Source of the DNA: Clostridia bacterium
GTDB lineage: Bacteria > Bacillota > Clostridia > Christensenellales > Aristaeellaceae
DNA: 39,417 nt
NCBI GenBank assembly: GCA_017512905.1
Contig: JAFWEL010000061.1
Coordinates: forward strand, 1 to 39,417
Reading direction: 5' to 3'
The notes under the pieces were generated by a model. The model had not been told where the DNA came from. It was given only the letters and a program-made list of their open reading frames with translations, and did not search any database. The first letter of the stretch is position 1. Every line of letters starts with the position of its first letter. The position numbers and the translations under genes are program-made. This document shows, one piece after another, positions 1 to 39,417 of this stretch.

Positions 1-185
1 CCGCGGGCCCCGCGCCCGCCCCCAAGGACGCCCGCCCCGGGCACCCCGCCGCCAGCGGGAACCGGGCACCGGGCCCGCCGCCCCACCGCGTACCGCTCGA
101 GAGGTCGCTGTGGGTGCCCACCGCCGACCGATCCTTTCCGCCCCGGGCCCGGGCGGGAAGCCCAAAAGAAAGGAGGAAAGCAGCC
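1..185. other. Very GC-rich stretch without a recognised gene
   Basis: No convincing coding region is seen; open frames here are a by-product of extreme GC. An imperfect hairpin at about 136-159 (TTCCGCCC against GGGCGGGAA, one bulged G) is followed by GCCC and a purine-rich Shine-Dalgarno site at about 170-178. This resembles the tails of the hammerhead cassettes further on (GCGGGAAGCC then AAAGGAGG). No CUGANGA core is present, so it is not called a ribozyme. The operon promoter probably lies before the window. Confidence 0.4.
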
Positions 186-242
186 ATGCCCCGAGCACCA
201 CCCCTACGCCCACACCGGGTCTCACACCCGGACTCCGCCTGA
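186..242 (+). CDS. 18-residue mini-ORF ending inside the first ribozyme core
   Basis: The ATG follows a strong AAAGGAGG site at a good distance. The frame encodes MPRAPPLRPHRVSHPDSA, then stops at TGA (240-242). That TGA is part of the CTGACGA core of the first hammerhead ribozyme. A perfect 6-bp hairpin (215-220 with 226-231) lies within it. It could be a leader peptide whose translation controls ribozyme folding, or the tail of a cassette whose upstream part is outside the window. It is not recognised as a family. Support is only the ribosome-binding site and the stop position, which recurs in two later genes. Confidence 0.4.
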   Translation: MPRAPPLRPHRVSHPDSA

Positions 243-288
243 CGATGGCTGGGAGGGCTCCCAGCCGAAACGCGCACAGCGTCGCGGA
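234..288 (+). ncRNA. Type I hammerhead ribozyme, copy 1
   Basis: Stem I is TCCGC (234-238) with GCGGA (284-288). The core CTGACGA is 239-245. Stem II is GGCTGGGA (247-254) with TCCCAGCC (259-266). GAAA is 267-270. Stem III is CGC (271-273) with GCG (279-281), extended by the A270-U282 pair. Predicted cleavage is after C283, 39 nt before the amidoligase start. One extra base (U246) sits between the core and stem II. Stem I shows a U-A outer pair where most other copies have C-G, which is covariation. Confidence 0.9.
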
Positions 289-322
289 AAGCCCGCACAT
301 TTTTTTGAAGGAGGTTTGCCCC

Positions 323-1255
323 ATGAAAAACCAGACTTTCGGCATCGAAATCGAGCTCAACCACATCTCCCGCGAGAAGGCAGCCCGCGTCATCGCGGCC
401 ACCATCCCCGGCGGCGGCACAGTCCGGCACCCCGGCGGCGCCTACGACAAGTGGCGCGTCACCGGTGTGGACAACCGGAGCTGGAGCGTCGTCACCGACG
501 GCTCCATCGCGGGCCCCCGCGATCAGGCTTCCGAGGTGGTCAGCCCGGTGTGCAAGTGGGAGGACATCGAGACGGTGCAGGCCATCGTCCGGGCCCTCAA
601 GGCGGCGGGCGCGGTCGCCCACAGCTCCTGCGGCATCCACATCCACATCGGCGAGGGGAACCACACCCCGAAGACCCTGCGCAATCTGGTGAACATCGTC
701 AACTCCAAGGAAGACCTGCTCACCCAGTGTCTCCGCATCAGCCCCGAGCGTGGCAGCCAATGGTGCCGCCCGGTCGACCCCGACTTCCTCCGCCGCCTGA
801 ACACCAAGAAGCCCACCACCCGCGAGGACTTCGCCCGGGTGTGGTACAACGACCGCGACTGGGAGAGACACGCCAGCTTCCATTACGACCACAGCCGGTA
901 TCACCTCCTGAACCTGCACAGCGTGTTCCAGAAGGGCACCATCGAGTTTCGGGCCTTCAACAGCACACTCAACGACGGCGAGGTCAAGGCCTACATCCAG
1001 CTGTGCATGGCCATCAGCGCCATGGCTCTCAAGTCGGCCAGCGCCAGCCCCCGGCGCACCGAGACCGACAATCCCGCCTACACCTTCCGGTGCTGGCTCC
1101 TCCGGCTCGAGATGAACGGCCCCGAGTTCAAGACCGCCCGCGAACACCTCATGAAGCACATGCCCGGCAACGCGGCTTGGCGCAATGCCCCGGAAACCGC
1201 CCGGCACAACCCGGATGCTCTCCGGCGCAACAACACCACCGACCGCGACGAGTGA
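323..1255 (+). CDS. Amidoligase (glutamine-synthetase-like fold, Amidoligase_2 family)
   Basis: The 310-residue protein starts at the ATG behind GAAGGAGG; longer frames upstream run through the ribozyme. Near the N-terminus is FGIEIE (an acidic metal-binding strand). The middle has CGIHIHIGEG, and the later part has RYHLLNLHSVF followed by TIEFRAFNST. These are the hallmark blocks of the amidoligase superfamily, which forms amide bonds using ATP. The C-terminal stretch (YTFRCWLLRLEMNG to GNAAW) resembles the end of the protein at 7952-8836, so the two seem related. A class II amidotransferase-like gene lies in the same operon (3504-4106), and such pairs are known for amidoligases. Substrate unknown; peptide or protein modification is a guess from the family. 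Confidence 0.8.
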   Translation: MKNQTFGIEIELNHISREKAARVIAATIPGGGTVRHPGGAYDKWRVTGVDNRSWSVVTDGSIAGPRDQASEVVSPVCKWEDIETVQAIVRALKAAGAVAHSSCGIHIHIGEGNHTPKTLRNLVNIVNSKEDLLTQCLRISPERGSQWCRPVDPDFLRRLNTKKPTTREDFARVWYNDRDWERHASFHYDHSRYHLLNLHSVFQKGTIEFRAFNSTLNDGEVKAYIQLCMAISAMALKSASASPRRTETDNPAYTFRCWLLRLEMNGPEFKTAREHLMKHMPGNAAWRNAPETARHNPDALRRNNTTDRDE

Positions 1256-1294
1256 GTCGCGGCGGTGGGAAGGGAGGCACAGCTTTGAAATCAA

Positions 1295-1352
1295 CCCGCC
1301 TGACGAGTGCTGGGTCGCGCCCAGCCGAAACCGGGCACAGCCCGGTCGCGGG
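1295..1352 (+). ncRNA. Type I hammerhead ribozyme, copy 2
   Basis: Stem I is CCCGC (1295-1299) with GCGGG (1348-1352); the core CTGACGA is 1300-1306. Stem II is GCTGGG (1309-1314) with CCCAGC (1320-1325), closed by G1307-C1326 with U1308 bulged. GAAA is 1327-1330. Stem III is ACCGGGC with GCCCGGT, loop ACA. Predicted cleavage is after C1347. The 3' product can fold GGAAGCC (1351-1357) on GGCTCC (1361-1366). The sequence GCTT at 1282-1285, upstream, could extend stem I by pairing with AAGC after the cleavage site. Confidence 0.93.
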
Positions 1353-1388
1353 AAGCCACAGGCTCCTGAATCGAAAGGAGGTACACCC

Positions 1389-1637
1389 ATGGACCCCATC
1401 ATCACCAAGCGCGTCGGCAACTGGACGCGGGGATACATCGGCCCGTTCCGGTTTGAGATCAAGCATTTCGACGAACCCAGTGTCTTTGGCATCAACGAGG
1501 GCCGCATCAGCAAGCTGTGGCTCAAGCCGAAGGACGGCTCCCAAATCGCCGCGGCCTACGAGCGCGGCTGGGACAAGCGCCCGGAGACCAAGGAGGCACA
1601 GGAGGCGGTGGATACACTCTGCACCCTCTGGAATTGA
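1389..1637 (+). CDS. DUF7678-like small protein
   Basis: The 82-residue protein has an ideal GAAAGGAGGT site before ATG, and contains FGINEGRISKLWLK and AAYERGWDKRP. It is a clear paralogue of the 82-residue protein at 17468-17716, which has FGINGGRISKLTIK and ANYDRGWDVEP. The pattern F-G-I-N-x-G-R-I-S-K-L, a basic strand, then Y-x-R-G-W-D fits my memory of the phage family DUF7678. Biochemical role unknown. It sits between ribozyme copies 2 and 3, so its RNA should be released as a single-gene segment. Confidence 0.7.
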   Translation: MDPIITKRVGNWTRGYIGPFRFEIKHFDEPSVFGINEGRISKLWLKPKDGSQIAAAYERGWDKRPETKEAQEAVDTLCTLWN

Positions 1638-1638
1638 A

Positions 1639-1696
1639 CCCGCCTGACGAGGGCTGGGCGGCACCCAGCCGAAACCGGGCACAGCCCGGTCGCGGG
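1639..1696 (+). ncRNA. Type I hammerhead ribozyme, copy 3 (reference copy)
   Basis: Stem I is CCCGC (1639-1643) with GCGGG (1692-1696); the core CTGACGA is 1644-1650. Stem II is GGCTGGG (1652-1658) with CCCAGCC (1664-1670), loop CGGCA, and one extra G1651. GAAA is 1671-1674. Stem III is ACCGGGC (1674-1680) with GCCCGGT (1684-1690). Predicted cleavage is after C1691. The 5' end of the product can fold as GGGAAGCC (1694-1701), loop ACA, GGCTCCC (1705-1711), with one bulged A. That hairpin uses the same GGG as stem I, so the two are mutually exclusive. GAGAGGAGGT and ATG follow. Confidence 0.95.
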
Positions 1697-1733
1697 AAGC
1701 CACAGGCTCCCAAATCGAGAGGAGGTACTCCCC

Positions 1734-2336
1734 ATGAAAAAATCCACAGTCGAGCGCATGTACAGCGCGAAGGTCGCTCAGCTCCTGAACGACGGCTGGC
1801 ACATCAACACCGGCACCATGCCCGGGCATCAGGGCGAAATTGCACACGTCGACCTCACCGACGGCTCCGAAATCCGAAGGGCCGTGCTGTACCGCGAGAT
1901 GGTCTGGGGCCGCGACGCCTTTGACGGCCACAAAATCTGCATAGTGGTCGGCAGGAACACCGACCGGGTGTACCCGGGCTGGGACTGCACCATCTGGAAC
2001 AACCGCCTCGAGGTGCTCTCCCAAATCGAGCTGGCCGAGATACAGGAGCCCAACCACCGGCACCCCGAGGGCTGGTACACCGACATGGAGACCGCGATGG
2101 ACATCCAGCGCCTCCGGACACAGCGGTGGAAGGCACAGGACTTCGACCTCGAAAAGGAGCTCGGCCCGGCTTTCAAATCGATTGCCCTGCGCTGGCTCCG
2201 GAAACAGCCCCGCATGAAGTCCGCCAAGCTGGAGGACATCACGAAGATGACCCGGTACACCACCTGCGAAGGGAAGGTTGGCTTCAAAATCGAGGCCAAG
2301 GGAAAGACATTCACCCTCCGCGTGAAACCCGCTTGA
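1734..2336 (+). CDS. Unknown 200-residue phage-type protein
   Basis: The start is set by GAGAGGAGGT before ATG. I recognise no named family. The sequence is soluble and mixed, with an N-terminal half rich in beta-strand residues (DGSEIRRAVLYREMVW and KICIVVGRN) and a basic C-terminus (GFKIEAKGKTFTLRVKPA). No signal peptide or membrane segment. The stop codon TGA (2334-2336) lies inside the core of ribozyme copy 4, which reads TTGACGA instead of CTGACGA. A ribosome finishing this gene would therefore cover the ribozyme core. Confidence 0.7.
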   Translation: MKKSTVERMYSAKVAQLLNDGWHINTGTMPGHQGEIAHVDLTDGSEIRRAVLYREMVWGRDAFDGHKICIVVGRNTDRVYPGWDCTIWNNRLEVLSQIELAEIQEPNHRHPEGWYTDMETAMDIQRLRTQRWKAQDFDLEKELGPAFKSIALRWLRKQPRMKSAKLEDITKMTRYTTCEGKVGFKIEAKGKTFTLRVKPA

Positions 2337-2409
2337 CGAGGGCTGGGCGGCACCCAGCCGAAACCGGGCCTGGCCCGGATTGCCCCTACGGGGACAAATA
2401 GACCGCGGG
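2328..2409 (+). ncRNA. Degenerate hammerhead ribozyme, copy 4, with hairpin insertion
   Basis: Stem I (CCCGC 2328-2332 with GCGGG 2405-2409), stem II (GGCTGGG with CCCAGCC), GAAA (2360-2363) and stem III (CCGGGC with GCCCGG) are intact. Two changes should block cleavage. The invariant core C is U (TTGACGA, 2333-2339). The U before the cleavage site is replaced by 25 nt (2379-2403) holding the hairpin GCCCC-TA-CGGGG. The same insertion sits at the same place in copy 8. The downstream product hairpin and leader are kept. Likely inactive, or a recruited structural element. Confidence 0.8.
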
Positions 2410-2446
2410 AAGCCACAGGCTCCCAAATCGAAAGGAGGTACATCCC

Positions 2447-2674
2447 ATGCCCGGAATCACCTACATCATCCGCTTTCATCTCCGCGACGGTCGCATCCCC
2501 TGCGAGGAACAGGAGCACATGGCGCTGGCAGACAGCTGGGAAGCATTCAGGCTTTTCGCGGAACCTGACAGCGCGGAAATCTACACCCGCATCGAGCTGA
2601 TTGCACACGACTGGGAGGACGACACAGAATCGCCCATTGCCAGCTTGGACTTCGCGGAACCGTACAGCTTTTGA
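2447..2674 (+). CDS. Unknown small phage-type protein, 75 residues
   Basis: The start follows GAAAGGAGGT. The protein reads ITYIIRFHLRDGRI, then ADSWEAFRLFAEPDSAEIYTRI, and ends acidic. I recall similar small proteins in clostridial phages (a strand with DGE or DGR, then WEAFRLFAEPDSAEMY) but cannot name a function. It is soluble, with no catalytic motif seen. The stop overlaps the motif CAGCTTTTGAATCG, which also occurs in several gene leaders of this operon, and ribozyme copy 5 begins 5 nt later. Confidence 0.7.
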   Translation: MPGITYIIRFHLRDGRIPCEEQEHMALADSWEAFRLFAEPDSAEIYTRIELIAHDWEDDTESPIASLDFAEPYSF

Positions 2675-2678
2675 ATCG

Positions 2679-2756
2679 CCCGCCTGACGAGGACCCGGCG
2701 GAGGGTCCGCTCCCAGCGGCACCGGGCCGAAACCGGACACCGCGTCTGGTCGCAGG
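2679..2756 (+). ncRNA. Type I hammerhead ribozyme, copy 5, with long stem II cap
   Basis: Stem I is CCCGC (2679-2683) with GCAGG (2752-2756), one C-A mismatch. The core CTGACGA is 2684-2690. Stem II pairs G2691-C2728, G2692-C2727 and CCCGG (2694-2698) with CCGGG (2722-2726), with a 23-nt cap that copy 8 shares. GAAA is 2729-2732. Stem III is ACCGGAC with GTCTGGT (2744-2750). Predicted cleavage is after C2751. The product can fold GGAAGC (2755-2760) on GCTTCC (2785-2790), with an inner GCGAC/GTCGC hairpin. Upstream GCTT (2668-2671) could extend stem I. Confidence 0.88.
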
Positions 2757-2828
2757 AAGCCAGCGACAGTGTCGCAGCCATAGAGCTTCCAAATATCGCA
2801 GGGCTTGCAGCCCGGAAAGGACACCACC

Positions 2829-3095
2829 ATGAACGACACCTTCACCATCGGCAGACAGCGCTTCAGCTGCGGAATCGACCCGCGAACCGGAACCCTGTGC
2901 ATCCAGAGCATCCACCCCTACGACGAGACCAATTACCACTGGGCCCGGCAGGGCGTCACCGGCCACAGCTGGTTCGTGTTCCGCGAGGGAAAGCGCGTCG
3001 CCACCCTCGGCCAGCTGACCAAGGAGCAGGTCGCCCAGGAGCTCCTGAATCTGGACCGGCAGGCACATCTCCATCGGCGCGGCGGCATCTGGTAA
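2829..3095 (+). CDS. Unknown small protein, 88 residues
   Basis: The start is the ATG after GGAAAGGACACCACC. The protein contains FTIGRQRFSCGIDPRTGTLCIQ in its first third, then HWARQGVTGHSWFVFREGKRVATLG and a helical LTKEQVAQELLNLDRQ. No family recognised; no membrane segment. It is the first of two genes (with 3158-3325) between ribozyme copies 5 and 6 and would be released on a two-gene RNA. Confidence 0.65.
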   Translation: MNDTFTIGRQRFSCGIDPRTGTLCIQSIHPYDETNYHWARQGVTGHSWFVFREGKRVATLGQLTKEQVAQELLNLDRQAHLHRRGGIW

Positions 3096-3157
3096 GCTGC
3101 CCGCCGACCCGCTCTCAAATATCCATCACCCGGAAAAACACGAAGGAGGACACCAGA

Positions 3158-3325
3158 ATGTACGAAATCGCATGGAAGGAAATCACCGCCCGGGGACGCA
3201 TCGTGTGCAAACGCAGGGCTTTCAGATCCGAGAGCGCCCGCGAGACCTACATCGACCAGCTCGTTCAGAAGGACAGCTTCTATGAGATCATCGGCCTGCG
3301 CGACCCGCTGTGGCCGCGGGGCTGA
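3158..3325 (+). CDS. Unknown basic small protein, 55 residues
   Basis: The ATG is preceded by GAAGGAGGACACCAGA. The protein reads MYEIAWKEITARGRIVCKRR, then a charged helix and IIGLRDPLWPRG. It is small, basic and soluble. No ribozyme lies between it and the preceding gene; the 62-nt gap instead has a CTCTCAAATATCC element resembling the other leaders. About 70 nt of untranslated sequence follow before ribozyme copy 6. Function unknown. Confidence 0.6.
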   Translation: MYEIAWKEITARGRIVCKRRAFRSESARETYIDQLVQKDSFYEIIGLRDPLWPRG

Positions 3326-3397
3326 TCCCCCGGAGGATGTACAACCACTCGCAGAGTTATCTTGACTTTCCGCCCCACCAGAGTGATTTATGTTACG

Positions 3398-3460
3398 CCC
3401 GCCTGACGATGGCCTCCGGCACAGGCCGAAACGCTCCGGAATCGAGAGGAGCGTCGCGGG
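3398..3460 (+). ncRNA. Type I hammerhead ribozyme, copy 6
   Basis: Stem I is CCCGC (3398-3402) with GCGGG (3456-3460); the core CTGACGA is 3403-3409. Stem II is GGCCT (3411-3415) with AGGCC (3423-3427), with extra U3410. GAAA is 3428-3431. Stem III is ACGCTCC (3431-3437) with GGAGCGT (3448-3454). Predicted cleavage is after C3455. The stem III cap (GGAATCGAGA) plus GGAG copies the leader element AATCGAGAGGAG found before other genes, so a Shine-Dalgarno-like sequence is buried in this stem. The product can fold GGGAGC (3458-3463) on GCTTCC (3472-3477). Confidence 0.92.
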
Positions 3461-3503
3461 AGCCAACGACAGCTTCCAAATATACATTCAGGAGGTACCA
3501 ACC

Positions 3504-4106
3504 ATGTGCATCATTTGTGTTTCCCCCAAGCGTGTCCGCCAGCCCAACGTCACAACTATCCGCAGAATGTTCCGGAACAACCCCGACGGCGCGGGGTACA
3601 TGGTCGCCCGCGACGGCAAGGTCACCATCAGCAAGGGCTTCATGGACGTCGATGAATACATCGAGGCCATCCGCGCTGAACACTTTACCGCCAAGGACCC
3701 GGTGGTGTACCACTTCCGCATCAGCACCCAGGCGGGTGTGAACCCCCAGATGACCCATCCCTTCCCGCTTTCAAATCGAATTGAGCACATGAAGGTGCTG
3801 GATGTGGAGTGCTCCTGCGGGGTCGCACACAACGGGATCATCCGCCTGACCACAGACCGGAATAACCGCGAGTACAGCGATACCGCACTGTTCATCGCCA
3901 ACTACCTCTCCCTGATCATCCGCGAGCCCGGCGACCTGAAGGACGAGCGCATCCTGACGCTCATCCACCGGTTGGCTGGCTCCAAGCTGGCCATTATGGA
4001 CGGTGACGGATACATCGCCACCGTCGGAGAGTACATCAACCAGAAGGGCCTCCTCTTCAGCAACACCAGCTTTGAAACCGACACCTATTACCGGCGCTTC
4101 AGGTAA
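3504..4106 (+). CDS. Class II glutamine-amidotransferase-like Ntn hydrolase
   Basis: The 200-residue protein begins MCIIC, so removal of Met exposes Cys2, the catalytic nucleophile of N-terminal-nucleophile amidotransferases. Matching blocks follow: NNPDGAGYMV near residue 28, DG and an F-rich strand, YHFRISTQAGVNPQMTHPFP near residue 70-90, and CGVAHNGII near residue 110. In the family these supply the glutamine and oxyanion pocket. It probably releases ammonia from glutamine or acts as an amidohydrolase. The amidoligase at 323-1255 is a natural partner. GGAGGTACCAACC gives a clear start. Assignment is by motif only. Confidence 0.75.
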   Translation: MCIICVSPKRVRQPNVTTIRRMFRNNPDGAGYMVARDGKVTISKGFMDVDEYIEAIRAEHFTAKDPVVYHFRISTQAGVNPQMTHPFPLSNRIEHMKVLDVECSCGVAHNGIIRLTTDRNNREYSDTALFIANYLSLIIREPGDLKDERILTLIHRLAGSKLAIMDGDGYIATVGEYINQKGLLFSNTSFETDTYYRRFR

Positions 4107-4126
4107 TCCCCCTGAAGCGCCCACCC

Positions 4127-4184
4127 TCCGCCTGACGAGCAGCCCTGCGGCACAGGGCCGAAACCGGGGCCACCCGGTCGCGGA
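4127..4184 (+). ncRNA. Type I hammerhead ribozyme, copy 7
   Basis: Stem I is TCCGC (4127-4131) with GCGGA (4180-4184); the core CTGACGA is 4132-4138. Stem II is GCCCTG (4142-4147) with CAGGGC (4153-4158), closed by G4139-C4159 with CA bulged. GAAA is 4160-4163. Stem III is ACCGGG with CCCGGT (4173-4178). Predicted cleavage is after C4179. The product hairpin GGAA-A-GC with GC-TTCC (4182-4188 with 4195-4200) keeps the bulged A of copy 3 with changed base pairs, which supports it. Confidence 0.95.
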
Positions 4185-4222
4185 AAGCCACGACGCTTCC
4201 GAATCGAGAGGAGGAACACCCC

Positions 4223-4567
4223 ATGAAGAACACCCCTGAAGTCCGCCGCCTGTTCGACCAAATGATTGACATCGCGGCACACCTGACCAACGGCTATCAA
4301 ATCGAGACTATGCACTATCGTGATGGCGACGGAATCTCCCTTCGCATCCACAAGCCTGCCGAAACCGAGTGGGCGGTGTATCCGGAAATATACTTTTCCG
4401 ATAACTGGTATGGCACCGAGTGTGTGCGCTTAGATATCATCACGACCGGCTATGGAAATCACAGCCTCCGGCAAGCGCAGCGCGTAACCACCGGGCTCCT
4501 CGCCGCCACCAATCTGGTCCAGAACCTGTACATGGCCGCTGAGGTCGCCGGGTTCACCATCAAGTGA
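4223..4567 (+). CDS. Unknown protein, 114 residues, first of a tandem pair
   Basis: The start follows GAGAGGAGGAACACCCC. The protein begins MKNTPEVRRLFDQMIDIAAHLTNGY in its first 25 residues and contains VYPEIYFSDNWYG and a C-terminal helix LAATNLVQNLYMAAEVAGF. The next gene (4602-4946) is the same length and shares the layout NTPExR, GYQ, AxPxxYFxD, and the gly-aspartate/asparagine-HS-Q-x-R-x-x-x-G region, so the two are duplicates. No known family recognised; soluble. It is released together with its copy, because no ribozyme separates them. Confidence 0.7.
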   Translation: MKNTPEVRRLFDQMIDIAAHLTNGYQIETMHYRDGDGISLRIHKPAETEWAVYPEIYFSDNWYGTECVRLDIITTGYGNHSLRQAQRVTTGLLAATNLVQNLYMAAEVAGFTIK

Positions 4568-4601
4568 TCCACAGCTTTTGAATCGAGAGGAGGAACTCCC
4601 C

Positions 4602-4946
4602 ATGACGAATACACCTGAAAACCGCCATGCCCTCGAAACCATGGCCCGCCTCGCAAACGCGCTGAACACCGGCTATCAGGTTTTCAGCCGCGTCACCGAC
4701 AATAAAAAGTACGTTGTCCTGGACATGTATTGCCCGGGAGACACCGACCAGATCGCCTATCCTGCCGTGTATTTCTGTGACGCCTTTGTAGATGAAAGCG
4801 GCATTTCCTTTGAAATCATCCCCAACATCTACGGTGACCACAGTCGCGAGCAGACCCGGCGCATGATGAAAGGGTTCGGGATTGCCATGGAGCTGGTCGA
4901 TGTACTGTATGCCACGGCAAAGGTCTTTGGAATACAGACCGTTTGA
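4602..4946 (+). CDS. Unknown protein, 114 residues, second of a tandem pair
   Basis: A paralogue of 4223-4567 with matching blocks: TPENRHALETMARLANALNTGYQ, YPAVYFCDAF, YGDHSREQTRRMMKGF and a final helix ending AKVFGI. The leader between the two genes (35 nt) carries CAGCTTTTGAATCGAGAGGAGG but no ribozyme. The duplication therefore either did not include a ribozyme or has lost it. Function unknown. Confidence 0.7.
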   Translation: MTNTPENRHALETMARLANALNTGYQVFSRVTDNKKYVVLDMYCPGDTDQIAYPAVYFCDAFVDESGISFEIIPNIYGDHSREQTRRMMKGFGIAMELVDVLYATAKVFGIQTV

Positions 4947-4950
4947 ATCC

Positions 4951-5052
4951 CCGCCTGACGAGCAGCCCGGCGGAGGGTCCGCTCCCAGCGGCACCGGGCC
5001 GAAACCGGACACCGCGTCCGGATTGCCCCTAACGGGGACAAATAGACCGTGG
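4951..5052 (+). ncRNA. Hammerhead ribozyme, copy 8, with hairpin insertion at the cleavage site
   Basis: Stem I is CCGC (4951-4954) with GTGG (5049-5052), including a G-U pair. The core CTGACGA (4955-4961) is intact. Stem II is GCCCGG (4965-4970) with CCGGGC (4994-4999), closed by G4962-C5000 with CA bulged; its 23-nt cap matches copy 5. GAAA is 5001-5004. Stem III is CCGGAC (5005-5010) with GTCCGG (5016-5021). The U before cleavage is replaced by 26 nt (5022-5047) with hairpin CCCC-TAA-CGGGG, as in copy 4. Cleavage is not expected by the usual NUH rule. Confidence 0.82.
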
Positions 5053-5102
5053 AAGCCGCAGCGCTTTCAAATACAGAGGGCAATGCCCGGAAAGGATACA
5101 CC

Positions 5103-5366
5103 ATGAGCAAGAGACTGAGCGACGAAAACTCCGTGTGGATGTACGAGGATGACGACCGGGAGGACGACACCTTCACTGACACCGACCTGCAGAACGGTCT
5201 GGCACAGCTGATCACCGGCGACTGGGAATACGGCACCGAGGTCAATTGGGAGAACCTGCGGGTTCAGACCTTCGACAACGCAGGCATCATGACCTACAAC
5301 AAGGGGCTGGTCATCACGCTGCCCGACGGGAGCGAATTCCAGCTCACCATTGTGCAGAGCCGCTGA
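5103..5366 (+). CDS. Unknown acidic protein, 87 residues
   Basis: The start follows GGAAAGGATACACC. The N-terminal third is strongly acidic (MYEDDDREDDTFTDTD) and the C-terminus forms two strands (GLVITLPDGSEFQLTIVQSR). This layout occurs in small phage proteins of unknown role. No catalytic residues seen. It is the first gene after ribozyme copy 8 and is followed without ribozymes by 5422-5622 and 5644-5826. Confidence 0.65.
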   Translation: MSKRLSDENSVWMYEDDDREDDTFTDTDLQNGLAQLITGDWEYGTEVNWENLRVQTFDNAGIMTYNKGLVITLPDGSEFQLTIVQSR

Positions 5367-5421
5367 CACACGGCTCCTGAATCGAGACCAACAACACCGA
5401 TGAAAATGGGAGGATACTTCC

Positions 5422-5622
5422 ATGATGAAAAACCTGACTTATCGTAACCTCATGATCGTGATCAGGAAGATCATGAAGAAGGGCTACGACTTCAGCACAT
5501 CCGAACGACTTGCCCGGAATATCTTCTGCGATTTTGCGGCCTGCCCCAGCGGGAAGTCCATCGAAGAGCGTATCAGCCTGATCCTCACCGCCGAAGAATA
5601 CACAGCGGAATACAGTAAATAG
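5422..5622 (+). CDS. Unknown basic helical protein, 66 residues
   Basis: The start is one of two adjacent ATG codons after GGGAGGATACTTCC. The protein begins with a basic amphipathic stretch (LTYRNLMIVIRKIMKKGYDF) and ends SIEERISLILTAEEYTAEYSK. It is short and helical, perhaps protein-binding. No family recognised. The gap to the next gene is only 21 nt with an AAGGAGG site. Confidence 0.6.
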   Translation: MMKNLTYRNLMIVIRKIMKKGYDFSTSERLARNIFCDFAACPSGKSIEERISLILTAEEYTAEYSK

Positions 5623-5643
5623 CCACAGCAAGGAGGTCACCAC

Positions 5644-5826
5644 ATGGATAACAACTTTAACACCAAGGATTGCATCACCGCCGTGCAGCACTTTGCCAAT
5701 GAACACGGCAAGGAGGAAGCTTACCAGTCGGCCACATGGCTCTTCAAGGCGCAGATCATCACCCAGGAACAATGGAGCGCCATGGTTCACGCGCTTTACG
5801 ACGACGAACCCTCCGCCCCCGCCTGA
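5644..5826 (+). CDS. Unknown small protein, 60 residues, stop codons form a ribozyme core
   Basis: The start follows AAGGAGGTCACCAC. The protein is helical (ITAVQHFANEHGKEEAYQSA, then TWLFKAQIITQEQW). The gene ends TGA TGA (5824-5829), and these bases with the preceding C are the CTGATGA core of ribozyme copy 9. The last two codons also supply part of stem I. This is a clear overlap of a coding end with a catalytic RNA. Function unknown. Confidence 0.65.
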   Translation: MDNNFNTKDCITAVQHFANEHGKEEAYQSATWLFKAQIITQEQWSAMVHALYDDEPSAPA

Positions 5827-5880
5827 TGAGCAGCCCTGCGGTACAGGGCCGAAACCGGGTGACCCGCACCCGGTCGCGGG
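5818..5880 (+). ncRNA. Type I hammerhead ribozyme, copy 9
   Basis: Stem I is CCCGC (5818-5822) with GCGGG (5876-5880). The core is CTGATGA (5823-5829), differing from the others at the one free core position. Stem II is GCCCTG (5833-5838) with CAGGGC (5844-5849), closed by G5830-C5850 with CA bulged. GAAA is 5851-5854. Stem III is ACCGGGT with ACCCGGT (5868-5874). Predicted cleavage is after C5875. The downstream product hairpin is weak here. Confidence 0.94.
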
Positions 5881-5914
5881 AAACCGACGCTTTGAAATAC
5901 AGGAGGTCATCACC

Positions 5915-6133
5915 ATGAAAAACACTTCCAAGCCCGTCTACAACCTCGAAACCTGTCTGGACATTCTTGATTGGTTCAACGACCCCGATTTCGAGTATAT
6001 CAACCACATCCTCGTCAGCAAGCTGGACGGCGAAGAGCGCGTCCGCCGGGCGCTGCCCCTCATCGCGAAGCACTGCGTAGAACTCATCCGCGCCCACGCC
6101 AATACTCCTGCGGCCTACCCGGTAGCTGGCTGA
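5915..6133 (+). CDS. Unknown small protein, 72 residues
   Basis: The start is the ATG after CAGGAGGTCATCACC; a longer open frame upstream overlaps the ribozyme and is not credible. The protein reads YNLETCLDILDWFNDPDFEY, then HILVSKLDGEERVRRALPLIAKHCVELI and a proline-alanine tail. It is acidic to neutral and helical. No family recognised. It shares a predicted two-gene RNA with 6170-6412. Confidence 0.6.
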   Translation: MKNTSKPVYNLETCLDILDWFNDPDFEYINHILVSKLDGEERVRRALPLIAKHCVELIRAHANTPAAYPVAG

Positions 6134-6169
6134 CACAGCTTTCAAATAAAGTATGAAAGGAGCTGCACT

Positions 6170-6412
6170 ATGAGCAACAACAGTTTCGACCTGCCTGGCT
6201 TCCTGCTGGGCGAGGTCTATGGCCCGATGAAGCAGGAGGGCGAGAGGCTTGTGTGGTCGATGGCCGACGCCATAAGCCTGGCCGACGACCTGAAACAACA
6301 CGATGGAATCGACGCCGATCCACAGGAAATCTTCGAGCTCATGATGGAGTTCGACCGGCAGGACGCTGAAGAACAATGTTCATCAAACCCGCCTGACGAT
6401 GGCCTCCGGTAA
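6170..6412 (+). CDS. Unknown acidic protein, 80 residues, reading into ribozyme copy 10
   Basis: The start follows GAAAGGAGCTGCACT. The sequence is helical and acidic (FLLGEVYGPMKQEGERLVWS, DGIDADPQEIFELMMEFDRQ). The last eight codons (NPPDDGLR) run through stem I, the core and half of stem II of ribozyme copy 10, and the TAA stop (6410-6412) lies in the stem II loop. The tail is thus dictated by the ribozyme sequence. Function unknown. Confidence 0.6.
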   Translation: MSNNSFDLPGFLLGEVYGPMKQEGERLVWSMADAISLADDLKQHDGIDADPQEIFELMMEFDRQDAEEQCSSNPPDDGLR

Positions 6413-6472
6413 GGGCCGAAACCACCGACGGTTCAAAGCAGCACAGCTTTTGAATCGAGTGGTGGTCGCGGG
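6388..6472 (+). ncRNA. Type I hammerhead ribozyme, copy 10, with extended stem III
   Basis: Stem I is CCCGC (6388-6392) with GCGGG (6468-6472); the core CTGACGA is 6393-6399. Stem II is GGCC (6401-6404) with GGCC (6414-6417). GAAA is 6418-6421. Stem III is ACCACC (6421-6426) with GGTGGT (6461-6466), and inside it a second helix pairs GGTTCAAAGC (6430-6439) with GCTTTTGAATC (6446-6456). Predicted cleavage is after C6467. The inner helix contains the CAGCTTTTGAATCGAG leader element. Confidence 0.9.
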
Positions 6473-6517
6473 AACCATTGAGCCCTAAATACCATCTGAT
6501 CAAGAGGAGGTACACCC

Positions 6518-6901
6518 ATGGAAGGATTTTTCAAGGTCAAACAGTCTGGCGGCAGCTATGTGGTTGCTGTTTTCTACAACCCCTACACTGGCGAAACCCG
6601 GTCCGAATGTGTCCGCGATTACGATTACGGCGATTGCAGCCGGGATAACGATGAGCTGTACAATATGCCCATCGACGAGGAAGTCCGAAGCCTATGGCTT
6701 CACAGCCAGGGCCAAATCATGGCTGGAGACACCGTTGAAGTCTTCAAAGGCCGCAAGGTGCCGAGGGGCACGATTGCGACAGTGAAGAGCATTCGCCCTT
6801 ATTACGACCGCTATGGTCGGTGGGTCGCAGATTATGCGTACTTCACCGATGGCCAGCGCACGAACATCGAAAACTGCCGACTGCTTTTGAAACAGGCATA
6901 A
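6518..6901 (+). CDS. Unknown protein, 127 residues, with KOW-like C-terminal half
   Basis: The start follows AAGAGGAGGTACACCC. The N-terminal half has strands (GGSYVVAVFYNPYTGETRSE). The C-terminal half reads GDTVEVFKGRKVPRGTIATV near residue 70-90, which resembles a KOW or SH3-like barrel of the kind that binds RNA or ribosomal partners, then GQRTNIENCRLLL. This is the last gene of the ribozyme operon; a strong terminator follows 17 nt after the stop. RNA binding is only a guess from the motif. Confidence 0.65.
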   Translation: MEGFFKVKQSGGSYVVAVFYNPYTGETRSECVRDYDYGDCSRDNDELYNMPIDEEVRSLWLHSQGQIMAGDTVEVFKGRKVPRGTIATVKSIRPYYDRYGRWVADYAYFTDGQRTNIENCRLLLKQA

Positions 6902-6917
6902 CCACCAGGCAAGATTG

Positions 6918-6944
6918 CCGCTTCCGCGAGGAGGCGGTTTTTTT
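6918..6944 (+). terminator. Intrinsic terminator of the ribozyme operon
   Basis: CCGCTTCC (6918-6925) pairs with GGAGGCGG (6930-6937) across a GCGA tetraloop, with one wobble, followed by seven T. It directly follows the last plus-strand gene and precedes convergent minus-strand genes. Confidence 0.92.
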
Positions 6945-7122
6945 GTATTCCAGCGCTTTCAAATCGAGCGGCCCGTCGCCGCGACGTTTGCCCCACATTC
7001 GCGCCACGGGCGGCGGTCGGGAAAACCCTCGAGTCCCCGGGCACGGGCCGAACGTGGGCCCATTGTGGGCGCGACGCGGGCGAAGGAAAAGCGACCCGCC
7101 GCAAGGCAAGCCGCTTTCAAAC
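6945..7122. other. GC-rich gap between convergent operons
   Basis: No gene is supported. Two copies of the element GCTTTCAAA occur (6955 and 7103 regions). The middle is GC-rich with short inverted patches and no CUGANGA core. No clear terminator for the minus-strand operon is seen here. Confidence 0.4.
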
Positions 7123-7419
7123 CTAACCGGTGATCTGTTGAATCTCGCTGGGCTTGTCCTCCAGCACCACCATCATGATCCTCGCCCCGGTCTGGAACCC
7201 GGCGGCGTAATCCTCGCGGCGCAGAATGGCATTCGCTTCATCGATGGAGTTCTCGAATACACGGAATATCATTTTCTGCTTCTCCGTCAGCGTTTCGAGC
7301 AGCTCCTCCTCCGCGACCACAGCGGCGTCATATGCGCGGGAATAGGCCTTGCCCTTCTCATATTCCATCTGATCCCGGCTGAGCTTCCCGTCGAACAGCT
7401 CGTGCAGCACATTCCGCAT
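7123..7419 (-). CDS. DUF6809-like phage protein
   Basis: The 98-residue protein begins NVLHELFDGKLSRDQMEYEKG, then has a helical LLETLTEKQKMIFRVFENSI and ends AAGFQTGARIMMVVLED. This order (LYxGxI/L near the start, LxxKLxxEQKxxF in the middle, GFxxGARMMxE near the end) matches the small family DUF6809, common in clostridial phages and of unknown role. It overlaps the preceding gene by one base, so translation is probably coupled. It is the last gene of the long minus-strand block. Confidence 0.7.
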   Translation of the reverse strand: MRNVLHELFDGKLSRDQMEYEKGKAYSRAYDAAVVAEEELLETLTEKQKMIFRVFENSIDEANAILRREDYAAGFQTGARIMMVVLEDKPSEIQQITG

Positions 7420-7955
7420 CAGGCGTCGACCTCCTGCTTGCCCGTCACATCATGGGCAATCTCGATCTTGCCATCGTTCATCCGGAAGCGCAGGACCAGC
7501 TCGCCATCGCGCACAGCGTAGGTGACCATGAAGGGCTGCTCCCAAATCTCCTTGAGGCCCTTGCAGTGTTCCTTCACATCGATACGCTGCTCCGCGAAAT
7601 CATCCTGGGTATTGCCGTTGATCCAGTCCGTGAATACATCCTTCAGGTAATCAAGCTGTGTTTCCTGAATCTCCCTCCAGGCATCCTCGCCGGTGACAGC
7701 TTTGAAATCGCCGTCGGGACGGTGGGGCCTGAAGCATGCCCACTGTGTCAGGGGCATCGGGTTGCCCATGAAGGCCAGCTTGGCCTCGCTCATACCGCAG
7801 TCATCGCAGACCATGATGTCCGCCTGACGGCTGAGGGCGTTGGTGTAGATCGCGGGCTTCATGGTGTCGCAGCCGCAGCGGGGGCAGGCCATGTGCTCGC
7901 CCGCCTCCTGCCTGGCTTTCAAATCCGCAAGAATCCTCTGCATACGCTCATTCAT
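7419..7955 (-). CDS. Unknown zinc-ribbon phage protein
   Basis: 178 residues. Near residue 24 is CPRCGCD and about 25 residues later CDDCG, a four-cysteine zinc-ribbon. The rest is mixed, with NGNTQDDFAEQRIDVKEH and a C-terminal strand pair (YAVRDGELVLRFRMNDGKIE). The ribbon suggests nucleic-acid or protein binding. It overlaps the gene upstream (7952-8836) by four bases. No named family recognised. Confidence 0.65.
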   Translation of the reverse strand: MNERMQRILADLKARQEAGEHMACPRCGCDTMKPAIYTNALSRQADIMVCDDCGMSEAKLAFMGNPMPLTQWACFRPHRPDGDFKAVTGEDAWREIQETQLDYLKDVFTDWINGNTQDDFAEQRIDVKEHCKGLKEIWEQPFMVTYAVRDGELVLRFRMNDGKIEIAHDVTGKQEVDA

Positions 7956-8836
7956 CTTCTGTCCGCCTCCTCATTCACTTCACGTCGTATCCGCCTGATC
8001 TCTTTGTACTTGTCCCTGTGCTTCTGCGCCCGGGTCTCATCCGGGAACGCGCAATAGCCGTTGAGCTTCTGAATCATCCTGCGGCGCAGCGCCTTGTGCT
8101 CGGTGCCGCCACAGCCCAGCCGGATCAGCCAGCTGTGCATGTAGTAGCGCTCGTTGTCCGGCGTCTGCAGCACCGGATGGGTGCGCGTCGCCGACTGTGC
8201 GCAGTTGACGATCAGCTTGAAGAGCTTTCCGAACAGGGCCCACTCGGTGGGATTCTCCTTATCCCGCGGGAAGCTCATCGTCACCTTGCCGTCCTCGTAC
8301 ATGAAGCCCTCCAGCATATCGAGGCCATGCGCGTCCTTCAGAATCATGCTGAACTCCTCCATGCTCGCAGGGGTGTATTCCTGGAGCCTGGAAATCAGGT
8401 TCTTGTCGATGGTCAGCACATCCAGGCCCAACGCGTGGTTCAGTAACACCTGCTTGGTGTACAGCATGAACACCAGGTTCTTCAAGCCGAGGACCGTCAT
8501 GTCCGGAACCGGAAAGGTGATGGAAACCAGCGACGCGTCCGCGATGGCTCCTGTCTCCGGTTCCTCGTCTGCTGCCTGGTCATCCTCGGCCTCCGCCTCC
8601 GCGGGAGCTCCAAAATCGTCAGGCTGTGCGTAGCCCTCCGAAATCAGGAACTCCCTGATCGGGGTGAAATCGTCACCGATGATGGCACCTTCAAAGTCTA
8701 CTGTGAAAGCACCGACCGTGTATGCCTTGCTGGGCATGCCTTCGTAGTGGGGACGGACCCCCAGGTACTCGCCGAGCGCCTTCACCATCTCTTTGCGGTT
8801 GAAGGTTTCCGCTTCTGTGTGTCTCGTGAGCCGCAT
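7952..8836 (-). CDS. Mobile-element 'virulence-related' protein, amidoligase-like C-terminus
   Basis: The start chosen is the ATG giving MRLTRHTEAE, because AAAAGGAGG lies 8 nt before it; a frame 33 nt longer lacks such a site. The 294-residue protein has MxLT, a YEGMPSKAYTVGAF block, an acidic linker near residue 85-110, and a C-terminal block YYMHSWLIRLGCGGTEHKAL then LNGYCAFPD. Families with this layout are common in clostridial mobile elements and are often labelled virulence proteins. The final block matches the end of the amidoligase at 323-1255, suggesting shared ancestry, but I do not see FGIEIE or HIHIG residues, so activity is doubtful. Confidence 0.6.
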   Translation of the reverse strand: MRLTRHTEAETFNRKEMVKALGEYLGVRPHYEGMPSKAYTVGAFTVDFEGAIIGDDFTPIREFLISEGYAQPDDFGAPAEAEAEDDQAADEEPETGAIADASLVSITFPVPDMTVLGLKNLVFMLYTKQVLLNHALGLDVLTIDKNLISRLQEYTPASMEEFSMILKDAHGLDMLEGFMYEDGKVTMSFPRDKENPTEWALFGKLFKLIVNCAQSATRTHPVLQTPDNERYYMHSWLIRLGCGGTEHKALRRRMIQKLNGYCAFPDETRAQKHRDKYKEIRRIRREVNEEADRR

Positions 8837-8936
8837 CCGAAAATCCTCCTTTTCGCGTGGTAGTGACATTAACGCTCTTTACGCGCCGGAAGTCAAGCCG
8901 TTTGAGTCATCTGTGAATGATAAATGTAAGCGTCAT

Positions 8937-8965
8937 AAAAGCCCCGGGAAGTACATCCCAGGGCT
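8937..8965 (-). terminator. Intrinsic terminator between DUF1492 gene and 7952-8836
   Basis: On the minus strand, AGCCCTGGGA pairs with TCCCGGGGCT (one wobble) across a short loop and is followed by four T. A TATAAT box on the minus strand (9002-9007) lies only about 37 nt before it. The pair could make a very short RNA, or the hairpin could end DUF1492 transcription. Confidence 0.7.
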
Positions 8966-9061
8966 TGCTTCGGATTCTTTATCCTTTTTTCGACAGCATA
9001 CATTATAGCACAGGGGGATACTCCAAATCATCGATTTTACTCCAACTTTTTCGGGCTAATG

Positions 9062-9514
9062 TTAAGTGTTCATTGCTTCGCCGATGTTCCATGACCTTTC
9101 GAGGGGATCAACTGGAACAGCGAAATTTGCCAGTGCAAATCCGTGCAGCCTGTAGATGTTCGATTCACTGCAGCCAATCGTCTCAGCGATCTCCGTCCAC
9201 GTTTTATAGCACAGATAACGCATTTCCAGAATCAAGCGCTCATCTGGATTAGCCATTGCGTTGATCGAAGCCCTGGCGGCAGCTTTCATATCGATGAGCC
9301 GATCAATATCCCTGTTGATCTCCCGCTCCAGATCAATGATCTTGACGATGGTGTCCTCCAGCCGCTGCAGGTTCGGCGAGCCGCCGCGGGGCATGTCCGA
9401 CACCAGCGATGTGGCTTTCGTTGCCTCATTCCGGAGCCTGTAGAGCTGTTCCAGCTTCGTGTCTATGGCGCGATCAACATATCGCACTTGTTCCAGGAAT
9501 TCCTTCGCGTTCAA
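9062..9514 (-). CDS. DUF1492 / sigma-like phage regulator
   Basis: 150 residues. TTG is chosen as start: GGAGGG lies 7 nt before it, and it overlaps the previous stop as TTGA. The product then begins NAKEFLEQVRYVDRAIDTKLEQL, the typical start of DUF1492 proteins. The C-terminal part reads EMRYLCYKTWTEIAETIGCSESNIYRLHGFAL, a sigma-70 region-4-like helix-turn-helix. Members sit at the end of early regions in Firmicute phages and are thought to activate late genes, like ArpU. Confidence 0.75.
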   Translation of the reverse strand: MNAKEFLEQVRYVDRAIDTKLEQLYRLRNEATKATSLVSDMPRGGSPNLQRLEDTIVKIIDLEREINRDIDRLIDMKAAARASINAMANPDERLILEMRYLCYKTWTEIAETIGCSESNIYRLHGFALANFAVPVDPLERSWNIGEAMNT

Positions 9515-9747
9515 ACAATATCCCTCCTCCAGGGCATCAACCCTCTGTAGTAGGTGTAAGCGATGTGCTTCTGCATATCCTCCGGTAGCGCTGCGAGCCG
9601 GGCATATCGCTTTTCCGTGTCGTGCTGGAATTTCCACACAGGCTTATAGAAAGGGCACTGGGTGTAGCCGGGGCAATTACCGTCCAGGCAGATGCAATCG
9701 CCGGACCGCGACGGCACGATTTTCTTTGCAAAACACTTCTCGTTCAC
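9511..9747 (-). CDS. Unknown cysteine-rich small protein, 78 residues
   Basis: The GTG start is preceded by AAGGAGGGACCGAA. Cysteines occur in CFAKK and CICLDGNCPGYTQCPFYKP, likely a metal site. The rest is helical (WKFQHDTEKRYARLAALPED). Its stop overlaps the start of the DUF1492 gene by four bases (TTGA), so the two are likely translated together. Similar Cys-rich partners occur next to DUF1492 genes in phages; function unknown. Confidence 0.65.
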   Translation of the reverse strand: MNEKCFAKKIVPSRSGDCICLDGNCPGYTQCPFYKPVWKFQHDTEKRYARLAALPEDMQKHIAYTYYRGLMPWRRDIV

Positions 9748-9772
9748 TTCGGTCCCTCCTTGCTGTTGTCGG

Positions 9773-10720
9773 TCAGTGCTTATGCTCATACAGGGCATAG
9801 GGAGACAGCACAGCCTTGCCCCCGATCTTGTTGTAGAGCTTCAAAATCGCGTAAGCATAGGCGAAATCCTTGTTCCGGGCAGTGGTGTCTTTGAGCCGGT
9901 TCATTGCCAGCAGGTCCGCGCCGCCTACCAGCTTCATGAAGCGGGCCTCGTTGATCTCGCTGCCATAGACACCCAGGAAAACCGCCAGGCCGCCGATGAT
10001 GTTCGCGCCCAGGCTCCAGACCTCGCCGTGCCACAGCCGCATGAGCATGGACAGTGTTTCCGAATACAGTTCAGGGCTGTCCTCGTAGATCTTCCACAGC
10101 TTTGCGACACATCCAATGCAGCCCTTCGAGGAGGTGTGTCCATTTCCGGCCAGCTTGAAGCCGGTCAGTTCGGTGCGTGTGCGGAAATCGGAGGCTGCCT
10201 CATCGTTTGAAAGCATCAGGGCCTTCAACCGTGCCGCTGTCGCCACTTCCTTAGACTCGCCACGCTGAAGCGCGAACAGATAAGCTTCATCCTCATAGGT
10301 CAGGCCGTGCATCAGCATGCAGTCCACCATGAAGTTGTCGAACTTGTTGACCTCCTTTAACACGGACAGCGTGTGAGCTCCATCGAAGACATAATAGTGC
10401 CCATCCCGCAGGCTGACCTTAAGGGGGTTCACCAGACGCCGGTCAAAATTGTCTACGATGCGCTGAACACGCTTCATGTCGATGGGACGCTGATAGGAGG
10501 TGTCGCTCTCCAGAATCGTGCTCGGGAGCCGGGTGAACTGATAGCTGCACTTCGCGTCCAACATTTTCACTTCGCTGGCAGACTGTACAAACCCGGGCTT
10601 CGGCACGGCGGGCGCAGTCTTCGCCTGTGTGTCGGTCGGTATGCTCATGGACATCTGGATGCCCTTCAGGTTGAGGGGACGCTTGGCCTGTCGCTGGCCG
10701 TTACGATTCTTCCGGCTCAT
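9773..10720 (-). CDS. ParB-like N-terminal domain protein (DUF6551-like)
   Basis: 315 residues. After a basic N-terminus it has SYQRPIDMKRVQRIVDNFDRR, NPLKVSLRDGHYYVFDGAHT and LSVL: the ParB/Srx-type fold with the G-x-H/N-x-x-x loop that binds nucleotide. The C-terminal two thirds are helical with a HTSSKGCIGCVAKL segment. Proteins of this type (I recall DUF6551) are common in clostridial phages and plasmids; they may be DNA-binding or CTP-handling. The ATG overlaps the previous stop by one base (TAATG). Confidence 0.7.
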   Translation of the reverse strand: MSRKNRNGQRQAKRPLNLKGIQMSMSIPTDTQAKTAPAVPKPGFVQSASEVKMLDAKCSYQFTRLPSTILESDTSYQRPIDMKRVQRIVDNFDRRLVNPLKVSLRDGHYYVFDGAHTLSVLKEVNKFDNFMVDCMLMHGLTYEDEAYLFALQRGESKEVATAARLKALMLSNDEAASDFRTRTELTGFKLAGNGHTSSKGCIGCVAKLWKIYEDSPELYSETLSMLMRLWHGEVWSLGANIIGGLAVFLGVYGSEINEARFMKLVGGADLLAMNRLKDTTARNKDFAYAYAILKLYNKIGGKAVLSPYALYEHKH

Positions 10721-11751
10721 TATTCCGCAACCTCCTTCAGATGGGTGTTCAGGATTTCTTCGGTGTCGTTGGCGATGTTGTCGATCATCTCCACGATCAT
10801 GTTGGTGTGATCCTCGCTGATCATGCTGGGACGATACTGTGCGATGGTGGATTTGAACGAGGCGATATAGGCATCCTGGGCATGCTGCAGCAGCGCGATC
10901 ATCTGTTCAAACATAGCGGGGTCATCCGGCAGGCCGAGGCTGATGTGTGCCGTCTGGCCATCCTTGATACCGATGCCGCTGATCTCCGGCGGCACAGGCA
11001 GGGAAGCCGCTATCTCGGCTTCCTTCGCGGCCTGCTTCGCCTTCGCTTCACACTCCTTGCAGATAGGCCTGACTTCCTTCCGGTTGGAGGGCAAACGGAA
11101 ATCAGAGAAGGGCTTTTCCTGCTGGCAGCGTTCACATACACGGGTCTCGCCTTCATGTTCCTTGTTCATGATCTCGGTGTAGGCCTTGTGAATCGACGTA
11201 TCGCCTTTCCGAAGCTGTTTTTTCGTTTCCTCGTCGGCTTCTTTCTCAAGCCTCTTGACTTTTTTGATTGTCGTGGGAGATACACCGGCCAGCTCTGCCA
11301 TTTTTTCGGCGGAGTAGCTGGTGGAACTTCCGGACAAATTTGTCCGGAAGTTGGTATCGAGATCATTCCGCTTGCCTTGCTTGTCCTTGGCGACCTTCTT
11401 CAGCATCGGCTCGAATCGCAACGCGAGGAGAGACCGCTGGTAGCTGTTCAGATTCCGCCGCGCCAGCTGATGCTCCAGCATCCAGAAAACAGCGGCGTCC
11501 CGATCTTCAAAGTGTCGCTCCTCATAGGCAAAGGGGATGTTGTGCCGGACACAGATATCGTAGCGGTTGTGGCCGTCCACGATGGTGCCGTCCCACACGG
11601 TCAGTGGGGTGTCACAGCCATCCCGCAGGATGCTGTCCTCCAGCATGCGATGTTCCTCTTCCGAAAGAGGCGGTATCAGATCCCGGAGCTCGGGATCGAC
11701 CTTCAGCTCATACACTTTCTTCTCCATGAACGTACTCACTTTCCCGGACAC
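10720..11751 (-). CDS. ParB-like protein with zinc-ribbon segment
   Basis: Up to 343 residues; an inner ATG at 11727 (MEKKVYEL) is the alternative start, and neither has a strong ribosome site. The N-terminal domain reads DSILRDGCDTPLTVWDGTIV then DGHNRYDICV, a ParB/RepB nuclease-like loop. Next come QLARRNLNSYQRSLLALRFE, a helix-turn-helix (KMAELAGVSPTTIKKVKRLE), then CERCQQEKPFSDFRLPSNRK with a second Cys pair (CKEC). The order of ParB domain and KorB-like HTH suggests a DNA-binding regulator or partition protein. A perfect 28-bp palindrome lies in its own coding sequence (11325-11352). Confidence 0.72.
   Translation of the reverse strand: MSGKVSTFMEKKVYELKVDPELRDLIPPLSEEEHRMLEDSILRDGCDTPLTVWDGTIVDGHNRYDICVRHNIPFAYEERHFEDRDAAVFWMLEHQLARRNLNSYQRSLLALRFEPMLKKVAKDKQGKRNDLDTNFRTNLSGSSTSYSAEKMAELAGVSPTTIKKVKRLEKEADEETKKQLRKGDTSIHKAYTEIMNKEHEGETRVCERCQQEKPFSDFRLPSNRKEVRPICKECEAKAKQAAKEAEIAASLPVPPEISGIGIKDGQTAHISLGLPDDPAMFEQMIALLQHAQDAYIASFKSTIAQYRPSMISEDHTNMIVEMIDNIANDTEEILNTHLKEVAE
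11325..11352. promoter_or_regulatory. Perfect 28-bp palindrome in the ParB-like gene
   Basis: Half-site AACTTCCGGACAAA is followed by its exact complement. A related gapped pair, CGGACA-CA-TGTCCG, lies at about 11753-11768 at the start of the same gene. ParB-type proteins bind palindromes of this size, and sites inside parB genes are known. Binding here is inferred. Confidence 0.5.
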
Positions 11752-12065
11752 ATGTCCGTATCGTTTGCTTTTGCGGCCTCAGCGTCAGCCTGTGCGATCA
11801 CGGCTTTCACATCGTCCACGGTCTCCACGCGCCGCCCGATACCACCGGCGGCGTTGATCTTGTCCAATGCCCGGCGCTGTAACGCCGTCAGCTTTCCGCC
11901 GGGCAGCTTGGCCTCCAAGCCGAGGAACCGCCCTTTGTAGCAGCAGATGATGTCCGGAATCCCGGAGGTGCCATAGGGTCCACCGTGTTCTTTCCAGAAA
12001 AAAACGTCGCTCCCCAGCGACGCGAGATAAATCTTGATAGCTATGATGATGTCCCTCTCCAGCAT
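11736..12065 (-). CDS. VRR-NUC domain nuclease
   Basis: 109 residues, starting at the ATG that overlaps the previous stop (TGATG). The sequence MLERDIIIAIKIYL, then FFWKEHGGPYGTSGIPDIIC, then GRFLGLEAKLPGGKLTALQR carries the family signature: G-x-P-D and E-x-K, the PD-(D/E)xK metal site. Free-standing VRR-NUC proteins occur next to SNF2 helicases in Firmicute phages and probably process branched or replicating DNA. All catalytic residues are present. Confidence 0.9.
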   Translation of the reverse strand: MLERDIIIAIKIYLASLGSDVFFWKEHGGPYGTSGIPDIICCYKGRFLGLEAKLPGGKLTALQRRALDKINAAGGIGRRVETVDDVKAVIAQADAEAAKANDTDMCPGK

Positions 12066-13462
12066 CACACCGCCTCCTTGATCCTGGCCTTCACCGCCGC
12101 CAGCAGCGCGTTCTGATCGGCAGCCTTGTCATGCAAGGCCCGCATGACCTGTTCGTCCATCGTGCCCTTCACCACCAGGTGGTGAATCACGACGGTGTCC
12201 TTCTGGCCCTGCCGCCACAGCCGGGCGTTGGCCTGCTCATATAGTTCGAGGCTCCAATTCAACCCGAACCACACGATGGTCGAGCCGCCGCGCTGGAGAT
12301 TCAGGCCGTGACCGGTGGAAGCCGGCTGTGTCACGGCGATGGCGATCTTCCCGGCGTTCCAGTCGACCATGTCATCCGCCGTTTTCAGCTCACGCACACC
12401 GTCAGGCTTTTCAGGACTGTACTTGCCAAAGCGCTCCTGGATACGGGCCAGGTCGTGCTGGTAGGTGTACATCACCAGCACCGGCTTGCCGTTCGCCGCC
12501 TCGATCAAATCCTCCAGGGCATCCAGCTTCCGGTCATGGATGACGCGCACATTGTGGAACTCGTCGTAGCAGGCCCCGTTGGCCAGCTGCAGCAGCTTCC
12601 CGGCCAGCGTCGCCGCGTTGATCGCCAGGATGTCGCCGTCCGCATAAGGCAGCAGCATGTCGCGCTCCATCTGGCGGTACAGCTTTTCTTCCCTCGGCGA
12701 CAGCTTCAGTTCCACCACATTGTCGATGCGGTCCGGCATCTGAATGTGGTCGCTGGCTTTCATAGACACGCAGATGTCGCCGATCCGCTCGTAGATCTGT
12801 TCCTCCGCGCCGGGCTTCAGCTCGTGTTTATAGGGCAGCCAGGTGTTCGGCGTCGTGAAAAACATATCGATGTATGTCCGCATCGTCCGGCCCAACCGCT
12901 GTCCCTTGTCCAGCAGGAAGATTTGCGGCCACAGGTCTTCGAGGCCGTTTGGCGAAGGTGTGCCGGTCAGACCCACCACGCGGGTGAACTGCCCCAGCAC
13001 GCGCTTCAAGGCGACGAAGCGCTTGGCTTTGGAATTCTTGAACGACGACAGCTCGTCGATCACCAGCATATCGAATGGAAGCCGCCGCCCGGCATAGTGC
13101 TTGACCAGCCACTCCACGTTTTCGCGGTTGATGACATACAGCTCAGCTCGCCGGGAGAGTGCCGCGACGCGATCCTTCTCTGCTCCGATCACGCGCTCCA
13201 TGCGAAGCCCCTGCAGGTGTTCCCATTTGTCCAGCTCCGCGATCCAGGTATCCCTGGCCACACGCAGCGGCGCGACGATCAGCACACGGCTGACCTCGAA
13301 GCTGTCGTACAGCAGATGCGAAATCGCCGTCAGCGCGATCACCGTCTTGCCCAGGCCACAGTCCAGGAACAGCGCACACTGGGGCTTGCCCTCCACGAAG
13401 TCCACACAGAACTTCTGGTAGTTGTGGAGGTCTTTTTCGTTCAGAAGTGTTTTCTCGGGCAA
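12065..13462 (-). CDS. SNF2-type DEAD-like helicase
   Basis: 465 residues from the TTG that follows GGAGGTGATTAT; a longer frame exists upstream. Motif I is DCGLGKT (residues 34-40). Motif Ia is in LIVAPLRVARDTW, motif II is VIDELS, motif III is LTGTPSPNG. The C-terminal domain has VLVMYTYQHDL, TQPASTGHGLNLQ and ANARLWRQGQKD. This is a compact phage SNF2 helicase as found next to VRR-NUC and VapE genes; it probably remodels or unwinds DNA during replication or recombination. Confidence 0.9.
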   Translation of the reverse strand: MPEKTLLNEKDLHNYQKFCVDFVEGKPQCALFLDCGLGKTVIALTAISHLLYDSFEVSRVLIVAPLRVARDTWIAELDKWEHLQGLRMERVIGAEKDRVAALSRRAELYVINRENVEWLVKHYAGRRLPFDMLVIDELSSFKNSKAKRFVALKRVLGQFTRVVGLTGTPSPNGLEDLWPQIFLLDKGQRLGRTMRTYIDMFFTTPNTWLPYKHELKPGAEEQIYERIGDICVSMKASDHIQMPDRIDNVVELKLSPREEKLYRQMERDMLLPYADGDILAINAATLAGKLLQLANGACYDEFHNVRVIHDRKLDALEDLIEAANGKPVLVMYTYQHDLARIQERFGKYSPEKPDGVRELKTADDMVDWNAGKIAIAVTQPASTGHGLNLQRGGSTIVWFGLNWSLELYEQANARLWRQGQKDTVVIHHLVVKGTMDEQVMRALHDKAADQNALLAAVKARIKEAV

Positions 13463-13905
13463 ATAATCACCTCCAACCCTTTTTATCATGTAAGGTCCGC
13501 CCCTTGATCCCTTATGCGGTAGCACAGTCCGGAACACATGCCGAACTTTGCATCCACATAAGTGATCTTCAGTACAAGCGCCGGAACAGAATTCCTATTC
13601 TCTGGACACACTCTCGCGCGCGTGCGCGTGTGCATATGCGCTTATACGGGCGTATCCTGTATTCTTTTTCTAGTAAAACCAATAACTCTATAAAGAGAGA
13701 CAGTTACAAGGTTACAGATTCGATTTCTACCTATTAAATGGCCCTGTGTAATCGCCTTCAATTTGGAACGTAACGTTCAAGGCGACATAACCGGGCACTT
13801 GTTACCAACCCCGCTACCGCAACATTGCTGTCTTCAGTCTCCAAACAGAGCAATCGGTGAGATCATGGAACGGGGGAGGAAAGCCCGGATGCAGCGCACA
13901 GTTGG
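13463..13905. other. Gap between VapE and SNF2 genes, possible replication origin
   Basis: About 440 bp without a supported gene. Around 13660-13740 it turns AT-rich in an otherwise GC-rich region. A repeated GTTACA (two copies 8 bp apart, near 13703-13716) is iteron-like. Near 13752-13785 a nested inverted repeat pairs TCGCCTT with AAGGCGA and holds GAACGT-A-ACGTTC. Near 13615-13645 there is a GCGCG/CACACG-like alternating purine-pyrimidine run. Position next to the primase-helicase fits an origin, but no experiment or homology supports this. Confidence 0.35.
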
Positions 13906-16335
13906 CTATTGTGAGTCGCCTTCCGTCCTGACATAGCACCGCTGCGGCCCATATGGATGACGGCGAATACATCCGCCCTTGTTGCCTTTGTACTTCTCCC
14001 AGCCGCCGATCTTCATCAGCATGCCAAAGATGTCGTAGGTGTCCGAGCGTCGAATGGAGGCGGGATCACGCCCGAAGCATTCCACCCACACCTCGACGGC
14101 GGACACTACCTTGCGCTTGACCTTGCCTATGCGGTTACCCGCCGTGAGCATATCGCCACGGAGGAAGGCCCGACGCTCCGAGATATCCATGCTGTTCCAA
14201 TCCTCGGGCAGCAGGGTGTCCAGATACTCCGCGATCATGCCCTCGCGCACATCGGATTCCAAGGCTGCAACCTGTTCCTGGTTGGCCACAGCTTCCAGAT
14301 CAGCAGTAAGGTACAGCGGCTCCCCGGCTTTGTAATAGTGAAAGGCTTCCGCCCACAGCTGGGGCACGACCTCTTCAACCTCCCACGGCCTGTGTGGGGC
14401 TTTGTTGGAACAGGTCACCGGCCAGAACCGGCGGTTGCCGGTGATGTCCCGGAGGAAGCCGTCGTTGTTGTTGGTGCTTCCCACGATGATGCATTGCCGG
14501 GGATGATCCTCCACGCTGTAGCCGTAGCTGTGCCTGAATTTGTCGTCCTGCCGGGTGATGAACGCTTTCACTGTCTCCACGTCTATCTTCTTAAGCCCCG
14601 CAAGCTCACCCAGTTCAAGAATCCAATATCCCTGCAGCTTCTCCGGGGCGGCCTTGTCCTTCATGTCCCCGAGTGTCAGAGAATCGGAGAACCACTTGCC
14701 ACCCAGCTTTGCAAAGAAAGAGGATTTGCCCAGACCTTGCGGGCCCACCAGCACCACGACGCTGTCGAACTTCACGCCGGGCTCATACACCCGGGCAACG
14801 GCAGCCACGAGCATCTTTCGAGCGACAGCACGGTTGTAGGCTGTGTCGAAGGCACCAAGATAGTCTGTAAAGATATGATCGAGCCGCTGTTTGCCGTCCC
14901 ACTCGGGCAGCGCTTCCAGATAGTCCCGGATGGGATGGTAGGCTCGCTCCGCTGCCACAGCCAGCAGGATACCCTTGAGCTTCGTCGGCGTGTACAGGCC
15001 ATAGACCCGTTCCAGGTAAATCTGCAGCGATCCCAAATCTGACTCCGTCCAGCCGGGCTTGATCTGTCGCCACGGGAGTGTGGTGTTGCCATCCTGGTCG
15101 TGCCGGATGTCAATGCCGCTACGGTGGATGTTGTAGGAGATGTCCTTCAGCCGAGGGTCATTGCGCAGGATCAGCGCGAGGTTGCCCAGGGTGTCCTTGA
15201 CCTTGCCCTGTTTGTCCACATTCAGATCGGACTGCCAGTCATCGTTTGGCTCGTCTGTGGGTACATCGTTGAAATCCTCCTCGGCCTGCTCCATGCGCTC
15301 CTGTGCCAGCTGCCGCCGGGTCGCTTCGTCGTTGGCAGCGTACTCGCGCATCATGGCGATGGACTTCTGGTCGCTGTCAATTACGGTGCCGTCATCGGTC
15401 TTGCTGCCCGGCGCGAACAGGTGCCAGCGCACAAGGTCGAAGGCGTTGCACAGCCTGCCGGAGCTGGGGTCGGTGGCGTGATGGGAAAAGGCGAACTTGT
15501 CGTCATACACCACGAGTCCACCGACGGAGCTGCCGCCAGCGTAGGTATAACGGCCATCCATGAACGTCGGAGTGTAGACGGAGGAAAGAATGTGCTCCAA
15601 CACGTCGGTTATGGTGTGAGCCCGGCAGAACGCGCCGACGATGCCTTTTTTCTCCAGCGGGTCCTCGGCCTTCGTCGCCGCGCTGTGCATCCGCTCTTCC
15701 ACAGGCTGGGTGGTTGGCCATAACGAGGTGTCCTTCCAGTCGGCATAGGTCGCCAGCACCTCGTCCGGATCGAGGAACGGCGCGTCCTCATACTTGAACA
15801 CATAGTAGCCGTCCTCCGGAGTGCTGGGCCAGTACATCAACCGGGCAGGCTCGAAGGTTGTGGGGTCAAAGCGGGTCAACGTCAGGTCGTTGGCGATCCG
15901 CCGGGCGATGGCAGCGTACTCATCCGGCGTCACCGTGCGAGACAGCGGGATGATGATGCGCAGGCGCATCTGCTCCGAGGTATGGCTGTGGGTGGAGTAC
16001 AGCGCGTAGGCGTTGATAAACGTCATATCCAAATCGTCAAGCAGGCCGGGGTCAGCATAATCTGCGTCCAGGCACACGGCGCACCGGTTGACTACCGAGG
16101 CGTTATTCCGCTTGCCGCCCTTCAGATACCCGGCAACGAAACCACCGACGTCCTTGCAGCGGTTCTTGTCATCCTTGCTCATGGCGGCGTACTCTGCCAC
16201 CGTCTCTCGGGTGCGCGTGGTGGTGGAGAGCTTGTCCAACAGCTCGCTCCACAGGATTTCCCTGTTCTGCCAGCTCTTGGCCATGCGGCTCTTGCCCATA
16301 GCCACCAGCAGCTTCTTATCGTATTTGATCTTCAA
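13906..16335 (-). CDS. VapE-like primase-helicase
   Basis: 809 residues. TTG is chosen as the start because GGGAGGACACGATT precedes it. The N-terminal part resembles an archaeo-eukaryotic primase: CLDADYAD (residues 88-95) and YSTHSH (113-118), then RLRIIIPLSR. The C-terminal part is the virulence-associated E / D5-type helicase: Walker A GPQGLGKS (531-538), WILELGEL (571-578), sensor region GSTNNNDGFL, then a domain RRFWPV. It probably primes and unwinds DNA for the element, with the family A polymerase at 19454. A terminator-like hairpin sits 28 nt before the start. Confidence 0.9.
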   Translation of the reverse strand: MKIKYDKKLLVAMGKSRMAKSWQNREILWSELLDKLSTTTRTRETVAEYAAMSKDDKNRCKDVGGFVAGYLKGGKRNNASVVNRCAVCLDADYADPGLLDDLDMTFINAYALYSTHSHTSEQMRLRIIIPLSRTVTPDEYAAIARRIANDLTLTRFDPTTFEPARLMYWPSTPEDGYYVFKYEDAPFLDPDEVLATYADWKDTSLWPTTQPVEERMHSAATKAEDPLEKKGIVGAFCRAHTITDVLEHILSSVYTPTFMDGRYTYAGGSSVGGLVVYDDKFAFSHHATDPSSGRLCNAFDLVRWHLFAPGSKTDDGTVIDSDQKSIAMMREYAANDEATRRQLAQERMEQAEEDFNDVPTDEPNDDWQSDLNVDKQGKVKDTLGNLALILRNDPRLKDISYNIHRSGIDIRHDQDGNTTLPWRQIKPGWTESDLGSLQIYLERVYGLYTPTKLKGILLAVAAERAYHPIRDYLEALPEWDGKQRLDHIFTDYLGAFDTAYNRAVARKMLVAAVARVYEPGVKFDSVVVLVGPQGLGKSSFFAKLGGKWFSDSLTLGDMKDKAAPEKLQGYWILELGELAGLKKIDVETVKAFITRQDDKFRHSYGYSVEDHPRQCIIVGSTNNNDGFLRDITGNRRFWPVTCSNKAPHRPWEVEEVVPQLWAEAFHYYKAGEPLYLTADLEAVANQEQVAALESDVREGMIAEYLDTLLPEDWNSMDISERRAFLRGDMLTAGNRIGKVKRKVVSAVEVWVECFGRDPASIRRSDTYDIFGMLMKIGGWEKYKGNKGGCIRRHPYGPQRCYVRTEGDSQ

Positions 16336-16362
16336 AATCGTGTCCTCCCATGGTTTTTGTGC

Positions 16363-16395
16363 AAAAAACACCGCGCACGTCGCCGTGTGCGGTGT
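16363..16395 (-). terminator. Terminator-like hairpin 28 nt before the VapE start
   Basis: On the minus strand CACCGCACAC pairs with GTGCGCGGTG (one A-C mismatch), loop GGCGAC, followed by six U. It is placed inside the run of co-directional genes, immediately upstream of the VapE ribosome site, so it may act as an attenuator or site of antitermination. Confidence 0.75.
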
Positions 16396-16415
16396 GTGAA
16401 TATATGGGCTATTTG

Positions 16416-16826
16416 TCAGTATTCATCCTCATCGTCGTAATCGTCCCGGTCCTCCTGCTCATCCCGGTAATCCCACATATCCGGGGCGGGCTGTTCACGA
16501 AGCTCCGGGTGCTCGTCGATGTAGTCCATAGTCATTTCCGTGACGATCTCCAGAAGCCTTTGGTAAGCAGCTTCGTCGGTCACCTGCCACAGGGCGCGGA
16601 TCAAATCACCGATGGCGGTGCTGGTCGCGCTGGCCAGGAACCGCGCCGGGGGATTACAGGTTTGCTTGCCATAGCCCACGCCTACCTGATCGCCATCGTT
16701 ATAAAAGCGGTATCCGATGCGCGAGATGGCACGAACGAGCTCACCGGCCAGCGTGTCTGCTTTCCCTTCCAGGGGAACCAGTTCCTCAAATCTGGTGTTC
16801 ACCCTGTCCATCAAGGCTTTATTCAT
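16416..16826 (-). CDS. Unknown acidic-tailed protein, 136 residues
   Basis: The start chosen (MNKALMDRVN) follows GGAGGAGAAGCCC; a longer frame lacks a site. The protein is helical, with RAISRIGYRFYNDGDQVGVGYGKQT in the middle third and a very acidic C-terminus (YRDEQEDRDDYDDEDEY). This layout recurs in phage early regions between small genes and VapE; function unknown. Confidence 0.65.
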   Translation of the reverse strand: MNKALMDRVNTRFEELVPLEGKADTLAGELVRAISRIGYRFYNDGDQVGVGYGKQTCNPPARFLASATSTAIGDLIRALWQVTDEAAYQRLLEIVTEMTMDYIDEHPELREQPAPDMWDYRDEQEDRDDYDDEDEY

Positions 16827-17049
16827 GGGCTTCTCCTCCAAGATCATTCTGTTCCTGTGCATGATCCGCACTCCTCAGTACCAACGGGCAGAAAGGCGCT
16901 CTGTGCCGGGAAACAGTCACATCAAACAGAGGCTTCGGGGCCCCCGCGGCGATGCAGTCCCCATCGCCGTACATTCTTCCCTTCATGTAATACTTGCATC
17001 TCAGGCAGCAGGGCGGGAGTCGCTTCACGCTGATCTTAATCTCGCTCAC
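16819..17049 (-). CDS. Unknown cysteine-rich small protein, 76 residues
   Basis: Contains CCLRCKYYMKGRMYGDGDC and later FCPLVL, suggesting a metal site. Basic N-terminus, charged C-terminus. It overlaps the next gene by eight bases and the previous one by four, so it is part of a translationally coupled chain. Its ribosome site is AAAGGAGGTAGCCCAGGGTG. Function unknown. Confidence 0.6.
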   Translation of the reverse strand: MSEIKISVKRLPPCCLRCKYYMKGRMYGDGDCIAAGAPKPLFDVTVSRHRAPFCPLVLRSADHAQEQNDLGGEAHE

Positions 17050-17453
17050 CCTGGGCTACCTCCTTTCAGCGCCGCCTTGCTCAGCACGTGGAGGTACAGG
17101 TTGTAGTCACCCTTGCGAGCGATCATGCGCAGGCGGTACAGCCCGTGCTCCATCTCCAGGTAAGCGTTGCCCTCGGTGGAGTCGTCGGTACGCTCGGCAT
17201 GGTGGTCGATGTAGTCGCGCACCGCTTTTACATCTGGGAAAGCCTTTTGAAACGCGACGTACACCTTATCCACTTCTTCGACCAGCGCCGGGACCATCAG
17301 GTCCTTGTGAATATGGAACACCGTGTTCCACCAATGGCTGCCATCGTGATAGGCCCGGACGTAGAACAGTTCCGCCCTCGGGTAACCGGTCTCGTCCTTG
17401 TCCTCAAGCGCAGCCGCAAAGGAGCAGGTGTTCTTTAGCTTCTCTCTCAGCAT
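17046..17453 (-). CDS. Unknown phage protein, 135 residues
   Basis: Soluble and mixed; segments include AELFYVRAYHDGSHWWNTVF, VEEVDKVYVAFQKAFPDVKAV and GLYRLRMIARKGDYNLYLHV. Its start follows GGGAGGACACC. No named family recognised. Its stop overlaps the next start by four bases. Confidence 0.6.
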   Translation of the reverse strand: MLREKLKNTCSFAAALEDKDETGYPRAELFYVRAYHDGSHWWNTVFHIHKDLMVPALVEEVDKVYVAFQKAFPDVKAVRDYIDHHAERTDDSTEGNAYLEMEHGLYRLRMIARKGDYNLYLHVLSKAALKGGSPG

Positions 17454-17467
17454 GGTGTCCTCCCTGA

Positions 17468-17716
17468 TCAGTTGTAGTTCTGCAGCAGGATCATGTACGC
17501 CAGCCGGGTTGGCTCATCCTTCGGTTCCACATCCCAGCCACGATCATAGTTCGCGGTGATCTCGCCGTTTATCTTGATCGTCAGCTTGCTGATCCTGCCA
17601 CCGTTGATGCCAAATCGGCTGCTTCGGCGTTTATACACCTTCACCCAGTAATGGCATATGATGTGGTGCTCTTTATCCTGCTTATCAGGAATCCCTATGG
17701 CTCCTTCCTTCCACAT
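17468..17716 (-). CDS. DUF7678-like small protein, paralogue of 1389-1637
   Basis: 82 residues with FGINGGRISKLTIK and ANYDRGWDVEP, matching the protein at 1389-1637 along its second half. N-terminus differs (KEHHIICHYWVKVYKRRSS). The start follows CAGGAGAAAAGCG and overlaps the end of the upstream DUF4314 gene by 32 bases. Two members in oppositely oriented operons of one element suggest duplication or reacquisition. Function unknown. Confidence 0.7.
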   Translation of the reverse strand: MWKEGAIGIPDKQDKEHHIICHYWVKVYKRRSSRFGINGGRISKLTIKINGEITANYDRGWDVEPKDEPTRLAYMILLQNYN

Positions 17717-17960
17717 CGCTTTTCTCCTGTCCTTCTGAAATGATTCGCACTCGATCCACGCCGGGCACGACGTTCAAACCACTGCCATTGTCCCAGGCAA
17801 CTACCAGATCACCAACATCGTCCACGGTGATGATCGTCCCGCGGGTGCCCGCAGGCGGGGCCTGCGGATCGTCCATGTGAATCAGTTCGATCCGCAGCCC
17901 CTTCGTGTAGCGGGCCTTGATCCTCTCAACCTCCCGCTTCGTCGGCATTTTCATCGTCAT
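17685..17960 (-). CDS. DUF4314 protein
   Basis: 91 residues. The block LRIELIHMDDPQAPPAGTRG, TIITVDDVGDLVVAWDNGS, LNVVPGVDRVR is the DUF4314 signature (a small SH3-like beta barrel). Members are common in clostridial phages and mobile elements; role unknown. The start is the first ATG of MTMKMPTK behind GGAGGAGG; two more ATG codons follow closely. It overlaps the end of the upstream gene by 35 bases. Confidence 0.85.
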   Translation of the reverse strand: MTMKMPTKREVERIKARYTKGLRIELIHMDDPQAPPAGTRGTIITVDDVGDLVVAWDNGSGLNVVPGVDRVRIISEGQEKSDVEGRSHRDS

Positions 17961-18168
17961 CGTCGTCCTCCTCCGTCTCATCGAACCAGCCGCCGCACAG
18001 GGCGTCTTGCAGGTTGCTGACCAGCCCGTCGAAATCCTCGTCAGGCCCCAGCACATCTGCCAAGGCATAAACCGCGTCGATGGGGACCCCATAATCCTCC
18101 GACAGGCTGTTCAGATAATCCTCCCGGCTGTCGTAGCCGTTTTCCTGATACACTTCAACGCTGATCAT
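17926..18168 (-). CDS. Unknown acidic small protein, 80 residues
   Basis: Contains YLNSLSEDYGVPIDAVYALA, then DVLGPDEDFDGLVSNLQDAL, and ends in a long acidic run (ETEEDDDDDENADE). This is a recognisable phage early-gene type that travels with DUF4314 and DUF3846, but I know no function. The start overlaps the DUF3846 stop by four bases. Confidence 0.65.
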   Translation of the reverse strand: MISVEVYQENGYDSREDYLNSLSEDYGVPIDAVYALADVLGPDEDFDGLVSNLQDALCGGWFDETEEDDDDDENADEAGG

Positions 18169-18533
18169 CTGATGACCTCCGTCCTTCCGTTTTCGCTGAT
18201 CACCAGAATCCCATTGGGAACCTGCGCAAATGCCTGCGGGTAGCGGAACAGCTTCTCGTACTTTTCTGCCAGGTCATCCGGCAGGTCGGTGAAATCCTCC
18301 GCGCCGAGGCCGCAGATGAAAAACGTACCTGCGATGATGTCCTTCCCCGCAATGTAGCGGTTCAGTTCATAACCCTTGAGCTTTCCCTCATCGTCGCACA
18401 CCAGCGCGACGGGGTCGGAGAACCAGTAAACCGCCTGGATGTAGCCGCCAACAATGCGCTGCATCTCATCCAGGGTGTGCGGAATGTCCGCCCGCCGGGG
18501 CCGCTGCCTCGGCTCCACAATCAATACCTTCAC
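18165..18533 (-). CDS. DUF3846 protein
   Basis: 122 residues. MKVLIVEPRQRPR, LDEMQRIVGGYIQAVYWFSD, PVALVCDDEGKLKGYELNRY and DIIAGTFFICGLG match DUF3846. Members occur in Firmicute phages, plasmids and conjugative elements; function unknown. Overlaps its neighbours by four bases on each side. Confidence 0.88.
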   Translation of the reverse strand: MKVLIVEPRQRPRRADIPHTLDEMQRIVGGYIQAVYWFSDPVALVCDDEGKLKGYELNRYIAGKDIIAGTFFICGLGAEDFTDLPDDLAEKYEKLFRYPQAFAQVPNGILVISENGRTEVIR

Positions 18534-18766
18534 GGCGTTTCCTCCTTCTGGTTGGGAACAACGCGGTAGACATCGTCCGCGAAGTAGAACCCGGTGAACG
18601 GGTTGAACAGCGCATGGCAGCGGATGCCATCCGGCGTCAGGACGATGTAGTCGTTGTCGCCGACCACTTCAAGAATCTCCACATCCTCCAGTGGGACCTG
18701 ATGCCTTCCATCCCTGTCCCTGGACTGAAGCATTGCCTTTGCCACAGTGAAGCCCTCCTTGCTCAT
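18530..18766 (-). CDS. Unknown small protein, 78 residues
   Basis: Contains VPLEDVEILEVVGDNDYIVL, TPDGIRCHALFNPFTGFYFA and DDVYRVV. I have seen similar small proteins (DGI, FNPF, YYADD) in gut phages but cannot name the family. Soluble beta-rich protein. Ribosome site AAGGAGGG context is internal to coding sequence; start overlaps the previous stop by four bases. Confidence 0.6.
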   Translation of the reverse strand: MSKEGFTVAKAMLQSRDRDGRHQVPLEDVEILEVVGDNDYIVLTPDGIRCHALFNPFTGFYFADDVYRVVPNQKEETP

Positions 18767-18990
18767 CGCTCGAATGTTTCCTCCCGGCTCCCGTCCCTGT
18801 AATAGGTGTTCTTCCGCATCCAGCCGTTGGACTGTGAGGTCATGGTGACGATCTTGTCCTCAAAGATTGAGATGTACACGCTCTCACCATGCTCGTTGGT
18901 GCCAGGATACATGGTCTTGCTCTTGCCATGCTCGTCCATCAGGGCATTCATGGCTTCCTGGTTCGTCGGGTCAAAATGAATCTGTTTCAT
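18763..18990 (-). CDS. Unknown small protein, 75 residues
   Basis: The start chosen (MKQIHFDPTNQEAMNALMDE) follows AGAGGAGGATGCGACC; a longer frame is less likely. The protein continues ESVYISIFEDKIVTMTSQSN. Small, mixed, soluble. Function unknown. It overlaps the downstream gene by four bases. Confidence 0.6.
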   Translation of the reverse strand: MKQIHFDPTNQEAMNALMDEHGKSKTMYPGTNEHGESVYISIFEDKIVTMTSQSNGWMRKNTYYRDGSREETFER

Positions 18991-19025
18991 GGTCGCATCC
19001 TCCTCTTGCTGTGAACCGGGTATGT

Positions 19026-19364
19026 TCATGCATGGTCGTCCTTTCCGTGGTCCCATGAAAAGCGCTTCCAGGGAACATCACAGGCGGGACGTTCTGCGCC
19101 GCAGGCATACCAAAGTCTCCAGGATATCCCGTAGGCAAGCCACTCGAAGGTTCCTCCACCTTCAATGTAGACCTCTACATCTTCTTCCTCGGGTTCATCG
19201 TAGATGGTTTGAAAGATTGCCGGAGCCAGGGGCATCCAATAAACCGGGTGATCATAATATCGCAAGTTCGCCTCCACCCATACCGGGAAAGGCCGGAAGG
19301 CCTCTTTATGCCTCCGCAGTTCCTGCAGTTCCTCAAAGGTGATCATTCTGCAGTGTTCCATCAT
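19026..19364 (-). CDS. Unknown protein, 112 residues
   Basis: Starts MMEHCRMITFEELQELRRHK behind AAAAGGAGGCGCAG. Rich in aromatic residues (LRYYDHPVYWMPLAPAIF, GISWRLWYACG). The C-terminus ends SWDHGKDDHA. No named family recognised; no clear membrane segment. About 90 bp separate it from the polymerase gene, the largest gap in this part of the operon, with no clear promoter seen. Confidence 0.55.
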   Translation of the reverse strand: MMEHCRMITFEELQELRRHKEAFRPFPVWVEANLRYYDHPVYWMPLAPAIFQTIYDEPEEEDVEVYIEGGGTFEWLAYGISWRLWYACGAERPACDVPWKRFSWDHGKDDHA

Positions 19365-19453
19365 CTGCGCCTCCTTTTGCTTTGGGTAGTGGTACTATCC
19401 CTCTTTACTCTCAAAATAGCAATAGGATGTATGATAACTCTGAGCTAACTCGT

Positions 19454-21394
19454 TCATGCCTTTCGGTATGACCGGCACTCGTAGCCATCGGCACGAAGCG
19501 GGAGGTCAGAACACCATTCCGGGGTCAGGCCCATGATGGCGCAGGCTTCCTCGACGGAACCGGTGCCCTCGGGCATCTCCATGACGCACTCATCGTGAAC
19601 ATGAAAGACGATCCTGTACCCGTGAGCTTCGAGGTTCAGCATGGCGTGTGCCAGGATGTCCCGAGCGGTGGCTTGTGTTACATTTTCACAGGCCTTGCCC
19701 CCGAATGTCTCCTGTACCATGAGCTGTCCATTGGCCACCGGGGCCATGTACCCGATGCCGTCGCTTCCGAAGCGGTTTGTCACCGTTCTCGGTGAGAGAT
19801 AACACAGCTCCCGTCCGGACGGCAGGCGGATCAGCATCTTCTCGTCCTTCCAGTACAGCCGAATCTTCCCGACACGCACACTGGAATGCTCTCGGATCAC
19901 CTTGCGCATGGCGCGGTCCATGGCGTTCCACAGCCCAACGATGTGCGGGTTTGCCGTCCGCCAGGCATCCACCAGGGGCTGCATCTCCTCTTCGGGCATC
20001 TTCGCGCCCATATTCTTCAGCGCTCCGACGCCGCCTCCATAGCCACAGCTCAGGGTAGCTTGCTTACCCTTTTGCCGGTACTCATAGTTCGGATTGCCCT
20101 TGACGATGCTCTCCTTGGGCACATGGTACATACGCGACGCCGTGGCTTCGTAGATCTTGCCTGCACCTCGAAACTCTTCCAGCACCCATTCTTCTCCGGC
20201 CAGCCAGGCCAGCACCCGGGCTTCGATGGCGCTGAAGTCTGCCACGATGAAGCGGCAGCCTTGCTTCGGGATCAGCGCTGTGCGGATCAGCTCCGACAGC
20301 GTGTTCGGCACGGACCCGTACAGCATCTCCACCAGTTCTGTGTCGCCGGTCTTCACCACAGCAGCAGCGGTGTCCAAGTCCTCCAGGTGGTTCTGAGGAA
20401 GATTCTGAACCTGAAGGAGCCGCCCTGCCCATCTGCCGGTGCGGTTGGCTCCGTAGAATTGCAACATCCCATGGACACGTCCGTCCCGGCACACACACCG
20501 GGCGATGGTCTCATATTTCTTGATGGAGGTCTTGGAGAGCTCCAGGCGGAGGGACAGCAGCTCCGAAACCAGGCCCTCGGTGTTTGCAGCCTTTTCCTGC
20601 ACCAGCTTCTTGGCCAGCGATTCCATCGGCACATCCTGATCGGCCAGCCAGGCCTTCAGCTGGGCCACGCTGCCGGGATTCTCCAGGCCGGTGATGTCCT
20701 TCGCCCGCTGATACGCTGCTTCCGTAAACTCTGAATCGACCCTCATTGCCTGTTTGACAAGCAGCTTATCCACGCGCACCCCGCGGTCATTGATCAGCTG
20801 ATCCAGCGCATACAGTTCCCATTCTGATTCCGGCATGGGGTGCACCTCACAGGCCTTTCGCACAGCGCGTTCCGTTTCCACGTCCTGGGCGTTGTACTGT
20901 TTGTAGACCGCCCACTTATCAGGCGCGTGCTCCGGGAGATTCCGCGTCCGCCCGTCATTTGCCTTTGTAGCCCTGCAGGGCACAGAAAAGAAGCGAATCA
21001 GGTCCTTGCCTTCCTCCATCTTTTGCTCTGTCGCTCCCAGCGCCACCGCAGCATCGGCCAGGCGGGCAGGCATGGTCAGATAAGCCGCCATCACCGCAGT
21101 ACACCGCCACTGGTGCGGGTCTAGCCAATGGCCGAGGTACTTGGACAGGCACACCCGCTCGAACTGCGCGTTGTAGGCCACCTTGATCACGTCCGGGTTC
21201 TCAAGGTCGGCAAGTACATTATCAGGAAGCTGTTCTCCACAGGCCATGTCCACTGTCTGCACAGGACCGTCATCGTAAGTATAGGAGAACAGCAGGATTT
21301 CAAATTCGTCGGTATCGACATAGCGATACACGCCGGTCTTGGGAAGCGGGACCGGGCTATAGGTCTCGATGTCGATGCCGAGTATTGACTTCAT
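19454..21394 (-). CDS. Family A DNA polymerase, phage type
   Basis: 646 residues from the ATG after CGGGAGGTGATCTG. The N-terminal 3'-5' exonuclease has DIET (D8, E10), YNAQFE (74-79) and YNAQD (Y167, D171). The polymerase has motif A DFSAIEARVLAWLAGE (386-401), motif B R440-K444-Y452 (RQKGKQATLSCGYG), and motif C HDE (600-602). It lacks a 5'-3' exonuclease, as is usual for phage enzymes. It is the replicative polymerase of the element. The gene follows a strong terminator-like hairpin. Confidence 0.95.
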   Translation of the reverse strand: MKSILGIDIETYSPVPLPKTGVYRYVDTDEFEILLFSYTYDDGPVQTVDMACGEQLPDNVLADLENPDVIKVAYNAQFERVCLSKYLGHWLDPHQWRCTAVMAAYLTMPARLADAAVALGATEQKMEEGKDLIRFFSVPCRATKANDGRTRNLPEHAPDKWAVYKQYNAQDVETERAVRKACEVHPMPESEWELYALDQLINDRGVRVDKLLVKQAMRVDSEFTEAAYQRAKDITGLENPGSVAQLKAWLADQDVPMESLAKKLVQEKAANTEGLVSELLSLRLELSKTSIKKYETIARCVCRDGRVHGMLQFYGANRTGRWAGRLLQVQNLPQNHLEDLDTAAAVVKTGDTELVEMLYGSVPNTLSELIRTALIPKQGCRFIVADFSAIEARVLAWLAGEEWVLEEFRGAGKIYEATASRMYHVPKESIVKGNPNYEYRQKGKQATLSCGYGGGVGALKNMGAKMPEEEMQPLVDAWRTANPHIVGLWNAMDRAMRKVIREHSSVRVGKIRLYWKDEKMLIRLPSGRELCYLSPRTVTNRFGSDGIGYMAPVANGQLMVQETFGGKACENVTQATARDILAHAMLNLEAHGYRIVFHVHDECVMEMPEGTGSVEEACAIMGLTPEWCSDLPLRADGYECRSYRKA

Positions 21395-21419
21395 CAGATC
21401 ACCTCCGGGAAAATAGAAA

Positions 21420-21441
21420 CGCACGCAGGATTCTGCGTGCG
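21420..21441 (-). terminator. Terminator-like hairpin 26 nt before the polymerase start
   Basis: CGCACGCAG (21420-21428) pairs perfectly with CTGCGTGCG (21433-21441), loop of four. On the minus strand it is followed by TTTCTATTTT. It lies between the SLOG gene and the polymerase ribosome site, the same placement as the hairpin before VapE. Confidence 0.8.
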
Positions 21442-21451
21442 CGTCCCATTA

Positions 21452-21985
21452 TTATTCACTTGTTCTTGCTGGAATGACCTCCCGTGTGAGCGTGTTCGGG
21501 TTGAGAATGACGATCTCTTTTCCTTGTTGTTTCGCGTAGTTGACCGTATAGGCTGTGCCGCCCTTGTCTCCGCCATTGTAGATGGCAATGAGAAGATCAC
21601 AGTTATCAACCAGGTATCTGTTCCTAATGTGGAAGCAGCCGCGCTGGTAAGTATCACACACCTGTACGATCTTATCAGCGCCCTTGAGAAGCTCCCGATA
21701 CCGGAGTTTCCATTCAAAAGACCAGCGCTCCGCTTGCTCTCTGAAAGGAATCGCACATATCAGCTTCAGGCGCAGATCAGTCGTTTGCTTCTCAGCAAGA
21801 ACAAGCTCACCGCACATAATATCAGCTCCCCTGGCTGCGCCGCACAAAAAAGTGTCTGCCCCAGCTTTTTCCTGCGTCCAAATCTCCCGCCAGATCAAAT
21901 CCTGAAGTGCCTGCCCGGATTGGGACAGCCCATCCTGTTGTATATTCAATTGCTCCGGGCGGTGCCCGGTAAATGCTACCCTCAT
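21452..21985 (-). CDS. SLOG-family protein (DUF1273/YpsA-like)
   Basis: 177 residues; the start MRVAFTGHRPEQL follows GGAGGGGCACGGC. TGHRP near the N-terminus, FLCGAARGADIMCGE in the first third, then CDLLIAIYNGGDKGGTAYTVNYA are SLOG-superfamily blocks (a Rossmann-like fold that binds nucleotide-derived ligands). SLOG proteins act in nucleotide signalling and in some phage-bacteria conflicts. First gene of its operon, directly downstream of the regulated promoter at 22005-22104. Confidence 0.85.
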   Translation of the reverse strand: MRVAFTGHRPEQLNIQQDGLSQSGQALQDLIWREIWTQEKAGADTFLCGAARGADIMCGELVLAEKQTTDLRLKLICAIPFREQAERWSFEWKLRYRELLKGADKIVQVCDTYQRGCFHIRNRYLVDNCDLLIAIYNGGDKGGTAYTVNYAKQQGKEIVILNPNTLTREVIPARTSE

Positions 21986-22004
21986 GCCGTGCCCCTCCAA
22001 TCAT

Positions 22005-22104
22005 CGGAATACCGTTAGTCTATATCAGGCAGAATAGGAAGTCAACGGTAAACCGTTAAACTTTTTCCCCGTAAATTGATACGATTCTTATAACGGTTTT
22101 CCGA
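22005..22104. promoter_or_regulatory. Divergent promoter region with three copies of an operator
   Basis: Three copies of AACGGTWWWCCG occur: 22005-22017 (inverted: CGGAATACCGTTA), 22044-22057 (perfect palindrome AACGGTAAACCGTT) and 22092-22104 (AACGGTTTTCCGA). On the minus strand TTGACT followed by TATAGA overlaps the middle and left sites and would drive the SLOG and polymerase genes. The plus-strand XRE gene starts 15 nt after the right site. This is a phage-repressor-like layout. Confidence 0.8.
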
Positions 22105-22118
22105 TAGAGGAGTGCAGC

Positions 22119-22361
22119 ATGACAATATCCGAAGCGGTCATCAAAAGGTTATTTGAGCTTTGCAACGAGCGTCAGATAACCATCAACAAACTCAGCACCA
22201 TTTCAGGTGTCACACAGTCTACAGTCAGCGACATCGTCAATGGCACTACCGCCAGCGCCAGGATGGACACGATCAAGAAGCTCTGTGATGGGCTCGAGAT
22301 CAGTGTACGCCAGTTCTTTGACAGTCCACTCTTTGACGATTTGGAACAGGAATTGAAATGA
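22119..22361 (+). CDS. XRE-family repressor, Cro/CI-like
   Basis: 80 residues with a helix-turn-helix: ITINKLSTISGVTQSTVSDI, then MDTIKKLCDGLEISVRQFF. It is the only plus-strand gene in a 20-kb minus-strand block and faces the SLOG gene across three shared operator copies. It most likely represses the leftward operon and itself. The site TAGAGGAGTGCAGC precedes the ATG. A GC-rich hairpin follows the stop. Confidence 0.88.
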   Translation: MTISEAVIKRLFELCNERQITINKLSTISGVTQSTVSDIVNGTTASARMDTIKKLCDGLEISVRQFFDSPLFDDLEQELK

Positions 22362-22384
22362 CCGCCCGGGGCATACCCGGGCGG
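22362..22384. terminator. GC-rich hairpin between convergent genes
   Basis: CCGCCCGGG (22362-22370) pairs with CCCGGGCGG (22376-22384). It lies between the XRE stop and the DUF2815 stop. No clear T-run on either side, so it is a weak bidirectional terminator candidate. Confidence 0.55.
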
Positions 22385-22390
22385 CTTCTG

Positions 22391-22957
22391 TCAGTCGAGG
22401 AAATCGTCCTCGTCTTCTTCCTCCACATCCAGAGCGTCGAATTCATCCTCGGCGCGGACACGGCCATTGAGCGGTTCACCGTCGCACCAGAACTGCACGT
22501 TGTTCAGTCCGGCGGCCACGCCCTTGTTCCCATTCACATTGAAGGGATAGAAGTTGATGCTGGCCCGGACGTAGCAGCCGGAGTACACCTGGAGCGGGTC
22601 AGTGATCGGGATGGGCTTGCCGTCGCGGCCCTTCTTGTTGTCAACCACACCGGGCTTCTCAAAGCTGGTGGCGTTGATGTAGAAGGCGTCGGCATAGGCC
22701 AGATCCTCGTCGCGCTCCTCGTCGCCGTCGTGCAGCGGCAGGCTCAGCTTGCCGGGGCGCTTGCCGCCCCATTTGTTGGTGATGCCGTTCTCGATGGCTT
22801 CGTCCACGGCGGCGCGGATGGCACGGAGAGTCCTGGTGTCCGACTTCGGGATGATGAGGGACATGGAATACTTGGGATCAGAGCCGTTGACGCTCTTGGG
22901 CTCGAAGATGTGGACGAAAGACGCCCGGCACTTGCCGGTGATAACCTTGGTAGACAT
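22391..22957 (-). CDS. DUF2815 single-stranded-DNA-binding-like protein
   Basis: 188 residues. FVHIFEPKSVNGSDPKYSMS, KWGGKRPGKLSLPLHDGDEE, YINATSFEKPGVVD, YSGCYVRASINFYPFNVNGN and GVAAGLNNVQF match DUF2815. The family is seen as a phage single-stranded DNA-binding protein (OB-like fold) encoded next to DUF2800 and a family A polymerase, as here. The acidic tail (EEEDEDDFLD) is typical of such proteins. Confidence 0.88.
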   Translation of the reverse strand: MSTKVITGKCRASFVHIFEPKSVNGSDPKYSMSLIIPKSDTRTLRAIRAAVDEAIENGITNKWGGKRPGKLSLPLHDGDEERDEDLAYADAFYINATSFEKPGVVDNKKGRDGKPIPITDPLQVYSGCYVRASINFYPFNVNGNKGVAAGLNNVQFWCDGEPLNGRVRAEDEFDALDVEEEDEDDFLD

Positions 22958-22990
22958 AGTGTTTTCCTTTCTCCCCGTGTGGGGCGGTCG

Positions 22991-24160
22991 TCAGTTGCTG
23001 AAATCGGCAGCGGCGGTGGAGATGGCCTGCCGAGGATCGGAAACGGGCACCAGGGTGGGCGTCCCTTCGGGCTTGTACACCAGCTTACCCAGCACATCCC
23101 TGAAAGCCTTCTTGCCCATGCGTTTCTCGAGGTCGCCCACGCCCAGAAGGGTGGTCTTGTAGATGTCCGTGTACCCGGCATCCGTACAGGCTTTGATGAC
23201 CTCGGCCTCGCTGGTGTACTTGCGGACCGTGCGCCCCGCCACCAGCTTATACCCGGTCCACTGTTTGCCCTCGACGGCCTGCTGTGTGGCGAAGGCCATG
23301 AGGTCCTGAACCCAGTTGTTCAGTGCTTCGGCGATAGGCAGCATGTCGGCGATCTCCTCGTCGGTCAGCAGGTCGGGCTGCTTGAAATCGCGCCGCGCCA
23401 GCTCCATGAAGTATTCGCTGCGGGCACGGCAGGTGAATCTGGCTTTGCACCAGCGGCAATGCTCCCCAGCACAGAAATCGCCCTCACCCTTCTGAGCCAG
23501 CAGCGCCCGGGGCCGAAGGTACTCGTCTGCCCATTTGATCAGCTCGTCGGCATCCATTTCAAAGGACGCAATGTTCTGGAGCCGGGGCTGCACGATGGTC
23601 ATGCGCACGGTCTTGATGTCGTACAGTGGATCGAACTCCAGCAGCGCCCCGAGGCCGTACAGCATGAGCTGGCTGTTGTGGTCGGCGTTCACGCGGACAC
23701 CCCGCCCGCCCTTGAAGTCGATCACCTCGATCACGCCATCGCCGATGGCCAGGAAGTCCCCGGTGCCGAAGCCGCCGGGCACATACTCACTGAAATCCAG
23801 CCTGTGTTCCACGGCGATATAGGGATCGGCGCACGAGAGGCGGATGGCCTCAATTACCTCAATGCAGTGGTTGACGTACACCTCGGTGACTTCCTCGGCC
23901 TCGTCCGAATAGAAGTCGTTGTCCCGGTGCTCGGCGTACTGGCGCTCGATCACGTCCCTGGTCATGTCGCCAAGGTACCGGTGGAGCTTCAGCTCACACA
24001 ATTCATGGAGAAAAGTGCCCTCCTCAGCGTACACGGAGGGCTTGTCTTGGAACTGCGCCGAGAGCACGGCGCTGGGGGTACACTTGAGCCAGCGCTCCGA
24101 GGACGATGGCCCCAGTTCGGAATGGCCACGTCCGGCGTGCTGAATAACTTGGTCACTCAC
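22991..24160 (-). CDS. DUF2800 RecB/Cas4-like exonuclease
   Basis: 389 residues. SERWLKCTPSAVLS near the start, AEEGTFLHELCE, EHRLDFSEYVPGGFGTGDFL then VIEVIDFKGGRGV carry the PD-(D/E)xK metal residues (G-T-x-D and D-F-K-G). A cysteine cluster CAGEHCRWCKARFTC resembles the iron-sulfur staple of Cas4/AddB nucleases. In phages this protein partners DUF2815 in recombination or replication. The start overlaps the upstream stop by four bases. Confidence 0.88.
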   Translation of the reverse strand: MSDQVIQHAGRGHSELGPSSSERWLKCTPSAVLSAQFQDKPSVYAEEGTFLHELCELKLHRYLGDMTRDVIERQYAEHRDNDFYSDEAEEVTEVYVNHCIEVIEAIRLSCADPYIAVEHRLDFSEYVPGGFGTGDFLAIGDGVIEVIDFKGGRGVRVNADHNSQLMLYGLGALLEFDPLYDIKTVRMTIVQPRLQNIASFEMDADELIKWADEYLRPRALLAQKGEGDFCAGEHCRWCKARFTCRARSEYFMELARRDFKQPDLLTDEEIADMLPIAEALNNWVQDLMAFATQQAVEGKQWTGYKLVAGRTVRKYTSEAEVIKACTDAGYTDIYKTTLLGVGDLEKRMGKKAFRDVLGKLVYKPEGTPTLVPVSDPRQAISTAAADFSN

Positions 24161-24540
24161 AGCTTTGCTACCTCCGCCATCATGGCTTCGTACTTGTCCT
24201 CTGGCAGCTCAGTCAGCTTGGCCACACCGAAGCTCTTCAGGATGGCTCTGATCTGCGCCCGGTTCTCCGGCTTGGTGCGTTCCGCCACATAGGCTCGCAC
24301 CTCCGCAATGGTCAGCTTCTTCCCGGGCTCAGCCTGGGGCGGCACGATGTTTTTCTGCGCGTCCTCCACCCATTCCGGGTCAGTCTTGCCTGTAGGGTTG
24401 TCCGGAGACCTGTTCGCCGCAACCTGCGCCGCGCAGTCGTCCACCACAGCACGCAACGCCTCCGCCATGGCCACAGCCTCGCTGGCCAGACCCTCGGCGT
24501 GGACGGCGATGTCGTTGAGCATCTTCACGCTCATAGTCAT
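24157..24540 (-). CDS. Unknown phage protein, 127 residues
   Basis: The start is the ATG after GGAGGACAAACATC. N-terminal helical half (AEGLASEAVAMAEALRAVVD), then a short linker and a C-terminal region LTIAEVRAYVAERTKPENRA, then ILKSFGVAKLTELPEDKYEA. I recall such proteins next to DUF2800 under unreliable names; the C-terminal part looks like a small helical domain that may bind DNA or the nuclease. Function unknown. Confidence 0.65.
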   Translation of the reverse strand: MTMSVKMLNDIAVHAEGLASEAVAMAEALRAVVDDCAAQVAANRSPDNPTGKTDPEWVEDAQKNIVPPQAEPGKKLTIAEVRAYVAERTKPENRAQIRAILKSFGVAKLTELPEDKYEAMMAEVAKL

Positions 24541-24564
24541 GATGTTTGTCCTCCTTCTTTAAAA

Positions 24565-25728
24565 TCAGTAGTGTGCTGCTTCCAGGAGCCGATCCACCAT
24601 GTCGTCGCGCTCCCAGGGAAGGTTCAAATCCATCCGGCCAAAGTGGCCATATACTGACACCAGGCTGTAGCTGGGCATGGTCAACTTCAGGCGGTTGATG
24701 ATCGCTGCAGGCCGCAGGTCAAACACGCGCCAGACCTGCTTCGCCAGCTCGCTGTCAGGCTTTGCGCCGGTGCCGAAGGTGTTCACCGTCAGGCCGATGG
24801 GGTATGCGATCCCGATGGCGTACACCAGCTGTACCTCGCACTCCTTGCACAGCTTCGCGGCGACGAGATTCCTTGCGATCCACCGCGCCGCGTAGGCTCC
24901 GGACCGGTCCACTTTCGTGGCGTCCTTCCCGGACAGCGCTCCGCCGCCGATGTGCGCGATGGGGCCGTACTGGTCCACGGCCAGCTTTCGACCGGTCATG
25001 CCGGTGTCCGCCGCGGGACCGCCTAGCACGAACCGGCCCGAGGGGTTCACCAGAAGCTTCGAGTTAGCATCCCACATGTTCGCCCGGCCCACAGCCTGGT
25101 AAACCAGCTGCGTCACCAGATTGTGGAGCCTGTCCTCCGGCGCGTTGGGCGCATGCTGCACAGAGACCACGATGGTGTGAACATGGACACGATCGCCTTC
25201 ATATTTCAGGGATACCTGCGCCTTGCCGTCCACACCCAGCCAAGGTGTGTGGGCTGCCTCTTCATCCAGAAGCATACAGATCTTCTGAGCGATCAGGAAC
25301 GCCCGGGGCATCCGCGCCATGGTCTCGTCTGTCGCATAGCCGTACATGATCCCCTGGTCGCCAGCGCCGAGGGTGCTGTCGGGAAAGCGCCCGTCCACCG
25401 CCGCGGCGATGTCCGTGGACTGCTCATGAACCGCAATCTGGATGTCGAGCTCGTCCCCCTCGTCCTCGCACAGATCATGCCATCTGTAGCCGATCTTGTG
25501 CATCACCCCTGCGACGACCTGCTCATAGTTGATGGAAGCCCGGGAGGTGATCTCCCCGCCGATGGTGATTTTGCCCGCCGTGGCCATGACCTCCACAGCC
25601 ACCCTGGCGTTGGGATCGTAGCTTAGGTGTGCGTCAAGGATAGCGTCCGCGACCTGGTCGCAGAACTTGTCCGGGTGGCCCCTGCGGACGGCCTCCGCCG
25701 TCACGAGCCTCGCGTTCTTCTGAATCAT
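24565..25728 (-). CDS. metK: S-adenosylmethionine synthetase
   Basis: 387 residues starting MIQKNARLVTAEAVRRGHPD behind GGAGGACAGGCATT; a longer frame is unlikely. Motifs GHPDK (17-21), GAGDQG (121-126), and later GGGALSGKDATKVDRSGAYA are complete, so it should make SAM from methionine and ATP. Full family length. Encoded within the early phage block and translated right before DUF2800 and its partner, it probably raises SAM during growth of the element, for methylation or polyamine use. Confidence 0.95.
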   Translation of the reverse strand: MIQKNARLVTAEAVRRGHPDKFCDQVADAILDAHLSYDPNARVAVEVMATAGKITIGGEITSRASINYEQVVAGVMHKIGYRWHDLCEDEGDELDIQIAVHEQSTDIAAAVDGRFPDSTLGAGDQGIMYGYATDETMARMPRAFLIAQKICMLLDEEAAHTPWLGVDGKAQVSLKYEGDRVHVHTIVVSVQHAPNAPEDRLHNLVTQLVYQAVGRANMWDANSKLLVNPSGRFVLGGPAADTGMTGRKLAVDQYGPIAHIGGGALSGKDATKVDRSGAYAARWIARNLVAAKLCKECEVQLVYAIGIAYPIGLTVNTFGTGAKPDSELAKQVWRVFDLRPAAIINRLKLTMPSYSLVSVYGHFGRMDLNLPWERDDMVDRLLEAAHY

Positions 25729-26192
25729 AATGCCTGTCCTCCAGTTTTTTCTGCGTCGTTGCATGCCTTAATCCTGCGCCAGCCGATCAGCACACGCGCT
25801 GCCAGCACCCGGAAGCCGCGCTTGATGCGCGTCCAGAGATATACCGGTGCATAGCCCGACACGCTTCCGGTCGTGTAGATGTCGGTGATGTACCAGACGC
25901 CGTTCTTCTGCTGAAGAATCATGTACAGCCCGGGCTGGTAGCACACCTCCTGGCACTCGTTGTCCAGGTGGATATTCTGTTCTTCGTGGGCGACGATGTA
26001 CAGCGCCAGGTCAGCCTTGATGTTGATGGCGCGGACAAAGGCGGGAATTGCGGAGTGGTTGAGCTGTGTAAACTGCTTCCAGCTTTCTCTGGTGAATTCG
26101 ATGCGAACCCGGGTGGACTTCATGGTCAGCTTCGTGACCTGCGCCATGCGGTTCAGCATGCTGAAAGGGCAAGAAAAGAGATCGTACTGCAT
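25725..26192 (-). CDS. Unknown protein, 155 residues
   Basis: The start chosen (MQYDLFSCPFSMLNRMAQVT) follows TTGGAGGCAACATC; an in-frame extension of 55 codons lies in a probable leader. Segments include RIEFTRESWKQFTQLNHSAI, YIVAHEEQNIHLDNECQEV and GVWYITDIYTTGSV, ending in a basic hydrophobic stretch (RIKRGFRVLAARVLIGWRRI). The last may be an amphipathic helix. Its stop overlaps the metK start by four bases. No family recognised. Confidence 0.55.
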   Translation of the reverse strand: MQYDLFSCPFSMLNRMAQVTKLTMKSTRVRIEFTRESWKQFTQLNHSAIPAFVRAINIKADLALYIVAHEEQNIHLDNECQEVCYQPGLYMILQQKNGVWYITDIYTTGSVSGYAPVYLWTRIKRGFRVLAARVLIGWRRIKACNDAEKTGGQAL

Positions 26193-26554
26193 GATGTTGC
26201 CTCCAATCGACCATATTGACCCGGCCATGCGGCCTGGTTTGAGCGGGACAGGCAACACCTGCCTGATCCGGCAGTCTGCCACAGCCCAGGGGTCCCTTCC
26301 GTTGCCAGTGAAGGCCCCAGGTCCCGTCCACTTCGTGGGAAAGCACCGAAACTGCAACGCAGCTTCAAGCCTGGTGAATTGGATGCATCCGTCGTTCGCG
26401 TCCCCGGCTCCGCCCTGCAGTGCGTTTGTGCCGGTTCGTTTGAACTGGGTTTATTGTACCAGTGTCATTGGGAAAAGTCAGCAACGTAAACTGTGCACGT
26501 TTTCCCATTCCGGGCGTTTGATGCTACGTTTTTGTAGCATCTTTGCCACCAGCC
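26193..26554 (-). promoter_or_regulatory. Promoter and long leader of the metK operon
   Basis: On the minus strand, CTGACT, 17 nt and TACAAT near 26450-26480 form a plausible promoter. It sits in an imperfect inverted region (GGGAAAA against TTTTCCC, about 26468-26508). A perfect hairpin GATGCTAC/GTAGCATC lies at 26519-26540, just after the XRE stop. The transcript would have about 250 nt before the first gene, with several short GC-rich helices. No riboswitch class or ribozyme core is recognised. Confidence 0.5.
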
Positions 26555-26920
26555 TCAAAAGATCGTTGCATTGTCTGCCAACAGGCCCCGGATAAGCACA
26601 TTTGCCATCTCAAAAAACGTGTCCTGTTTCTCCTTCGGCAAGTGGTCCAACGCCATTTGCAGCTGTGACAGTCTGGGGTCGTCCGGAGCCTTCGACAAAG
26701 TGTTCATACCGAATAACTCATTGGGCGTTACATGAAGGACTTCGCAAATCGCGGTAATCCTGTCCGCCCTTGGTGAGTGTTCACCATTTTCGATACGCAT
26801 CACAGTATTACGATTGACACCGATGCTTTCAGCCATCTTTTCCTGAGACATCCCCAGCTCAGTACGCCACTTTGCGATCCTGTAGCCCATATCCCGCTGC
26901 CCATTCTCCTGCACCTTCAT
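26555..26920 (-). CDS. XRE-family transcriptional regulator
   Basis: 121 residues; start after GGAGGTAAACAG. Helix-turn-helix block: IAKWRTELGMSQEKMAESIG, VNRNTVMRIENGEHSPRADR, ICEVLHVTPNELFG. The C-terminal helices (LQMALDHLPKEKQDTFFEMA) may dimerise. Lying directly before the metK operon promoter and its inverted repeats, it probably controls that promoter. Confidence 0.88.
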   Translation of the reverse strand: MKVQENGQRDMGYRIAKWRTELGMSQEKMAESIGVNRNTVMRIENGEHSPRADRITAICEVLHVTPNELFGMNTLSKAPDDPRLSQLQMALDHLPKEKQDTFFEMANVLIRGLLADNATIF

Positions 26921-27111
26921 CTGTTTACCTCCATTCCGCTTCGGCGAACGGAGGCATGTGAAAAAACGGCCACGGAAATCAAGCTGTCAATCCACAACGG
27001 GTAGTCTCCGTCTCGGATTGCAGCCAGCCTTCCGATGGCCGTCTGCGTATGGTGTTGTCGTGCCGGGAACATCGGAATCACGAATGCGTCCATGCGCGTG
27101 ATTCCCGGCAC
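26917..27111 (-). CDS. Possible small protein, 64 residues
   Basis: An open frame (MPGITRMDAFVIPMFPARQH) overlaps the XRE gene by four bases (ATGA), which favours a real coupled gene, but no good ribosome site is seen before its first ATG, and the inner ATG at MDAF is an option. No family recognised. Confidence 0.3.
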   Translation of the reverse strand: MPGITRMDAFVIPMFPARQHHTQTAIGRLAAIRDGDYPLWIDSLISVAVFSHASVRRSGMEVNR

Positions 27112-27235
27112 ACAGCAGTCTCTGCTGATGAAATCAGGATAACAGGAATCTGCGAATTAAACAAAGGCCAAGTATACCCCCAGGACTACCCCAATTATTC
27201 CGGTAATCTTTTGTAACAATTTTGCAATTTGTTCG

Positions 27236-27264
27236 GTGACAGAAGCGGCATCGATTGGTATAAT
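27236..27264 (+). promoter_or_regulatory. Promoter of the NACHT gene
   Basis: GTGACA (27236-27241), 17 nt, TATAAT (27259-27264). The start codon follows 38 nt later with GGAGGTG. The preceding 100 bp are AT-rich relative to the rest of the window. Confidence 0.8.
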
Positions 27265-27302
27265 GCATCCGTAAAACACCACTGAGATTGGAGGTGCCCA
27301 CT

Positions 27303-29711
27303 ATGACCCTGAACCTGGCTGCATATTTGAACATTCTGGATCACTGCGTTGTGGACGGCATAACGCACACGGAGCTGCTTTCTGCGCTGATTTCCACCGT
27401 TGATCCAGCTGAAACACTGACCTCGGATCAGAAGTATGTCAGCAGGATTTTTGCAGGCGAACGTGGCTTCCCCAAGACGCCAGGTAAAAAAGGCTGCGGC
27501 GACCCCGATTCCACAGGCAGTACGACAACAGTTTTTCCTATGCTCCTATACGTGGAGTCCGACCAGCTTGCAGATCAGTTTCATAAGAAGGTGCTTCCGC
27601 TGCTTGACAGCGATAGAGCGAATGAGATTTTTCTGGCGCTCCGACATGTCGTTCAGGGCGACACGTCCATTTTCAAAAGCAATGCAGCGAAGTTTGAGTC
27701 ATGGACCGGATGGGAGCCGACGGATTTCGTATATCTCCAGCATGTCGATTTCTGTGCGATGCTGGCTGGCTTATTTAGATATGTCGTTCTGGTTGGGAAA
27801 TACACCACTGGCATATCCACGCTTAAAACCATAAAGTCCGACAAGTTCTGGGAAGACCTGCAGCCCATGAAGCATTTCATGATCGTCGATGGCTTTGGCA
27901 CCAAACACGAGCTTGTGTCGGTCAGCCTCCTTCAGGGCCTCGACAGCTATCTCCACAGAATCCGCGAAGAGTATTCTTTTGTGAAAACCTTCTTTGATTG
28001 GAAGCCGTACTTTGATTTCGATGAACTGTTTGTCTGCAACGACATTCAGCCACAGGACTCCAAGGGCAGCAGCCGGAAAAAGGCCCTGCAGAATGCTACT
28101 GTGCGTGAACTTCGGACTGTGGGTTCCCGGCTTATCCTGTACGGTATCGGGGGAATCGGAAAATCCATGATGCTCCGCCATCTCCTGTTCGACACAATCG
28201 ACAGGGTCGATGAGCTCAATGTGGTTCCGTTCTTCATCTGTTTGCGGAATTATCAATCTGGGGGCACTCTCGAGCAGTACATTCTGGATCAGACCCAGCC
28301 CAAGTGGCCCGGCCTGGACGCTGCCATTCTGAGGGAGCTGTTGAACAGTGGAAAGGCCATCCTTCTGCTGGATGGACTCGATGAGGTCAAGAGCTGTGAT
28401 TTCGCCATACTGCGCAACATGCTGAACCAGATTGTTCAGGATTATCCGAAGTGCCAGTTCATCATGTCATCCAGACCCTTCGACAATCACTTTAGCTCTT
28501 ATACTCAGTTCAGGGTCGCCGAGGTCTGCGGGCTGCGGATCGAGCAGGTGTATGAGCTGGTTGACAGGGTGGGGTTCATGGAGAAGAATCCGGAACGCCG
28601 CGCCGCGTTCAAGGATCTCGTCAGGAGCAAGCTGTACTCTCACGATGAGGCATTCTGCAAGAATCCTCTGCTCCTGACCATCATGATGCTGATATATGAA
28701 CAGCACCGCACAATCCCGACCCGCCGCCATGAGTTCTACAATGAGGCATTCGCCGTGCTCTTCCAGCGGCATGACCTGAACAAGGACGGATTCATGCGGG
28801 ACCTGCGGAGCAAGCTGAGCGAAACAGAGTTCAAAGACATTTTCGCGGAATTCTGCGCAAAGACGTATTTTCGGGAGAAGTTCGAGTTCACGAAAGACCA
28901 GTTCATAGGCATCGTGTCCTCCTTGAATTCCTGGCGGAAGGTGAAGGACAGGACGGGCACGGACCAGTTTCTGATCGACGCCTGCGTAAATCTGTGCATC
29001 ATGGATGAATGCCGGACAGAGTACCGCTTTATCCACAGGTCCTTCCAGGAATACTTCTGCGCCTGCTGGCTGAGGGACAAGTCGGACGCACAGTTGACTG
29101 CGAAGATTGAGTTCTTTGAAGCCCAGCAGAAGCGGACCATGGAGGACTGCGTTTTCTCCATGCTGCACGAAATGGCCGAGGAACGTGTTGATGAACACAT
29201 GATCATCCCTGTACTGGAACGCTGCCTGTCTCAGCAGGATGGCATTCCCGGCTACTGGTCGTATCTGATGAACCAGTATCCCACGATTCCTTATGTGGTC
29301 GGGAAGGACATCGATATGCCCTTCAACCCGCAGTCTGCGATTCTGCTCTATATTCTGGAAAAGGAGTCCTTCCTGCACGACGATCTTGTCCCTGACGAGA
29401 TTCCGCATGAGGACATCTTCACCAGGCAGATCTATTTTGATCATGCGCAGGACACACCGGCAGACCCTTCCGAGGAGCGTCGAATCATCTCAGCGTACCG
29501 GGAGCGCGGATTGGATGCCAATGTAGTCCGCTGGGACATGGAAATCGAAACGAAACAGCTGTATGAGTTCAGAGTGGGCTGCCAGGAGTTGGTGTCCTGG
29601 TTTGAATCTCCCAAGTGCCCTTTATGGAATGAATACTTGGCTATCAAGAGCTATTACGACAGCCTGAAAAAGAAAATCACGATGCTGAATGAGGATTTTC
29701 TCTCCGCATGA
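27303..29711 (+). CDS. NACHT-domain NTPase, probable anti-phage defence protein
   Basis: 802 residues from the ATG behind TTGGAGGTGCCCACT. An N-terminal domain of about 270 residues with no recognised fold precedes the NTPase. Walker A GIGGIGKS is at 281-288, Walker B LLLDGLDE at 354-361 and the SSR sensor at 389-391. The region after it includes FIHRSFQEYFCACWL, typical of NACHT proteins, and a helical C-terminus without clear repeats. NACHT proteins of this build act as STAND-type phage sensors in bacteria. The N-terminal domain would be the effector or an adaptor. Genes for a DHH enzyme and a WYL regulator follow. Confidence 0.85.
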   Translation: MTLNLAAYLNILDHCVVDGITHTELLSALISTVDPAETLTSDQKYVSRIFAGERGFPKTPGKKGCGDPDSTGSTTTVFPMLLYVESDQLADQFHKKVLPLLDSDRANEIFLALRHVVQGDTSIFKSNAAKFESWTGWEPTDFVYLQHVDFCAMLAGLFRYVVLVGKYTTGISTLKTIKSDKFWEDLQPMKHFMIVDGFGTKHELVSVSLLQGLDSYLHRIREEYSFVKTFFDWKPYFDFDELFVCNDIQPQDSKGSSRKKALQNATVRELRTVGSRLILYGIGGIGKSMMLRHLLFDTIDRVDELNVVPFFICLRNYQSGGTLEQYILDQTQPKWPGLDAAILRELLNSGKAILLLDGLDEVKSCDFAILRNMLNQIVQDYPKCQFIMSSRPFDNHFSSYTQFRVAEVCGLRIEQVYELVDRVGFMEKNPERRAAFKDLVRSKLYSHDEAFCKNPLLLTIMMLIYEQHRTIPTRRHEFYNEAFAVLFQRHDLNKDGFMRDLRSKLSETEFKDIFAEFCAKTYFREKFEFTKDQFIGIVSSLNSWRKVKDRTGTDQFLIDACVNLCIMDECRTEYRFIHRSFQEYFCACWLRDKSDAQLTAKIEFFEAQQKRTMEDCVFSMLHEMAEERVDEHMIIPVLERCLSQQDGIPGYWSYLMNQYPTIPYVVGKDIDMPFNPQSAILLYILEKESFLHDDLVPDEIPHEDIFTRQIYFDHAQDTPADPSEERRIISAYRERGLDANVVRWDMEIETKQLYEFRVGCQELVSWFESPKCPLWNEYLAIKSYYDSLKKKITMLNEDFLSA

Positions 29712-29740
29712 TTGCCGAAACCGTAAGTGTGCGTTATAAT
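29712..29740 (+). promoter_or_regulatory. Promoter before the DHH gene
   Basis: TTGCCG (29712-29717), 17 nt, TATAAT (29735-29740), starting right after the NACHT stop. The DHH gene starts 30 nt later. It lets the last two genes be expressed independently of the NACHT gene. Confidence 0.8.
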
Positions 29741-29769
29741 GGAAACAATGAGCTGCGGAGGATGTCATC

Positions 29770-30627
29770 ATGACCTGTCTGTTTACCCACGACGATCTGG
29801 ATGGGGTGGGATGCGCTATCGTGGCGCGTCTCGCCTTTCCGGATGATCTCGTTGTCAGATACTGTTCCTATAAATCCATAAATAGCGAGATCAATTTCTT
29901 TCTGGATCAGCTGCAGGAGCCGGTAAAGATCATCATATCGGACATCTCCGTGAATGAAGAAACGGCAACGCGCCTGGACGGCTACGACGTCGCCATGTAT
30001 GACCATCATCCGATAACGGTGCGGCGGCCCTGGATGACGATTGACATTTCTGGCGGGGAGTGTGGCACCAGCCTGCTGGCCAGGGCGCTTCTTCCCGATG
30101 CAAGCGCCGCGATAAGGAGTTTTGTCGACAGCATCCGACAGTTCGATACCTGGCAGTTCAAGAAGGGCACGGATTCCTTCCCGGAGCGACTGGACGCGCT
30201 TCATGTTCTCGTGGGGCATCGCGGTTTCGAGGAAATGGTACTTCAGTCCTTGGCCGATGACGAACCTTTCACCATCCCTCACTTCTTTGAAATTGCAGTC
30301 TCCCACTATTTCGAGGAACGGGAACGGTATTTTGAGAAAAAGGAAAGGGACATGGTCACGACGGATTTCAACGGATACAAAACAGCCGTCGTTTTTGCGG
30401 AGAGGGACATCTCCCTGATGGCAGAGTACGTGTTTCAGAAACATCCAAATATGGATATCGTCGCGGTTTGCTATCTGCCCGCCGGGGTATCGTTGCGAAC
30501 CCGCCGCGATGACATCGACCTGACAGACATTTGCCGCCAACACGGCGGCGGTGGACACCAGAAAGCGGCTGCCTTCTATCTGAAAAGAGATACTGTTGGC
30601 AGGGCGGTTGACGTGATACTGGGGTGA
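29770..30627 (+). CDS. DHH-family phosphoesterase (nanoRNase-like)
   Basis: 285 residues; GCGGAGGATGTCATC precedes the ATG. THDDLDGVGC (6-15) and YDHHP (77-81) form the DHH metal site. The C-terminal DHHA1 motif GGGGHQKAA (about 259-267) binds substrate. The family cleaves short RNAs, pAp or cyclic dinucleotide products, and oligoribonuclease NrnB-like enzymes are the closest by memory. In this place it may degrade a nucleotide signal or RNA fragments linked to the NACHT protein; that link is inference. Confidence 0.85.
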   Translation: MTCLFTHDDLDGVGCAIVARLAFPDDLVVRYCSYKSINSEINFFLDQLQEPVKIIISDISVNEETATRLDGYDVAMYDHHPITVRRPWMTIDISGGECGTSLLARALLPDASAAIRSFVDSIRQFDTWQFKKGTDSFPERLDALHVLVGHRGFEEMVLQSLADDEPFTIPHFFEIAVSHYFEERERYFEKKERDMVTTDFNGYKTAVVFAERDISLMAEYVFQKHPNMDIVAVCYLPAGVSLRTRRDDIDLTDICRQHGGGGHQKAAAFYLKRDTVGRAVDVILG

Positions 30628-30632
30628 TCTGA

Positions 30633-31607
30633 ATGGAAAAGAAGAGCGCGAGACAGCTGTACCTGATGCGGATACTCCTTGAGCAAACCGATGAAAGCCA
30701 TGCGCTCACGCTGCAGGAGCTCATCGAGAAGATGGACGCCGAGGGAATCCCCGTCGAACGCCGGGCTGTGTATGCGGACATCGAAGCGCTCCGGGAGTTC
30801 GGCGTGGATGTGATCGCCGACAAGCGCGGAAGGAACACATACTATTTCGTGGGCAACCGGCAGTTCCAGCTTGCGGAGCTGAAGCTGCTCGTGGATTCTG
30901 TCCAGGCGTCGCGCTTCATTACCGAGCGGAAATCCCGTGAGCTGATCAAGAAGTTGTCCGATCTGGCGGGCGAACCTCAGTCAAAGGAATTGAATCGTCA
31001 TGTATTGATCGCTGGCAGGATCAAGTCCATGAACGAGTCCATCTACTATAATGTGGACGAGATACACAAGGCGATCAACAGCGATTCTCAGATATCGTTT
31101 CAATACTACCAGTGGGGCCTGGACAAGGAAATGGAGCTGAAGCGGGACGGCGAACGATATGTGGTCAGCCCGTGGGCGCTGGTCTTTGATGATGAAAACT
31201 ACTACATGGTGGCTGTGGAAGGCAGCAGCCTGAAGCATTACCGCGTCGACAAGATGTTGCGTATTAAGGCGACCGGTGATCCCCGTGCGGGCCGGGAGCT
31301 CTATCACGAAGAGGAATACGGGAAGAAGAGCCTGTTCGGCATGTACGGCGGGGACATCGTACCGGTGACATTTCAGGCGAAGAATTGGATGATAGGCATC
31401 ATGATCGACCGGTTCGGTCGCGACATTCCCATCGCCAAGGTGAACGATGAGGAATTTGAAACGAGGGCCGAGCTGGCCATAAGCCCACAGTTCTTTGGCT
31501 GGCTGTTTGCCCTTGGCCCTGATATCCGCGTCACCTCCCCAGGATATGTGGTCAATAAACTTCGGGAATATGGGGAAAACGTGATGAGGAATTACCAACA
31601 GCCATAA
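30633..31607 (+). CDS. WYL-domain transcriptional regulator
   Basis: 324 residues. N-terminal winged helix: SARQLYLMRILLEQTDESHA, RRAVYADIEALREFG. Central WYL-type domain: ISFQYYQWGLDKEMELKRDG, VVSPWALVFDDENYYMVAVE, KHYRVDKMLRI. A C-terminal WCX-like extension follows. WYL regulators often control defence genes and can respond to DNA or nucleotides. Only five bases separate it from the DHH gene, so they share a transcript. Confidence 0.9.
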   Translation: MEKKSARQLYLMRILLEQTDESHALTLQELIEKMDAEGIPVERRAVYADIEALREFGVDVIADKRGRNTYYFVGNRQFQLAELKLLVDSVQASRFITERKSRELIKKLSDLAGEPQSKELNRHVLIAGRIKSMNESIYYNVDEIHKAINSDSQISFQYYQWGLDKEMELKRDGERYVVSPWALVFDDENYYMVAVEGSSLKHYRVDKMLRIKATGDPRAGRELYHEEEYGKKSLFGMYGGDIVPVTFQAKNWMIGIMIDRFGRDIPIAKVNDEEFETRAELAISPQFFGWLFALGPDIRVTSPGYVVNKLREYGENVMRNYQQP

Positions 31608-31660
31608 TTCCACAGACGTAGAATAAGGGTTGTTCCGATATTTGGCGGAAAAGTGACTAA

Positions 31661-31731
31661 TCAAGTACCTCTGGATGTACTCATTCAGGTCGTTAATCCT
31701 GACTAAGTACGTACAGAGGTACTTGATTTTT
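31661..31731 (+). repeat. Long interrupted inverted repeat, terminator or operator
   Basis: TCAAGTACCTCTG (31661-31673) and CAGAGGTACTTGA (31714-31726) are perfect complements. Inside, GTACT/AGTAC and TCAGG/CCTGA continue the helix with small gaps. Five T follow (31727-31731), so it can end WYL transcription. A TATACT box (31734-31739) follows for the LexA-like gene, so it may also be an operator. Confidence 0.7.
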
Positions 31732-31762
31732 GCTATACTGGATTCAGATCAAGGGAGAGACA

Positions 31763-32053
31763 ATGCTCTCCAGGAAGGAGCTGGTCAGAATGGCAAAAGG
31801 CGTATATGAGCGCAAATCCCGTCCGTGTCCCACCCGCGACAAGCTGCTGCAGTTCATCATTCTTTTCAGGGAGGACCATGGATACAGTCCCACTATCCGT
31901 GAGATGGCCGCCGCTGTAGGCGTTCGCTCGACGTGCACCATCTCCCAGCATTTGGTCTTTCTGGAAGAGAATGGGCTCATCACCCACACGGAAGGAAAAT
32001 GGCGTGACTGCATTGCGACCACGAACACTCTGCCGATACCGGCATTGACCTGA
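31763..32053 (+). CDS. LexA-type DNA-binding domain protein without protease domain
   Basis: 96 residues, start after GGGAGAGACA. PTRDKLLQFIILFREDHGYS, PTIREMAAAVGVRSTCTISQ, HLVFLEENGLI match the LexA N-terminal winged helix. The Ser-Lys self-cleaving domain is missing, so it would not respond to RecA by cleavage. It could compete with host LexA or act as a simple repressor of this damage module. Confidence 0.85.
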   Translation: MLSRKELVRMAKGVYERKSRPCPTRDKLLQFIILFREDHGYSPTIREMAAAVGVRSTCTISQHLVFLEENGLITHTEGKWRDCIATTNTLPIPALT

Positions 32054-32071
32054 GAAATGGAGGGAACGATC

Positions 32072-32197
32072 ATGTTTACACCCAGGGGATTCTACACGAG
32101 CAACGGTTACGTCGGCATCCTTCCGGACGGCTCGTGCATCATGTTCGCAACCTATGACGAGTATCTGGACTACATCAGCGAGATGCTGGCCGCATAA
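32072..32197 (+). CDS. Unknown small protein, 41 residues
   Basis: MFTPRGFYTSNGYVGILPDG then SCIMFATYDEYLDYISEML. GGAGGGAACGATC gives a good start, and the gene fits exactly between neighbours (18 and 22 nt). Similar tiny proteins (NGWIGYLPDGxxxxFATEEEY) occur in clostridial mobile elements; function unknown. Confidence 0.7.
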   Translation: MFTPRGFYTSNGYVGILPDGSCIMFATYDEYLDYISEMLAA

Positions 32198-32219
32198 TCC
32201 GTGCGAAAGGAGCGGCAGA

Positions 32220-32408
32220 ATGGCTGAGATCAAATACCTGGTTTGGATCTGGAAGCGCGGCTTCCTTGGGATCTACTTCAAGGTGCCTGTGGTGCGCACA
32301 GCACACGTGGACAGGCAGACGGCCAAACGGCTGGGGCTGGGCTTTTCCTTTGAGAAACTGATGTGGCACGGCCCCAGCAAGACATTGTTGAAGGAGGCGG
32401 CGGCATGA
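32220..32408 (+). CDS. Unknown basic small protein, 62 residues
   Basis: MAEIKYLVWIWKRGFLGIYF then KVPVVRTAHVDRQTAKRLGL. The start follows AAAGGAGCGGCAGA. Aromatic and basic; overlaps the HIRAN gene by four bases. No family recognised. Confidence 0.6.
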   Translation: MAEIKYLVWIWKRGFLGIYFKVPVVRTAHVDRQTAKRLGLGFSFEKLMWHGPSKTLLKEAAA

Positions 32409-32800
32409 ACGTTATCACAATCACCGGCACCGGCCATTATCACGGGCAGGAGTTCATCACCCCCGGCATGAAAATCCGGCTGATCAAAGACCCGGATAAC
32501 GAGTACGACCGTGAGGCCATCCGGGCGGAGCTCAAGGGGCTGGGGAAGATCGGCTATGTGGCAAACAGCCCGCACACCGTCATCGGGGAGAGCATGAGCG
32601 CGGGCAGGCTCTACGACAAGATCGGCGACACCGCCAAGGCGACCGTTCTCTACGTTCTGCCCCGTGGTATTCTGTGCAGGGTCAAGGTCAACGCCCAGAA
32701 GGAACCCGTCGACACAGATCATGATGTGAAAGAAGTCATAGAGAACTCGGATGAAGAAATGATGCAGGAGGACACGATACATGGCTACAAAGAAGACTGA
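32405..32800 (+). CDS. HIRAN-domain protein
   Basis: 131 residues. [20 protein letters not shown], then [18 protein letters not shown] and [20 protein letters not shown] match HIRAN (GxxhY, DPxNxYDxxAI, GYVxN). HIRAN domains bind 3' ends or single-stranded DNA at damaged or stalled forks. The C-terminal tail is acidic. Its end overlaps recA by 20 bases, so the two are likely co-translated. Confidence 0.9.
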
Positions 32801-33914
32801 CACCAAGGGCACGGTTGTTGCTCTGACTGACGTCGATGCCCGTAAAAAGGCGCTGGAAGTGGCGTTGGGCAAGATTGAGAAGGATTTCGGAAAGGGCTCT
32901 GTGATGAAGCTGGGTGAGAATCTGACGGAGAAGGTTGATGTCATTCCTACCGGCAGTCTGTCGGTCGACGCCGCGCTGGGCGTGGGCGGCCTTCCCCGCG
33001 GGCGCATCGTGGAGGTCTACGGGCCGGAATCCTCCGGCAAGACGACCCTGGCGCTCCACGCCGTGGCGCAGGCGCAGAAGCTGGGCGGCACTGCGGCCTT
33101 CATCGACGCGGAGCATGCGCTCGATCCCGTCTACGCCGGTAAGCTGGGCGTGGATATCAACGAGCTGTATGTGAGCCAGCCGGACAACGGTGAACAGGCA
33201 CTGGACATTTGCGAAGCGCTGGTGCGCTCCGGGGCCATCGACATCGTCGTAGTGGACTCCGTCGCCGCGCTTGTCCCCAAGGCTGAGATCGAGGGCGACA
33301 TGGGCGACAGCCATGTGGGACTGCAGGCCAGGCTGATGTCACAGGCCCTCCGGAAGCTGACCAGCGTGATCTCTAAGACCAACACTGTGGTCATCTTCAT
33401 TAACCAGCTGCGCGAAAAGGTCGGTGTGATGTACGGCAATCCCGAAACCACCACGGGCGGCAAGGCGCTGAAGTTCTACGCCACCATCCGCATCGATGTG
33501 CGCAAGAGCGAAGCCATCAAGGAAGGCAAGGAGATCATCGGCAACCGCACCAAAATCACGATCAAGAAGAACAAGGTGGCTCCGCCGTTCAGGGGCTGTG
33601 TCGTGGACATGCTGTACGGCGAGGGCATTTCCAGGACCGGTGAAGTCCTTGACTTTGCCGTGGAGATGGACTTGATCAAGAAGAGCGGATCGTTCTATTC
33701 CTACAACGGGGAGCGCATCGGCCAGGGCCGTGACAATGCCCGGCAGTTCCTGCTGGACCATCCGGACATCTTCGATGACCTCGACCGGCAGATCCGGGAG
33801 AAGATGGTTCAGAATCCCGTCGAGGCTGTCCAGGCGGAGCCCGCGCCTCTCGAGGATGATGAGGACGATGAGATTGATCTGGATGACGATGAAGAGTTTG
33901 CCCTGGATGCGTGA
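32781..33914 (+). CDS. recA: RecA recombinase
   Basis: 377 residues, full length; AGGAGGACACGATAC before the ATG. Walker [10 protein letters not shown] (81-89), [20 protein letters not shown], the [17 protein letters not shown] helix and [20 protein letters not shown] (loop 2) are all present, with an acidic C-terminus. It catalyses strand exchange and can trigger LexA-type cleavage. Its setting, between a HIRAN gene and a damage polymerase, marks it as the element's own copy rather than the host gene. No LexA-type box is seen before it. Confidence 0.97.
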
Positions 33915-33959
33915 CACACGGGGGCAATGCACATAGTGCAAATGTAGAATCATGCGACC

Positions 33960-33979
33960 GGGGAGGCTTCCGCCTCCCC
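33960..33979 (+). terminator. Stable hairpin after recA
   Basis: GGGGAGGC (33960-33967), TTCC loop, GCCTCCCC (33972-33979). No T-run follows, so it is a stable 3' end hairpin or weak terminator. Confidence 0.65.
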
Positions 33980-34020
33980 AACAATTGAATTCCACCTCTG
34001 TTGTTCTGATGTGCGTCGAA

Positions 34021-34110
34021 TTCATGTTGACCGGCTGAATCGAACATGAAATGAAATCTTTTTGTAATGCTTTCGAAGCATTGACGGGAACGCTTGTTCG
34101 ATGATATAAT
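34021..34110 (+). promoter_or_regulatory. LexA-type box inside a promoter, with further inverted repeats
   Basis: TTGACG (34081-34086), 18 nt, TATAAT (34105-34110). Between them lies GAAC-GCTT-GTTC (34088-34099), the Gram-positive LexA/DinR box. Upstream are TTCATGTT (34021-34028) with AACATGAA (34043-34050), and AATGCTT with AAGCATT (about 34066-34082) touching the -35 box. The polymerase should be damage-induced, with a second repressor possible. Confidence 0.88.
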
Positions 34111-34119
34111 CTGGTCAAC

Positions 34120-34177
34120 ACCTTACGAAAGAAAAGTCCAAACATGATGTGGACTCTGACATGTGCTTTCGTAAGGT
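34120..34177 (+). promoter_or_regulatory. Leader hairpin in the polymerase mRNA
   Basis: ACCTTACGAAAG (34120-34131) and CTTTCGTAAGGT (34166-34177) are perfect 12-nt complements, with inner AGTCC (34135-34139) and GGACT (34151-34155). It begins about where transcription would start (10 nt after TATAAT), so nearly the whole 5' leader folds. It may stabilise the mRNA or bind a regulator. Confidence 0.75.
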
Positions 34178-34208
34178 ATTTCTATTTCACGGCTGAGGAG
34201 GTGGGAAT

Positions 34209-35606
34209 GTGCAACGCCCCGTGTACATTGCCATAGATCTCAAGTCCTACTATGCCTCTGTCGAGTGTGTTGAGCGTGGAGAAGACCCGCTGACCTTCAA
34301 TCTGCTTGTAGCTGATGAAAGTCGTACCGATAAGACAATCTGCCTTGCCGTCAGTCCATCTCTCAAGGCCATGGGGGTTCCAAGCCGCCCCAGGTTATTT
34401 GAGGCCAGGCAAGCGATCCGGCTGTATGAATCCCAGCATCACACTAAGGTTAAGTATGTTGTTGCTAAGCCACAGATGGCATTGTATGAAAAGGTATCGG
34501 CAAAGATTTATTCAATCTATCTGAAATACATTGCGGCGCAGGATATCCACGTTTATTCCATCGATGAGGTGTTCATTGAGGCGACGCACTACATGCAGAT
34601 GTACGGTAACGAAGCCACGCAGGCAGGTATGAGCACACCACATTTCCTCACCATGAAGATGATCCGTGATGTGCTGAGGAATACCGGCATCACAGCCACC
34701 GCCGGGATCGGAACCAATCTTTACCTTGCCAAGGTCGCCATGGACATCGTGGCCAAGAAGGCTCCGCCGGATCAGGATGGTGTTCGGATTGCGGAGCTGG
34801 ACGAATTATCCTACCGGATGCTGCTGTGGTGTCACCAGCCCCTCACAGCTTTCTGGCAGATCGGGCCTGGCAAAACCAGGCGGTTGGCGAAGTACGGAAT
34901 ACACACCATGGGAGACATCGCACAGATGTCGATAGCTGATGAAGAGTTCCTGTACAGACTGTTCGGCATCGACGCGGAGATTCTCATTGACCATGCCTGG
35001 GGCAAGGAACCGTGTACCTTGGCCGATATAAAGAACTATCGCCCCAAGGCCAATTCACGCTCCGTTGGTCAGGTGCTTCCGCGGCCCTACAGGTTTGATG
35101 AAGCCCGCCTGGTCTATTCTGAGATGATCGATCAGCTCGCTTTGGATTTGGTCACCAGGGGTGTCAAGACAAAAGAGCTTTCCTTTTGGGTGTCCTTTGA
35201 TCCGGTTTCGCTTGAGGAATTACCCTCCTACGATGGACCCGTATCTCTGGACTACTATGGCAGGCTGCACCCCGGCCATGTGGTAGGTTCCGTTCGGCTT
35301 CGGACGCATACATCGAGCACAAGGGAAATTCTGGATGCGCTGCTGTATGCCTTCGATACAAAGGTGGATCACCGGCTGTTAATCCGGAGGCTTGGCGTTG
35401 TTGCAGGCAATTTGCAGGAAGGCGGCGAACAGCTCGATTTTTTCACAGATTACGCCGCCAGAGAACGGGAGGCACGACTTCAGCGCACTTTGCTGGAGGT
35501 CAGGCGCAAGTACAGTGCGCCGAAAGCGCTGATCAAGGGAAAGAACATGTTGGAAGGCGCGACCGCTATCGAGCGCAGCCAGCAGATCGGCGGGCATAAA
35601 ATGTAA
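34209..35606 (+). CDS. Y-family DNA polymerase (UvrX/UmuC-like)
   Basis: 465 residues from GTG behind GAGGAGGTGGGAAT. AIDLKSYYASVECVERG (the catalytic D near residue 9), VYSIDEVFIE (the second acidic pair, SIDE), GIGTNLYLAKVAMDIVAKKA and GKTRRLAKYGIHTMGDIAQM (helix-hairpin-helix) are all in order, with the little-finger domain after. It copies damaged DNA with low fidelity. Size and neighbours match UvrX-type enzymes of Firmicute mobile elements. A LexA-type box controls it. Confidence 0.93.
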   Translation: MQRPVYIAIDLKSYYASVECVERGEDPLTFNLLVADESRTDKTICLAVSPSLKAMGVPSRPRLFEARQAIRLYESQHHTKVKYVVAKPQMALYEKVSAKIYSIYLKYIAAQDIHVYSIDEVFIEATHYMQMYGNEATQAGMSTPHFLTMKMIRDVLRNTGITATAGIGTNLYLAKVAMDIVAKKAPPDQDGVRIAELDELSYRMLLWCHQPLTAFWQIGPGKTRRLAKYGIHTMGDIAQMSIADEEFLYRLFGIDAEILIDHAWGKEPCTLADIKNYRPKANSRSVGQVLPRPYRFDEARLVYSEMIDQLALDLVTRGVKTKELSFWVSFDPVSLEELPSYDGPVSLDYYGRLHPGHVVGSVRLRTHTSSTREILDALLYAFDTKVDHRLLIRRLGVVAGNLQEGGEQLDFFTDYAAREREARLQRTLLEVRRKYSAPKALIKGKNMLEGATAIERSQQIGGHKM

Positions 35607-35636
35607 TTCTATAATAATCGAGGGAGGTCTGGCGTC

Positions 35637-36185
35637 ATGCAATCCTACGCAATTCCGGCTGTATCTTCAGCCGTTATGGCCAGGTATGGCAACATTATCT
35701 TTCTTGACAGGCCGGTTCATGATGGCGATCTGTTCAGCAGACGACACCCTGCTATGACTCGGCTGAACAGAGCTAAGATATTCGCACCGTTTGCCGCGCT
35801 GGTCGGATTCGACGAACGTGTCCGGCGGAAAGAAATCGCATATGTCCCCAAAGTAGAACTGGACGCTGATGAAGAATGGGAATTGAACCGGCGGCTCCAG
35901 ATACTCCATAAGCTCACCGCGAACTCGAGACTGGCACGGGCAAATGTCGTTTATATCAATGTGGAGTATTACGCCATGTGTACCGACAGTGAAAACGACG
36001 CCTACATGATTAAGGGACAGTATTTGACGGTCACTGGCAGGCTGATCAAAGCAGATCCACACAACCAGGAGCTTACGCTTATGGTGGACGGCGAGAAAAA
36101 GGTCGTTCGCTTCTTGGATATCTACCAGATTACAGACCCAAACGAAGAGTTGTTTGACATCAATAACAGGCAGAACAAGAGGTGA
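35637..36185 (+). CDS. YolD-like protein
   Basis: 182 residues, start after GAGGGAGGTCTGGCGTC. ARYGNIIFLDRPVHDG, MTRLNRAKIFAPFAALVGFD match the YolD family (RYGxI, R-x-x-x-F-x-P-F-A-A-L-x-G-Y/F), followed by a beta-rich C-terminal half. YolD proteins are encoded next to Y-family polymerases in Firmicutes and are thought to be their accessory subunit, replacing UmuD. Confidence 0.85.
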   Translation: MQSYAIPAVSSAVMARYGNIIFLDRPVHDGDLFSRRHPAMTRLNRAKIFAPFAALVGFDERVRRKEIAYVPKVELDADEEWELNRRLQILHKLTANSRLARANVVYINVEYYAMCTDSENDAYMIKGQYLTVTGRLIKADPHNQELTLMVDGEKKVVRFLDIYQITDPNEELFDINNRQNKR

Positions 36186-36192
36186 GAAATCC

Positions 36193-36330
36193 ATGAACGA
36201 AGACAAAAACCGGGAAGATTCGCGTGTAGAAACGGGTGACCAGATCGCCAACATGTCCAGGCTTGACTTTCTGCTGCTTCTTTGGGAAGCCAGGATCGTC
36301 GGAGAGGATTATGTCGAAGCTAATACATGA
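36193..36330 (+). CDS. Unknown small protein, 45 residues
   Basis: MNEDKNREDSRVETGDQIAN then MSRLDFLLLLWEARIVGEDY. GAGGTGAGAAATCC precedes the ATG 7 nt after the YolD stop. Charged N-terminus, short hydrophobic helix. Likely the third gene of the polymerase operon; function unknown. Confidence 0.6.
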   Translation: MNEDKNREDSRVETGDQIANMSRLDFLLLLWEARIVGEDYVEANT

Positions 36331-36403
36331 ACCAACCAATTTAAGACAATTGCTCATATCTTATGGAATGCCGAATTCAGCGGTAATTGTTGCCCGATTA
36401 ATG

Positions 36404-36445
36404 TTTGCATTGTGTACGTTATTATGGTATACTTAACAATGCAAA
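36404..36445 (+). promoter_or_regulatory. Promoter inside an inverted repeat, before hsdM
   Basis: TTGCAT (36405-36410), 17 nt, TATACT (36428-36433). TTTGCATTGT (36404-36413) and ACAATGCAAA (36436-36445) are exact complements and enclose the promoter, which suggests repressor control. Restriction-modification genes are often tightly regulated this way. Confidence 0.75.
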
Positions 36446-36521
36446 TATGATAATATGTGGAGATGTTTGTTAACAAACCACATTAGCTGCCGAATATTTG
36501 AAAAGGAAAGGAAAACGTAAC

Positions 36522-37145
36522 ATGGTTACAGGCGAACTGAAAAACAAGATCGATGGCATTTGGGATATATTCTGGTCTTCCGGCCTGACCAATCCGCTGA
36601 CGGTAATCGAGCAGATCACCTATCTGATGTTTATCAAGATCCTCGACGACAATGAGCTGCGCAAGGAAGCCAATGCTGCCGCATTTGATATGCCTGTTGT
36701 TGATCCAATCTTTGACGCGGAACATCAAAACTGTCGCTGGAGCAACTTCCGACATTATGATGCGGACTCGATGTTCAGCAACATGACGGACAAGGTGTTC
36801 CCCTTCATCAAAAATGACCTGACCACCGGCAAGGATACCGCCTTTGCACGTTACATGAAGGATGCGCTGTTTATGGTGCCCTCAGCCCGAGTGCTGGTGA
36901 AGGTCGTGGATGCACTAGACAGCCTGGATCTGAACAACAAGGATATCATGGGCGATGTGTATGAATACTTGCTCTCCCAGATCGCCCAAAGCGGCACCAA
37001 CGGCCAGTTCCGCACGCCGCGCCACATCATCAAGATGATGGTTGAGCTGATGCAGCCGACGCTGGAGGACACCATCTGCGATATAAAAACTCCGACTTTG
37101 ATACAATTTAATTATTCGACGGCGGCTTACCTCCAAGCAGGGTAA
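36522..37145 (+). pseudogene. hsdM: Truncated type I restriction-modification methyltransferase (HsdM)
   Basis: About 187 residues match the HsdM N-terminal helical domain: NKIDGIWDIFWSSGLTNPLT, EQITYLMFIKILDD, and GQFRTPRHIIKMMVELMQPT. The match ends at EDTICD (about 37083), where DPACGTGGF (SAM-binding motif) should follow; instead come about 20 unrelated residues and a stop at a repeat-rich junction. The catalytic NPPF motif and specificity and restriction subunits are absent, so no methylase is made. The start MVTGELKNK follows AAAGGAAAACGTAAC. Confidence 0.88.
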
Positions 37146-37210
37146 GTTTTTTTATGAGCAGGGTAAGTTGGACAGGCAGCAGGGTAAGTTGGACACGAGG
37201 GGGGTAAGTT
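37136..37210 (+). repeat. Direct repeats of about 21 bp at the hsdM break point
   Basis: AGCAGGGTAAGTT occurs at 37136 and AGCAGGGTAAGTTGGACA at 37157 and 37178, exactly 21 bp apart. A fourth, GGGGTAAGTT, ends at 37210. Repeated 20-bp units of this kind are found at the ends of IS21-like and some other transposons. No transposase is in the window, so this looks like one end of a lost or rearranged element. Confidence 0.55.
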
Positions 37211-37300
37211 TTCATTATTCCCCGTTCACCGTGGTAGATTTCGACACATTCGGTGAGTATAATGTGACATGGAAATCAGGGCTTGACGGAGGGAAAAAAG

Positions 37301-37648
37301 GTGAGTGATTATAATGAGGATTTCTGGAAATCATTAGATGAGTTGGTGAACACTTCCGAAATCGTAATCGACAGACCAAAAGGATCTACCCATCCAAGGT
37401 TTCCGGATTTCATATATCGGGTTGACTACGGTTACCTGAGAGATACTACCTCTATGGATGGAGCAGGAATTGATGTATGGGTCGGAAGCGGTAAGAAAAC
37501 AGTCGATGCCATCATGTGCATTGTCGATTTGATGAAGCGAGACTCCGAGATCAAGATACTGATTGGCTGTACAGAAGAGGAAAAGATGGAAGTATATAAA
37601 ACGCATAATGAAACGCAGTATATGAAAGGCGTTTTGATACGTAGATAA
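37301..37648 (+). CDS. Inorganic-pyrophosphatase-like protein
   Basis: 115 residues, using GTG after GGAGGGAAAAAAG. FWKSLDELVNTSEIVIDRPK, GSTHPRFPDFIYRVDYGYLR, GAGIDVWVGS resembles the small inorganic pyrophosphatase-like proteins of Clostridia (RPKGSxHPR, DYGYL, D-G-x-x-D-V). The usual aspartate triad of family I is partly visible (D-G-A-G-I-D). Activity not certain; it could be a standalone cargo gene of the inserted region. Confidence 0.6.
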   Translation: MSDYNEDFWKSLDELVNTSEIVIDRPKGSTHPRFPDFIYRVDYGYLRDTTSMDGAGIDVWVGSGKKTVDAIMCIVDLMKRDSEIKILIGCTEEEKMEVYKTHNETQYMKGVLIRR

Positions 37649-37672
37649 ATCGGTGTTGAAGGAGAAGGAGAT

Positions 37673-37840
37673 ATGGTAAGAAATATTCAGATTCAAGATG
37701 CACAAGACTTGGAGTATATATGCAAAATGTCTTTGGGCCACGAAACGACAGCCGCGCTTCTCGAACAACGCATCAAGGAGTTATCCAACAACTCCAACTA
37801 CTCTCTTTTAGTGTATCACAAGAAAATTATGTCGAATTGA
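37673..37840 (+). pseudogene. N-terminal fragment of a GNAT acetyltransferase
   Basis: MVRNIQIQDAQDLEYICKMS then LGHETTAALLEQRIKELSNN, SNYSLLVYHKK is the start of a GNAT domain (the first strand and helices). It stops after 55 residues, before the acetyl-CoA motif. It is probably a break left by the insertion of the tet(40) segment. GAAGGAGAAGGAGAT precedes the ATG. Confidence 0.65.
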
Positions 37841-37904
37841 CAGCCGCCTCCGCTATACCGAATAAGGAAATAAAGAGTCCTCAAATTTTGCGCTACTAAA
37901 TGAA

Positions 37905-37932
37905 GACGAGCGGAAGTAATCTCCCGCTCGTC
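37905..37932 (-). terminator. Terminator of tet(40)
   Basis: GACGAGCGG (37905-37913) pairs with CCGCTCGTC (37924-37932); on the minus strand the hairpin is followed by TTCATTT. It lies 21 nt after the tet(40) stop. Confidence 0.75.
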
Positions 37933-37953
37933 AGTAAACTTAACTATGCCATA

Positions 37954-39174
37954 TCAATCCCGCTTCTTTCCCGCCACCGGCACTAAGAACAGCGCGGGCA
38001 ACAGCAGGAAAGCGGTACAGACCAGCCCCCAGGGTATGGACACCTGCTGGGCTACCAGCCCCACAATAGGCCCGCCGATGATCTGCCCGAAAGAGTCCAG
38101 CTGTCCGCTGGTGGAAAAGACTGTGGCGCGCATTTTCTCATCCACTTGGTCGTTCATCCAGGCGGCCAGCACAGGCTCCTTGATGGTGCGCATAAGCCCC
38201 GCCAGCAGGAACACCAACAACATGAACCAAAAGCTCCGCCCCACCGCGAAGAGAACCAGGAACAGGATATACCCGGCGCTGGTGGACATGACCACACTGG
38301 TTCGGCTGACAGTCCCTTTTTTCTCCATGCGGGCGATGAGCAACTGAGAAGCCAGAATACCTAAGCCGTTGCCGATAAGACTGATAACACCGAACCAAGT
38401 GACGCTGTTCAGCGGCCCGATAACGGGTATTACCGTGTCATCCAGAAAATGAGCGGTGGAGAGCCGGTCAAAGCCTTCACTGGCAAGTCCCCCGCATAGT
38501 GTGATTGCTAAGAGCGCCAGCAACACAGGTGCGCCTTTCACAAAGCCCAGGTTGAGCTTGAACAGGCAGACAAAGTCTTTAAGCAAGCCCTGCCGTTCCT
38601 CAATAGCAGGGGAGAAGTTGGTTTCTGGCATGATGCGAACCATCACCAGCCCCAACAACAAGCACAAACTGCCCCCCAAGATGACAGGCATTTGCAGGTT
38701 TATGTTTCCCAGCAGTGTGCCCAGCACCACGCCCAGAACGCCGCCGATTTGCCCCATTTGACTGCCCCGCAGGAACACCTTGTCTATGGGTTTGTCCTCT
38801 TCCTCCGAGGCAATCCACGCCTCCAGAGCGCCGGTGATGAAGGTATCACCGCAACCCCAGACAACCTGGGCCAGCAGAACCGGCGCGAACCACGGTAGCG
38901 CACCCTCCATCAGAAAGCCCAGGCCGTAGAGGAACATTCCAATCAGCACCGAGCGCCGACGGCTATACAAATCCGCCACCACACCGGTGGGCATCTCGAA
39001 CAGAAAGCAGGAGGTCTCCTGAACCGTCCCTACCAGGACAAGCTGGAAAGCATCCAGCTGCACCACCTCCAGGTGGTACACGATGGAAAGCACTGTGGAC
39101 ATAGAAACCGCCAGGGAAGAGACAAATCGGAACAGCAGGTAGACAGAATATGCCTTTGAATTTTTAGCAAACAT
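37954..39174 (-). CDS. tet(40): Tetracycline efflux MFS transporter Tet(40)
   Basis: 406 residues from the ATG after AAAGGAGAATGTAACTTC (a 7-codon longer frame is not used). It starts MFAKNSKAYSVYLLFRFVSS, contains the MFS loop ADLYSRRRSVLIG, and has about twelve hydrophobic segments. The whole sequence reads as Tet(40), an inner-membrane drug/proton antiporter known from gut Clostridia, often next to a mosaic tet(O/32/O). I identify it from memory; a few residues may differ. It lies opposite to neighbouring genes, with its own terminator. Confidence 0.85.
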   Translation of the reverse strand: MFAKNSKAYSVYLLFRFVSSLAVSMSTVLSIVYHLEVVQLDAFQLVLVGTVQETSCFLFEMPTGVVADLYSRRRSVLIGMFLYGLGFLMEGALPWFAPVLLAQVVWGCGDTFITGALEAWIASEEEDKPIDKVFLRGSQMGQIGGVLGVVLGTLLGNINLQMPVILGGSLCLLLGLVMVRIMPETNFSPAIEERQGLLKDFVCLFKLNLGFVKGAPVLLALLAITLCGGLASEGFDRLSTAHFLDDTVIPVIGPLNSVTWFGVISLIGNGLGILASQLLIARMEKKGTVSRTSVVMSTSAGYILFLVLFAVGRSFWFMLLVFLLAGLMRTIKEPVLAAWMNDQVDEKMRATVFSTSGQLDSFGQIIGGPIVGLVAQQVSIPWGLVCTAFLLLPALFLVPVAGKKRD

Positions 39175-39245
39175 GAAGTTACATTCTCCTTTCAAATCTC
39201 ATTTTATATGACTTTTGCAAGCTGTTAAGCTAACTTGTGGAACAT

Positions 39246-39417
39246 ATGCCGAACCTTATCTATACGGCTATTCGGGCGGCGGGGCTGGATGACCGGCTGA
39301 CCGACAGCGGCCTGATATCCTTTCAGCTCTGTAAGGCATACGCTCCGCCCGTTGGTGTAAAAGGCCAGATCAGTACGGTATGCCTGTATACAGCGGGCGG
39401 GAATCTCGCCAGTAAAG
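39246..39417 (+). CDS. Partial open frame at the window edge
   Basis: From ATG the frame reads [37 protein letters not shown] and on to the end of the window without a stop. The frame is also open for four codons before the ATG. No convincing ribosome site. It could be the start of a mobile-element protein or an inner fragment; not recognised. Confidence 0.35.

Follow-up and report, generated by a model that had tools for sequence, protein, structure and literature searches.

The window analysed here, a stretch of 39,417 nucleotides from a gut-type bacterium, carries a prophage operon with ten hammerhead motifs in the gaps between its genes, all on the + strand (Table 1; copies are referred to below by the position of their C3). 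Since no promoter-like site was found on the + strand of positions 1-7300, and terminators were predicted there below chance frequency (six sites, one of them on the + strand, versus a mean of 8.6 in shuffled sequences, both strands counted), it is from collinearity only that we infer a single transcription unit.

Table 1. Hammerheads, genes and associated elements of the operon, in order of position.
Feature	Position	Strand	C3	Predicted cleavage	R1 E value	Remarks
Hammerhead 1	233..293	+	239	283/284	4.5e-10	Strict geometry; U inserted after A9; loop II GGGC pairs with GCCC of the 3' flank
Predicted 5' product hairpin after hammerhead 1	284..296	+				GCGG..CCGC
Amidoligase gene	323..1255	+				PF12224, E 6.2e-63; phrog_2443, E 1.9e-92
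Hammerhead 2	1294..1357	+	1300	1347/1348	2.8e-12	Strict geometry; bulge after G10.1-C11.1; loop UCGCG, without GGC for the pseudoknot
DUF7678 gene	1389..1637	+				PF24726
Hammerhead 3	1638..1701	+	1644	1691/1692	9.2e-14	Strict geometry
Gene	1734..2336	+				No assigned function; phrog_38037; terminates at the UGA of hammerhead 4
Hammerhead 4	2327..2414	+	2333		4.9e-7	C3U; U16.1-C17 replaced by a hairpin insert
Hairpin insert of hammerhead 4	2380..2404	+				Approximate boundaries
Gene	2447..2674	+				No assigned function
Hammerhead 5	2678..2761	+	2684	2751/2752	2.0e-5	Enlarged loop II
Gene	2829..3095	+				No assigned function
Gene	3158..3325	+				No assigned function
Hammerhead 6	3397..3465	+	3403	3455/3456	4.5e-8	Strict geometry
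200-aa gene	3504..4106	+				Weak match to an unnamed phage family, phrog_25883, E 1.6e-5
Hammerhead 7	4126..4189	+	4132	4179/4180	3.0e-10	Strict geometry
Small gene	4223..4567	+				Paralogue of the next
Small gene	4602..4946	+				Paralogue of the preceding
Hammerhead 8	4949..5058	+	4955			Hairpin insert in place of U16.1-C17
Hairpin insert of hammerhead 8	5023..5048	+				Approximate boundaries
Small gene	5103..5366	+				
Small gene	5422..5622	+				
Small gene	5644..5826	+				Terminates at the UGA of hammerhead 9
Hammerhead 9	5817..5885	+	5823	5875/5876	5.9e-9	Strict geometry; loop GGU pairs with ACC
Small gene	5915..6133	+				
Small gene	6170..6412	+				Extends 17 nt into hammerhead 10, past C3
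Hammerhead 10	6387..6477	+	6393	6467/6468	4.0e-8	Strict geometry; long stem III; loop GGU pairs with ACC
Gene	6518..6901	+				Last of the operon; no assigned function
Terminator-like hairpin and T run	6917..6938	+				

The ten cores lie where the first-pass annotation had placed them, and it was right in giving eight copies C17 and all ten one or two extra nucleotides at the base of stem II. Its eight cleavage sites coincide with H17, seven according to a strict geometric test and that of copy 2684 (2751) as read from the sequence. The test required a YUGANGA core, a 4-bp stem I, a 3-bp stem II, GAA, a 4-bp stem III starting from A15.1-U16.1, and H17. Seven + strand copies passed (239, 1300, 1644, 3403, 4132, 5823 and 6393), with no match on the − strand or elsewhere in the 39 kb window; when the whole window was dinucleotide-shuffled 60 times the mean was 0.05 matches (maximum 1), and 300 shuffles of positions 186-6944 gave none. 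Copy 2684 misses the test solely through a single stem I mismatch (CCCGC versus GCAGG), and copies 2333 and 4955 lack U16.1-C17.

A covariance model, R1, in which copy 1644 is itself included, recovered nine of the ten copies at E ≤ 2e-5 from the whole genome, copy 4955 not being listed at E ≤ 5; after the window copies, the next matches (E 0.318) overlap type II hammerheads and the first other match has an E value of 0.67. By minimum free energy alone copies 2684, 4132 and 4955 adopt non-hammerhead folds, the centroid structure of 4132 being a hammerhead. Since only two of the ten slices were more stable than 98% of their shuffles (1/200 shuffles as good for copy 1644, 4/200 for copy 6393), stability by itself would have missed these elements.

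In copies 2333 and 4955 an insert (AUUGCCCCU..CGGGGACAAAUAGACC) replaces U16.1-C17, leaving no cleavable junction; judged from sequence, these two are probably inactive and the remaining eight probably active. This hairpin insert is present in five copies across three genomes, including the counterparts of copy 2333 in two other genomes, G010 (same genus) and G006. The G010 counterpart of copy 4955 (L023:5298) is intact, and the loop II enlargement of copy 2684 is absent from its counterparts in both genomes. We dropped the idea that the insert is a wider mobile element, as a 16-base probe matched exactly at two places in the viral collection, neither of them in a hammerhead context. That two probably dead copies persist implies that not every gap has to be cut.

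A search with Rfam models, which the first-pass annotation had proposed as a check, gave nothing from the window at gathering thresholds and no hammerhead at E ≤ 10 from positions 1-7200, and on 15 hammerhead-bearing loci it returned one RAGATH-5 and zero hammerheads. With short slices, Hammerhead_1 (RF00163) matched copy 239 only, at 15.4 bits versus a cut-off of 34, below which a canonical Paenibacillus copy (25.1 bits) also falls. The RAGATH-1 hammerhead (RF03152, cut-off 56.3) was rejected as an assignment, its two matches, of 16.2 bits, lying elsewhere in the genome. No window copy reaches the Hammerhead_II (RF02276) cut-off of 37 bits, which is passed at four places of the same host genome, with two copies each on contigs C15 and C120 (41.8 and 38.3 bits). 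Two permuted copies of the host that pass this cut-off share the extra U after A9, but the window copies differ in being of type I, with stem I open. With Hammerhead_1 the window copies share element order, core, open stem I and cleavage at UH, and they depart from it in the extra nucleotides after A9 and in scores far below the cut-off. Rfam thresholds miss the subtype, so that its abundance is underestimated.

The type I core, CUGANGA and GAAA with A15.1-U16.1, is present in eight of the ten window copies, the exceptions being 2333 and 4955. An alignment of 40 copies contains three covarying helices, II and III closed and I open, with 97.3% paired cells versus 76.7% when shuffled, stems I-III having been selection criteria for this alignment and the pseudoknot not. 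For pseudoknot pair 25-63 the 40 copies have CG (21), UA (8), GC (6), UG (3) or AU (2), with none unpaired; this pairing of loop II with the 3' flank covaries across relatives and is missing in window copy 1300.

The frequencies that follow apply to a sample of loci retrieved with a GC-rich exact pattern from two collections, among the matches listed, with rows deduplicated by exact sequence only and related copies not independent. From 309 scanned, L187, L254 and L197:7765 were left out as probable chance matches, giving 306, and further rows were lost at contig ends; for the loop and flank count, leaving out L187, L197:7765 and loops outside 3-14 nt gave 302, of which 275 were distinct. Among these listed matches, 166 of the 275 distinct pairs of loop II and 3' flank contain a Watson-Crick run of at least 4, versus 77 when shuffled (maximum 100). 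Forty copies among the matches listed lie outside the retrieval pattern (31 with the consensus core, eight with U4C, one with G12A), and in the 31, where H17 was free, it is C in 23, A in seven, U in one and never G. As far as sequence goes, the pseudoknot covariation and the avoidance of G at H17 support the view that these are real ribozymes.

Because helix II does not directly follow A9 in any window copy, the ten are filed as a variant, not as textbook type I, and they appear to form a bacterial/phage type I subtype, marked by a short pseudoknot and by 1-2 additional nt that separate A9 from helix II. The same extra nucleotides, together with the two copies lacking a cleavage site and the low Rfam scores, would also suit degenerate, inactive hammerheads retained as mRNA-stabilising or RNase-processing hairpins. 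We consider this very improbable, given that core and H17 are conserved, that insertion copies coexist with canonical ones inside single arrays (L063, L025) and that 1-2 nt insertions occur in accepted hammerhead alignments, according to the available text of PMC10085705.

Regarding placement, an SD-led upstream ORF was assigned for 181 of the 306 copies among the matches listed, and in 46 of these 181 the core UGA is the upstream stop codon, versus 96 of 1502 random CTGA sites; an earlier count of 80/269, inflated by spurious ORFs in GC-rich DNA, is replaced by these figures. A start codon was found for 209 of the 306 listed copies, at a median of 46 nt past the cut. In the window the core UGA is a stop codon in copies 239 (of an 18-codon ORF), 2333 and 5823. 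The 18-codon ORF was considered as a conserved leader peptide and discarded: it is kept in the window, G010 and G006, but its frame is lost in G019.

Such overlaps, to which the ORF running 17 nt past C3 of copy 6393 can be added, could mean that terminating ribosomes cover the core and hold it open, so that cleavage would be restricted to times of low or finished upstream translation. We think it unlikely that cutting is regulated in this way: no SD-led upstream ORF was assigned for 125 of the 306 copies among the matches listed, window copies 3403 and 1300 sit 80 and 47 nt past the upstream stop, G019 does not have the 18-codon ORF in frame, and the overlap may simply reflect compactness.

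The predicted downstream product has a further property. Among the matches listed, the reverse complement of the 3' 4-mer of stem I is found at +8 to +24 in 159 of 288 copies versus 22 when shuffled (maximum 35), and in 107 of 206 versus 16 (maximum 29) once copies that loop II could explain are removed; a control with the complement not reversed also exceeds the shuffle mean in these listed matches (47 of 288), so part of the hairpin excess is due to composition. Hairpins similar to that predicted after hammerhead 1 start at most 4 nt from the cut position after copies 1300, 1644, 2333, 2684, 3403, 4132 and 4955, and are weak after 5823 and 6393. Comparison establishes the predicted fold, the pseudoknot, the placement and this hairpin potential.

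The series is not unmatched: G010 has ten hammerheads in one contig region, G006 has nine, and in a virus record sharing no detectable genes the model finds 16 and strict geometry 14. A plasmid collection gave no match, and the suggestion that the subtype is common in the class was abandoned, R1 with stricter filters finding it in one of 148 genomes, that of the window itself. What holds of the first reading is the identity of the hammerheads and their placement as gene separators, both well supported by comparison, but not the uniqueness of the series nor, probably, the activity of two copies.

The DUF7678 gene and one hammerhead are absent from G010 and G006, whose single copy has upstream the flanking sequence of window copy 1300 and downstream the gene that follows copy 1644; G010 also has one additional hammerhead-gene unit with the same signature. 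Across the ten arrays compared, gene families reappear in altered order, and loop II and stem III inserts occupy different copies in different genomes. All this would be consistent with hammerhead-plus-leader repeats acting mainly as DNA, that is, as homology blocks for the gain, loss and shuffling of single-gene units, with cutting incidental. We nevertheless regard that as distinctly improbable, since homology blocks need not preserve C3-A9, GAA, a non-G H17 and a covarying pseudoknot amid changing stems, since in some arrays the stems differ strongly (L303), and since the clean unit differences examined number two.

The explanation that we favour, and hold to be likely, is that hammerheads of this type I subtype punctuate a prophage operon, whose transcript cuts itself into RNAs of one to three genes; phage messages of this kind probably cut themselves into gene-sized pieces. 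Each intact copy would fold during transcription and cut after C17. The upstream message would then end a few tens of nucleotides past its stop codon, inside the folded ribozyme and with a 2',3'-cyclic phosphate, and the downstream message would start with a 5'-OH some 40-80 nt ahead of the next start codon. At most copies the released 3' strand of stem I could pair with the adjacent downstream sequence; the hairpin so formed at the newly made 5' end would compete with stem I and should aid product release and shield the end. Cleavage in the cell, end chemistry, end protection and independent expression are what we infer from this arrangement.

More tentatively, and as a possibility that we rate well below the self-cut operon itself, the hammerhead may be a general punctuation unit of some phages, in which the UGA can end the prior gene, the cut sets the next leader and the stem I strand, once freed, forms a 5' hairpin. 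Genes would then join as ribozyme-gene units that bring their own mRNA processing, one transcript would act as many short ones, and the terminating ribosome would gate cutting. What bacterial and phage hammerheads do is an open question according to the available text of a review (PMC6155905), and a ten-copy series with two natural, probably dead copies, syntenic arrays that differ by single units and the 14-16 copy array of the virus record offer a direct test system, one transcript having predicted ends at eight places that a single base change each could abolish. If cutting were confirmed, self-cleavage would be a systematic route to short phage mRNAs, complementing RNases.

The nearest known system is that of Perreault et al. 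2011 (PMC3088659), in the available text of which clustered hammerheads flank prophage genes and the same mRNA-processing idea, cutting at phage-operon gene borders into gene-length mRNAs, is proposed. There, cleavage was seen for three tandem arrangements in vitro and for one in E. coli, and the hammerheads have stem I-stem II pseudoknots. The parts available of PMC10085705 describe an enrichment of hammerheads in the vicinity of phage genes and of self-cleaving ribozymes of other kinds, and also non-circularly permuted hammerheads with the same core as the window copies; the window copies, for their part, retain the usual type I order. Compared by text alone, PMC3088659 describes tandem and triple sets, whereas the window has ten and the virus record 14-16, about one per gene border; what is apparently new is that the series is so long and regular, that the core UGA serves in 46 of the 181 assigned cases listed as the stop codon of the preceding ORF, and that a 5' hairpin of the downstream product is conserved.

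Ten hammerhead motifs (copies 239, 1300, 1644, 2333, 2684, 3403, 4132, 4955, 5823 and 6393, named by their C3 position) lie on the + strand between 186 and 6944 of the window, where the first-pass annotation had placed them, as inspection of the sequence bore out. A strict descriptor passes seven of these, all on the + strand and all inside 186-6944, versus a mean of 0.05 matches in shuffled windows, and copy 2684 has a single mismatch in stem I. The window hammerheads are real, with chance ruled out. In 2333 and 4955 a hairpin insert takes the place of U16.1-C17, the cleavable junction, so these two should be incapable of cutting and eight of the ten copies look competent from their sequence, in agreement with the eight U-C cleavage sites originally claimed. 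That the copies are working ribozymes, dicing this transcript as described, we consider probable. The gaps holding the insert differ from genome to genome: in G010, from the same genus, the counterpart of 4955 (L023:5298) is intact and that of 5823 (L023:6142) bears the insert, while in G006, also of this genus, the counterpart of 2333 has GUAA instead of GAAA in addition to the insert.

For comparison, viral and genome collections were searched for loci with an exact, GC-rich pattern, and same-genus genomes were added. Scanning 273 sources with a descriptor yielded at least 309 distinct type I hammerheads; among the matches listed, 156 have one extra nucleotide after A9, the core base before helix II, 117 lack it, 33 have a bulge following the first pair of helix II and 3 are of other kinds. 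In an alignment of 40 insertion-class copies the stems covary, in part an effect of selection, and so does a pseudoknot between loop II GGN and N'CC located 3' of stem I, although it was not a selection criterion (variable pair: CG 21, UA 8, GC 6, UG 3, AU 2). Complementarity between loop II and the 3' flank was found in 166 of 275 distinct pairs among the matches listed, versus 77 in re-paired controls (maximum 100). Free core positions were tested on 40 copies that the retrieval pattern did not constrain, where the core is consensus in 31, U4C in 8 and G12A in 1, and H17, the cleavage-site nucleotide, is C in 23, A in 7, U in 1 and G in 0 of the 31 consensus copies. The eight U4C cores lie in arrays L044, L047, L154, L186, L238 and L306.

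The Rfam type I model, proposed as a check, misses the window copies; since it also misses a canonical Paenibacillus copy, this is weak evidence. Elsewhere in the window's source genome, on other contigs (L001 and L002), two permuted copies exceed the Rfam type II cut-off and have an extra U after A9, as in the window copies; roughly 1 kb downstream of these type II hammerheads there is a type I copy.

Coordinates of features in the window and in the comparison loci
Feature	Location	Strand	Remarks
18-codon ORF	window 186-242		good SD; closed by the hammerhead 1 UGA
Hairpin-bearing insert	window 2380-2404 and 5023-5048		replaces U16.1-C17
Terminator-like site	window 6917-6938	+	sole + strand one within 1-7300
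Second amidoligase-like gene	window 7952-8869	-	phrog_2443, E 1.9e-22; just beyond the operon
NACHT-domain protein with short NACHT-associated C-terminal domain	window 27288-29711	+	PF05729, PF22720
Type II (permuted) hammerheads	L001:3076-3135, 3846-3903		above Rfam cut-off; second near-copy L002
RAGATH-5 ribozyme candidate	L218:4861-4913	-	Rfam, 53.6 bits; contig stretch shared with several hammerheads

The operon encodes an amidoligase, a DUF7678 protein and small, mostly family-less proteins, and its gene map (A / L / I / B / K E / C / D D / F M N / H G / O, slashes marking hammerheads) gives sets of 1-3 genes, the size predicted earlier for the RNAs. The contig looks like a prophage from the phage-family matches of its genes, which include DNA polymerase A, a SNF2-type helicase and a VapE-type primase. 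The NACHT-domain protein is a possible defence gene; its neighbours are DHH phosphoesterase and WYL regulator genes.

Among the matches listed, an SD-started upstream ORF is assignable for 181 of 306 hammerheads, the core UGA is the upstream stop in 46 of these 181, most other upstream stops fall 7-27 nt before C3 (91 of 172 unambiguous), and an SD-led start codon follows in 209 of 306, its median distance from the cut being 46 nt. Random CTGA sites, as a control, terminate an SD-led ORF in 96 of 1502 cases. In the window the core UGA doubles as a stop codon at 239, 2333 and 5823, the first closing the 18-codon ORF, which is kept in G010 and G006 and out of frame in G019, another genome of the genus. 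The point of most interest is whether translation termination gates cutting.

Differences among the window, G010 and G006 take the form of whole hammerhead-gene units. Around DUF7678 the window has two hammerheads and the other two genomes one, which combines the upstream flank of the window's first with the gene that follows its second; G010 has one further extra unit of this kind. Since the G006 leader resembles that of the first window copy as far as the start codon, the exchange point lies within the hammerhead-plus-leader repeat, and not always in the ribozyme.

Downstream of the predicted cut, the first 40 nt come to -9.54 kcal/mol, versus -6.91 when tail-shuffled (n=305, among the matches listed). 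Between +8 and +24, 159 of the 288 matches listed contain the reverse complement of the 3' strand of stem I, versus 22 when shuffled (maximum 35) and 47 of 288 for the wrong-direction complement, and the excess persists among those listed whose loop II lacks GCGG or GTGG (107 of 206 versus 16, maximum 29). From these patterns we infer a strand swap after cutting, in which the stem I strand would re-pair with its own downstream sequence, letting go the upstream product and placing a hairpin at the new 5' end. For the window copies, a strong 5' hairpin is predicted behind eight of the ten and a weak one behind 5823 and 6393.

The series had been thought unmatched in size, which did not hold, as G010 has ten hammerheads and the virus record behind L145 (46,038 bases) has 16 model matches within 8 kb, 14 by strict geometry, at nearly every gene border. 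Of 17 ORFs tested from this record, none gave a match at E<=0.01 to the window or to another array, the lowest value being 0.022, over 10 residues. Of 28 genomes in the genus, 12 were matched by the covariance model R1 (source genome 11, G010 10, G006 9, G019 5, fewer elsewhere), counts to be read knowing that it was built partly from same-genus copies. The suggested search for the same arrangement elsewhere yielded arrays in G010, G006 and the L145 record, and also part of the operon in PV036454.1 and PV036419.1, phage records under Ca. Heliusvirales, with three and two model matches, respectively, inside the shared part and no ribozyme among the annotated features of the stretches inspected; PV036413.1 has zero model matches. 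Since such arrays exist while the source genome alone matched in a class sample (1 of 148), the arrangement is recurrent but restricted.

A literature search, with subscription papers largely outside reach, gave no pointer to a series of ten and nothing on the core UGA as a stop codon or on the product hairpin, and the word 'ribozyme' is absent from the Heliusviridae paper (PMC9226167). Insertions between CUGAnGA and the adjacent stems in known alignments are at most one or two nt (PMC10085705), and the role of prokaryotic hammerheads is called open (PMC6155905). Prophage genes flanked by hammerheads were reported in 2011, with processing into gene-length mRNAs proposed and three tandem sets cleaved in vitro, one set in E. 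coli (PMC3088659). The window series is a long, regular form of this already known arrangement.
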